Source of the DNA: Acidimicrobiia bacterium
Lineage (GTDB): Bacteria; Actinomycetota; Acidimicrobiia; Acidimicrobiales; Poriferisodalaceae
DNA length: 43,644 bases
Assembly (NCBI GenBank): GCA_022826045.1
Contig: JAJDVQ010000087.1
Coordinates: 1-43,644, forward strand
Reading direction: 5' to 3'
This document shows positions 1 to 43,644 of this stretch, piece by piece. The notes under the pieces were generated by a model that had not been told where the DNA came from, ran no database searches, and saw nothing but the letters and a program-made list of their open reading frames with translations. The translations under genes and the position numbers were made by a program. Each line of letters starts with the position of its first letter. Position 1 is the stretch's first letter.

Positions 1-2
1 TA

Positions 3-137
3 AGAGCGTTAGCGGATTGATAAAACGACTGTATGCAATCGCATCGTCTGTCGTGTCGATGCTGCAGGTCAGAGACCCATCCAGAGGCGATTCCACGGCT
101 CGAAATCGTTCAGAGCCGATCTATCCGCGCGGCCTCT
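3..137. repeat. 135-bp direct repeat, left copy
   Basis: This segment is identical, as far as I can read, to 43509-43643. Identity stops at both borders: the outer bases are a/a here and t/t in the right copy. The ends read AGAG...CTCT, and the outer 13 bases form a weak inverted repeat (8 of 13 match), so a small non-autonomous mobile element is possible but unproven. A short minus-strand open frame runs through it, without known similarity. The window begins two bases before it, which suggests assembly stopped at a multi-copy sequence. Confidence 0.9.
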
Positions 138-172
138 AAAACGCGAAGAGCCGACAATGTCTGAGGGCATAT

Positions 173-1600
173 TCACTGATAACGGTGCTGTTTGTCGGTG
201 TGCTGTCGGCGGATGCATTGTTTCCGTGAGCGAACTCCGACATGCTGGCATCTCGCGCTGCGGTTTGAAGCATCCTTGCGCTGGATGCCAGAACTCTTGT
301 TGCGACGCGCCTGGACAGCCTGTGCATGTGCTGTTTCGGCAATCTGGCGGCACTGTTCGCCGCGAATCTCGATTTCTTGCCTATGACGCTCGACGGCTTC
401 TTCGTCATATGGGATCGTCGGCAGCTTTGCGATCGCGTCCTGTGTTGCCGCTGCCACAGAATCTGCCAACTCGACAGCGCGAGCGCTCACCACTTCGGGG
501 TTCTGTCCGAGGCGCTCGGCAAACTGTTCAAGCATCTCGAACTTGTCGCAGGTGCGCAGGTTGAAGCCGGTTCCCATGCTCATTGCCATTTTGATCTTCG
601 AGACGGGACGGTTCCGCCGATACGGCAGCCAACTGCAGGCGTCGTACAGCGGAGCGAGCACATACTGTCCGGCTGCTCCGTGCAATATGCTGTAGTTCTT
701 GGCGTGACCGTCGTTGTTCGCTATCAGCCAGCCGTACAGCAGCTGGTCGCGAAAACGGTCAATGTTCGTGTCGGCTGTTTCCGCACGGGATGCTCGCAGT
801 GCTCGGCTGATGTCTGCGATGGACGGGCCGCGGTCGTACTCGTATTTTTCGTTCGGGTGCCGACCGGTCACCTGGCACATGTCCTCTTGGTGTATGCGAT
901 GCAGGCCTTCTGACGTGCGGTCGTAGCGTTCGACTATGAGGATTTGCATGCCGTCAAAGTCGACTACGTCGGTAGGAGGCGCGGCGATGCCGAGCCGCAC
1001 TGCTGCGCTCAGGGCGATATGCTCGAAAACGCATTCATCGGGGAAGTGATCGCTGCGTGCTGCTTTCAGAATGTGTGTGGTGGGAAGCTGCCCCCATGGA
1101 CGTGACCAGGCTCCGCCAGCTCCTTGCCGAAGAGCGACTTTCGGTTGCATCCCGGCGAGACTGAATCCGGTGTCGGGATATTCGCCGTCAGGAGGCAGAG
1201 GACGAATCGGGTACTGCCGCAGCCATTCAGATATTTCGTTCTCGCTGACAGGTATTTCGCCGCCTTGCTGTGCGAGCACGGAGGGCAATTGGTCGTCAGG
1301 GCAGAACTGCACTGCGCCGGCACAGTCGAGACCGATGGGTGTATCCAGCAGATGCAGGGGATCGATCGAAGGCACTTCGTATTCGGAGCGCAGAAAGCGG
1401 ATGACATCCTGATCATCCGGCAGTAAGTTCAGCAGCCAGTTGCGAACCGGCGAACCGGCGAAGGCGGTGTTTCCGACGGGCAGATTGATGGACAGCGGAA
1501 TTGCGTCAGCGGACTGATACGACGGCTCATATGCCAGAACCGGTTTCTTGTTCAGTGTCAGTGTCGCCGCATGTTCGCCATTGATGATGACTGCTGTCAT
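173..1600 (-). CDS. hipA: HipA-family serine/threonine kinase toxin, intact, with Cys/His tail
   Basis: HipA kinases of type II toxin-antitoxin modules phosphorylate translation factors or tRNA synthetases and induce dormancy. The 475-residue protein has the N-terminal HipA subdomain (NLLPDD about 58-63, LDCAGAVQF about 91-99), the SLAGMQPK loop (147-154), the catalytic NNDGHAKN (295-302; Asp297, Asn302) and the metal-binding YDACS Asp320. After residue 450 an extra tail carries C451-x-H453, C462, H467 and H472, a pattern shared with the second HipA here. The ATG overlaps the hipB stop by four bases, so the two are translationally coupled. The kinase looks intact; its target cannot be read from sequence. 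Confidence 0.9.
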   Translation of the reverse strand: MTAVIINGEHAATLTLNKKPVLAYEPSYQSADAIPLSINLPVGNTAFAGSPVRNWLLNLLPDDQDVIRFLRSEYEVPSIDPLHLLDTPIGLDCAGAVQFCPDDQLPSVLAQQGGEIPVSENEISEWLRQYPIRPLPPDGEYPDTGFSLAGMQPKVALRQGAGGAWSRPWGQLPTTHILKAARSDHFPDECVFEHIALSAAVRLGIAAPPTDVVDFDGMQILIVERYDRTSEGLHRIHQEDMCQVTGRHPNEKYEYDRGPSIADISRALRASRAETADTNIDRFRDQLLYGWLIANNDGHAKNYSILHGAAGQYVLAPLYDACSWLPYRRNRPVSKIKMAMSMGTGFNLRTCDKFEMLEQFAERLGQNPEVVSARAVELADSVAAATQDAIAKLPTIPYDEEAVERHRQEIEIRGEQCRQIAETAHAQAVQARRNKSSGIQRKDASNRSARCQHVGVRSRKQCIRRQHTDKQHRYQ

Positions 1601-1887
1601 GATTCGTCAGTGTATGAGTATCGGCTGATGTGCTCTTGCAAATCGAAGGCGGGAGTCGGTTGTTTCGCCAGTTGCAATGTGAAGCCCAATGCTTGCAGAA
1701 CAGCGAGGACCGGCTTGATCTCAGCGTTCGGTTTGGCGTTTTCCAATTCGGAGAGCCATTTCCGTGACACACCGGCAAGATCAGCCAGTTCCTGCTGTGA
1801 CAGTCCTCGGCTCTTGCGTTCGGCGCGCACGACGTGCCCAATGGTGCTGACATTCGGCAGCATCGGGAGAAACGTCTCGCTTGACAT
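1597..1887 (-). CDS. hipB: HipB-like XRE-family antitoxin/repressor
   Basis: A 96-residue protein with one helix-turn-helix of the Cro/C1 (XRE) type at about residues 18-72 (GHVVRAERKSRGLSQQELADLAGVSRKWLSELE pattern, shown here only in outline) and a short C-terminal arm. It precedes hipA and overlaps it by four bases, the standard antitoxin-toxin order. The family binds HipA and represses its own promoter. The ATG at 1887 lies six bases after a TACAAT box, so the message is probably leaderless, and three direct repeats upstream are candidate operators. Confidence 0.88.
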   Translation of the reverse strand: MSSETFLPMLPNVSTIGHVVRAERKSRGLSQQELADLAGVSRKWLSELENAKPNAEIKPVLAVLQALGFTLQLAKQPTPAFDLQEHISRYSYTDES

Positions 1888-1893
1888 GCCGCT

Positions 1894-1923
1894 ATTGTAT
1901 CACGGCACGGTTACATTCTGCAA
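1894..1923 (-). promoter_or_regulatory. Probable leaderless hipBA promoter
   Basis: On the minus strand TTGCAG (1923-1918), an 18-base spacer and TACAAT (1899-1894) with an upstream TG form an extended -10 promoter. The hipB ATG follows after exactly six bases, so the transcript should begin at or next to the start codon without a ribosome-binding site. One copy of the upstream direct repeat lies between -35 and -10, well placed for repression. Confidence 0.6.
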
Positions 1924-1970
1924 ATGAGGCTATACGGTTACATTTCGGCATGAGGCCGAACGGTTACATT
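1908..1970. repeat. Three 26-27-bp direct repeats upstream of hipB
   Basis: The decamer CGGTTACATT occurs at 1908-1917, 1935-1944 and 1961-1970, and the first two copies also share ATGAGGC further on. The spacing is 27 and 26 bases. The first copy sits inside the hipB promoter. They may be HipB operators in direct orientation or the worn end of a mobile element. The remainder of the 1888-2291 interval holds only the two weak small frames listed separately. Confidence 0.75.
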
Positions 1971-1993
1971 CCGCACCTCATTGGCGGAGCAGC

Positions 1994-2101
1994 GTGGCAT
2001 GGGTCGCCGGATGGATCATCCTCGTCCCGTTGTGGCTCATCGGGATATTCAAAGCCAGATCATGGACAGACCACCACAACGCCACCATCGCAGCAGCATG
2101 A
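1994..2101 (+). CDS. Possible 35-residue single-pass membrane peptide or fragment
   Basis: From GTG 1994 a 35-codon frame encodes a hydrophobic stretch (WVAGWIILVPLWLIGIF) followed by a polar tail ending at TGA 2101. The frame continues upstream without a better start, so it could be the C-terminal remnant of a larger membrane protein rather than a gene. There is no clear ribosome-binding site and no known family. Low confidence. Confidence 0.2.
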   Translation: MAWVAGWIILVPLWLIGIFKARSWTDHHNATIAAA

Positions 2102-2120
2102 CACAAAGTCGGCACGCGGC

Positions 2121-2291
2121 CTAGATCGGTGCCGGCATATCCCGGTCGAGAACTTCGTCTAGCCGCAACACGAACTCAGGATACCTGCCTAGGTAGACGA
2201 GAGCCTGTCGGCTGATCTGAGCGAGGAATACAGACGGCTTGAGCGCACCGTCAAGTTTCCCAACGCGTTCCGGCAGTCGTTTATTCTTGCG
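2121..2291 (-). pseudogene. 56-codon in-frame continuation past the stop of the DUF4238-like gene
   Basis: Directly after the TGA at 2294-2292 the same minus-strand frame stays open for 56 codons to TAG at 2121. Its composition looks coding: regular charged and hydrophobic alternation (GALKPSVFLAQISRQALVYL) and an acidic C-terminus. It has no ATG, GTG or TTG start. It may be the original C-terminus cut off by a nonsense mutation, the tail of a deleted neighbour, or a read-through extension. Confidence 0.35.
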
Positions 2292-3125
2292 TCAGTCTCT
2301 CTGTCGCTGCAGCCTTGCCTGTTCTGCGATGTATTCGTCGATCCACTTGCCTTGATCGCCATTCAGCCATTTGTGTAGACGCCGACTTACCCCTGCGGCA
2401 GCTTCTTCTGGGCTGCTCGCTAGCCCCTCATACCACGCCACTTCTTGACGGACCTGATATCGCACGGACGGGTGGCAGAATACCTGGCTTTTCGCATCCA
2501 TCAGCATGATGTTGTTGAAATGCGATGCGAGATGCGGTTCAACCTCTTTGGGGACAGTCCATCGCGTGCTGTCAGTCCTTGTGGTGCGGTCAGTCTGCTC
2601 GTGGGAGGACAGGATGAGCAGGTCTCGGGCGCCAAGGGGGACATATATCTCCGCCGCGTTCGAGAAGCCGCGCAGAACCATGTCGGCCCCAGTCGCTCGC
2701 GGCACAAAATCCACCAGAGTGTCGCTGCATATGAGTCGAGGCTTGTGAAACTTCCAATGCAGCCACCGGCGTTGCAGCAGCATGGATAGCATTTCTCTGG
2801 ATTTCTGCAGAAGAGTGGTTGCCCACCAATCGCCGCAATCTGACTGCGGAATCGGCAAGCCACGCAACTCGGAGATTGTTTGCTCAGCATTTCTCAGTAA
2901 GTCAAGCAATCGTTCATTCTTGGCCAATGTCGGAACCAGGAAGCAGAGCGCAAGCGCTATCTCGTCATCGATATCGTAGTTCTCATGCAGGAACTTCTTC
3001 AGGACAGGTGCAGCTAATCCGGTGCTTCGCGTTTGCGCGTGGAGTAGCTGTGTGAGGGTCCTGGTCGGGTAGGGAGGGATCGTGCGCTCGCTTAAGAGCA
3101 CTCTGCCCCGTGTCCTCAAGCGCAT
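2292..3125 (-). CDS. DUF4238-like protein of unknown function
   Basis: A 277-residue soluble protein. The central part resembles DUF4238 proteins: a W-x-F...LICSDTLVDF segment (about 122-140) followed by AEIYVPLGARDLLILSS (about 158-174). The assignment is from memory of the family and is tentative. The usual N-terminal HxVPxxYLRxFS-type motif is not in this frame; a CHHVTLERFS-like string lies just upstream in another frame, which suggests an N-terminal frameshift. The frame also stays open past the stop. It sits between two hipBA modules, in an island typical of defence and toxin genes. Confidence 0.5.
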   Translation of the reverse strand: MRLRTRGRVLLSERTIPPYPTRTLTQLLHAQTRSTGLAAPVLKKFLHENYDIDDEIALALCFLVPTLAKNERLLDLLRNAEQTISELRGLPIPQSDCGDWWATTLLQKSREMLSMLLQRRWLHWKFHKPRLICSDTLVDFVPRATGADMVLRGFSNAAEIYVPLGARDLLILSSHEQTDRTTRTDSTRWTVPKEVEPHLASHFNNIMLMDAKSQVFCHPSVRYQVRQEVAWYEGLASSPEEAAAGVSRRLHKWLNGDQGKWIDEYIAEQARLQRQRD

Positions 3126-3311
3126 GCCGACCTTCGACGCTGAAGCGTTCGAGTGTTACGTGGTGACATTGTTCACGACCATGGTGCTGGTGTTTGTGAT
3201 ACTGGGCCTCTGAGGCGAACTGACTGATTGCCTTCTCGTTCGTGAATGCCAACGAGGCGGAGCCGCTAGAATGTATGTCATGCCTTCCATTTAGATGGCT
3301 GGCCCAGAAGG

Positions 3312-3323
3312 ATGACATGTCAT
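3312..3323. promoter_or_regulatory. 12-bp palindrome over the start of the second hipB
   Basis: ATGACATGTCAT is a perfect palindrome that reaches into the ATG at 3322. A partial copy (ATGTCATG) lies about 40 bases upstream after a TAGAAT box (3267-3272). A paired operator for autorepression is plausible. An AGAAGG ribosome-binding site overlaps its left side at 3306-3311, so binding here could also mask translation. Confidence 0.35.
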
Positions 3324-3591
3324 GCATTCGGCGAATTTTCGTACAGGGCTCACCAACAGCACGCGCTTAGGGCGCGCAGTCAGGCAGATACGGAAAGAAC
3401 AGGGTCTGACCCAAGCGCAAGTGGCTGAAGCATCTGGCGTGTCGCGTCTGTGCGTCCGCGACCTCGAAACCGCCAACCGGTCCGTAGGAAGCGCCAACAT
3501 CATCCGCATACTCAAGGCGCTCGAACACGAACTGGTCATCCGTCCCCGGCACACCCCGAATATGGCAGACCGAGCCGGAGACAACCGATGA
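3322..3591 (+). CDS. hipB: HipB-like XRE-family antitoxin, second copy
   Basis: An 89-residue protein with an XRE helix-turn-helix at about residues 16-70 (LTQAQVAEASGVSRLCVRDLE, in outline) and a short C-terminal tail. The ATG has an AGAAGG site ten bases upstream. Its stop overlaps the start of the following hipA remnant by four bases. It is less related to the first HipB than expected for a recent duplication. With its partner damaged, it may now act only as an orphan repressor. Confidence 0.82.
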   Translation: MHSANFRTGLTNSTRLGRAVRQIRKEQGLTQAQVAEASGVSRLCVRDLETANRSVGSANIIRILKALEHELVIRPRHTPNMADRAGDNR

Positions 3592-4854
3592 ACCACGATC
3601 TCACGGTGACACTGCATGACAGGATCGTCGGACACATCACGAAAACCGGTCCCCAGAGTGCCGTCATGCGCTACGAGCCGTCCCACTTGGAGCAATACGA
3701 TCCGACTCCGCTGTCACTCGCCTTTCCGCTGGACGACAGTCTCCGCAGAGACGGCACGACCAAGCGGGCTGACGCTCCTGACAGACACTGAAGTCGAGAA
3801 AGGCCTGACAGCTCTTCGCCGTGGCGCTGATGCATGGGCGGCTCAGATGGGCAGACCGCTGTCGTTCAGCCTCTCAGGAGCGCAAACAAAAATCGCCCTT
3901 CGTCAGATGCCCGACGGACAATGGGCGCTCCTTTACGGCAACGAACCGTCAACGCACATCTTCAAGATCTCAAGCCCGGGATGGGACGGCAACGACATCA
4001 TCGAGCACATCTGCATGCAAGCCATCGGAAAGGCAGGTCTTGCCGCGGCGATGACCGAGATCGTGGAGTTCGGATCAGAACGTGCCATCTGCATCACTCG
4101 GTTCGACCGAGAAACCGATCCCGACGGACACCTGTACCGCTGCCATCAAGAAGATCTGTGTCAAGCAGCCAATGTGCCGTCGCACAACAGACAACAGTGG
4201 GCAGGCGGTCCGTCACCTGAGCGAATCGCCCGCATCCTGCGGGAAGAATCCGGTGACGCTGCTCATTGCGTCCGAGCTTTCAGAGATGCGCTGATCGCCA
4301 ACTGGGTCCTGCTCGCAGGGGACGCGCACGCCAAGAACTACAGCCTGCGCCTCGACGGAAGCGACGTGGCGCTGTGCCCGCTGTACGACGTATGCAGCGA
4401 AGCACCATGGAAACTCGGCAAGCACATCCAGATGGCCATGAAATGCGGCGACTCCTTCAACGCTGACCACATGGGCCGTCAAGAATGGGAAGCATGCGCC
4501 GACGCTCTGCGCCTTTCGAGGCAGGAGACTATGGCACGAGTCGAAGAACTGTCCGAATCCGTCCCCAAAGCAGTCTTGGATGCAGCAGCATCCTTGCCCG
4601 CGCATCTTCAGGATACCGAGATCGTCGAAAAGCTATACGACGTGATGTCCGGCCGGACCTCTGCATGCCAAGACACGCTCACGCGACCCGCACCGACATC
4701 AACCCACGATGAGACATGGGAACAAGCCAAAGCTCTTCTGTCCCAAAAGACAGAAACCTCAAAGACGCAAGCACGCTGCGGACACATCGGAGTGCGAACA
4801 GGTCGGCCATGCATCCGCCCGCCCCACAACGACAACAACCACAGATACGCATAA
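3588..4854 (+). pseudogene. hipA: HipA-family kinase, disrupted by internal deletion and frameshift
   Basis: The natural start, ATG 3588 coupled to hipB, gives a HipA N-terminus (VTLHDRIVGHI, PLSLAFPLDD) that ends at 3791. The rest is in the +1 frame from about 3765 to 4854 and carries SLSGAQTKIAL, HQEDLCQ, the catalytic LAGDAHAKN and YDVCS. Compared with the intact HipA, roughly 60 residues around NLLPD...GAV are missing at the switch, so this is a deletion, not only a sequencing slip. The C-terminus keeps the same C-x-H-x8-C-x4-H-x4-H tail. The C-terminal frame could still be translated from an internal start. Confidence 0.75.
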
Positions 4855-5001
4855 CGGCACAGTCCAACTTGATGCGCCGGCGGAGCAATCAGGCGAGGCG
4901 GACGCTGCGGACTGTCGGAAAGTTTGTGCAACCGGCGTGATCTGAGGGTCCGCAGCCGGGGGCTGGGGGCCGGGGAGGATCATGTCTGCGGCTGATCATG
5001 A

Positions 5002-5505
5002 CAGGCCGGCTGTGCCGGCGAGACGATCCGCCGCCGGCTGCTGGCTGACTGCGAGGTGCACACGCTGCTGCGGCTGCCGACGGGAATCTTCTACGCCCAG
5101 GGCGTGAAAGCCAACGTGTTGTTCTTCTGCCGCCGTGAGGGCGCCGAGGACCCGTGGACCCGGGAGCTGTGGGTGTACGACCTGCGCACCAACAAGCACT
5201 TCACGCTCAAGCAGAATCCGCTCGCCAGAGCCGATCTGGATGACTTCGTCGCCTGCTACCGACCCGACGCCCGCCACAAGCGCACCGAATCCGAACGGTT
5301 CAAGCGCTACGCCTACGACGAGCTAATCGCCCGCGACAAGGCCAGCCTCGACCTGTTCTGGCTGAGAGACGAGAGCCTCGAAGACGCCGACAACCTGCCG
5401 CCCCCCGACGTCCTTGCCGCCGAGATAGCAGAAGACCTCGAAGACGCCCTCGCAGAGATCCAAGCCCTCGCCGACAGCCTCGCCGCGTCAGCCAAGCCTG
5501 AGTGA
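5002..5505 (+). pseudogene. 3' remnant of a type I restriction methylase subunit (HsdM-like)
   Basis: The frame opens after a stop at 4999-5001 and encodes the C-terminal part of an N6-adenine methylase: AGETIRRRLLADCEVHTLLRLP, then YAQGVKANVLFF, LWVYDLRTN, the SERFK region and LPPPDVLA near the end. The catalytic NPPF motif and the SAM-binding domain, normally several hundred residues upstream, are missing, and no hsdS or hsdR is present. Homology begins abruptly near 5010, so the gene was cut by a deletion. A GTG at 5056 could start a 149-residue product, but it could not methylate DNA. Confidence 0.7.
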
Positions 5506-5566
5506 GCGACCTGGCCGGTCTCTTCCTCAGCCGAGACGGTAGAGATCGAGCCCGCAGTCCAGTTCT

Positions 5567-5632
5567 AGTTTGCAATTAGCTGGTTCACAATCTGCAGTTG
5601 GACGGTAACAAATCTGCAATCAGCCGCTAACA
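5567..5632. repeat. Three tandem 22-bp repeats upstream of the DUF4143 ATPase gene
   Basis: Units at 5567-5588, 5589-5610 and 5611-5632 are built around TTTGCA/TCTGCA. Units two and three match at 17 of 22 positions, the first is more diverged. The array ends six bases before the -10 box and covers the -35 region, which is where an operator array would be. Part of it (CGGTAACAAATCTGCAA) resembles the hipB upstream repeat (CGGTTACATTCTGCAAA). Confidence 0.65.
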
Positions 5633-5643
5633 AGCCATACAAT
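5614..5643 (+). promoter_or_regulatory. Probable leaderless promoter of the DUF4143 ATPase gene
   Basis: TACAAT (5638-5643) is followed by six bases and the ATG at 5650, the actinobacterial leaderless arrangement and the same -10 box and spacing as hipB. A weak -35 (CTGCAA or TGCAAT, 5614-5620) lies 17-18 bases upstream inside the last repeat unit. There is no ribosome-binding site. Confidence 0.55.
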
Positions 5644-5649
5644 TGGCCG

Positions 5650-7002
5650 ATGGCTTCATCGAAGCTGGTCGAACGGCTTGCAGCGCCGAGGTTGCGCGAG
5701 GCGCTGGCCGACTCGCCGGTCGTGGTGGTGCATGGCCCTCGTCAATGCGGCAAGACCACACTGGCCCAGATGGTGTGTGCTCCGAGTGAGCTCGCCCGAA
5801 GCGACCGCCGTGCACATGAATGGGGTGCCGGGCAGACGGCCGGATCGACGCACGCGTATGTGACGTTCGATGATCCTGTCGCGGCTGAGGCGGCTCGCGA
5901 CGATCCATTGGGGTTTGTCGACGGCCTGCCCCCCAATGTCGTGCTGGACGAAGTGCAACAGGTGCCGCAGCTCTACCCAGCCATCAAGCTGGCTGTGGAC
6001 CGGGACCGGCGTCCCGGGCGGTTCGTGCTGACTGGTTCGACCAATCTGCTGCTGCTGCCGTCATCGGCGGATTCGCTGGTCGGGCGCATGCAGATTGTCC
6101 GACTGCATCCATTCGCTCAGCGCGAGTTCGCCTCTGATGCGCACATCGATGACGACATGTCCCAGCACACCGATGCTGGCGCAGCGTCGCGGCCTGGCTT
6201 TGTGGACACTCTGTTCGGTTCCGGCTTCGGTACTGAACGGCGAGAACGCGAGGGCACCCGCCTCGCCGAACGGATCGCAGCAGGCGGCTATCCCGCAGCG
6301 TTGGACCGGCCCAGCGGCGCTCGCCGGTCCAACTGGTACAGCGACTACCTCGACGCCATCATCCAGCGCGACATCCCTGATGTGTCCACAGTGCGAGTGC
6401 CCGATGCGCTTCCTCGCCTTGCGGAGATGTGCGCAGCGCAGACCGGCGCACTGCTGAATGCGAGCAATCTCTCGCGGCTGCTGCAGCTCAGTCGGCCCAC
6501 CGTGACCGAGTACCTGTCGGTGCTCGAGCGCCTGTTCTTGGTGGAGCGTCTGCGACCTTGGCATTCCAACCGCCACAAACGGATCATCAAGACCCCGAAG
6601 CTGCACGTCGGCGACTCGGGTCTGGCGTGCGCCCTGCTCGGCGTCGGCGCCGCTGATCTCAACGGCGACCGCAAGCTCCTCGGCCAGCTCATGGAGACGT
6701 TCGTCTACGGCGAATTGCATCGCCAGGCCGGTGCCCATCCCGACGCGCACCAGTTCTTCCACTATCGCGACAAGGACGGCACAGAGGTCGACATCGTCAT
6801 CGAGCGAGGCAGCCGACGAGTGGCTGGCATCGAGGTGAAGGCTTCCGCAACTGTCACAGCGTCAGACTTCCGGGGCCTGCGGCGCCTCGCCACCGCCGCA
6901 GGCGACCGCTTCGTCGGCGGCGCAGTCGTCTACGACGGCGAGATGTGCGCCAGCTTCGGCGACCATCTCTGGGCTGTGCCCGTCAGCCGTCTGTGGAGGT
7001 AG
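5650..7002 (+). CDS. AAA-type ATPase with DUF4143 C-terminal domain
   Basis: 450 residues. Walker A is GPRQCGKTT (29-37), Walker B VVLDE (97-101), and a GSTN sensor-like motif lies at 129-132: the AAA_14 ATPase domain. The C-terminal half is the DUF4143 region, ending with an E-V-D...E-V-K arrangement (about 376-395) like the D...ExK core of PD-(D/E)xK nucleases. An insertion of about 60 residues follows the first domain (about 155-215). Members are scattered, frequently transferred, and lack a settled function; toxin or defence roles have been suggested. The gene stands alone behind a repeat array and converges on the moaD-like gene. Confidence 0.85.
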   Translation: MASSKLVERLAAPRLREALADSPVVVVHGPRQCGKTTLAQMVCAPSELARSDRRAHEWGAGQTAGSTHAYVTFDDPVAAEAARDDPLGFVDGLPPNVVLDEVQQVPQLYPAIKLAVDRDRRPGRFVLTGSTNLLLLPSSADSLVGRMQIVRLHPFAQREFASDAHIDDDMSQHTDAGAASRPGFVDTLFGSGFGTERREREGTRLAERIAAGGYPAALDRPSGARRSNWYSDYLDAIIQRDIPDVSTVRVPDALPRLAEMCAAQTGALLNASNLSRLLQLSRPTVTEYLSVLERLFLVERLRPWHSNRHKRIIKTPKLHVGDSGLACALLGVGAADLNGDRKLLGQLMETFVYGELHRQAGAHPDAHQFFHYRDKDGTEVDIVIERGSRRVAGIEVKASATVTASDFRGLRRLATAAGDRFVGGAVVYDGEMCASFGDHLWAVPVSRLWR

Positions 7003-7057
7003 GCAACCCCGCGGTTAGCTCTGCCGGGGCGGATTGGGGATTGAAGCTGGGGTCGGA

Positions 7058-7309
7058 CTATCCGCCCGCGAGCGGGCGGACTAGATGCACCTCTGACGTT
7101 GGGGTGAGTTCTTCGAGCCAGGGGTCGGGGATGATCTCGCCGTCGATGGCGACTGCCGTCGACGACGTCTCCACCAGGTGCGCGTTGAGCGAGGGGTAGC
7201 GCTCTGCGAGCTGGCGCACAAGGTCGCGCACGTTCGCCGCGTCGATGGTGACCTCAGATGTGCCGCCGGTGTGCTGGCGCTGGTCGGTCGAGAAATGAAC
7301 GACCGCCAT
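7058..7309 (-). CDS. MoaD/ThiS-family sulfur carrier
   Basis: An 83-residue beta-grasp protein ending in the diagnostic Gly-Gly (PLAGG) that is thiocarboxylated by an E1-like enzyme. It is the last gene of the molybdenum-hydroxylase operon, 42 bases after coxL, which favours a role as the small subunit of molybdopterin synthase or in cofactor sulfuration. No MoaE or MoeB is nearby. It could instead be an unspecialised ThiS-like carrier. An 8-bp hairpin with a four-base loop sits in its last codons (7061-7080). Confidence 0.75.
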   Translation of the reverse strand: MAVVHFSTDQRQHTGGTSEVTIDAANVRDLVRQLAERYPSLNAHLVETSSTAVAIDGEIIPDPWLEELTPTSEVHLVRPLAGG

Positions 7310-7351
7310 CGAGTCGCCCCGACGAATCGGCTCAGCGGCTTCGGGCTGCGA

Positions 7352-9625
7352 TCAGCTCTCGGCGGCCGTCAGCGCTTCCAGCACTCGCGGTGGCGAGAGC
7401 GGCAGGTCGCTGATGCGCACGCCGGTGGCATCGGCCACAGCGTTGGCCATCACCGGCAGCGGCGGCACGATGCCCACCTCGCCGACGCCGCGCACGCCGT
7501 AGGGATGCGACGGGTTCGGAACCTCCACGATGCAGGTTTCGATCATCGGCAGGTCTGATGCCACCGGGATGCGGTAGTCGAGGAATCCCGGGTTCTCGAG
7601 GTTGCCGTCGTCGGAGTAGATGTACTCCTCATTGAGCGCCCAGCCGATGCCCTGTACCACGCCGCCCTGCATCTGGCCTTCCACGTAGCTCGGGTGAATC
7701 GCCGTGCCGGCATCCTGCGCGGTGGTGTAGCGCTCGACGGTCACCCGCCCGGTTTCCTGGTCGACCGACACGTCGGCGACCTGGACCGAGAAGGCCGGGC
7801 CGGCGCCCCGGGCATTCAGCGACGCAGTGGCGCCCAGCGGGCCGCCGGTGCGCTTGGCGTTGCCGGTGATGGCGGCCAGCGTCAGGGGTTCCTGCTCGCC
7901 AGGTCCGTGCACGGCCGAGCCGTCCACCCATTCGACTTCTTCGACATCGCAATCCCAGGTCTTCGCCGCACGCTTGCGCAGCTGCTCCTTGAGATCGCGG
8001 CAGGCCTCCACGACCGCCATGCCCGTCGCGAACGTGGCGCGGCTGCCCTCGGTCACGTCGGTGAAGCCGACTACCTCGGTGTCGCCCACGACCGGTTGGA
8101 TCAGGTGCACATCGAGGCCCAGCTCCTCGGCGGCCATCAGCGCCATCGACGCCCGGCTGCCGCCGATGTCGGGGCTGCCGGTGATCACCGTGGCGGTGCC
8201 GTTCTCGTTCAGGTTGACGGTCGCGCTCGACGCCTCGCCGATGTTGAACCAGAACCCGCTGGCCACGCCGCGGCCCTGCCCGGCAGGCAGCGCCGACTGG
8301 TAGTGGTCGCTGTCGCGGATTGCTTCGAGGCACTCGCGCAGGCCGATCATCGGCCACTTGGGTCCGTACGGCGTCGGGTCGCCCTGCGAGGGACAGTTGT
8401 GGATGCGCAGGTCGATCGGGTCCATGCCGACACGCTCCGCGATCTCGTCGACCACCGAGTCCATCGCGAACGCTGCTGCCGGCGCCGAGGGGGCCCGGTA
8501 GGCCACGTTGACCGGCCGGTTGAGCACCACGTCGAAGCCCTCCACATAGAGGTGATCGAGGGTGTAGGCCGACACGACGCACATGCAGCCGAGCATCGCG
8601 GCCATGCCCTGGAAGGCCCCGTTCTCGTAGGCCAGCCACGCCTTGGCCGTGGTGATGGTGCCGTCGTTGCGGGCGCCCACCTTCATCTTGATGATGGCCC
8701 CCGGGGCGGGACCGGTTGCCCGGAACACGTCCTCACGGCTCATCACGATCTTGACCGGCCGGCCGGCCTTCGTCGACAGCAGCGCCGCCACCGGCTCGAT
8801 GTAGATGGTCGTCTTGCCGCCGAAGCCGCCGCCGATCTCGGCCGGGATCACCTTGATGCGCGAGGTATCCCAGCCCAGCACCTCGGCCGTCGCCGACCGC
8901 ACCTTGAAGTGGCCCTGCGACGAAGCCCAGATGACCGCCTTGCCTTCCTGGTCGCAGTCGACCACACAGGCGTGCGGCTCGATGTAGCCCTGGTGCACCG
9001 CCTGGGTCGAGAACTCCCGCTCGATCACGATGTCGGCCTCGGCGAACCCCTGCTCGACATCGCCGCGCTCGTACACCGTGCGGGCCGCGATGTTCGACGG
9101 CTCGGTGGGCCGCGGCTCGACGCCGCGCGTGAACAGGTTGTCGTGCAGCACTGGCGCGTCGTCGGCCATCGCGTCGGAGATGTTCAGCACGTGGGGCAGC
9201 AGCTCGTAGGTGACCTCGATGGCCTCCGCCGCTGCCTTGGCCTCGCGCCGGGTGGACGCCGCCACCGCAGCCACGGCATGGCCGCTGTACAGCACCGTGT
9301 CGCGGGCGATGACCGTGCACATCAGGTTGCGCGTCGCGCCCTTGGGCGGTGCTTCGGGGAAATCGGCCCCGGTGACCACGGCCTTCACGCCGGGCATCGC
9401 CTCGGCGGCTGAGGTGTCGATCGAGACGATCCGTGCGTGGGGATGCGGCGAGCGCAGGATGTGCCCGTACAGCATTCCCGGCAGGTTCAGATCGGCCGCG
9501 TAGCGGGCCTTGCCGGCGACCTTGTCGAGCCCGTCATGGCGGACGGGGCGGGTGCCGACCCAGCGGTAGCCGCTGGCTCCGTTGCCATTGGTGCCGGTGC
9601 TTGCAGCAGCTTCAGTAGTGCTCAT
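7352..9625 (-). CDS. Molybdopterin-binding large subunit, xanthine dehydrogenase/aldehyde oxidase family
   Basis: 757 residues. It begins with the aldehyde oxidase a/b hammerhead domain (KVAGKARYAADLNLPGMLYG) and continues with molybdopterin-binding domains: GGGFGGK (about 266-272), NVAYRAPSAPAAAFA (about 372-386) and a C-terminal GVGEVG whose Glu matches the catalytic residue. The AYRAPS loop lacks the CODH form I AYRCSFR, so carbon monoxide is an unlikely substrate; a purine, N-heterocycle or aldehyde fits better. AGAAGG lies ten bases before the ATG. It acts with the two following-listed subunits as a cytosolic L-M-S complex. Confidence 0.9.
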   Translation of the reverse strand: MSTTEAAASTGTNGNGASGYRWVGTRPVRHDGLDKVAGKARYAADLNLPGMLYGHILRSPHPHARIVSIDTSAAEAMPGVKAVVTGADFPEAPPKGATRNLMCTVIARDTVLYSGHAVAAVAASTRREAKAAAEAIEVTYELLPHVLNISDAMADDAPVLHDNLFTRGVEPRPTEPSNIAARTVYERGDVEQGFAEADIVIEREFSTQAVHQGYIEPHACVVDCDQEGKAVIWASSQGHFKVRSATAEVLGWDTSRIKVIPAEIGGGFGGKTTIYIEPVAALLSTKAGRPVKIVMSREDVFRATGPAPGAIIKMKVGARNDGTITTAKAWLAYENGAFQGMAAMLGCMCVVSAYTLDHLYVEGFDVVLNRPVNVAYRAPSAPAAAFAMDSVVDEIAERVGMDPIDLRIHNCPSQGDPTPYGPKWPMIGLRECLEAIRDSDHYQSALPAGQGRGVASGFWFNIGEASSATVNLNENGTATVITGSPDIGGSRASMALMAAEELGLDVHLIQPVVGDTEVVGFTDVTEGSRATFATGMAVVEACRDLKEQLRKRAAKTWDCDVEEVEWVDGSAVHGPGEQEPLTLAAITGNAKRTGGPLGATASLNARGAGPAFSVQVADVSVDQETGRVTVERYTTAQDAGTAIHPSYVEGQMQGGVVQGIGWALNEEYIYSDDGNLENPGFLDYRIPVASDLPMIETCIVEVPNPSHPYGVRGVGEVGIVPPLPVMANAVADATGVRISDLPLSPPRVLEALTAAES

Positions 9626-9676
9626 GTTCAGGTGTCCTTCTGCGATATCAGGAGAGTCTCAGCCAGCCGATGTCAA

Positions 9677-10156
9677 TCAGGCTGGGGTACGGATCTGGAC
9701 GGCGGCCTCGAGCACCGAGCGCACGATCTTGTCGTAGCCGGTGCAGCGGCACAGGTTGCCGGCGAGCGCGTAGCGCACTTCGGTCTCGGTGGGATCGGGG
9801 TTCTCGTCGAGCAGTGCCTTGGCGGCGATGAGGAACCCGGGCGTGCAGATGCCGCATTGCAGCGCCGCGCCTTCGAGGAAGCACTGCTGCAGCGGGTGCA
9901 GCTCATCTGCGCTGGCGAGACCCTCGCAGGTGGTGATGGCGGCGCCGTCGGCCTCCGGAGCGAAGATCAGGCAGGCGCACTGCAGCCGCCCGTCCATGAT
10001 GACCGAGCAGGCGCCGCAGTCGCCGGTGCCGCAGCCTTCCTTGGCCCCGATCAAGCCCAGCTCGTCTCGCAGGGCATTGAGCAGCGATTCGCCGTCTTCG
10101 GTCAGAAAATCAACGGCGTCGCCGTTGACCTCGCAGTTCACATGTGTGCGGCTCAT
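9677..10156 (-). CDS. [2Fe-2S] small subunit of molybdenum hydroxylase
   Basis: 159 residues with both iron-sulfur domains of the family: the plant-ferredoxin type cluster (EGCGTGDCGACSV, about 40-52, with a further Cys near 60-62) and the helical-bundle cluster (QCGICTPGF and GNLCRCTGY). It relays electrons from the molybdenum centre to FAD. The ATG overlaps the stop of the FAD subunit gene by one base, and the large-subunit gene follows after about 50 bases: gene order M-S-L with a MoaD-like gene behind. Confidence 0.92.
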   Translation of the reverse strand: MSRTHVNCEVNGDAVDFLTEDGESLLNALRDELGLIGAKEGCGTGDCGACSVIMDGRLQCACLIFAPEADGAAITTCEGLASADELHPLQQCFLEGAALQCGICTPGFLIAAKALLDENPDPTETEVRYALAGNLCRCTGYDKIVRSVLEAAVQIRTPA

Positions 10157-11034
10157 CAGGACGCTCCGTTCTGTCCGTTGCGTGTGCGAATCCGGTCGGC
10201 GGCAATGCCGGCGGCTCGACGGGTGAGCACGCCGGCGACCTGACGCCGGTAGTTGATCGTGCCCCGCTTGTCGTCGATGGGGTTGCAGGCATCGCTGGCG
10301 GCTGCGGCTGCGGCGGCCAACGCTGCGTCGTCGAGGCTGCTGCCCACAAGCGCCGCCTCAGCGGCGGGCACCCGCACCACGGTCGGCGCCACCGCGCCGA
10401 GCGCGACCGAGGCCGCGCTGACAACGCCGTCGCCGTCCAGCGAGATGCGCACCCCGGCACCCACCACGGCGATGTCCATCTCGGTGCGAGGGATGAGTCG
10501 CAGGTAGGCGTCGGAGGTGCCGCCGGCTGGCCGGGCGAGCTCGAAGCACACCACGATCTCGTCATGCGCCAGCGATGTCTGGCCGGGCCCGGTCACCACG
10601 TCGGCGACGGGCACCCGCCGCTCGCCGTCCGCGCCTGCGATCACGGCCACCGCATCGTTCACCACCAGGGCAGGCACGGAGTCGGCAGCGGGGGAGGCGT
10701 TGCAGAGGTTCCCGCCGAGGCTGGAGCGGTTCTGGATCTGGTCGGACCCGATGAGTCCTGCAGCCTCGGTCAGGCCGGGGAAGTCGGCAGCAAAGGCGGC
10801 GTTGGACGTGAGCGCCGAGCTGGGGGCCGCAGCACCCACCTGCCAGGTGTCGCCGTCGAGGCTCACCGACATGAGACGGTCGATCTTCTTGAGGTCGATC
10901 ACCATCGACGGCTCAGGCCGCCCGGCGCGCATCTGCGGCACGACGTCGGTTGCGCCTGCGAACACGATGGCATCGGCATCGCTGGCCAGCAGGGCTCTGG
11001 CCTCGTCAATGGTGGTCGGCGCGGCGTATCTCAT
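10156..11034 (-). CDS. FAD-binding medium subunit of molybdenum hydroxylase
   Basis: 292 residues from ATG 11034. An N-terminal FAD-binding domain (AGATDVVPQMRAG, about 24-36) is followed by SSLGGNLCNASPAAD (about 95-110) and the CO-dehydrogenase flavoprotein C-terminal domain. It passes electrons from the iron-sulfur subunit to the final acceptor. The start was chosen because GAGGGAG lies nine bases upstream; the in-frame ATG nine bases further out touches that site. It is transcribed away from the ROK regulator gene, with 184 bases between the two starts. A clear minus-strand promoter was not recognised there. Confidence 0.88.
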   Translation of the reverse strand: MRYAAPTTIDEARALLASDADAIVFAGATDVVPQMRAGRPEPSMVIDLKKIDRLMSVSLDGDTWQVGAAAPSSALTSNAAFAADFPGLTEAAGLIGSDQIQNRSSLGGNLCNASPAADSVPALVVNDAVAVIAGADGERRVPVADVVTGPGQTSLAHDEIVVCFELARPAGGTSDAYLRLIPRTEMDIAVVGAGVRISLDGDGVVSAASVALGAVAPTVVRVPAAEAALVGSSLDDAALAAAAAAASDACNPIDDKRGTINYRRQVAGVLTRRAAGIAADRIRTRNGQNGAS

Positions 11035-11180
11035 GCGGCGCATCTCCCTCGTGTGCGGCGGATAGCGGCGGAATCGGCAGCGCTGCCGTCCAGCGGCGGC
11101 ACTCCCGGCAGCGGACGATAGTTGCGCTGGCGACTGTCGGCACGACCTAGACGGGAGGGACTCGGTTTGCCACGCGAGTC

Positions 11181-11208
11181 TTGACATCAACTATTTGTAA
11201 GGTAATAT
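11181..11208 (+). promoter_or_regulatory. Promoter of the ROK/ABC amino-sugar operon
   Basis: A perfect TTGACA -35 (11181-11186), 16-base spacer and TAATAT -10 (11203-11208). Transcription should begin a few bases before or at the ATG at 11219. It is the best consensus promoter in the window and overlaps a palindromic operator. Confidence 0.65.
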
Positions 11209-11217
11209 TACTAACAA
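11195..11217. promoter_or_regulatory. Palindromic operator overlapping the -10 box
   Basis: The AT-rich segment TTGTAAGGTAATATTACTAACAA (in two halves: TTGTAAGGTAAT and ATTACTAACAA) has a perfect core GTAATATTAC and mirrored TTGT/ACAA ends. It covers the -10 box and lies directly before the ROK regulator gene, so autoregulation relieved by a sugar ligand is the natural reading. Confidence 0.6.
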
Positions 11218-11218
11218 T

Positions 11219-12436
11219 ATGCCGGAAGCATCGGGCACAGCGGCGTCGGGGGCAGCATCTGGCACCTCGATGTTGAGGCTGCTGAGCGGCCAGCGCATTG
11301 CTGACGCGCTGTTCGCTGCACATCCGGGGCGCATGTCTCGCGCAGAAATTGCTCGCGCAACCGGACTGTCGAAGCCGACGGTGTCGGCGCTGATGGCAGA
11401 CATGGAGTCGGTCGGATTGGTCCGTCTGGCAGAAGGCAGCACCCGTTCGGGTTCGATCGGGCGACCGGCGGCGCTGTACGAGCTGGTGCCCTCGGCTCGT
11501 CACTGTGTGGTTGCCGATGTCGGCGCGACAACGCTGCGAGTCGGTCTTGCAGATCTGCTGGGCAACGTCGTCGCCGAGGCCGTGGTGGAGACCGGTCCCG
11601 ATGCGCGCTCGGCCCTCGAGCGGCTGATTCAGACAGTGTCGCCGATGCTTGAGGCGGCTGGATCGCCGTGTCATGCCGTGTGTGTCGGTGTGCCGGGGAT
11701 CTACCGACCAGAACTGGATCGGGTCGAGCAGTCTCTCAGCCTGCCCGGCTTTGACGATGTGGCAGTCGCCCGGCTTCTGGGCGACGAATTCAGCGCTCGA
11801 GTGTTCGTGGAGAACGACGTCAACCTGGCCGCCTTGGGCGAGCTGACGTGCTTGGACGATGAAGACGGCGGGGGAGACTTCGCCGCGGTGTTCGCCGGGA
11901 CCGGCATCGGTCTGGGCTTGGTGGTCGGGGGAGAGCTGTACCGCGGCGGCACCGGTTCGGCGGGAGAGCTGGGGTCGCTGGTGGTGGCGATGCCCGAGTT
12001 GGGCGCGGCGCCAGTGACGCTCGAGGATGTGGCGTCGGCGCCGTCGATTCGCAAGCGCTTGGGTCAGGCAATCGAGGAAGGCCGGGAGTCGGCGCTGGAT
12101 CTGAGTGCTGATGTCGCTGAAATCTTCGTCGCGGCGCGCCACAACGATTCGGCCGCTGCTGCTGTGTTCAGCGAAGTGGTCGATGCGATGGCGTTGGCGG
12201 TGTCGCACCTCTGCCTCATCGCAGACCCGACTCGCATTGTGTTCGGCGGCCCGATCGGCGCGGACCAGATGTTCGTGGAAGCTGTGCGCGATCGTCTTGG
12301 CAGTCTCGTGACGGTATCTCCCGCCCTGATGGCGTCGAGCTTGGGGGAGCGGGCGACGCTCATCGGCGCAGCGTCCGTGTCGCAGCGGCACGTGCGCGAG
12401 TCGCTGATCTCAGAAGTGCTCGGAGAGCAGCAGTGA
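11219..12436 (+). CDS. ROK-family transcriptional regulator
   Basis: 405 residues: an N-terminal winged helix-turn-helix (about 25-80; SRAEIARATGLSKPTVSALM, in outline) and a C-terminal ROK sugar-binding domain with FAGTGIGLGLVVGG and the GSAGELG segment. The usual ROK CxCGxxGC zinc motif is not obvious. NagC/XylR-type members are repressors released by a sugar or sugar phosphate. It is the first gene of the operon, immediately behind a palindrome in its own promoter, and overlaps the next gene by four bases (GTGA). It probably senses the imported sugar or its phosphate. Confidence 0.85.
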   Translation: MPEASGTAASGAASGTSMLRLLSGQRIADALFAAHPGRMSRAEIARATGLSKPTVSALMADMESVGLVRLAEGSTRSGSIGRPAALYELVPSARHCVVADVGATTLRVGLADLLGNVVAEAVVETGPDARSALERLIQTVSPMLEAAGSPCHAVCVGVPGIYRPELDRVEQSLSLPGFDDVAVARLLGDEFSARVFVENDVNLAALGELTCLDDEDGGGDFAAVFAGTGIGLGLVVGGELYRGGTGSAGELGSLVVAMPELGAAPVTLEDVASAPSIRKRLGQAIEEGRESALDLSADVAEIFVAARHNDSAAAAVFSEVVDAMALAVSHLCLIADPTRIVFGGPIGADQMFVEAVRDRLGSLVTVSPALMASSLGERATLIGAASVSQRHVRESLISEVLGEQQ

Positions 12437-13683
12437 GTTCGGTGGCTGACCGGGCCGCCGCTGCAGTGGATGGCGACGAGGTCGTTCGGCTGGTGCGGGA
12501 AGCCACCGCCATCCCGAGCGTGACGCCGAACGAAGGGCCCTTCGCCCGATGGGTGCTGGACACTATGGATTCCACCGGCGCTTTCGATGTCACGGGCGCG
12601 GCGGAGTTCGAACCCGGCCGGCCGAACGTGTGGGGTTCGACTGGCGGTGAATCTGGCCGGTCGCTGCTGCTCGCCGGCCACATGGACACGGTCGCCACCG
12701 ATGATTGGTCGCAGCACTGGCAGGGCACTGAGCGCGCGGACCCATTCGGCGCTCATGTGATCGACGGCGAGATCTGGGGCCGCGGCGTCGCAGACCAGAA
12801 GGCGGGGATCTGCGCCATCGTCGAGGCGGTCAGCGCGGTCCGGCGTGCCGGACTTCGGCCCGTCGGCAAGGTGTCAGCACTGTTCGTATGCGACGAGGAG
12901 TCGGGCCAGCCTGGCAGCGGCGTGTCGGCCGGCATACGGGCGGCAGCGCACGGACACACCGGCCCGGTTCCCAAAGCGGACTTTGCGGTCTATACCGAAC
13001 CCACCACCTCGGCGATCTACACGGCGCAGATGGGTTTCCTGATCGCCGATATCACCTACACCGGCGTGTCGGCCTACTTCGGCAGGCCTGAACTGGGCGT
13101 CGACGCGCTGCGGGCGGGCCACTCGTTGCTGGCGCGGCTGTGGGACTGCTCGGACGAGCTGCGGGAGTCCGTGCCGCCCCATGAGCTGCTGGGCGAGGCG
13201 TTCTTGCTGGTCACGTCGGTATCTGCCGGCGGCAACATCGCGGTGCCCGGACGATTCGATCTGTCGTTGATTCGCAAGCTCCTGCCGGGTGAAGACCTCG
13301 ACGGAGCGGCGGAGCAGATCCGCTCGATCGCTGTCGGCGTGGCCAAGGCCGAAGGTGTGGACTGCGACGTCGAGTTCAACGCCGCCCGCGACCACCCGGT
13401 AGGCGGCACACCGGACGAGGTCGGCACTGGCCATCCCGGCGTACGGGTGCTGGCCGGCTCGATCGAGGCTGTGACCGGAGAGCCGGCGCGCATCGACGGC
13501 GCCCCATTCTGGTCGGAGAAGTCGTTCCTGCGGGACCTGGGGATTCCCAGCGTCTATTTCGCCCCGGGCGACATCTCGAACTGCCACACGCCGTTCGAGC
13601 GGCTCAGCATCGATGAGCTCGTGACCGCGACACGCACGCTTGCCCACTTCATCGCCGAGTGGTGCGAGATCACTGATCTGTAA
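12433..13683 (+). CDS. M20-family metallopeptidase/deacylase (ArgE/DapE type)
   Basis: 416 residues from a GTG coupled to the regulator stop. Metal ligands and catalytic residues of the family are present: AGHMDTV (81-87; His83, Asp85), RGVADQKAG (bridging Asp121), CDEESG (Glu155/Glu156), YTEPT, and a late His in SNCHTPFE. M20 enzymes cleave amide bonds such as N-acetyl or N-acyl amino acids and dipeptides in the cytoplasm. Within this operon a deacylase that releases the amine from an imported N-acyl amino sugar or amino-acid conjugate is likely; the substrate is inferred from context. Confidence 0.85.
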   Translation: MSSVADRAAAAVDGDEVVRLVREATAIPSVTPNEGPFARWVLDTMDSTGAFDVTGAAEFEPGRPNVWGSTGGESGRSLLLAGHMDTVATDDWSQHWQGTERADPFGAHVIDGEIWGRGVADQKAGICAIVEAVSAVRRAGLRPVGKVSALFVCDEESGQPGSGVSAGIRAAAHGHTGPVPKADFAVYTEPTTSAIYTAQMGFLIADITYTGVSAYFGRPELGVDALRAGHSLLARLWDCSDELRESVPPHELLGEAFLLVTSVSAGGNIAVPGRFDLSLIRKLLPGEDLDGAAEQIRSIAVGVAKAEGVDCDVEFNAARDHPVGGTPDEVGTGHPGVRVLAGSIEAVTGEPARIDGAPFWSEKSFLRDLGIPSVYFAPGDISNCHTPFERLSIDELVTATRTLAHFIAEWCEITDL

Positions 13684-13703
13684 ACGGAACCCTGGGAGGG
13701 GAC

Positions 13704-14891
13704 ATGACCAAGAACAGAAGGGCATCCCGGCTGCTGCTGTGGATGTCGCTGATTGCAGCGTTCGCGCTGTTCGCCGCATCGTGCGGCGATGACGACGACG
13801 GTGCAGCTCCGGCGACCACCGCTGCCGCAGCAGCGCCCGAGCCCGAACCGGAGCCCGAGCCAGCGCCCGAACCTGAGCCGGTGCCCGAGCCGCCGAAGAC
13901 GCAAGGACCCGGCGGTGAGGAGGCAGTGGCGTCGAGCGAGATCACCTTGAGCGATGATGAGATCGCCGAAGTGCAGCAAGGCGGCTACACGGCCGCGCTG
14001 CTGTGGCATACGGCCGGTGCGTTCACAGACGCCGTCAGCCAGGGCGCCCGCGACGCATTTGCCGAGCTGGGCATCGAGGTGATCGCCGAGACGAATGCGA
14101 ACTTCGACGCAGCTCAGCAGGCCAATGACGTCGAGACGGTCATGGCCCAGCAGCCCGACGTCATCATCAGCCTTGCCATCGGCCCTGATGCGGGCGCGGA
14201 GGCGTTCCGCCCGGCGGTGGAGGCGGGAGTGCACCTGGTGTTCCTGTCCAATATCCCGCAGGGCTATGTGCACGGTGAGGACTATGTGGGCATCGTGACT
14301 GACGACTTGGCAGCCATGGGCATCACAGCGGCGAACCTGCTCGCTGACGCGCTCGGCGGTGAAGGCGAGGTGGGCTATATCTTCCACGATGCCGCCTATT
14401 ACGTGACCAACCAGCGCGATCAGGCGTTCAAGTCGTGGATCGAGATCAACTATCCCGGCGTCACGATCGTCGCTGAGCAGGGGCTTGCCGACCCGGCGGC
14501 CGCTGAGGAGATCGCCACGGCGATGCTGACGCGCCACCCCGATCTGGACGGCATCTACGCCCCGTGGTCAGCCGGCCCAGCCGACGGCGTTCTGGCTGCC
14601 CTGCGTGCGGCCGGCGCCTCTGATGTCGCGCTGGTGACGATGGACCTTGACACCAACGTGTCTCTGGACCTTGTTGAGGGCGGCAACGTCGTGGGAATCG
14701 CGGCCGACGAGGCGTACAACCTCGGCCGCACCATGGCGCTGGAAGGGGCGTACGGGCTGTTGGGCAAGTCGGCGCCTGCGTTTGTCGTAGTGCCGGCGAT
14801 CGGCGTGACCGCCGACAACATCGTCGAGGGCTACCAGCAGTCGCTGGCGGCCGATCCTCCCCAAGAAGTGCTCGACGCGCTGGACCGCTGA
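13704..14891 (+). CDS. Sugar-type ABC transporter substrate-binding lipoprotein
   Basis: 395 residues. The signal peptide ends in a lipobox with Cys27 (FAASC), followed by an acidic stretch and a low-complexity Glu-Pro-rich linker (about 47-67). The mature part is a periplasmic binding protein of the RbsB/Peripla_BP_4 fold (QQPDVIISLAIGPDAG, then VGIVTDDLAAMG). It captures the operon's substrate outside the membrane. GGGAGGGG provides a strong ribosome-binding site, and a stable hairpin follows the gene, in keeping with higher expression than the downstream permease. Confidence 0.9.
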   Translation: MTKNRRASRLLLWMSLIAAFALFAASCGDDDDGAAPATTAAAAAPEPEPEPEPAPEPEPVPEPPKTQGPGGEEAVASSEITLSDDEIAEVQQGGYTAALLWHTAGAFTDAVSQGARDAFAELGIEVIAETNANFDAAQQANDVETVMAQQPDVIISLAIGPDAGAEAFRPAVEAGVHLVFLSNIPQGYVHGEDYVGIVTDDLAAMGITAANLLADALGGEGEVGYIFHDAAYYVTNQRDQAFKSWIEINYPGVTIVAEQGLADPAAAEEIATAMLTRHPDLDGIYAPWSAGPADGVLAALRAAGASDVALVTMDLDTNVSLDLVEGGNVVGIAADEAYNLGRTMALEGAYGLLGKSAPAFVVVPAIGVTADNIVEGYQQSLAADPPQEVLDALDR

Positions 14892-14910
14892 CGAGGAAGC
14901 CCTCCCGTGG

Positions 14911-14949
14911 CTCGTGCCCCGGCGGCGAGACTCGTCGGCGGGGCACGAG
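14911..14949 (+). terminator. Intercistronic hairpin after the binding-protein gene
   Basis: CTCGTGCCCCG (14911-14921) pairs perfectly with CGGGGCACGAG (14939-14949) across a 17-base loop. No U-run follows, so it is more likely a partial terminator or mRNA-stabilising stem that lowers expression of the permease relative to the binding protein. Confidence 0.5.
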
Positions 14950-14990
14950 GATTCCATCTGCGCCTACACGAGTGAGTTGCGGTCGTCCAG

Positions 14991-15962
14991 TTGACTGAAT
15001 CAGCGATCAAACGGGCTCTGCAGCGTCGGCAGTTCGCTGCGCCTCGCCAGTACGTGGTCTATGCCGCCGCGGTTCTCATCTTCGGCCTGTTTGCTGTGGT
15101 GCTGCGCGACGACGGATTTGTCACGGCCTCGAATCTGCTGAACATCGGCCGCCAAGCGGCCCCGATCGCCGTGATGGCGGTCGGGATGGCATTCGCGCTG
15201 GGTGCAGCCGAGATCGATCTGTCGATCGGCTCGGTCGCCGCGCTGTCGTCGTTGGTGGTGGCTGATGCGATCGGCAGCTTCGGATTCGCGGCCGGTGTCG
15301 CCATCACGCTGGCGATCGGCATGGGGATCGGCGCCGTCAACGGCGTCATCGCCGTCAAGGTCCGCATCCCGTCATTCCTGGTGACGCTGGGGACGCTCGG
15401 CATCGTCAGCGGCGTCGCCCGGAACCTCAACAACCTGCAATCGCTGCCGATCCGCAACGACACCTACCTGAACGTGTTCGGCGCCGGATCGCTGGGCCCG
15501 ATCTCGTCGCTGCTGATCTGGACCGTCATCGTCGGTGTCGTCGGCCATCTGGTGCTGCACCAGTTGCGCTGGGGCCGCCATGTGCTCGCCGTCGGCGCCG
15601 ACCGGTCCGCTGCCGGGGCGTTGGGCATCAAGACCGACCGGGTTCGCATCACTGCGCTCATCGCCAGCGCCGCAGCGGCCTCGCTTGCCGGGATGTTGCT
15701 GGCCGGCCGGCTTGCCATCGGCCGGCACGACCTCGGCGAAAACCTGTTGCTGACGGTGATCGCTGCGGTCGTCATCGGGGGCACGAACCTGTTCGGCGGG
15801 CGCGCCTCGGTCGCGGGTGCCATCGCGGGATCGATCGTCATGGCGATGCTCAACAACGGCCTCATCCTGATGGGCTTGCGCGTCGCAGATCAGCTCATCG
15901 CCCGCGGGGCAATCATCATCCTCGCTGTCGCGCTGAGCATGCGAGAGCAGAAGGAGACCTGA
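14991..15962 (+). CDS. Sugar-type ABC transporter permease (RbsC-like)
   Basis: 323 residues from a TTG start, strongly hydrophobic with about eight to ten membrane segments. It contains AAEIDLSIGSVAAL and the conserved RIPSFLVTLGT and GGTNLFGGRASVAGA segments of the RbsC/AraH-like BPD_transp_2 family. It forms the channel for the substrate delivered by the upstream lipoprotein. There is one permease gene, so it probably works as a homodimer with the single-domain ATPase encoded two genes later. The PLP-enzyme gene starts one base after its stop. Confidence 0.9.
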   Translation: MTESAIKRALQRRQFAAPRQYVVYAAAVLIFGLFAVVLRDDGFVTASNLLNIGRQAAPIAVMAVGMAFALGAAEIDLSIGSVAALSSLVVADAIGSFGFAAGVAITLAIGMGIGAVNGVIAVKVRIPSFLVTLGTLGIVSGVARNLNNLQSLPIRNDTYLNVFGAGSLGPISSLLIWTVIVGVVGHLVLHQLRWGRHVLAVGADRSAAGALGIKTDRVRITALIASAAAASLAGMLLAGRLAIGRHDLGENLLLTVIAAVVIGGTNLFGGRASVAGAIAGSIVMAMLNNGLILMGLRVADQLIARGAIIILAVALSMREQKET

Positions 15963-15963
15963 G

Positions 15964-17172
15964 GTGTTCCTGGGCACGCTCCTGCAGCGCAATCGGGGAT
16001 TCGTGCGCGCTGCGGTCGAACTGCACCAAGCCGGTCTCATCCCGGCCAACAGCTACGTGCTGGACCTCGACGCGATCGAAGCCAACACGGCCGGCCTGTG
16101 CCGTCGTGCTCACGAACTGCACCTCACCGCTTATGCCATGACCAAGCAGATCGGTCGCGCCCCTGCGGCACTGGATGCGATCGCGGCCGGCGGCGCCGAT
16201 GGGTTCGTCACCGTGGACATGGCGTGCGCGCGCCCGATCGTCCGCAGCGGCCACGGCGTCGGCCATCTCGGCCACCTCGTGCAGGTGCCGCGCGGCGAGG
16301 CGGCCGAGGCTGCCGGCTTCGCGCCCGGCTACTGGACGGTGTTCTCACGCAACAAGGCCAACGAAGCCGCCGCTGCCGCTCGCAGCCACGGCCGTTCACA
16401 ACCGCTGCTGGTGCGTGTCTTCGACGACGGCGACGAGTTCTACGCAGGTCATGAGGGCGGGATTGCGCTGAGCGATCTACCGGCGATGATCAGTCACATC
16501 GCTTCGCTTGACGGAGCGACCTTCGCCGGGCTCACCACCTTCCCTGCGCTGCTGTACGACGAGTCATCCCAGAGCGCCCGGATCACCCCGAACATGAGAA
16601 CGCTGGGCAGGGCCGCCGACATCGCCCGCCGCCATCGTGCCTGCCCTGAACAGCTGCAGCTCAACGCTCCCGGCACTACCTCGACCGATGTGCTGCCGTT
16701 GCTGGCCGAGGCCGGAGCGACCCAGGTAGAGCCCGGACACGGCCTCAGCGGCACCACGCCGCTGCATGCGATCCGCGAGCTGCCCGAGCTGCCAGCGGTG
16801 CTCTATCTCAGCGAGATCGCACACATGCATCAAGGCGTGCCGCTGTGCTTCGGCGGCGGTCTGTACATCGACCCGGTGTTCGGTGATTACCGAGTCCGGG
16901 CTGTTGTGGCTGGCGACCCGTCAGAGATCTCGACACAGCCCGTGCCTGTCGACATGCCCAGCCCCGCAGCAATCGACTACTACGCCAAGCTGGTTCCCGA
17001 AAGCCCGCGTACCTTCAAGGAGGGCTCGACGGTCATCTTCGGTTTCCGCGTGCAGGCCTTTGTCACCCGGGCGTTCGTCACGTGTGTCGCCGGTGTGGCA
17101 GGCGGCCAGCCCCGAGTTGTCGGAGTCTGGAACGGCTTCGGCGACCCTGTCCAGTTCGGGAAGCCGGCATGA
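15964..17172 (+). CDS. YhfX-like PLP-dependent enzyme (alanine-racemase N-terminal fold)
   Basis: 402 residues from GTG 15964. SYVLDLDAIEANTAGL at about 20-35 and AMTKQIGR at about 57-64, with the PLP-binding Lys, match the fold type III barrel of alanine racemases in the YhfX form. A glycine- and His-rich HGLSGTTPLHA motif follows near 260-270. YhfX proteins have no well-established reaction; amino-acid racemisation or aldol cleavage of a hydroxy amino acid are likely options. Its place inside a transporter operon, overlapping the ATPase gene by four bases, suggests it acts on the imported molecule. Confidence 0.75.
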   Translation: MFLGTLLQRNRGFVRAAVELHQAGLIPANSYVLDLDAIEANTAGLCRRAHELHLTAYAMTKQIGRAPAALDAIAAGGADGFVTVDMACARPIVRSGHGVGHLGHLVQVPRGEAAEAAGFAPGYWTVFSRNKANEAAAAARSHGRSQPLLVRVFDDGDEFYAGHEGGIALSDLPAMISHIASLDGATFAGLTTFPALLYDESSQSARITPNMRTLGRAADIARRHRACPEQLQLNAPGTTSTDVLPLLAEAGATQVEPGHGLSGTTPLHAIRELPELPAVLYLSEIAHMHQGVPLCFGGGLYIDPVFGDYRVRAVVAGDPSEISTQPVPVDMPSPAAIDYYAKLVPESPRTFKEGSTVIFGFRVQAFVTRAFVTCVAGVAGGQPRVVGVWNGFGDPVQFGKPA

Positions 17173-17948
17173 ACGCCGCCGCACCGGCTGCAGCGCTCGA
17201 GGCGGAGGGCCTGTGCAAGTCGTTCCGAGCGGTGCGAGCTCTGGATCATGTGGATCTCACCCTCCGCTATGGCGAGGTCACGGCACTGCTGGGCGACAAC
17301 GGCGCGGGCAAGTCGACGTTCGTGAAGTGCGTCGCCGGGGTGTACGCGCCCGATGCGGGAGTGCTGAGAGTCGACGGTGTCGCGACATCGATCACCACCC
17401 CCGACTCGGCCCGCGCGCTGGGCATCGAGACCGTCCATCAGACGCTCGCCGTCATCGACACGCTCGACGTTGCGGAGAACCTCTTCCTCAACCGGGAGCA
17501 CACCCGCGGAGGGCCAATCGGCGCCTGGCTCGGCGTGCTCGACAAGAAGCGCATGCGAAACGAGACCGGGCACATACTCGAACGGCTCGGCATTCGCATC
17601 CCGTCGCTGCGACACCCCATGGGCGCGCTGTCAGGCGGCCAGCGCCAAGCCGTCGCCATCGGAAGGGCCACCGCATGGGGACGGCAGATCGTCATGCTGG
17701 ACGAGCCTGCAGCCGCCCTTGGCGTGGAACAGGCGGCCCGTGTGCTCGAACTCATCCTGAACCTGCGGGAGGGCGGCGCGGCGGTGCTCCTCATCACCCA
17801 CAACATGGATCGGGTCAGCGAAGTCTGCGACCGGGCAGTTGTGCTGCGCCAAGGACGCAAGACCGCCGAGGTCGCCGTCGGCGACGTCACCAAAGACGAC
17901 CTCGTGGCCTACATCACCGGCGCGAAATCCCAGCAGGCCCACTCATGA
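17169..17948 (+). CDS. Sugar-type ABC transporter ATP-binding protein, single domain
   Basis: 259 residues from ATG 17169. Walker A is GDNGAGKST, the signature LSGGQRQAVAIGRA, Walker B IVMLDEPAAALG, followed by a switch His in ITHNMD. Most RbsA/XylG ATPases of this class carry two fused domains; this is one domain, as in FrcA. It is coupled by four-base overlaps to the genes on both sides. It powers uptake together with the permease. Confidence 0.9.
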   Translation: MNAAAPAAALEAEGLCKSFRAVRALDHVDLTLRYGEVTALLGDNGAGKSTFVKCVAGVYAPDAGVLRVDGVATSITTPDSARALGIETVHQTLAVIDTLDVAENLFLNREHTRGGPIGAWLGVLDKKRMRNETGHILERLGIRIPSLRHPMGALSGGQRQAVAIGRATAWGRQIVMLDEPAAALGVEQAARVLELILNLREGGAAVLLITHNMDRVSEVCDRAVVLRQGRKTAEVAVGDVTKDDLVAYITGAKSQQAHS

Positions 17949-18793
17949 GCCGCCCAAGCCCGATGTCGGCGGCGGATTCGGTTGCAGCAGCGGCCACCGC
18001 GGAGACTGCCGGCGACGACAGGCCGCGCATGCAACTCGGCGTCGATGTCGGCGGCACCAGCATCAAGGGGGCAATCGTCGATCTGCGCAGCGGCCAACTC
18101 GCCGGGCAGACCCATAACGTACAGACTCCTCAGGGGGCAACGCCCGAACAAGTAGCTGCACTCGTATGGCAGATCGCAGCGGCGGAAGGCTGGATCGACG
18201 GCATCGGCATCGCATTGCCGGGCGTGATCTCTGGATCGCGACTGTGCCATGCGCCCAATCTCTCCGGCGTTTGGGAGCGCGACGGCGCCTTGGACTGCCT
18301 GCTCGTCAGCGCAGACGCCGCAGCCGTGCTGATCAACGATGCCGACGCGGCAGGACTCGCCGAGCTCATCTATGGCGGTCCTCAGCCCGACGCCGACGGC
18401 CTCACTGTGGTGCTCACCTTCGGCACCGGCATCGGCAGTGCCTTGCTCCACAACGGTCATCTCATCCCGAACTCCGAGCTCGGCGAGATCACGAGCGGCT
18501 CAGGTCGGTTCGAGGACGTTGCGTCGGGGCGTGCCATCTCAGAGCACGACCTCACGCCGGTCCAATGGGCTGAACGTGCGCAGCCCTACTTCGACTTGCT
18601 CGAAACGCTCCTCAACCCAGGCCGGTGGGTTCTCGGCGGTGGCCTCACGGAGAACTTTCAGCAATATGCATCCCGGCTCGATCTGTCCAAGCCTGTCAGC
18701 GTCGCCCATCTGGGAGTCCATGCTGGGATCGTGGGCGCGGCCGCCGCAGTGGGTCGGCTCGATTCGGCGTCGAATCAGTCGGGCCGGCAATGA
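17945..18793 (+). CDS. ROK-family sugar kinase, polyphosphate-glucokinase-like
   Basis: 282 residues from ATG 17945, with a variable N-terminal 28 residues before QLGVDVGGTSIKGAIVD. Further landmarks are GIALPGVI, LINDADAAGLAE (catalytic Asp) and LTFGTGIGSALLHNG, ending in LGGGL; these follow actinobacterial polyphosphate glucokinases. The C-terminal region is short and divergent. It probably phosphorylates the imported sugar or amino sugar, with ATP or polyphosphate as donor. It feeds directly into the deaminase gene, which it overlaps by four bases. Confidence 0.78.
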   Translation: MSRPSPMSAADSVAAAATAETAGDDRPRMQLGVDVGGTSIKGAIVDLRSGQLAGQTHNVQTPQGATPEQVAALVWQIAAAEGWIDGIGIALPGVISGSRLCHAPNLSGVWERDGALDCLLVSADAAAVLINDADAAGLAELIYGGPQPDADGLTVVLTFGTGIGSALLHNGHLIPNSELGEITSGSGRFEDVASGRAISEHDLTPVQWAERAQPYFDLLETLLNPGRWVLGGGLTENFQQYASRLDLSKPVSVAHLGVHAGIVGAAAAVGRLDSASNQSGRQ

Positions 18794-19578
18794 GGCTCAT
18801 CGTCGCACCTGACCGAGCGTCCGCGGCGAAGCTCACGGCGGACATCATCGAACGATTCGTCAAGTCCACAGCGCCGGCTGTGCTGGGAATCGCCACCGGT
18901 GCGACCATGGAGGAACCTCTCGCCGAAGTTGTGCGACGTCACCGGCGCGGGGCCTTCAGTCTGGCTCGCACTGAGATCTACCTGCTTGACGAGTACATCG
19001 GTCTCGAACCCGGTGGTCGCGACACGTTCAGGAGCGCCGTCGACCGGCGTTTCGTGTCCCGGACAGACGTGCCGGCTGCTGCGGTGCATTCGCCGGATCC
19101 GCACGCGACAGATCTGGGTGCTGAATGCGACCGGTACGAGCAGGAAGTACGCGGCGCGCAGATCGGGCTCCAACTTCTCGGCATAGGAACCAATGGCCAC
19201 ATCGCCTTCAACGAGCCCGGCTCGGCATTGGACGGTACGACTCGCGTGGTCGAGCTGAGCGAGCAAACGCGAACCGACAATGCGCGGTTCTTCGCAGGAC
19301 GTACTGAGCCGCCCACGACAGCGATCACACAAGGCATCGCCACCATCCTGGCTGCGAGGGAACTGCTGCTGGTTGCCTGCGGACCTTCAAAGGCATGCGC
19401 ACTCGCTCGGGCCATTGAAGGCCCGGTCACCGAAATGATCCCCGCCTCTGCACTGCAGCTGCATCCCAACGCCACGGTCATTGCCGACCCATCGGCTGCC
19501 TCTGAATTGGCATCTGCGTCCGCTGTTCATGAGTCCCCATTCGATGTCCCAATGACATCAGGAGTAGAGAATCAATGA
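18790..19578 (+). CDS. Glucosamine-6-phosphate deaminase-like protein (NagB family)
   Basis: 262 residues from ATG 18790. LGIATGATMEEP (about 32-43), the LLDEYIG motif with the catalytic Asp (about 66-72), LLGIGTNGHIAFNEPGS (about 127-143) and a TQGIATIL helix are the hallmarks of NagB, which converts glucosamine 6-phosphate to fructose 6-phosphate and ammonia. The 6-phosphogluconolactonase relatives lack the full NGHIAFNEPG motif. With the preceding kinase and the M20 deacylase it gives a complete route for an N-acyl amino sugar. Its stop overlaps the next gene's ATG. Confidence 0.88.
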   Translation: MRLIVAPDRASAAKLTADIIERFVKSTAPAVLGIATGATMEEPLAEVVRRHRRGAFSLARTEIYLLDEYIGLEPGGRDTFRSAVDRRFVSRTDVPAAAVHSPDPHATDLGAECDRYEQEVRGAQIGLQLLGIGTNGHIAFNEPGSALDGTTRVVELSEQTRTDNARFFAGRTEPPTTAITQGIATILAARELLLVACGPSKACALARAIEGPVTEMIPASALQLHPNATVIADPSAASELASASAVHESPFDVPMTSGVENQ

Positions 19579-20624
19579 AACAACGCACGTCGCCGCGCCA
19601 GCGCAACGCAAGTGTTCGCCGACCATTTGCGATGTCGTTATTTTTCACTGCGCTGTTGAGCGTATCCGTGTGGTATTCCGTGCACCCGGCAGGAGCGGAA
19701 GACGCTGAAGTCGTTGCGCCTTCGAAGACCTACGAAGAATTCATCGATGCCGTATGGGCCTATGAGTCCGACATCGAGCCGTCGCAGCAGTCCTACTACA
19801 ATGACAACTGGGATAACCCTGTCGTGGGGTCATATCCAGAAGTCGACTTCCCTGGTCGCGTCATTCGTGATGACGATGGCAACCCTGTCGAGGCATACAA
19901 CCTCACGATTGAAGAATTCTTCCATGTTATTGGCATCGGCGGTCTATATCACCCGAATGATCCTAACCCAGATTGGAAGCTCATCCAGTCAAACGTGATC
20001 AACTACCTCGGGTTCGTCGGCTTTCAGTTCCAAGAATCTGATCTCGTGGATCTCGGATACTACGAATACGAAACAATCACCATGATGCAGACTACCTATC
20101 CGATCCACTACGTTGACGTCCCGAATAGCAACTGGGCAAACGACGTTAGACAATTCTTCGCCTATCCCCCGATCGTCGAGGTGCCCACACTTGTGCGTGA
20201 CGCCGTCGTTTTTCGTGATGACTTCTTCACGGGCAAGAACGGCATCAACACTTATGAAGACTTTACCACACCGGATAAGCACATTTTGGTGATCAAGGAC
20301 CATTTCGCGAACAAATACGAAGGCATCGTTGCTGGTCTCAAGGATCGAGGCAAGAATCTCGGAGACTATCTCGGAACATATGTGTATTGGGATCAACTGG
20401 ATCCACCAGTAAGCCCGCCGCCCGGAAAACGTGACAACAAGGTAGAGATAACGCTCTCCGGCCTTTTGGCCGGCGCACACTTGCGCGGCGCAGAGGGTGT
20501 CGTTTCGTTGCTTGTGGATCACAAGAATCCGTCCGACGAGAACGGCACCTATATTCTTCAGTATGTGCAGGACTACGCGGGGTACGACACGCCATTCGGA
20601 AGTCGCTTTTTTGCTTCAAGGTGA
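19575..20624 (+). CDS. Secreted protein, possibly lysozyme-like
   Basis: 349 residues with an N-terminal signal peptide (RRPFAMSLFFTALLSVSVWY, cleavage probably near HPAGA). The mature part has FIDAVWAYES, LGFVGFQFQESDLVDLGYY, FTGKNGINTYEDF and LSGLLAGAHLRGAEGV. This order recalls a family of putative lysozyme/transglycosylase-like extracellular proteins in which the early Glu-Ser would hold the catalytic Glu; the link is from memory and tentative. It is AT-richer than its neighbours and may be acquired. The ATG overlaps the nagB stop, so a role in releasing the operon's substrate outside the cell is possible. Confidence 0.65.
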   Translation: MKQRTSPRQRNASVRRPFAMSLFFTALLSVSVWYSVHPAGAEDAEVVAPSKTYEEFIDAVWAYESDIEPSQQSYYNDNWDNPVVGSYPEVDFPGRVIRDDDGNPVEAYNLTIEEFFHVIGIGGLYHPNDPNPDWKLIQSNVINYLGFVGFQFQESDLVDLGYYEYETITMMQTTYPIHYVDVPNSNWANDVRQFFAYPPIVEVPTLVRDAVVFRDDFFTGKNGINTYEDFTTPDKHILVIKDHFANKYEGIVAGLKDRGKNLGDYLGTYVYWDQLDPPVSPPPGKRDNKVEITLSGLLAGAHLRGAEGVVSLLVDHKNPSDENGTYILQYVQDYAGYDTPFGSRFFASR

Positions 20625-20634
20625 TATCCCGATC

Positions 20635-21078
20635 TTGATACGGTCGGCAATCCGGCAAAGTGCTCGACAGTGCCTACTCGTCTTGTGTGTTGTCGGCGCG
20701 TTGACGGGTTGCGTTTGGGATGACGCGGACGACTACGAGGTCAGATTCGGCGACAACGCAGAACTGCTGTCGTGGTGCTTCGTCGAACCCGATGGTTATC
20801 TGCAGATCGACGTGAGGCAGATTCGTTTCGGCAGCCAGTATCAAATGGTTGCCGGTCGCTTCGACCCGGCTGCAGCAGATCTCATCTACCGTCACCTGCG
20901 CGAACATCTCCGTCGTCGTGATGTGGCGAATCTGAACGTCGAGATGAGTGTGGCGAGGCTCTGTGCGGACCAGCCGAGTGAGCAGCCTCCGAATTGGCTC
21001 AGGCTCAGCACTGACGGAACGTTCGTGCCTGCACCACCACGCTCCGCTCCTGCCGCTACGCCCACGGCGGGCGGATGA
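20635..21078 (+). CDS. Small putative lipoprotein of unknown function
   Basis: About 147 residues from TTG 20635, preceded at nine bases by AAGGTGAT, which pairs well with the 16S 3' end. The N-terminus is a lipoprotein signal (CLLVLCVVGALTGC), followed by a globular region with RFDPAAADLIYRHLREHL and a Pro/Ala-rich C-terminus. I recognise no family. It lies ten bases after the secreted protein gene, so both are probably on the same message. Other in-frame starts (TTG 20611) are possible. Confidence 0.6.
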   Translation: MIRSAIRQSARQCLLVLCVVGALTGCVWDDADDYEVRFGDNAELLSWCFVEPDGYLQIDVRQIRFGSQYQMVAGRFDPAAADLIYRHLREHLRRRDVANLNVEMSVARLCADQPSEQPPNWLRLSTDGTFVPAPPRSAPAATPTAGG

Positions 21079-21098
21079 TCGCAGCCGCTCGGCTGTCG

Positions 21099-21127
21099 GT
21101 GACCGATGGCGCGCCGAAACATAGGCT
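21099..21127 (+). promoter_or_regulatory. Probable leaderless promoter of the hydroxylase-GH3 operon
   Basis: GTGACC (21099-21104), 17 bases, and TAGGCT (21122-21127), followed by exactly six bases and the ATG at 21134. No ribosome-binding site is present before that ATG, as expected for a leaderless start. Confidence 0.45.
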
Positions 21128-21133
21128 CGGCTC

Positions 21134-22099
21134 ATGACGGCCGCCGATCCGCCGCGGCGAGTCGAGGCTGAACATCTGGCACCCGACTCGGAGCGGCCTA
21201 CCGCAGCGGGCAGGTTTGCGGTCCGGGTTTCGTATCCGGCCGTGATCCTGCTGGGAGTCGGCATCTACGCCGCCGCCGGATCGCTCGGGATGCCGGCCGT
21301 GGCGGCGTCCTACGTTGCCGTGCTCGTTGGGGCAGGGCTCGTCACGCTGCACGAGATCGTCTTGCCCTACCGCCCCGAATGGCGCCCCCAGGGTGCTGAC
21401 GTGCGAGCCGATGTGGCGTTCATGGTCGCCGTCCAGGTGGTGCTGCCGCTGCTGCTCTCGCTGGCAGCGACGGCGGCATTTGCCGGATGGCTGCGCGAGG
21501 GCGACCTGACCCTCGGAGGCCTGTGGCCTCACAGCTGGCCCGTTGCGCTGCAGGCGGCGCTGATGATGGCTGTGGCCGACTTCTTCCGCTACTGGCTGCA
21601 CCGGGCGTTCCACGGCTCAGCCTTCATGTGGCGCTGGCACGCCGTGCACCACTCGCCGCACCGGCTGTACTGGCTGAACGTCGGGCGCTTCCACCCAGGA
21701 GAGAAGGCAGTCCAGTTCTGCGTCGACGCGTTGCCGTTCGTGCTGGTGGGCGTGGGAAGCGACGTGCTCGCGGCCTACTTCGTGTTCTACGCGCTGAACG
21801 GCTTCTACCAGCACTCCAATTGCGATGTGCGCCTCGGCTGGCTCAACTACCTCATCAGCGGCCCAGAGCTGCACCGCTGGCATCACTCCGAATTGCCGGC
21901 CGAGTCCGATCACAACTTCGGCAACAACCTCATCATTTGGGACGTGCTGTTCGGCACGCGGTACCTTCCCGCCAACGCGGCGGTCGGACGGCTCGGTCTG
22001 CTGAACCGCGACTACCCGGCAGGCTTTCTGGCGCAGATGCGAACCCCTTTGATTCGAGGACTCGACAAGCGAGCAGCCGGGACGGCGACGCCGTCGTGA
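21134..22099 (+). CDS. Sterol desaturase/fatty acid hydroxylase family membrane enzyme
   Basis: 321 residues with several membrane segments. The di-iron histidine clusters of the superfamily are present: HRAFH (HxxxH), HAVHH (HxxHH) and HRWHH (HxxHH), in the order and spacing of C-5 sterol desaturases, carotenoid hydroxylases and alkylglycerol monooxygenases. It introduces a hydroxyl or double bond into a lipid substrate in the membrane, using O2. The substrate is unknown. It begins a four-gene operon and overlaps the GH3 gene by four bases (GTGA). Confidence 0.88.
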   Translation: MTAADPPRRVEAEHLAPDSERPTAAGRFAVRVSYPAVILLGVGIYAAAGSLGMPAVAASYVAVLVGAGLVTLHEIVLPYRPEWRPQGADVRADVAFMVAVQVVLPLLLSLAATAAFAGWLREGDLTLGGLWPHSWPVALQAALMMAVADFFRYWLHRAFHGSAFMWRWHAVHHSPHRLYWLNVGRFHPGEKAVQFCVDALPFVLVGVGSDVLAAYFVFYALNGFYQHSNCDVRLGWLNYLISGPELHRWHHSELPAESDHNFGNNLIIWDVLFGTRYLPANAAVGRLGLLNRDYPAGFLAQMRTPLIRGLDKRAAGTATPS

Positions 22100-23805
22100 C
22101 GGGCACTTCGGGGATCGACGGTCTCAGCTATCGACTGCTTCGGGCCGGGCTGGCCGCGGCCAGCGGCCGCACCTACCGCGGGCTCGTCCGTGCGTGCGCC
22201 GATCCGGCGGCGGTCCAGGATCAGGTGCTGCAGCGCATCCTCTCCGATAACGCCGGCACGGTGTTCGGCACTGATCACCGCTTCGGCTCGATTGCCGGCT
22301 TCGAGGACTACCGCCGTGCCGTGCCGGTGCAGACCTACGAAGACCTGAGGGAGGCGATCGAGCGGCAGGAAGCCACCGGCCAGCGGTGCCTCACTGCCGA
22401 GCAGCCGGTCTATTACAACCAGACCAGCGGCACCGTCGCCGAGCCGAAGAACATCCCGCTCACCAATGCCGGCCTCGCCCGCATCCAGCGCTTGCAGCGA
22501 CTCGCGGCCTACACGCTGTCGCGGTGCACCGCCGCGCTTGGCGGCAAGGTGTTCGCGGTGACCGGTGCCGCGCACGAGGGCACCATGCCAGCAGGCACGC
22601 CGTACGGCTCAGCGTCAGGGCTGCTGTATGCGAGCCAGGGCAAGCTCCTGCGGCGCCGGTATGTGCTGCCAGCGCCGGTATCGGACATCGCCGACTACGA
22701 CGCCCGCTACCTGGCCATGGCGGTGCTGGGCGCAGCTGACGGCTCCGTGACCACGATGGCGACGGCCAACCCGTCGACGTTCATCCGGCTGATGGACGTG
22801 CTCAATGACTCGGCCGACGTGGTGCTCGACGCAGTGGCCGCCGGGCGGCTGCCCGCTGGCTGCAACGTGCTTGGGCGCGACTACCAGCTCGGACTCCGCG
22901 CAGACCCGAAGCGAGCGGCGGCGCTCGGTCGGCGCCTGGAGGCCGCAGGCCGACTCACCTATGCCGACATCTGGAATGACCTGCGCGCAGTAGTGACGTG
23001 GACCGGGGGGAGCTGCGGCTTGGCGATCGAGCGTCTCCAACCGATGCTGACACCCGACTGCCCGGTATTCGAACTCGGCTATCTCGCCAGCGAGGTCAGC
23101 GGCACTGTCAACATCGATCCCATCGAAGGCTCCTGCGTCGCGACCCTGCAGGACAACTTCTTCGAGTTCGCCGAATGCGAAGAATGGGAGGCCGCTGCCG
23201 AAGATGCCGACCGTGGCCAGCAGACCTGCACGCTTGCCGATCTCGAGCCCGGCCGCGACTACTACGTCATCGTGACCACGGCCGACGGTCTGTACCGCTA
23301 CGACATGAACGACATCGTGCGGGTGACGGGCTTCGTCGACCGCACGCCGGTCCTGTCCTTCGTCCAGAAAGGCAAAGGCGTCACCAGCATCACGGGCGAG
23401 AAGCTGTACGAGTTCCAGGTGATGTCGGCCGTGACCGCCGCGGCCACTGAGTTCGGCACCGTGGCGCCGTTCTTCATCATGCTGGCCGACGTCGCAGCGT
23501 CCCGCTACACGCTCAATGTGGAACTGGCGACCACACCGGCTGGCCCACAGGGAGCCGAACTTGCCGGCGAACTGTCAAGCAGCATCGAGCGAGCGCTGCG
23601 GCAGACCAATGTCGAGTACGACCAGAAGCGAGCCAGCGGCCGGCTGGCGCCGTTGCGTGTCCGGTTGCTTGCAGCGGGCACCGGCGATGAATTCAGGCGC
23701 CAGCGCGTCGCAGACGGCCAGCGCGACGTGCAGTTCAAGTACCTCCGGCTGCAATACAGCGCCGATTGCCAGTTTCCTTTCGACGACTTCGCAGCTCCGG
23801 CCTGA
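22096..23805 (+). CDS. GH3-family acyl-adenylating amide synthetase
   Basis: 569 residues from GTG 22096. The three ATP/AMP-binding motifs of the ANL-related GH3 family are visible: YNQTSGTVAEPKNIPLT (about 104-120), YRYDMNDIVRVTGF (about 400-413) and GVTSITGEKLYE (about 426-437). Plant GH3 enzymes join carboxylic acids to amino acids through an acyl-AMP; bacterial members are mostly uncharacterised. Coupling to a lipid hydroxylase suggests activation of a fatty or isoprenoid acid, and coupling to an epimerase-like enzyme suggests an amino-acid or peptide partner. This is inference. Confidence 0.88.
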   Translation: MTGTSGIDGLSYRLLRAGLAAASGRTYRGLVRACADPAAVQDQVLQRILSDNAGTVFGTDHRFGSIAGFEDYRRAVPVQTYEDLREAIERQEATGQRCLTAEQPVYYNQTSGTVAEPKNIPLTNAGLARIQRLQRLAAYTLSRCTAALGGKVFAVTGAAHEGTMPAGTPYGSASGLLYASQGKLLRRRYVLPAPVSDIADYDARYLAMAVLGAADGSVTTMATANPSTFIRLMDVLNDSADVVLDAVAAGRLPAGCNVLGRDYQLGLRADPKRAAALGRRLEAAGRLTYADIWNDLRAVVTWTGGSCGLAIERLQPMLTPDCPVFELGYLASEVSGTVNIDPIEGSCVATLQDNFFEFAECEEWEAAAEDADRGQQTCTLADLEPGRDYYVIVTTADGLYRYDMNDIVRVTGFVDRTPVLSFVQKGKGVTSITGEKLYEFQVMSAVTAAATEFGTVAPFFIMLADVAASRYTLNVELATTPAGPQGAELAGELSSSIERALRQTNVEYDQKRASGRLAPLRVRLLAAGTGDEFRRQRVADGQRDVQFKYLRLQYSADCQFPFDDFAAPA

Positions 23806-23828
23806 GCGAGCTTGGCCGAGGTGCATGC

Positions 23829-24959
23829 GTGCAGATCCGCCGCCTGAAGACGTTCACCTTCCCCGTGCCGTTCAAGCGCGTCTTCCGGCATGCCGCTGCC
23901 AGTCGCCGCCACGCTGAGAACCTCATCGTCGCGGCCCACGCTGACGACGGCACGATCGGCTACGGGGAAGGGTGCCCGCGGCTGTACGTGACCGGCGAGA
24001 CCGTCGGGGGCTGCGCCGCCTTCGTCAACCAGCACGCGGCGTCATTCTGCGCGGAAGTCGGGAGCGTGGATGACCTGCGTTCCTGGATCGACGCCCATGG
24101 CGATGCCATCGACGAGAACCCGGCTGCGTTCTGCGCGATGGAGCTGGCCGCCCTCGACCTGCTGGGCAAGGCGAGCGGCCGCAACATCGAGCAGCTGCTG
24201 GGTGTTGCTTCAGGGCCGCCCGACGTCGCCTATACGGCTGTCCTGGGCGACATGCCCCTGCTGCTGTATCGATGGCAGCTGCGCGGATTCCGCGTCCGGG
24301 GCTTCAACGACTTCAAGGTGAAGCTCTCGGGTTCGCCGCGGCGTGACCGCGCCAAGCTGGCCCCGTTCGTTTCCCGGGGGTCGAGCCCGGCGATGGTTCG
24401 CCTCGACGCGAACAACCTCTGGGAGACGCCCGAGCAATGCGCAGAGCACTTGGATGAACTGGGCGACATCGCATTCGCCGTCGAGGAACCGCTGCAGGCG
24501 GGTGATGTCGACGGCTGCATGCGCGTCGCGCAGCAGTGCCGGGTGAAGATCATCGCCGACGAGAGCGTGCGACGTACCCGGCAGCTCGAAGCGCTTCTGG
24601 AGCCATCGGCGTGGATCGTGAACGTGCGGGTATCGAAGATGGGTGGGATCGTCAGGTCGCTGGAGGTGGTGGCTGCTGCAGCGAGCGTCGGCATTGACGT
24701 CATCGTCGGCTGCCAGGTGGGGGAGACGAGCCTGCTCACTCGGGCGGCACTTCCCGTCATCGCGAGCGCTCCGGGTGCCCTTGTGGGGGCCGAAGGCGCC
24801 TTCGGGACGCATCTGCTGGCCCGTGATCTCACCGATCGGACGATCATGTGGGGCTACGGGGGCATGCTGCGCGGACGCGACGTGCCTGATCGCAGCGGCG
24901 GCGGGCTGGGTCTGCGGCTCGATCCCGCGGCCGTCCTGGTGCCGCTGGAGGACAGGTGA
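23829..24959 (+). CDS. Enolase-superfamily enzyme, muconate-lactonizing subgroup (dipeptide-epimerase/OSBS-like)
   Basis: 376 residues from GTG 23829, chosen for the GAGGTG site five bases upstream. An N-terminal capping domain is followed by the barrel with a KVK (KxK) motif in DFKVKLSG, metal ligands in VRLDANN, VEEPL and IADES, and a second catalytic Lys in RVSKMGG. These place it in the MLE subgroup, which includes L-Ala-D/L-Glu epimerases, other dipeptide epimerases, and succinylbenzoate synthases. Menaquinone genes are absent nearby, so epimerisation of an amino-acid amide fits the GH3 neighbour best. Confidence 0.82.
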   Translation: MQIRRLKTFTFPVPFKRVFRHAAASRRHAENLIVAAHADDGTIGYGEGCPRLYVTGETVGGCAAFVNQHAASFCAEVGSVDDLRSWIDAHGDAIDENPAAFCAMELAALDLLGKASGRNIEQLLGVASGPPDVAYTAVLGDMPLLLYRWQLRGFRVRGFNDFKVKLSGSPRRDRAKLAPFVSRGSSPAMVRLDANNLWETPEQCAEHLDELGDIAFAVEEPLQAGDVDGCMRVAQQCRVKIIADESVRRTRQLEALLEPSAWIVNVRVSKMGGIVRSLEVVAAAASVGIDVIVGCQVGETSLLTRAALPVIASAPGALVGAEGAFGTHLLARDLTDRTIMWGYGGMLRGRDVPDRSGGGLGLRLDPAAVLVPLEDR

Positions 24960-25414
24960 GCGACACCCGATTTGCTGCGGCAAGCCTTGTATTCGGCCTG
25001 GCATTCCTGGCCCGCGTCGCGGGTCAAGCAGCACAGCGCTGGTGGGACGTGGCCTTCCTGCCCTCCCAGGACGCCTGGCAGGGCAGCAGCCTGCCGTTCC
25101 CGGCGCTGTTCGCGGCCCAAGTGGTGATCTTGATGATCATCGCAGCAGCGACGCTGCGAATGCGAGCTGGTCGGAACCTCTTCAGGCGGCGCTGGGAGCG
25201 ACCAGTCGCTTGGTTCGGCGTCCTGTACTTCGCTGTGATGGCGGCGCGTTTGGCAGTCGGGCTCCTCGGCGATGCTGGCGCGTTCGGCGACGAGAGCATC
25301 GCTGCAGGGAAGTGGTTCACTGCCTACCTGCCGACGGCATTCCACCTGGTCCTGGCGAGCGAAGTGATGCTGTTCGCGGCCTATCAACGAGCGCGTTCCC
25401 AACCCGCCGGCTGA
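24956..25414 (+). CDS. Small integral membrane protein of unknown function
   Basis: 152 residues from a GTG that overlaps the previous stop by four bases. Four hydrophobic segments are visible (about 5-20, 48-66, 82-103 and 122-144) with a basic loop ([13 protein letters not shown]) between the second and third. I recognise no family. It closes the hydroxylase-GH3-epimerase operon and may anchor or transport the product. Confidence 0.72.
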
Positions 25415-25426
25415 GCGGGCGCGAGG

Positions 25427-25455
25427 TTGGGGCGGTCGTGGGGGATCGGTAGCCT
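25427..25455 (+). promoter_or_regulatory. Weak candidate promoter of the ribosomal protein operon
   Basis: TTGGGG (25427-25432), a 17-base spacer and TAGCCT (25450-25455) match TTGNNN/TANNNT. It stands at the beginning of a leader of about 260 bases before rplC. The 301-base interval 25415-25715 contains no convincing gene; rpsJ is not there. Confidence 0.35.
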
Positions 25456-25598
25456 GCTTCATTCGCGGCGCGGACTTCCTGCGTCGAACTGACGTCCGGC
25501 GAGGCCGGATGCCTCCCCGCAATGGGTCGGGTGTTCGGAACCGGTCGGCACAACCTCCAGAACCGCTCCGCCGGCGCAGCCGTGCGGAGCGTTCGCAT

Positions 25599-25652
25599 GG
25601 CGGCCCGCTCTGCGGGCAGCCGCAAAGACAGGGGCCCGAAGAGCGGGCCGCC
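25599..25652 (+). promoter_or_regulatory. Leader stem-loop before rplC
   Basis: GGCGGCCCGCTC (25599-25610) pairs perfectly with GAGCGGGCCGCC (25641-25652) over a 30-base interior. It lies 63 bases before the rplC ATG in an untranslated leader, where S10-type operons often carry ribosomal-protein-binding control elements. No U-run follows. Confidence 0.45.
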
Positions 25653-25715
25653 GAAGGGACAACTGCTCGCTGTGCGGGCGGTGAGACGCACGGCGAAGGC
25701 ACGAGAGAGACGTCC

Positions 25716-26390
25716 ATGGCGAACAAGGCGCTGGTCGCCACCAAAGTCGGCATGACACAGCTCTGGGACGACGACAACCGCGTCGTCCCGGTCACCGTGC
25801 TGCGCGTCGACGATTGCCGGGTCACCCGGGTCCGCACCACCGAGCAGGACGGCTACACCGCGGTGCAGGTCACTTACGGCCACCGCGAGGCCCGCAAGAT
25901 CAACAAGCCCATTAATGGTCACTACGAGCGAGCCGGGATCGACCCCGGCGTACGCCTCGTAGAGCTGCGGCTCGACGATGTCAGCGAAGTAACGGTCGGC
26001 ACCGAATTGGGTGCCGACCTTTTCAGTCCTGGAGAGCTGGTCGATGTGACAGCCACCTCCAAGGGCAAGGGCTTCGCCGGCACCATGAAGCGGCACAACT
26101 TCTCGGGCCAGCGCGCCAGTCACGGCGCGCACCGGGTTCATCGGGCCCCCGGCGCCATCGGCGCATGCGCCACGCCTTCACGGGTGTTCAAGGGCACCCG
26201 CATGGCCGGCCGCATGGGCGGCGAGAAGGTCACCACGCTCAACCTTTCGGTGGTCGAGGCCGACGCCGAGCGAGGTCTGCTGCTGGTGCGGGGCTCGGTC
26301 CCCGGGCCCAAGGGCGGCACGGTCGTCGTCCGCAACGCAGTCAAAGCGCCGCAAGGCGCGTCAAGCAGCACAGCGACGATCGAAGCGTGA
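25716..26390 (+). CDS. rplC: Large ribosomal subunit protein L3 (uL3)
   Basis: 224 residues from ATG 25716 ([17 protein letters not shown]). The central loop [28 protein letters not shown] is typical in order and position, and the C-terminus is VRNAVKAP. L3 starts assembly of the large subunit near the peptidyl-transferase centre. It is the first gene of the cluster here; rpsJ, which usually precedes it, is absent. Confidence 0.95.
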
Positions 26391-26400
26391 GGAGATTCTG

Positions 26401-27063
26401 ATGACACTCACGCTCGACGTTCGCACTCCCGACGGCGGCACAGCCGGCACCGTGGAGCTCGACGAAGCCATCTTCGGCATCGAGCCGAACATGGCGGCGC
26501 TGCATCAGGCCGTCACGGCCCAGCGCGCCGCCCGCCGCAGCGGCTCTCACAGCACCCTCACCCGGGCCGAAGTGCGGGGCGGCGGGGCCAAGCCGTGGCG
26601 CCAGAAGGGCACCGGCCGGGCTCGCCACGGCTCGATCCGCTCGCCGCAGTGGGCCGGCGGCGGCATCGCACACGGACCGAAGCCGCGCGACTACCGCCAG
26701 AAGGTGAATCGCAAGACGGTGCGGCTAGCGCTCTGCTCGGCACTGAGCGACCGGGCTCGCAGCGAGCGCGTCATGGTGATCGACGAGTGGCGCTTTGCCC
26801 AGCCGCGCACGAAAGACGCGATCGCAGTGCTCGAGAACCTGTCCCTTTCGGGGCAGGTTCTGCTCGTTCTGGGTGACAGCGACGCGCACCGCACTGCCGG
26901 TCGCAGCTTCCGCAATCTCCCTGCCGTCAGCGCGGTCAGCCCGTCCGAGCTGAACGCCTACGACATCCTGCGCTCGGACTGGCTGGTCTTCACGCCGGAC
27001 ACGCTGCCGACGAGCGCCGATCCCGCCGGCGCCCACGCTGACACCGAGGGGGCAGCACAGTGA
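26401..27063 (+). CDS. rplD: Large ribosomal subunit protein L4 (uL4)
   Basis: 220 residues. The extended loop [30 protein letters not shown] motif (about 59-84) reaches into the exit tunnel. In some bacteria L4 also represses its operon through the leader. It starts ten bases after rplC, with a GAGGAG site, and its stop overlaps the GTG of rplW. A strong hairpin lies within the gene at 26834-26861. The C-terminal 20 residues are a loose Ala/Thr-rich extension. Confidence 0.95.
26834..26861 (+). other. 12-bp hairpin with UUUC loop inside rplD
   Basis: AGAACCTGTCCC and GGGGCAGGTTCT pair over all 12 positions (one G-U) around a four-base loop closed by C-G. It would fold in the mRNA without interrupting the coding frame (codons for [11 protein letters not shown]). 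Confidence 0.5.
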
Positions 27064-27350
27064 AAGACCCCCGCGACGTGCTGATCGCCCCGGTCATCTC
27101 GGAGAAGTCGTACGACTTCCTCGAAGAGGGCATCTACGTGTTCCGCGTGCATCCCTCGGCCAGCAAGCCCGAGATCCGCCAAGCGGTCGAGTCGATCTTC
27201 GACGTCAAGGTCGCCAAGGTCAACACGCTCAACCGCAAGGGCAAGAAGCGGCGCAACCGGCGCAACAACACCGTCGGCAAGCGGCCGGACACCAAGCGGG
27301 CCATCGTCACCCTCGTCGAGGGCGACTCGATTCAGATCTTCAATTCGTAG
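27060..27350 (+). CDS. rplW: Large ribosomal subunit protein L23 (uL23)
   Basis: 96 residues from a GTG that overlaps the rplD stop. [19 protein letters not shown] at the N-terminus and [16 protein letters not shown] in the RNA-binding loop are characteristic. L23 lies at the tunnel exit and docks trigger factor and SRP. The length is normal for the family. Confidence 0.95.
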
Positions 27351-27358
27351 GACTCGTC

Positions 27359-28195
27359 ATGGGCATTCGAGTACGCAAACCGACGAGTCCCGGGCGAAGG
27401 TTCCAGACGGTCTCGGACTTCGCCGACCTCACGGCAACCAAGCCCGAGCGCACCCTCATCGCCAAGAAGCACTCCACCGGCGGTCGCAACAACTACGGGC
27501 GCAAGACCTCTCGCCATCGCGGGGGCGGCCACAAGCAGCGGTACCGCGTGATCGACTTCCGCCGCAACAAGGACGGGGTGCCCGCCACGGTCGCCACGAT
27601 CGAATACGACCCCAACCGCAACGCACGCATCGCGCTGCTGCACTACCACGACGGCGAGAAGCGCTACATCCTGGCGCCCGCCGGGATCGGGGTCGGCGAC
27701 AAGCTCGCCAACGGTTCAGACGCCGAAGTGCGAGTCGGCAACGCCATGCCGCTGCGCTACGTGCCGGTCGGCACCACCGTGCACAACGTGGAGCTGAAGC
27801 CGGGAGGCGGCGGCCGCATGGCCCGCTCAGCTGGCTCCAGTGTGCAGCTCGTTGCCAAGGAGGGCGCGTATGCCACGCTGCGGCTGCCCTCCACCGAGAT
27901 GCGCCGGGTGCCGATCGACTGCCGCGCCACCATCGGCTCGGTCGGCAACGCCGAGGCCGACCTCGTCAAGATCGGCAAGGCGGGCCGCAATCGTTACAAG
28001 GGCGTGCGCCCCCAGACCCGCGGCGTGGCCATGAACCCTGTCGACCACCCCCTCGGCGGCGGCGAGGGCAAGTCCTCCGGCGGCCGCCACCCGGTCTCGC
28101 CGTGGGGCAAGCCCGAGGGCCGCACCAGATCGAAGAACAGCAAGTCCAACGACCTCATCGTCCGCCGTCGCCGGACACGAGGGTCCCGGAGGTAG
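27359..28195 (+). CDS. rplB: Large ribosomal subunit protein L2 (uL2)
   Basis: 278 residues, the normal length. [13 protein letters not shown] at the N-terminus, [15 protein letters not shown], and near the C-terminus [17 protein letters not shown] with the conserved His needed for peptidyl-transferase activity. It starts eight bases after rplW. Confidence 0.96.
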
Positions 28196-28199
28196 AGCG

Positions 28200-28478
28200 A
28201 TGCCGCGCAGTCTCAAGAAGGGCCCGTTCGTCGATGACCACCTGCTGTCAAAGGTGGATGAACTCAACGAGAGCGGCGAGCGCAAGGTCATCAAGACGTG
28301 GAGCCGACGCTCCACGATCATCCCCGAGATGATCGGTCACACCATTGCCGTGCACGACGGGCGCAAGCACCTGCCGGTGTACGTGACCGAGTCGATGGTG
28401 GGCCACAAGCTGGGCGAGTTCGCGCCGACGCGGACGTTCAAGTTCCACGCCGGCCAGGAGCGAGGGGGCCGACGATGA
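28200..28478 (+). CDS. rpsS: Small ribosomal subunit protein S19 (uS19)
   Basis: 92 residues: [23 protein letters not shown], and [17 protein letters not shown]19 binds the 30S head near the A site. It follows rplB after four bases and overlaps rplV by four bases. Confidence 0.96.
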
Positions 28479-29158
28479 GCGGTCTCATCGATCTTGACGT
28501 CATCGCAGGGGCCAAAGCGACGCTTCGCTACGGCCGGCTGTCGGCGTCCAAGGCCCGGGTGGTGCTCAATCTCATCCGCGACGAAGACTTGGCTCTGGCT
28601 CGCGACCGGCTGCGATTCTGCGAGCGCGGCGCTGCCGAAGTGGTGTCCAAGGTGCTCGAGAGTGCCGTGGCGAACGCCACCAACAACGAACAACTCGACG
28701 CCGACGAGCTGTATGTGGCCGAATGCTGGGCCGACGAGGGACCGGTGCTGAAGCGCTGGCGCCCGCGGGCACGGGGCCGCGCCACGCGCATCCACAAGCA
28801 GACCTGCCACATCACGGTGATCGTTGCGCAGCTCAGTCCAGAGGAGCTCGAGATGCGTGAGGCTCGCTTGGCGGCCTCGGGCTCCCAGACCGCCGCCGCG
28901 GCCCGCGCGGCACGAGTGGCCGCGAGCCGTGCAGCCGAAACGGGCGACGACGAGCCCGATTCCGAGGCAGATCTCGACGAAGCAGGAGTCGTCGAAGCGG
29001 TCGAGGCGGTCGGCGTCGATGCCGGCACTGAGCCTGATGCCGTTGCTGCTGATGAGGTCACAGACGGCACTGACGGCGTCGAATCCTCCGAAGACAGCGA
29101 CATCAGCGGGGCTGAAGCCGCTGACCCCGAAGCTGACGACCCCGAAGAAAAGAACTGA
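28475..29158 (+). CDS. rplV: Large ribosomal subunit protein L22 (uL22) with long acidic C-terminal extension
   Basis: 227 residues. The first 125 or so are normal L22 ([41 protein letters not shown]), which lines the exit tunnel. The remainder, roughly 100 residues, is an extension: an Ala/Arg-rich helix followed by a strongly acidic Asp/Glu/Ser tail. Extended L22 tails occur in several actinobacteria, but this one is long. The stop is two bases before rpsC. Confidence 0.93.
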
Positions 29159-29160
29159 TC

Positions 29161-30048
29161 ATGGGTCAGAAGGTCAACCCGTACGGTTTCCGCCTGGGAA
29201 TCACCACCGACTGGAAGTCGCGCTGGTACGCCGACAAGGAGTACCAGGACTACCTCATCGAGGATTGGAAGATCCGCGACTTCCTGCGGACTGAGCTGCC
29301 GCACGCAGCCATCAGCCGCATCGAGGTGGAGCGCACCCGGGACCGCCTGCGGGTTGACGTGCACACCGCCCGTCCCGGCATCGTCATCGGACGGCGCGGG
29401 AGCGAGGCCGACCGCCTGCGCACCAAGCTCGGCAAGATCTCCGGCAATCCCAAAGTGCAGCTCAACATCCAGGAGATCAAGCAGCCCGAGCTGGAAGCAG
29501 CGCTCATCGCCCAGGGGGTGGCAGATCAGCTCGCCGGCCGCGTAGCGTTCCGCCGGGCCATGAAGCGCGCCGTGCAGAACGCGCAGAAGGCGGGCGCGCT
29601 CGGCATCCGGGTGCAGTGCTCAGGCCGGCTCGGCGGCTCTGAGATGGCCCGCACCGAGTGGTATCGCGAGGGCCGCGTGCCGCTGCACACGCTGCGCGCC
29701 GACATCGATTACGGCTTCCGGGAGGCCCGTACGACCGCCGGGCGCATCGGCGTCAAGGTGTGGCTCTACAAGGGCGACATCCTCCCCTACAAGGTGTCTT
29801 CCGATGAGCGCATTCACCGTGAGGCCGCCATGGCAACCGGACAGACCTCCGGTGACGGCGCGCCCCCCGCAGGAGTCGTGACATCGGCCGGCCGACGCAA
29901 CGATCTCGACGAACTGCCCGAGGAGCCCGTCCCGCTGCTGCGTGAGGCCGATCCCGAATTCGAGCGCCTGCTCGAAGAGGAAGAGCAGATCGAGCGCGCC
30001 ACGCGCGACCAGTCCCAGACGCCCAACTTCAGGCCGGGAGACGACTGA
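29161..30048 (+). CDS. rpsC: Small ribosomal subunit protein S3 (uS3) with C-terminal extension
   Basis: 295 residues. [13 protein letters not shown] at the N-terminus, the KH domain with [14 protein letters not shown], and [31 protein letters not shown] are diagnostic. S3 forms the mRNA entry helicase of the 30S subunit. The last 75 or so residues are a charged, acidic extension beyond the usual core. Its stop shares one base with the rplP start. Confidence 0.95.
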
Positions 30049-30464
30049 TGCTGATGCCTCGCAAGGTGAAGCACCGCAAGGCGCATCGCGGCCGCATGAA
30101 GGGCCGCACCAAGGGCGGCACGGCCGTGCACTTCGGCGACTACGGCATCCAGGCGCTCGAGCCAGGCTGGATCACGGCCCGCCAGATCGAGGCTGCTCGA
30201 ATCGCCATGACCCGCCATGTCAAGCGCGGCGGCAAGGTGTGGATCAACATCTTTCCCGACAAGCCGGTGACCGCAAAGCCCGCGGAGACCCGCATGGGCT
30301 CCGGCAAGGGCAACCCCGAGAAGTGGGTGGCCGTGGTCAAGCCGGGTCGGGTGATGTTCGAGCTGGGCGGCGTGAACGCCGAGCTGGCTCGCGGCGCCAT
30401 GGAGCGCGCCATCCAGAAGCTGCCGGTGCGGGCACGTGTGATCTCGCGCGAGGAGGCCATCTGA
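30048..30464 (+). CDS. rplP: Large ribosomal subunit protein L16 (uL16)
   Basis: 138 residues of normal length: [15 protein letters not shown], then [21 protein letters not shown], and the [14 protein letters not shown] loop. L16 binds near the A-site tRNA elbow. The stop overlaps the rpmC ATG (ATGA arrangement). Confidence 0.96.
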
Positions 30465-30760
30465 TGGCCAAGGCCGCGACGCTTCGCACGCTGTCCGACG
30501 ACCAGCTGTTCGACGAGCTCGAGAGCGCCCGCCAGGAGCTCTTCAACCTGCGGTTCGCGTTCGCTACCGGACAGCTCGACAACTCCGCGCAGATGTCGGC
30601 GACCCGGCGTGACATCGCACGCATTCACACCGTGCTGCGTGAGCGTGAGATCGCTGCCGCCGATGCGCTGGCTGGCGCCTCGCAGGGCTCGGCCGGGCTG
30701 GCTGGCGCCTCGCAGGGCTCGGCCGGAGTCGGCATTGCGGAGACAGGAGACCCCTCATGA
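30464..30760 (+). CDS. rpmC: Large ribosomal subunit protein L29 (uL29) with tandem-repeat tail
   Basis: 98 residues from ATG 30464. The first 65 are normal L29 ([28 protein letters not shown]). The C-terminal extension contains [10 protein letters not shown] twice, encoded by a perfect 30-bp tandem duplication at 30667-30726. L29 lies near the tunnel exit, so a tail could reach nascent-chain factors, but slippage is the simpler origin. It overlaps rpsQ by four bases. Confidence 0.92.
30667..30726. repeat. Perfect 30-bp tandem duplication in rpmC
   Basis: Units 30667-30696 and 30697-30726 are identical. The length is a multiple of three, so the reading frame is kept and ten residues are duplicated. 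Confidence 0.9.
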
Positions 30761-31035
30761 ACACAGAGTCGGCACCCGACGCTGAGCGCAACCGACGCAA
30801 GATCCGTGAGGGCATCGTCACCTCCACCAAGATGGACCGCACCGCGGTGGTCTCGGTGACCGAGCGCGTGCGCCACCCCCGCTACTTCAAGACCGTGCAG
30901 CGCACGAAGAAGCTCTACGTCCACGACCCCGACCGAGACACGCGTCCGGGCGACCGGGTGCGCGTGATGGAGACACGTCCGATCTCGAAGACCAAGCGCT
31001 GGCGCCTGGTCGAGATCACCGAGCGGGCCCGCTGA
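30757..31035 (+). CDS. rpsQ: Small ribosomal subunit protein S17 (uS17)
   Basis: 92 residues: EGIVTSTKMDRTAVVSV, RHPRYFKTVQRTKKLYVHD and DRVRVMETRPISKTKRWRLVEI. S17 binds helix 11 of 16S rRNA early in assembly. The ATG overlaps the rpmC stop. The length is normal for an actinobacterial S17. Confidence 0.96.
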   Translation: MNTESAPDAERNRRKIREGIVTSTKMDRTAVVSVTERVRHPRYFKTVQRTKKLYVHDPDRDTRPGDRVRVMETRPISKTKRWRLVEITERAR

Positions 31036-31065
31036 GCCCCGAGCCAGAGAAGAACCGCGTATCTG

Positions 31066-31434
31066 ATGATCCAGCAAGAATCCCGACTCAAAGTCGCCGA
31101 CAACTCGGGCGCCCGCGAGGTGCTGTGCATTCGCGTGCTCGGCGGCACGGGTCGTCGCTACGCCTCCATCGGCGACGTGTTCATCGCCACCGTGAAGGAT
31201 GCGATCCCCGGCGCCTCGGTGCGCAAGGGCGACGTGGTGCGCTGCGTCGTGGTGCGCACACGCAAGGAGCGTCGGCGTCCCGACGGCAGCTACATCCGAT
31301 TCGACGAGAACGCTGCCGTGCTCGTCGACGACAACCGCCAGCCGCGGGGCACCCGCATCTTCGGCCCCGTCGGCCGCGAGCTGCGCGACAAGCGCTTCAT
31401 GCGCATCGTGTCGCTCGCGCCAGAGGTCCTCTGA
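31066..31434 (+). CDS. rplN: Large ribosomal subunit protein L14 (uL14)
   Basis: 122 residues, exactly the usual length: [19 protein letters not shown], then [18 protein letters not shown], ending [13 protein letters not shown]14 contacts the 30S at an intersubunit bridge and is the first gene of the classical spc section. It has an AGAGAAG site upstream. Confidence 0.97.
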
Positions 31435-31445
31435 GGGGAGTGGAG

Positions 31446-31787
31446 ATGGCACGTCAGCGAAACCAGCTGCCCCGGCTGCGAGTCCGCAAGGGCGACAGCG
31501 TGCGCGTGATGTCAGGCCCCGACAAGGGCCGCGAAGGCGAGGTCGTCTCGGTCGACCCGCTGCGCCGCCGCCTCACGGTTGAGGGCGTGAACGTCGGCCA
31601 CAAGCATCAGCGTCCCTCCCAGCAGAACCAGGAAGGCCAGATCATCGACTACCTGCTGCCGATTGACGTGTCGAACGTCGCGGTCGTGTGCCCCCGCACG
31701 GGCCAGCCGGGTCGGGTCGGGTTCCGTCTCGAAGGCGAACGCAAGGTGCGCTACCACAGGGCTTCCGGGGAGGAACTGCCGTCATGA
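31446..31787 (+). CDS. rplX: Large ribosomal subunit protein L24 (uL24)
   Basis: 113 residues from ATG 31446. The KOW motif is clear ([27 protein letters not shown]), followed by [11 protein letters not shown] and the [12 protein letters not shown] segment. L24 is an assembly initiator of the 50S. The stop overlaps the rplE ATG by four bases. An in-frame GTG at 31440 is a less likely start. Confidence 0.94.
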
Positions 31788-32383
31788 GCGTGACCGAAGC
31801 TCCCGAGGCTGCTAACCCCCCGGCGCGGCCCGAGCCGCGGATGAAGGCGCTCTACCGAGACTCCGTGCGCGCCCAGCTCCGCCAAGATCTGGGGCTCGGA
31901 AACATCATGCAGGTGCCCGCGCTCAGCAAGATCAGCGTCAACATGGGTGTCGGCGCGGCACTCACGAACCGGGGCCTGCTCGAAGGCGCCATCGACGACC
32001 TCAGCCGCATCTGCGGTCAGCGTCCGGCGATCACCCGGGCCAAGCGCTCGATCGCGGGCTTCAAGCTGCGCGAGGGCAACGCCATCGGCGCTCGGGTGAC
32101 GCTTCGCCGCGATCGCATGTGGGAGTTCTACGACCGGCTCGTGTCGCTGGCGATTCCTCGCATCCGGGACTTCCGCGGACTGTCGCCACGCAGCTTCGAC
32201 GGGCACGGCAACTACACGTTCGGCATCACCGAACAGCTGGTCTTCCCAGAGATCGATTACGACAGCGTCAACCAGATCCGGGGCATGGACATCACGCTCG
32301 TGACGTCGGCGGTCGACGATGCGGGCGGACGTGCCCTGCTCGATGCGCTCGGATTCCCGTTCCGACAGGGTCCCACCCCCTAG
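31784..32383 (+). CDS. rplE: Large ribosomal subunit protein L5 (uL5)
   Basis: 199 residues from ATG 31784: a short variable N-terminus, then [36 protein letters not shown], and [20 protein letters not shown]5 binds 5S rRNA in the central protuberance. Confidence 0.95.
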
Positions 32384-32418
32384 CACCCCACTTCACACCT
32401 CCAGCAAAGGCAGTACTG

Positions 32419-32604
32419 ATGGCCAAGAAGGCACTGATCAACAAGCAGCAGCGCACCCCCAAGTTCAAGGTGCGCGCCTACACGCGTTGTCGCGTATGCG
32501 GTCGGCCGCGGTCGGTGTACCGCAAGTTCGGGCTGTGTCGAGTGTGCCTACGAGAGATGGTCCATGCCGGCGAGGTGCCCGGCGTGACCAAGGCCAGCTG
32601 GTGA
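32419..32604 (+). CDS. rpsN: Small ribosomal subunit protein S14, zinc-binding type Z (uS14)
   Basis: 61 residues: [21 protein letters not shown], then two CxxC pairs (CRVCGRP and CRVCLRE) that bind zinc, and the C-terminal GVTKASW. This is the short, zinc-containing form found in Gram-positive bacteria. It is preceded by 35 bases of untranslated spacer. Confidence 0.96.
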
Positions 32605-32632
32605 GGGGCCAGCAGGTGAGGGAGGTGCGCAC

Positions 32633-33037
32633 ATGTCGATGACCGACCCCATTGCGGACATGCTGACCCGCATCCGCAACGCCAACTTGGTGTTCAAGGA
32701 CGAGGTGGCCATGCCGTCCTCGAAGCAGAAGGAGCGCCTCGCGGCGATCCTCAAGCGCGAGGGGTACGTGAGCGACTTCAAGGTGGAGGGCTCCCACGGG
32801 AGTTCCGACCGCAAGCTCACGATCAACCTGAAGTACACATCGGACCGCGATCGGACGATCTCTGGACTGCAGCGGATCTCCAAGCCCGGGCTGCGTGTGT
32901 ACACCAAGTCCGACAAGGTGCCCCGCGTGCTCGGCGGCCTCGGCATTGCCGTGCTGTCCACGAGCCGGGGCCTGATGACTGACCGCGAGGCTCGCCGCAA
33001 CCGCATGGGCGGCGAAGTCCTCTGTTACGTCTGGTAG
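32633..33037 (+). CDS. rpsH: Small ribosomal subunit protein S8 (uS8)
   Basis: 134 residues: [37 protein letters not shown], ending [10 protein letters not shown]8 is a central 16S rRNA binder and, in E. coli, the translational repressor of the spc operon. GGGAGGTG provides the ribosome-binding site. Confidence 0.96.
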
Positions 33038-33046
33038 GAGGCGGCG

Positions 33047-33616
33047 ATGTCACGCGTGGGCAAGGCGCCCATCTCGATCCCCGACGGGGTGACGGTCACC
33101 GCACAGCCAGCCCCCGATGCCGTCGGCGCGGCCGCTGGTGCCGTGGTGACGGTCAGCGGCCCGCAGGGCGAGCTCATCCGTGAGCTGGCCGCGGGCATCA
33201 CTGTGAACGTCGACGACGGCGCTGCCACCGTGGGCCGAGCCGACGACAGCCGCGCGCAGCGGTCGCTGCACGGACTCAGCCGGGCACTGGTGGCCAATAT
33301 GGTCGAAGGCGTCTCGGCGGGCTTCTCCAAGGAGCTGCAGATCGTCGGCGTGGGCTACCGGGCCGCGGCCCGCGGGCCTTCAACGCTCGAGCTGTCGCTG
33401 GGGTTCAGCCACGCGGTGCCGGTGAAGGCACCTGAGGGCATCGAGTTCGAGGTGCCGAGCCAGACGTCGATCATCGTCAAGGGCATCGACAAGCAACTCG
33501 TCGGCCAGGTCGCCGCCAATATCCGCAAGCTGCGCAAGCCCGAGCCCTACAAGGGCAAGGGCATTCGCTACGTCAATGAGCGTGTGCAGCGCAAGGCCGG
33601 AAAGGCCGCCAAGTGA
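33047..33616 (+). CDS. rplF: Large ribosomal subunit protein L6 (uL6)
   Basis: 189 residues: [28 protein letters not shown] and the C-terminal [18 protein letters not shown] signature. A slightly enlarged Ala/Gly loop lies near residues 20-35. L6 supports the factor-binding region of the 50S. Its last codons are partly duplicated in the gap before rplR. Confidence 0.96.
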
Positions 33617-33644
33617 GCACAGTCGGAAAGGCGGCCAAGTGAGC
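33599..33644. repeat. 20-bp direct duplication at the rplF-rplR junction
   Basis: 33599-33618 and 33625-33644 match at 19 of 20 bases (offset 26). Each copy holds an AAGTGAGC with a GTG. From the first GTG (33613), which overlaps the rplF stop, a nine-codon frame ends with a TGA overlapping the second GTG, the rplR start. Confidence 0.85.
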
Positions 33645-33998
33645 GTCCCCCCCAAGGCGGCACGTCGGGCTCGACGCCGCAACCGTGTCCGCAAGCGGGT
33701 GTCGGGCACCGCCGAGCGCCCGCGCCTTGCAGTGTTCCGGTCGAACCGGCACATCAGTGCACAGCTCATCGACGACGATGCAGGCCGCACCTTGGCGGCC
33801 GCGTCGACTCGCGAAGCTCCGCTGGCAACCGCGAGAGGCGGCAACGTCGCCGCTGCCGGCGAAGTCGGACGGCTGATCGCCGAGCGCGGCGTGGCGGCCG
33901 GCACCACGGCCGTGGTCTTCGACCGCGGCGGAAACCGTTACCACGGCCGCGTCGCGGCCCTGGCAGATGCCGCCCGTGCTGGCGGCCTGAAGTTCTGA
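33639..33998 (+). CDS. rplR: Large ribosomal subunit protein L18 (uL18)
   Basis: 119 residues from GTG 33639: [38 protein letters not shown] and the C-terminal [24 protein letters not shown] are diagnostic. L18 binds 5S rRNA. The start follows the family length and the GGCGGCC-AAG context; the immediately preceding bases duplicate the end of rplF. Confidence 0.95.
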
Positions 33999-34008
33999 GG
34001 GGGAACTC

Positions 34009-34659
34009 GTGGCAGATGCACCTACGACCGAGGCTCCACGGGAGCGCGGCGCCGGTCGGCGCCCGCGCGAGCGGCAGTTGGACAACCCCCGCAACAGCGG
34101 CGACGACGGCCTGCGCGAGTCGCGGGTCATCGACATCAACCGTGTCGCCAAGGTCGTCAAGGGCGGGCGCCGCTTCTCGTTCTCCGCGCTGGTGGTGATC
34201 GGCGACGGCGCCGGCCGGGTGGGCCTGGGCTACGGCAAGGCGAAAGAAGTGCCGCTGGCCATCCAGAAGGGCACCGAGGAGGCGCGCAAGAGCCTGTTCG
34301 ATGTGCCGCTGGCGGGCTCCACGATCATCCATCCAGTACTGGGCGTGATGGGCGCCGGCAAGGTGCTGCTGCAGCCCGCTGCGCCCGGTACCGGGGTCAT
34401 CGCCGGCGGCGCCGCGCGGGCGATCCTCGAAGAGGCGGGCATCAGCGACGTGCTGGCGAAGTCCCTGGGCTCGTCCAACCACATCAACGTGGCCCGCGCG
34501 ACCATCGCCGGGCTGGCTGCGCTGAAGCGTCCCGACGAGGTCGCCAAGCTGCGCGGGCTGTCGGCTGAGGAGTGCATCCCCGCCGGTCTGCTGGAGGCCT
34601 ACCGGGAGACCGAGCGCACTCGCAAGCTGGCCGATGCGGACGCGGGAGCGCGGTCATGA
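34009..34659 (+). CDS. rpsE: Small ribosomal subunit protein S5 (uS5)
   Basis: 216 residues from GTG 34009 with an N-terminal Arg-rich extension of about 35 residues. [29 protein letters not shown] and [27 protein letters not shown] signatures are present. S5 controls decoding accuracy and mRNA entry. GAGGGGGAA precedes it; the stop overlaps the rpmD start. Confidence 0.96.
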
Positions 34660-34865
34660 ACCAGATCGTCGTGACCCAGGTGCGTTCGGCCATCGGGGCC
34701 AAGCCCAAGGCGCGAGGCGCCCTGCGGGCCCTCGGGCTCAACAAGATCGGCCGCAGCCGTACCCTTCCTGACCGACCCGAGATCCGCGGCATGCTGCGCA
34801 AGATCAGCCACCTGATCACCGTTCAAGAGATTGCAGGGGAGGTCGGCGATGCTGAAACTGCATGA
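34656..34865 (+). CDS. rpmD: Large ribosomal subunit protein L30 (uL30)
   Basis: 69 residues from ATG 34656: [25 protein letters not shown], then [14 protein letters not shown]. The length is slightly above the usual 60 because of a short acidic tail, which overlaps the beginning of rplO by 17 bases. Confidence 0.95.
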
Positions 34866-35340
34866 CCTGACCCCGCCGCCGGGAGCGAAGCGCAAGCGCA
34901 AGCGGGTGGCCCGCGGCACCGGCGGCAAGGGCGGCAAGACTGCAGGCCGCGGCACCAAGGGCACCCGGGCACGGGGGACCGTGCCGGTCTGGTACGAAGG
35001 CGGCCAGTTGCCGCTGCAGGTGCGCATTCCCAAGCGGAAGGGCTTCACGAACCCGTTCCGGGTGGCCTACCAGCCGGTGAACCTCGACACGCTCGATGCG
35101 TGCGGCCTCGACGACATCACGCCTGAGGCACTGCTGGGGCGTGGCTTGGTGTCGGCGGGCTCGATGGTCAAGGTGCTGGGCCGCGGCGAGATCACCCGGC
35201 CGATCACGGTGAAGGCTCACGCAGCCTCCGCCTCGGCTCGTGCGGCTATCGAGGCCGCCGGGGGCAGCATCGAGATCCTGCCGCCCACCTTCAAGGGCCC
35301 GCGGCCAGCGGCTCAGGGCAATCAACACACCAATCGCTAG
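34849..35340 (+). CDS. rplO: Large ribosomal subunit protein L15 (uL15)
   Basis: 163 residues from ATG 34849: [20 protein letters not shown], the Gly-rich GTGGKGGKTAGRGTKG region and YEGGQLPLQVRIPKRKGF. GGGGAGG sits just upstream inside rpmD. L15 is a late-assembling 50S protein. Confidence 0.96.
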   Translation: MLKLHDLTPPPGAKRKRKRVARGTGGKGGKTAGRGTKGTRARGTVPVWYEGGQLPLQVRIPKRKGFTNPFRVAYQPVNLDTLDACGLDDITPEALLGRGLVSAGSMVKVLGRGEITRPITVKAHAASASARAAIEAAGGSIEILPPTFKGPRPAAQGNQHTNR

Positions 35341-35349
35341 GGGCTCGTC

Positions 35350-36678
35350 GTGCTCGGCCACATGCGCAACATCTTCCGGATCCAGGATCTGCGCCGGAAG
35401 ATCATGTTCACGCTGTTCATCATTGCGGCGTACCGGCTGGGCTCCCAGGTGCCCGTGCCGGGCATCGACTTCGACGCCATCGTGTCGTTGCGCGAGCAGG
35501 CTTCATCCACCGGCGGCGTGCTGGCGCTGCTGAACCTGTTCTCGGGCGGCGCGCTCACCAACTTCGCGATCTTCGCCTTGGGGATCATGCCGTACATCAC
35601 GGCATCGATCATCATCCAGATACTCACCGTGGCGATCCCGCGCTTCGAGCAGCTCCAGCAGCAGGGAGCCGTGGGCCAGCGCAAGCTGACCCAGTACACC
35701 CGCTACCTGACGCTGGGCATCGCCTTCGTGCAGGCCGCCGGCATCACCTTCATCTTCGGGCGAGGCCAAGGAACGGCGCTCGGCAACACGGCTGGGGTCA
35801 TCGTCATCCCCGACTTCACGTTCAATCGCGTGGCGCTGGTGATCCTGTCGCTCACGGCGGGCACGGCACTGCTCATGTGGATGGGCGAGCTGATCAGCCA
35901 GCGTGGCGTAGGCAATGGCATGTCGCTGCTGATCTTTGCCTCGGTGGTGTCGACGATTCCCTTCGACGGGGCCCGCCTGATGGCGGTGCAGGGCACGGTG
36001 TATCTCGCGGCGGCGATCATCGTCGCCATCGGGATGATGGTCGCCATCATCTTCATCGAGCAGGGCCAGCGTCGCATCCCGGTGCAGTTCTCCCGGCGGC
36101 AGGTGGGCCGGCGGCTCTACGGCGGGCAGAACACTTACATCCCGCTGAAGGTCAACCAGTCGGGCGTGATCCCGGTCATCTTCGCCAGCTCGATCCTGTT
36201 CCTGCCGGTGCTGCTGTCGAACGTGGCGAACTGGGGCTGGCTGCAGACCGCCGTCGACGAGTACCTGACCCAGCCCGACAACATCGCCTACATCCTGTTC
36301 TTCGGCGGGCTGATCGTCGGCTTTGCCTACTTCTATACGGCCATCACGTTCGACCCGGTGCGTCAGGCCGACAACATCCGCAAGCAGGGCGGCTTCATTC
36401 CCGGCATCCGGCCCGGGCCGCAGACCGAGCGTTACCTGGCCAAAGTGCTGAACCGCATCACGCTGCCCGGCGCGCTGTTCATTGCCATGGTGGCGCTGCT
36501 GCCCAGCGTGCTGCTGTCGCTGACGAGCGACCTTGATGCTCTGGGCTCGGGCGGCGCCGGCGCGGCTATCGGCTTCGGCGGCGTGTCGATCCTGATCGCC
36601 TCCGGCGTGGCACTCGAGACCATGAAGCAGGTCGACAGCCAGCTGCTGATGCGCAACTACGAAGGATTCCTGGCCTGA
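35350..36678 (+). CDS. secY: Preprotein translocase channel subunit SecY
   Basis: 442 residues from GTG 35350 with ten membrane segments. The family signature GIMPYITASIIIQILTVAIP and the plug/loop region LGIAFVQAAG are present, with the QGQRRIPVQF cytosolic loop and the RPGPQTERYL loop. It forms the protein-conducting channel with SecE and SecG. Its stop shares a base with the adk start. Confidence 0.97.
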   Translation: MLGHMRNIFRIQDLRRKIMFTLFIIAAYRLGSQVPVPGIDFDAIVSLREQASSTGGVLALLNLFSGGALTNFAIFALGIMPYITASIIIQILTVAIPRFEQLQQQGAVGQRKLTQYTRYLTLGIAFVQAAGITFIFGRGQGTALGNTAGVIVIPDFTFNRVALVILSLTAGTALLMWMGELISQRGVGNGMSLLIFASVVSTIPFDGARLMAVQGTVYLAAAIIVAIGMMVAIIFIEQGQRRIPVQFSRRQVGRRLYGGQNTYIPLKVNQSGVIPVIFASSILFLPVLLSNVANWGWLQTAVDEYLTQPDNIAYILFFGGLIVGFAYFYTAITFDPVRQADNIRKQGGFIPGIRPGPQTERYLAKVLNRITLPGALFIAMVALLPSVLLSLTSDLDALGSGGAGAAIGFGGVSILIASGVALETMKQVDSQLLMRNYEGFLA

Positions 36679-37247
36679 TGTCCGACGCTGCCGTCCGACG
36701 GCTGGTCATCCTGGGCAAGCAGGGGGCCGGCAAGGGAACCCAGTGCGAGCTGCTGGTCGAGCGCTACGGCGTGGCGCATATCTCCACGGGAGACATGCTG
36801 CGTGCCGCGGTGGCCGCTGACACCCCTCTGGGCCGCCAGGCCAAAGAGGTGATGGACGTCGGCGAGCTCGTCAGCGACGAGCTGATACTGGGCATCGTCG
36901 CCGAGCGCCTCGAGGCGCCCGATACCGCCGCCGGCTTTCTGCTGGACGGCTTTCCGCGCACCGAAGCGCAGGCCGACGGGCTGTTCGCCCTGCTGGCGCC
37001 GCACGCGGTGAGCCGGGCGATCGACCTCGATGTGGCGGACGACATCGTCACGCGGCGGATGCTGGATCGTGGCCGAGCCGACGACACTCCCGAGGCGATT
37101 GCCCGCCGGCTGGAGCTGTACGAAGCCGAGACGGCGCCGCTGCGCAAGCTGTTCGCCGATCGAGGCGTGCTGGTCGCCGTCGACGGCCTCGGCACTCCCG
37201 CCGAGGTGCACCAGCGCATCGTGGCGGCCATCGAGGCGGCGCCGTGA
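36678..37247 (+). CDS. adk: Adenylate kinase, short form
   Basis: 189 residues. The P-loop is [10 protein letters not shown] instead of the usual GPPGAGKGTQ, followed by [21 protein letters not shown] and a short LID ([14 protein letters not shown]) without zinc cysteines. It interconverts AMP, ADP and ATP. In most actinobacterial clusters map and infA come next; here 40 bases lead straight to rpmJ. Confidence 0.95.
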
Positions 37248-37251
37248 CCCC

Positions 37252-37257
37252 TATACT
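37252..37257 (+). promoter_or_regulatory. Candidate -10 box before rpmJ
   Basis: TATACT stands out in GC-rich DNA between adk and rpmJ, 30 bases before the rpmJ ATG. No good -35 is present at 16-18 bases. It may drive the rpmJ-rpsM-rpsK-rpsD-rpoA-rplQ section separately. Confidence 0.4.
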
Positions 37258-37287
37258 TGCTCGCTCGTCTACAGCGCAGGTCCCCCG

Positions 37288-37401
37288 ATGAAAGTCCGTC
37301 CGAGCGTCAAGAAGATCTGCGACAAGTGCCGTGTGATCCGTCGCCACGGGCGGATCCGGGTGATCTGTGAGAACCCGCGGCACAAGCAGCGGCAAGGCTG
37401 A
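37288..37401 (+). CDS. rpmJ: Large ribosomal subunit protein L36 (bL36)
   Basis: 37 residues: [20 protein letters not shown], then [17 protein letters not shown]. The C-x2-C, later Cys and His form the zinc site of the C+ type. It starts the alpha section here since infA is missing. Confidence 0.96.
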
Positions 37402-37419
37402 GACAGGAGTCCCGTATCG

Positions 37420-37797
37420 ATGGCCAGAATTGCCGGCGTCGACATTCCGCGCGAGAAGCGTGTGGAGATCGCGTTGACCTACATCTATGGCATCGGACGT
37501 TCCGCCAGCCAGCAGATCTGCGAGGACCTCAACATCGCTGAGCGCACCCGTGTGCGCGACCTCACCGATGCCGAGGTGGCTCGCATCCGCAACCACATCG
37601 ACGCCAGCCTCACCGTCGAGGGCGATCTGCGGCGCGATGTCGCCCAGGACGTGAAGCGCAAGATCGAGATCGGCTGCTACCAGGGCGTCCGCCACCGCCG
37701 CGGCTTGCCGGTGCGGGGCCAGCGCACCCACACCAACGCACGCACCCGCAAGGGCCCGCGCAAGACCGTGGCGGGCAAGAAGAAGGTACGCAAGTGA
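37420..37797 (+). CDS. rpsM: Small ribosomal subunit protein S13 (uS13)
   Basis: 125 residues: [51 protein letters not shown], with the usual basic C-terminus. S13 contacts the 50S and P-site tRNA. ACAGGAG lies upstream. Confidence 0.97.
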
Positions 37798-37855
37798 ACG
37801 TGCGCGGCCGAGTTTGTCGGCAACCTCAGACTGGACGCATGAGAGGCGGACGGAA

Positions 37856-38251
37856 GTGAACCAGCAGCAGTCGGCTCGTCGCGGGCGTCGCAAGGAGCGC
37901 AAGAACGTCGGCGATGGCGTGGCGCACATCAAGAGCTCGTTCAACAACACGATCATCACGTTCACCGACCTCGGCGGGAACGTCGTGTCGTGGGCGTCGG
38001 CGGGCAATGCCGGCTTCAAGGGTTCCCGCAAATCGACTCCGTTCGCCGCGCAGCAGGCCGCCGAGCAGGCCTCCGAGCGCGCCATGGAGCATGGTGTGCG
38101 CCGGGTGCACGTGCACGTGAAGGGGCCCGGCTCGGGTCGTGAGACTGCCATCCGCTCGATCCAGAATTCCGGCATCGAGATCAAGGGCATCCGTGACATG
38201 ACACCGGTGCCGCACAACGGCTGTCGGCCACCGAAGCGCCGGAGGGTCTGA
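37856..38251 (+). CDS. rpsK: Small ribosomal subunit protein S11 (uS11)
   Basis: 131 residues from GTG 37856: [36 protein letters not shown] N-terminus, [14 protein letters not shown] and the C-terminal [22 protein letters not shown] at 37814 would add 14 non-conserved residues; GTG 37856 fits the family length and follows GAGGCGGACGGAA. S11 shapes the 30S platform. Confidence 0.95.
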
Positions 38252-38252
38252 C

Positions 38253-38870
38253 GTGTCTCGCTACACAGGTCCCAAGGCCCGCGTCTCGCGGCGGCTCAAC
38301 ACCAACATCTGGGGCACTGAGGGCGAGACGAAGGCCCTCGACCGGCGCCCGTACCCGCCCGGCGAGCACGGCCGTGGACGCCGACGCAGCCAGAATTCCG
38401 AGTTCCTGATGCAGCTGCAGGAAAAGCAGAAGTGCCGCTTCACCTACGGGATGACCGAGCGGCAGTTCCGCAATCTCTATGAGGAAGCTGCCCGCCAGCG
38501 GGGCGTCACCGGCGAGAACCTGCTGCGGCTGCTCGAACTGCGTCTCGACAACATCGTGTACCGGGCCGGCTGGGCTGCGACCCGCCCGCAGGCCCGCCAG
38601 TTCGTGAGCCATGGCCACATTGACGTCAACGGTCGCCGGGTGAACATTCCCAGCTACCGGGCCCGCCCCGACGACGTCATTTCGCTGCGTTCGCGGTCCC
38701 GCGAGATCGTCACCATCCGGTGGAATCTCGACGTGCTGGATCGCACGCCGCCGCCCTGGCTCGAGGCGAGCGACGGGAGCCAGCAGGTCACCGTGCGCGA
38801 GCTGCCGATCCGGTCTCAGATCGAGATCCCGGTGCGCGAGCAGCTCATCGTCGAGCTCTACAGCAAGTAA
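38253..38870 (+). CDS. rpsD: Small ribosomal subunit protein S4 (uS4)
   Basis: 205 residues from GTG 38253: [30 protein letters not shown], and the S4 RNA-binding domain ([29 protein letters not shown]). No zinc cysteines at the N-terminus. S4 initiates 30S assembly and represses the alpha operon in E. coli. Confidence 0.96.
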
Positions 38871-38890
38871 TCACCCACGAAGGGGTCAAT

Positions 38891-39904
38891 GTGTCCGTCT
38901 CCGACGCCTTGGTCATGCACCGACCGACAATCGACATCCTGGGCGAGCCCGATGCCAACCGGCAGCGCTTCGCCATCGGCCCGCTGGAGCCCGGCTTCGG
39001 GCACACGCTGGGCAACTCGCTGCGTCGCACGCTGCTGTCGTCGATCCCCGGTGCTGCGATCACTCAGGTCCAATTCGACGATGCGCTCCACGAGTTCACC
39101 ACCATCGAAGGCGTGGTCGAGGACGTCACCGACATCGTCTTGAACCTCAAGGACATCGTGCTGCGGTGCCACAGCGACGAGCCCGTTGCTGTGCGTCTCG
39201 ACGAGCGCGGTGTGGGCCCGGTGCTCGCCGGCCATGTCGACTGGGGTGTCGATGTCGAATGCCTCACGCCCGATCTGCACATCGCGACGCTGGGCGACCG
39301 AGCGCGGCTCGCGATGGATCTCACGGTCGAGCGTGGCTGGGGCTACTCGGCGCCTGACAGCGACCGCATCGGCGGCGCGATCGGCGTGATTCTCATCGAC
39401 GCGCTGTTCAGCCCGGTGCGGCGTGTGGCCGTCGAAGTCGAGCCGGTGCGCGTGGAGCAGTCCACCGATTTCGATCGGCTGGTGCTCGACATCGAGACCG
39501 ATGGCGCAATGACGCCCCGCGAGGCACTCGCATCTGCTGGCGACACCCTGTGCCGGCTGATGCTCATGATTGCCGAGCTGTCGCCGGAGCACCTCGGACT
39601 TGACATTGCCGATGTGGCGGTGAGCGACGGCCGCGCCAGCGACTTGGAACGGCCGATCGAGGATCTGGGCCTGTCCGAGCGGGCACGCAACTGCCTCAAG
39701 CGCGCGCAGTTCAACACGATCGGCGATCTGCTCGATCAATCCGTGGACGAGCTGATGACCGTGCCGAACTTCGGCCAGAAGTCGCTGGACGAGGTCATCG
39801 AGAAGCTCGACGAGCGGGGCTTGGCACTGCGTGGCATGAGCCCGACGCCGACCGAGGAGCCGGCCGAGCAGGATCCCTCAGCCACCCCAGCGGCGGTGAG
39901 CTGA
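38891..39904 (+). CDS. rpoA: RNA polymerase alpha subunit
   Basis: 337 residues from GTG 38891, after an AAGGGG site. The N-terminal domain has [21 protein letters not shown] (about 36-56) for dimerisation and assembly; the C-terminal domain has [20 protein letters not shown] and [19 protein letters not shown], which bind UP elements and activators. The last 25 residues are a Pro/Glu-rich tail. Confidence 0.96.
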
Positions 39905-39906
39905 GG

Positions 39907-40260
39907 ATGCCCGCGCCCACCAAGGGCCGCCGGCTGGGCGGGAGCCCGAGCCACCAACGCTCCATGCTGGCCAACTTGGCTGCGTCGCTGTTCGCCGCCG
40001 AGGCCATTGAGACCACCGAGGCCAAGGCGAAGGCGCTGCGGCCCTATGCCGAGAAGCTCATCACCAAAGCGCGCAAGGGCGGATTGGCACGCCACCGCCA
40101 GATCATCGCCAGCCTCAACGGCGACCAGGAGATGGCCCAGAAGCTGATGGACGAGATCGGTCCTCGCTATGAGGGGCGGCCGGGCGGATACACCCGCATT
40201 CTGAAGCTGGGTCCCCGCCGGGGCGACAACGCCCCGATGGCGCTCATCGAGCTGGTCTGA
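39907..40260 (+). CDS. rplQ: Large ribosomal subunit protein L17 (bL17)
   Basis: 117 residues: [36 protein letters not shown], and the C-terminal [25 protein letters not shown]. It begins two bases after rpoA and closes the cluster. A perfect 10-bp tandem duplication (40252-40261, 40262-40271) spans its stop codon. Confidence 0.96.
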
Positions 40261-40348
40261 CCTGGTCTGACGTTCCCGCAGCATGACTGCTGAGCTGCTC
40301 GACCCCAAGGGCGACCACTAGCTGCGTTGTTGCCCCGCTGCGACGGGT

Positions 40349-41287
40349 CTATTGCACGAGTGCCGCGTTGTGGTGCAGTGTTTCGCGAGCCTCGGCGTAG
40401 CGCTCGGCGAGGCGCTGGCCCACCCGCCCGATCCGATCGATCATCGTCATGAGACGGTCGCGCGCCGCTTCCGCGATACCGGACAGCTCGGTCAGGCCGG
40501 GCAGGTTCCAGTCGCGCAGCACGACGGGCTGCAGGATCTGGTCGTGGTGGATGGCCAAGTCGTAGATCCCGGCTTCGGCGATGATGCGGGAGTGGGTGTC
40601 GAAATCGGTGATGCCCACCCCGGGCATCGCAAAGCTCTTGACTTGGTTGGCGATGGCGACCACCGCGCTGGAGGGGTCGATCTCGACAGCGGCACTCATC
40701 ACGTCGCGGTAGAAGAGGAAATGCAGGTTCTCATCGAAGGCGACCCGCCGCATGATGGCCTTGCCGGCGGGGTCGTCGATGTGGCGCCCGGTGTTGAAGT
40801 GCGCGATGCGGGTGGCCAATTCCTGCAGCGTCACGTAGGCAAGGCCTTCCAGCAGGCTCGGCGGCTGGGGCACTTGCCCGCACTGCACCTGCGCCATGCG
40901 CGCCCGCTCCAGTGCCACGGGGTCGAGGGCGCGGGTGACCGACAGGTAGTCGTAGATGACCCGGCCGTGCCGTCCCTCTTCCGCGGTCCAGCGGCGAACC
41001 CATTCGCCCCATGCGCCCTCACGGCCGAACAGCCGCTCGCTGTCACGGAAGTAGTACGGCAGGTTCTCCTCGGTGAGCACATTCACGAAGAGGGCGCTGC
41101 GAGCCTCGGGGGTGAGGTTGGCCTCCTCGGGTGACCATTCGTAGTCGGGCGCGAAGTCTTCGCCCCGGCTCCAGGGCACGAGCGCGTGGGGGTGCCATTC
41201 CTTGGTCTGCCGAAGATGGCGCGCGAGGAGTCGCTCAACCTCGGGCTCCAGATCGGCGAGCGTCCGGGCGTCAGCCTCTACCGGCAT
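40349..41287 (-). CDS. Acyl-ACP desaturase (ferritin-like di-iron)
   Basis: 312 residues from ATG 41287. The two-iron motifs of the FA_desaturase_2 family are EENLP (about 75-79), EEGRH (about 102-106), an LQELATR helix and DENLH (about 184-188). Soluble enzymes of this type place a double bond in acyl chains. The start is supported by a TAGGCT box at 41322-41317 and a GGTGAT site between it and the ATG; an in-frame ATG at 41359 would lie upstream of that promoter. It converges on rplQ. Confidence 0.87.
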   Translation of the reverse strand: MPVEADARTLADLEPEVERLLARHLRQTKEWHPHALVPWSRGEDFAPDYEWSPEEANLTPEARSALFVNVLTEENLPYYFRDSERLFGREGAWGEWVRRWTAEEGRHGRVIYDYLSVTRALDPVALERARMAQVQCGQVPQPPSLLEGLAYVTLQELATRIAHFNTGRHIDDPAGKAIMRRVAFDENLHFLFYRDVMSAAVEIDPSSAVVAIANQVKSFAMPGVGITDFDTHSRIIAEAGIYDLAIHHDQILQPVVLRDWNLPGLTELSGIAEAARDRLMTMIDRIGRVGQRLAERYAEARETLHHNAALVQ

Positions 41288-41316
41288 CGGGCATCGCCAA
41301 TCACCATGCGGGGCTG

Positions 41317-41322
41317 AGCCTA
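41317..41322 (-). promoter_or_regulatory. Candidate -10 box of the acyl-ACP desaturase gene
   Basis: TAGGCT on the minus strand, about 30 bases before the ATG at 41287. The -35 region is poor. The same hexamer serves as the -10 box at 21122. Confidence 0.35.
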
Positions 41323-41409
41323 ATGATGTCAGCCCACTGTTCAGGACGTGCTGAGCCATGAGGATCTCGCGCCGATGCCAACCGTCTGCCGCAATGGGCG
41401 ATCGCGGAG

Positions 41410-41745
41410 TCAGGAGCTGGTGCGCACGCCGAGGGCCCGTTCGAGGTTGACGAGGTACCCGGCGAACGCCTTGCGTCCTGTCACCGTGGCTTCGATCCAG
41501 GTGCGCGGCTTGGCACCGCGGAACTCCTTGGTCGTCTCCACGTAGTCAGCGTGCTCCAGCTTGCGCAGGTGAGTCGTCAGGTTGCCCGGCGTCAGGCCCA
41601 GCTGCTTCTGCACGAAGCCGTAGGCGAGCCGGTCCCGGTCATCCAGCGACACGAGCAACGACATGATCTGCAGCCGCGTCGGCTGGTGGATGATCTCGTC
41701 GAGGTCGATGGCACCGCCGTCGGGCACCCCGTTGGGATCTACCAT
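41410..41745 (-). CDS. Winged-helix transcriptional regulator
   Basis: 111 residues from ATG 41745: HQPTRLQIMSLLVSL, then a winged helix with FVQKQLGLTPGNLTTHLRKLEHADYVE, as in the HTH_34/ArsR-MarR-like one-component regulators that often pair with a membrane protein. No ligand-binding domain is present. It overlaps the membrane-protein gene by seven bases, and probably binds the palindrome in the shared promoter. Confidence 0.82.
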   Translation of the reverse strand: MVDPNGVPDGGAIDLDEIIHQPTRLQIMSLLVSLDDRDRLAYGFVQKQLGLTPGNLTTHLRKLEHADYVETTKEFRGAKPRTWIEATVTGRKAFAGYLVNLERALGVRTSS

Positions 41746-42371
41746 TCGCCGGTCCTGCGCACCCACATCACGATGGCCGCCAGCAGCGCGAGCATTACGA
41801 TTCCCGACACTGCCGGGGCGATGTCGTCGAACAGGTAGTGCGGGATGTAGAAGGCCATGGCCATGCCCACGCCGAAGACGGCGATCACCGTCCGGTGCAT
41901 GATGCCGAAGAGCACGTACCCGAGAGCGATGACCCCCATCAAGACGAAGGGGACCTTCTCTGCGCCGGCTTCGTTCCACAGGCCCGCTGCACCCGGCAGC
42001 AGCCCGGCCGCCACGATGACCGTCATCCAGTAGGCGAACACGCGGATCCCGGCGCTCTGCATGGCGAGGCCCGGCGAGACCGCGCGCCCAGCGCGATAGC
42101 CGATGGTCATGCTCCCGATGACGCCGAGGAACGTGATGATCGCCCACAGCGGCCCCGGATACCACGGATTTTGATCGGCGAAGTCGGTCGCAAACGTGGA
42201 CACTGCGTACTGGGCGAGGTAGGCGATCGAGATGATGCCCGCCCACATCAGCAAGATCGCTGTGCTCCCGGCGGTGTACAGAGCGCTGCGAGCTCCATGC
42301 ATGGTGCTGAGAACGGTTTCCCAGCTCTCGTCGGGTTTCAGAGCTGTCGATTCGCCGGTTTCTGTCGACAT
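41739..42371 (-). CDS. Integral membrane protein paired with the winged-helix regulator
   Basis: 210 residues from ATG 42371, five bases after a perfect AGGAGG. Six hydrophobic segments (about 35-58, 75-92, 108-125, 138-158, 162-180, 185-203). I recognise no named family. The arrangement membrane protein plus small winged-helix regulator recurs in actinobacteria, often for envelope stress or export functions; the role here is unknown. Confidence 0.78.
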   Translation of the reverse strand: MSTETGESTALKPDESWETVLSTMHGARSALYTAGSTAILLMWAGIISIAYLAQYAVSTFATDFADQNPWYPGPLWAIITFLGVIGSMTIGYRAGRAVSPGLAMQSAGIRVFAYWMTVIVAAGLLPGAAGLWNEAGAEKVPFVLMGVIALGYVLFGIMHRTVIAVFGVGMAMAFYIPHYLFDDIAPAVSGIVMLALLAAIVMWVRRTGEW

Positions 42372-42399
42372 CACAACCTCCTAGGTCCGCGATGCAAAC

Positions 42400-42418
42400 T
42401 AGTTTGTATTACAAACTA
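42400..42418. promoter_or_regulatory. Palindromic operator before the membrane protein-regulator pair
   Basis: TAGTTTGT and ACAAACTA flank a three-base centre (ATT), a perfect 8-bp inverted repeat. It overlaps a TATAGT-like -10 on the minus strand, 29 bases before the ATG, and is the likely autoregulatory site of the winged-helix protein. Confidence 0.7.
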
Positions 42419-42482
42419 TACAGGGACGCAAGCGGATGCAAGGGCAATCAGGGGCCGGCTGCGTGACGGCCGTTCTCTTGAG

Positions 42483-43514
42483 CTAGGCGTGGGCGTCGAG
42501 TGCAGCGCTGTAGTTGGCTGAGGCGAACTCCCAGTTGATGAGGTGCTCGACGAACGCATCCACGTAGGCAGCCCGGGCGTTCTGGTAGTCGAGGTAGTAG
42601 GCGTGCTCCCACACGTCGATCACCAGCAGCGCTCTCAGGCCGTCTGTCAGGGGCGTCTGGGCATCATCGGTCTGGATGATGCGCAGCGAGTTCCCTCCGT
42701 CTCCGCCCGAACCGTCGAACACGAGCCAGCCCCAGCCCGAAGCGAAATTCCCGACCGCACCAGCGGCGCTTTGGCCCTCCTGCGCCGCGGTGTCGAAGAG
42801 CTCGTCCCACAAGTCGCCATCAGGCGCCGCTCTGTTCGTGAGCAGATCCGGTCCGAGTGTCGCGGCGAGGTTCCGGCGCACGGCGTGACCCTTGTACCGG
42901 TGCACGCGTCCCTCGCGTTGCTCGAGGTCGACGGGGTTGGTCGGCAGGTTCCAGTGGACGACTGCGTGGCACCACAGATGGAAGTCGAGGCCCTCCTGCC
43001 CGACCGACGTGGAGGTGAGCACGAACGGCCAAAACGGGGAATTGAACGCTTGTGACACAGTGCCGATGCGTTCTTCGCCGCTCTCGTCGTCGAGTTTCTG
43101 ACTGCCGAAGGCGACGGCGAATCTTGTGCGCAGCCGATGCTCCTCCAGCATGAACTCTTGGCCATTTGTGGCTCTCTGCGGTATGTCGATACGGAACGAT
43201 GTCGTGCGAAGACTCAGTGCCTCTGCGACCTTGTACCCGAGGTCGTCGGCCGCCGCCGCGCGCTGATCGTCGTCGCTGAGACCCAGGTGACCGAGCCAGT
43301 CGCGCAGCATGTGGCAGTGCTCGTCGAGCACCGCTTGAAGATCGCCGTCGATCGAATGGCGCACGACATCGCGCCAGTACCGTTCGACACCGTCTTCGCT
43401 GTCGGCATCCTCGGATCTGCCGCCCACGATGACGCCGGTGATCTCTGGTGCGTTGAATAAACGCCGGAACGCCTCGGCAATCCACGCCGCGTTCGCCACC
43501 GACCACTTAGAGCG
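42483..43514 (-). CDS. Chimeric frame: SF2 helicase C-terminal part fused to the C-terminal half of Fe/Mn superoxide dismutase
   Basis: The frame is open from 43514 (a stop at 43517-43515 lies in the 135-bp repeat); the first possible start is GTG 43499, giving 338 residues. Residues 1 to about 245 are a SNF2/DEAD-like helicase C-terminal region: motif V TSTSVGQEGLDFH (162-174) and motif VI EQREGRVHRYKGH (193-205). From about 247 the protein is SOD: GNFASGWGWLVF, TPLTDG, and the iron/manganese ligands Asp295 and His299 in IDVWEHAYYLDYQNAR. The helicase N-terminal ATPase motifs and the SOD N-terminal half with its two His ligands are absent, so neither activity is expected. Real fusion or assembly chimera cannot be separated here. 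Confidence 0.8.
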   Translation of the reverse strand, partial: RSKWSVANAAWIAEAFRRLFNAPEITGVIVGGRSEDADSEDGVERYWRDVVRHSIDGDLQAVLDEHCHMLRDWLGHLGLSDDDQRAAAADDLGYKVAEALSLRTTSFRIDIPQRATNGQEFMLEEHRLRTRFAVAFGSQKLDDESGEERIGTVSQAFNSPFWPFVLTSTSVGQEGLDFHLWCHAVVHWNLPTNPVDLEQREGRVHRYKGHAVRRNLAATLGPDLLTNRAAPDGDLWDELFDTAAQEGQSAAGAVGNFASGWGWLVFDGSGGDGGNSLRIIQTDDAQTPLTDGLRALLVIDVWEHAYYLDYQNARAAYVDAFVEHLINWEFASANYSAALDAHA

Positions 43515-43643
43515 TTAGCGGATTGATAAAACGACTGTATGCAATCGCATCGTCTGTCGTGTCGATGCTGCAGGTCAGAGACCCATCCAGAGGCGATTCC
43601 ACGGCTCGAAATCGTTCAGAGCCGATCTATCCGCGCGGCCTCT
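43509..43643. repeat. 135-bp direct repeat, right copy
   Basis: Same as 3-137. Here it interrupts the helicase frame: coding similarity runs up to within a few bases of the repeat, and an in-frame stop lies at 43515-43517. The window ends one base past it. Confidence 0.9.
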
Positions 43644-43644
43644 T

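Follow-up and report, generated by a model that had tools for sequence, protein, structure and literature searches.

A stop-free helicase-superoxide dismutase frame as the probable scar of recombination beside a decaying Zac islet

The window, a stretch of 43,644 bases that makes up the whole of contig C28 of genome G000, contains an open frame of 338 aa on the minus strand (42483-43499, zero internal stops) in which helicase motifs lead directly into the C-terminal domain of an Fe/Mn superoxide dismutase (SOD). We consider it probable, at a likelihood of roughly 70%, that this frame is a non-functional scar, left when two versions of the sod region, one of them with a decaying Zac islet, underwent illegitimate recombination. 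An earlier note on this DNA had described a single frame running without a stop from helicase motifs into the SOD C-terminal domain, and Pfam confirmed this layout, with a Helicase_C match over residues 143-202 (E = 1.3e-7) and a Sod_Fe_C match over residues 245-328 (E = 1.5e-25) that covers profile positions 24-101 of 102. The parts themselves are ordinary.

The switch from one part to the other, earlier placed near 42760, was mapped close by, to a join of 4 bases at 42764-42767 (CGGC on the plus strand) that are common to the sod and zacC sides. DNA comparison showed that the sod matches in relatives end at 42767 or 42768 and that the zacC matches begin at 42764 (G001) or, in some relatives, at 42752, which is a few bases into the sod side. 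A 126-base query spanning the join matched 12 of 61 genomes, including G000 itself, and the join was crossed in G000 only. Open frames of 338 codons are uncommon by chance (182 of 5000 random frames). Since each half comes from a coding frame that was open beforehand, an open join would need only the right phase, which should occur about one time in three.

The sod part of the frame is the 3′ half of a native sod gene (42483-42767, minus strand; 93 codons plus the stop codon), which contains the DVWEHAYY motif and gives DNA matches of 74-94% in 10 relatives of the same genus (G001 to G010). Downstream of sod on the same strand lie a gene for a membrane-protein-like product of 211 aa without a Pfam match (41739-42374) and a fatty acid desaturase gene (40349-41359; FA_desaturase_2 by Pfam). 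In nine of the 10 relatives (G002 to G010), sod and these neighbor genes stand in the same order: six of them (G003, G005, G007, G008, G009, and G010) give a single unbroken alignment from the desaturase gene to 42767 or 42768, the stretch from desaturase to sod is covered by two abutting alignments in G004, and no match was found in G002 and G006 for the gene between the desaturase gene and sod. Judged by this gene order, the SOD half is in its native place. The DNA to the left of the sod half that keeps this order also includes, from our reading of the translations, rpoA and the L17 gene. The sod genes of the relatives extend beyond the join point into a 5′ half, whereas the sod sequence in the window stops there.

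The earlier note had also supposed that, if the frame was real, the 5′ half of a SOD gene had been lost or moved in this genome. This proved not to be supported, as contig C26 of G000 carries a separate, complete sod of 206 aa with both SOD domains, including the only Sod_Fe_N match in the genome, and loss of the SOD gene was rejected on these grounds. An Fe/Mn SOD combines Sod_Fe_N with Sod_Fe_C; the frame, the last 93 codons of which are the sod 3′ half, differs in missing the N-terminal domain. Between the two sod 3′ halves of G000, identity is 86.6% and dS is 0.43. The half in the window is nearest to G003, G008, and G009 (dS of 0.18 to 0.20), and the half on C26 has a dS of 0.13 to G001, although its identity is much the same to G001, G005, and G007 (92.7-93.3%). 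(The sod of G006, its motif unmatched, was left out of the dS and dN comparisons of sod.) The low identity and the different nearest relatives argue that the two halves are different alleles and not a fresh duplication.

The other part of the frame is an internal piece of zacC, cut at both ends (42764-43507, minus strand), which a tblastn search with the intact ZacC of G002 placed at about residues 767-1017 of 1107, in the region of helicase motifs V-VI. The frame thus contains neither zacC residues 1-766 nor residues 1018-1107, and the earlier statement that both halves lack essential N-terminal parts is borne out. The operon is intact in G002, where proteins of 412, 611, and 1107 aa were recognized by PADLOC as ZacA, ZacB, and ZacC at 355, 468, and 1014 bits, respectively; the name Zac rests on PADLOC only (PADLOC-DB ZacABC, a predicted anti-phage family, with ZacC as PDLC03830), and literature searches on Zac found nothing relevant, one of them being swamped by unrelated words and thus a weak test. 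Tail to tail with the intact zacC, G002 carries the gene for a DUF6119 protein of 540 aa (L027, 8405-10027). In contrast to that of G002, the operon of G000 is ruined: zacA (residues 73-410) and zacB (residues 1-336) are truncated, and zacC, which lacks residues 1-520 or so, is cut by a repeat and again at sod. Against a full length of about 1000-1100 aa, ZacC residues 767-1017 are present in the frame and residues 521-767 on C26. The earlier note had suggested looking for the missing N-terminal half of the helicase in the same genome; a HMMER search of G000 with the whole of ZacC found nothing besides the pieces on C28 and C26 and three other helicases that matched weakly, and residues 1-526 were not found. 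The zacC piece has 96.1% DNA identity to contig C36 of G001. The helicase piece may have drifted: its dN/dS between G000 and G001 is 0.30, compared with 0.04-0.14 in the other 20 pairs, although this ratio is based on 28 differences and is possibly no different from constraint.

On the side away from sod, the zacC piece is bounded by a copy of a dispersed repeat of ~137 bp with imperfect inverted ends (43508-43644, plus strand), which closes the contig. The start codon of the frame, at 43499, sits just within the zacC piece left by the repeat, and there is a stop codon upstream, on the repeat side. The left end of the contig (1-137) is another copy. Among 58 candidates in G000, 40 matches to this putatively MITE-like repeat were scored, at least 24 of them at contig ends. 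The ends of C26 and C28 share an identical repeat stretch over 138 bases, and zacC runs up to residue 767 on C26 and from residue 767 on C28 by tblastn (HMMER edges, 527-767 and 759-1018). In G001, which is without the repeat, the sequences that flank it on C26 and C28 are adjacent, and we therefore infer that the two contigs are the two sides of one repeat insertion and probably adjoin through the repeat, of which there are 40 or more copies. Compared with G001, C26 and C28 overlap by 8 bases, which could be read as a target duplication; this reading was rejected, because the letters and the other copies of the repeat show that the overlap is an alignment overrun; any target duplication would be short, possibly 2-4 bases at most.

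Beyond the repeat, C26 carries in order zacC, zacB (residues 1-336), zacA (residues 73-410), a complete gene for a DUF4143/AAA_14 ATPase of 413 aa (L025, 10189-11430; PADLOC candidate PDC-S01, 391 bits), which lies directly behind sod, and the complete sod. If C26 and C28 adjoin, the complete sod would lie ~5 kb from the fused frame, and an islet of about 5.3 kb would separate it from the displaced sod 3′ half, which points in the same direction. On contig C36 of G001, the tenth relative, the neighbor gene is followed by residues 464-1107 of zacC, which keeps its natural 3′ end, then by part of zacA, by a PDC-S01 gene that is broken, and finally by an intact sod, so that here the islet stands between neighbor gene and sod without any sod half. 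The islet pieces of G000 and G001 are 95.7-97.4% identical, compared with 90.4% in the flank, and in both genomes the last few codons of sod, where it meets the islet, are unlike those in the other relatives. This shared alteration of the sod end makes the two islets look like the same insertion, common to the genomes by descent or by transfer. In G006, a foreign sequence of 229 bases behind sod (L039, 10187-10415) is 72-76% identical to the islet DNA that separates the PDC-S01 gene from zacA.

An islet with a complete sod on one side and a codirectional sod 3′ half on the other has the layout left by integrating elements that restore the 3′ end of the gene they enter. The half sod could accordingly stem from the genome's own sod, its 3′ end having been duplicated in tandem long ago, when the islet entered, and having diverged since, and the altered final codons in G000 and G001 would agree with such an entry. 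We nevertheless regard this origin as quite unlikely. The two copies are 13.4% different, the half in the window is nearer to three other relatives than to its own neighbor, and G001 has the islet but no sod half. Moreover, no integrase was found among the islet proteins that were scanned, which were ZacA, ZacB, and ZacC of G002 and the DUF4143 ATPase.

The presence of two alleles is also what would be expected if DNA of two strains had been put together artificially, an assembler or a chimeric read having joined DNA of a strain with a plain sod to DNA of a strain with the Zac islet. The high-copy repeat in which the contig ends, and the absence of the same join from every relative, likewise speak for such an assembly chimera. 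Against it, a 4-base join is not a normal product of overlap-based assembly, and 4 shared bases should be far below the overlap that an assembler needs. Furthermore, the database cluster of the 338-aa protein (P0001) holds four member sequences and one contig, with a longest contig of 54,480 bases; as this exceeds 43,644 bases, it suggests that the protein also occurs in a different assembly, which may stem from the same sample. We therefore think a chimera rather unlikely. The earlier note had attributed the frame to recombination or misassembly rather than to a designed fusion, and of these the recombination product is favored, with misassembly made less likely by the short join and the longer contig.

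How recombination between two versions of the sod region could have produced the frame can be outlined as follows. DNA from a lineage in which, as in G001, the islet follows sod would have met a chromosome with the plain arrangement of neighbor gene and sod. One end would have recombined by homology, in or near sod, and the other end would have been fused by illegitimate joining at CGGC within sod, so that the islet came to lie between a complete sod and the displaced sod 3′ half; a repeat insertion would have cut zacC as well. The transfer could have run either way between the two lineages. Homology-facilitated illegitimate recombination, a process outlined in PMC3240628 that combines a homologous joint at one end with an illegitimate one at the other, appears to fit the join best. 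As in that process, one joint here has little homology, with 4 shared bases; at the other end lies allelic sod DNA, where exchange by homology may have taken place. The present case differs in that it is read from sequence comparison alone and has no clean donor tract.

For the second joint, the nearest relatives vary along the region without a clean breakpoint. The nearest relative switches several times between 40.4 and 42.8 kb, and no donor tract has a clean end at the join. Over 34-40 kb the nearest relative is G005, around 41.2-41.4 kb it is G009, with identity of up to 100%, and in the sod half G003, G008, and G009 are nearest. Near 10-13 kb, identity is 94% to G006 and up to 97% to G001. 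These changes along the contig suggest frequent recombination between lineages in the genus. Toward the complete sod on C26, identity to G001 has already dropped from 96.6% to 89% some 180 bases short of sod, still within the islet, and one recent transfer from a donor like G001 is therefore too simple an account.

No relative among those compared shared the whole layout, which agrees with the earlier remark that no natural family of this kind is known. Although 36 of the 61 genomes match the frame, both parts occur in one frame in G000 only, and among the 120 proteins listed of 4666, the window's own protein is the only one with both Pfam domains; a helicase-SOD family present in more than one lineage was thus not seen in the 61 genomes or the 120 listed proteins. 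A literature search for a helicase-SOD fusion found nothing relevant. Matches in G025, G019, and G032 that spanned both query parts were rejected, as their translations proved to be ordinary full-length SODs, and the same was true of the four translated spanning matches L073, L103, L109, and L124; this check covers the translated matches named, out of a larger set of matches that start somewhat before residue 245. Two proteins with 94% of the query covered (P0002 and P0112) are plain helicases, the C termini of which align weakly to the SOD half. Solved structures found by sequence (60 listed of 155) align with the SOD half and are either SODs or chains related to them.

That the frame encodes a functional helicase-SOD fusion protein seems to us barely credible. 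The 338-codon open frame speaks for it, but the catalytic N-terminal parts of both enzymes are absent, the frame starts at a repeat insertion, and no second protein with the two domains was found in the 61 genomes or among the 120 listed proteins. Since the frame has neither the N-terminal motor part of the helicase nor the N-terminal half of the SOD (which bears two metal-binding histidines), we predict that no useful protein is made from it, and we take it to be a pseudogene.

A seemingly new protein architecture can thus be the scar of a decaying defense islet. When lists of fusions are drawn from metagenome proteins, the same genome should be checked for complete copies of the partners and for repeats at the contig ends. 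For the genus, the comparison records a Zac islet behind sod that is common to two species, has an identity above that of its surroundings, and is decaying in both. As Zac and PDC-S01 genes lie directly behind sod in these two species (G000 and G001), it is conceivable, though we think it doubtful, that the sod 3′ end is a landing site for defense islets in the genus, delivered by sod-anchored recombination with in-frame scars as a by-product. Elsewhere in the window, in the stretch 3001-6000, a segment at about 4909-5038 recurs many times in G000, G001, G002, G004, and G006 and is probably another dispersed repeat.
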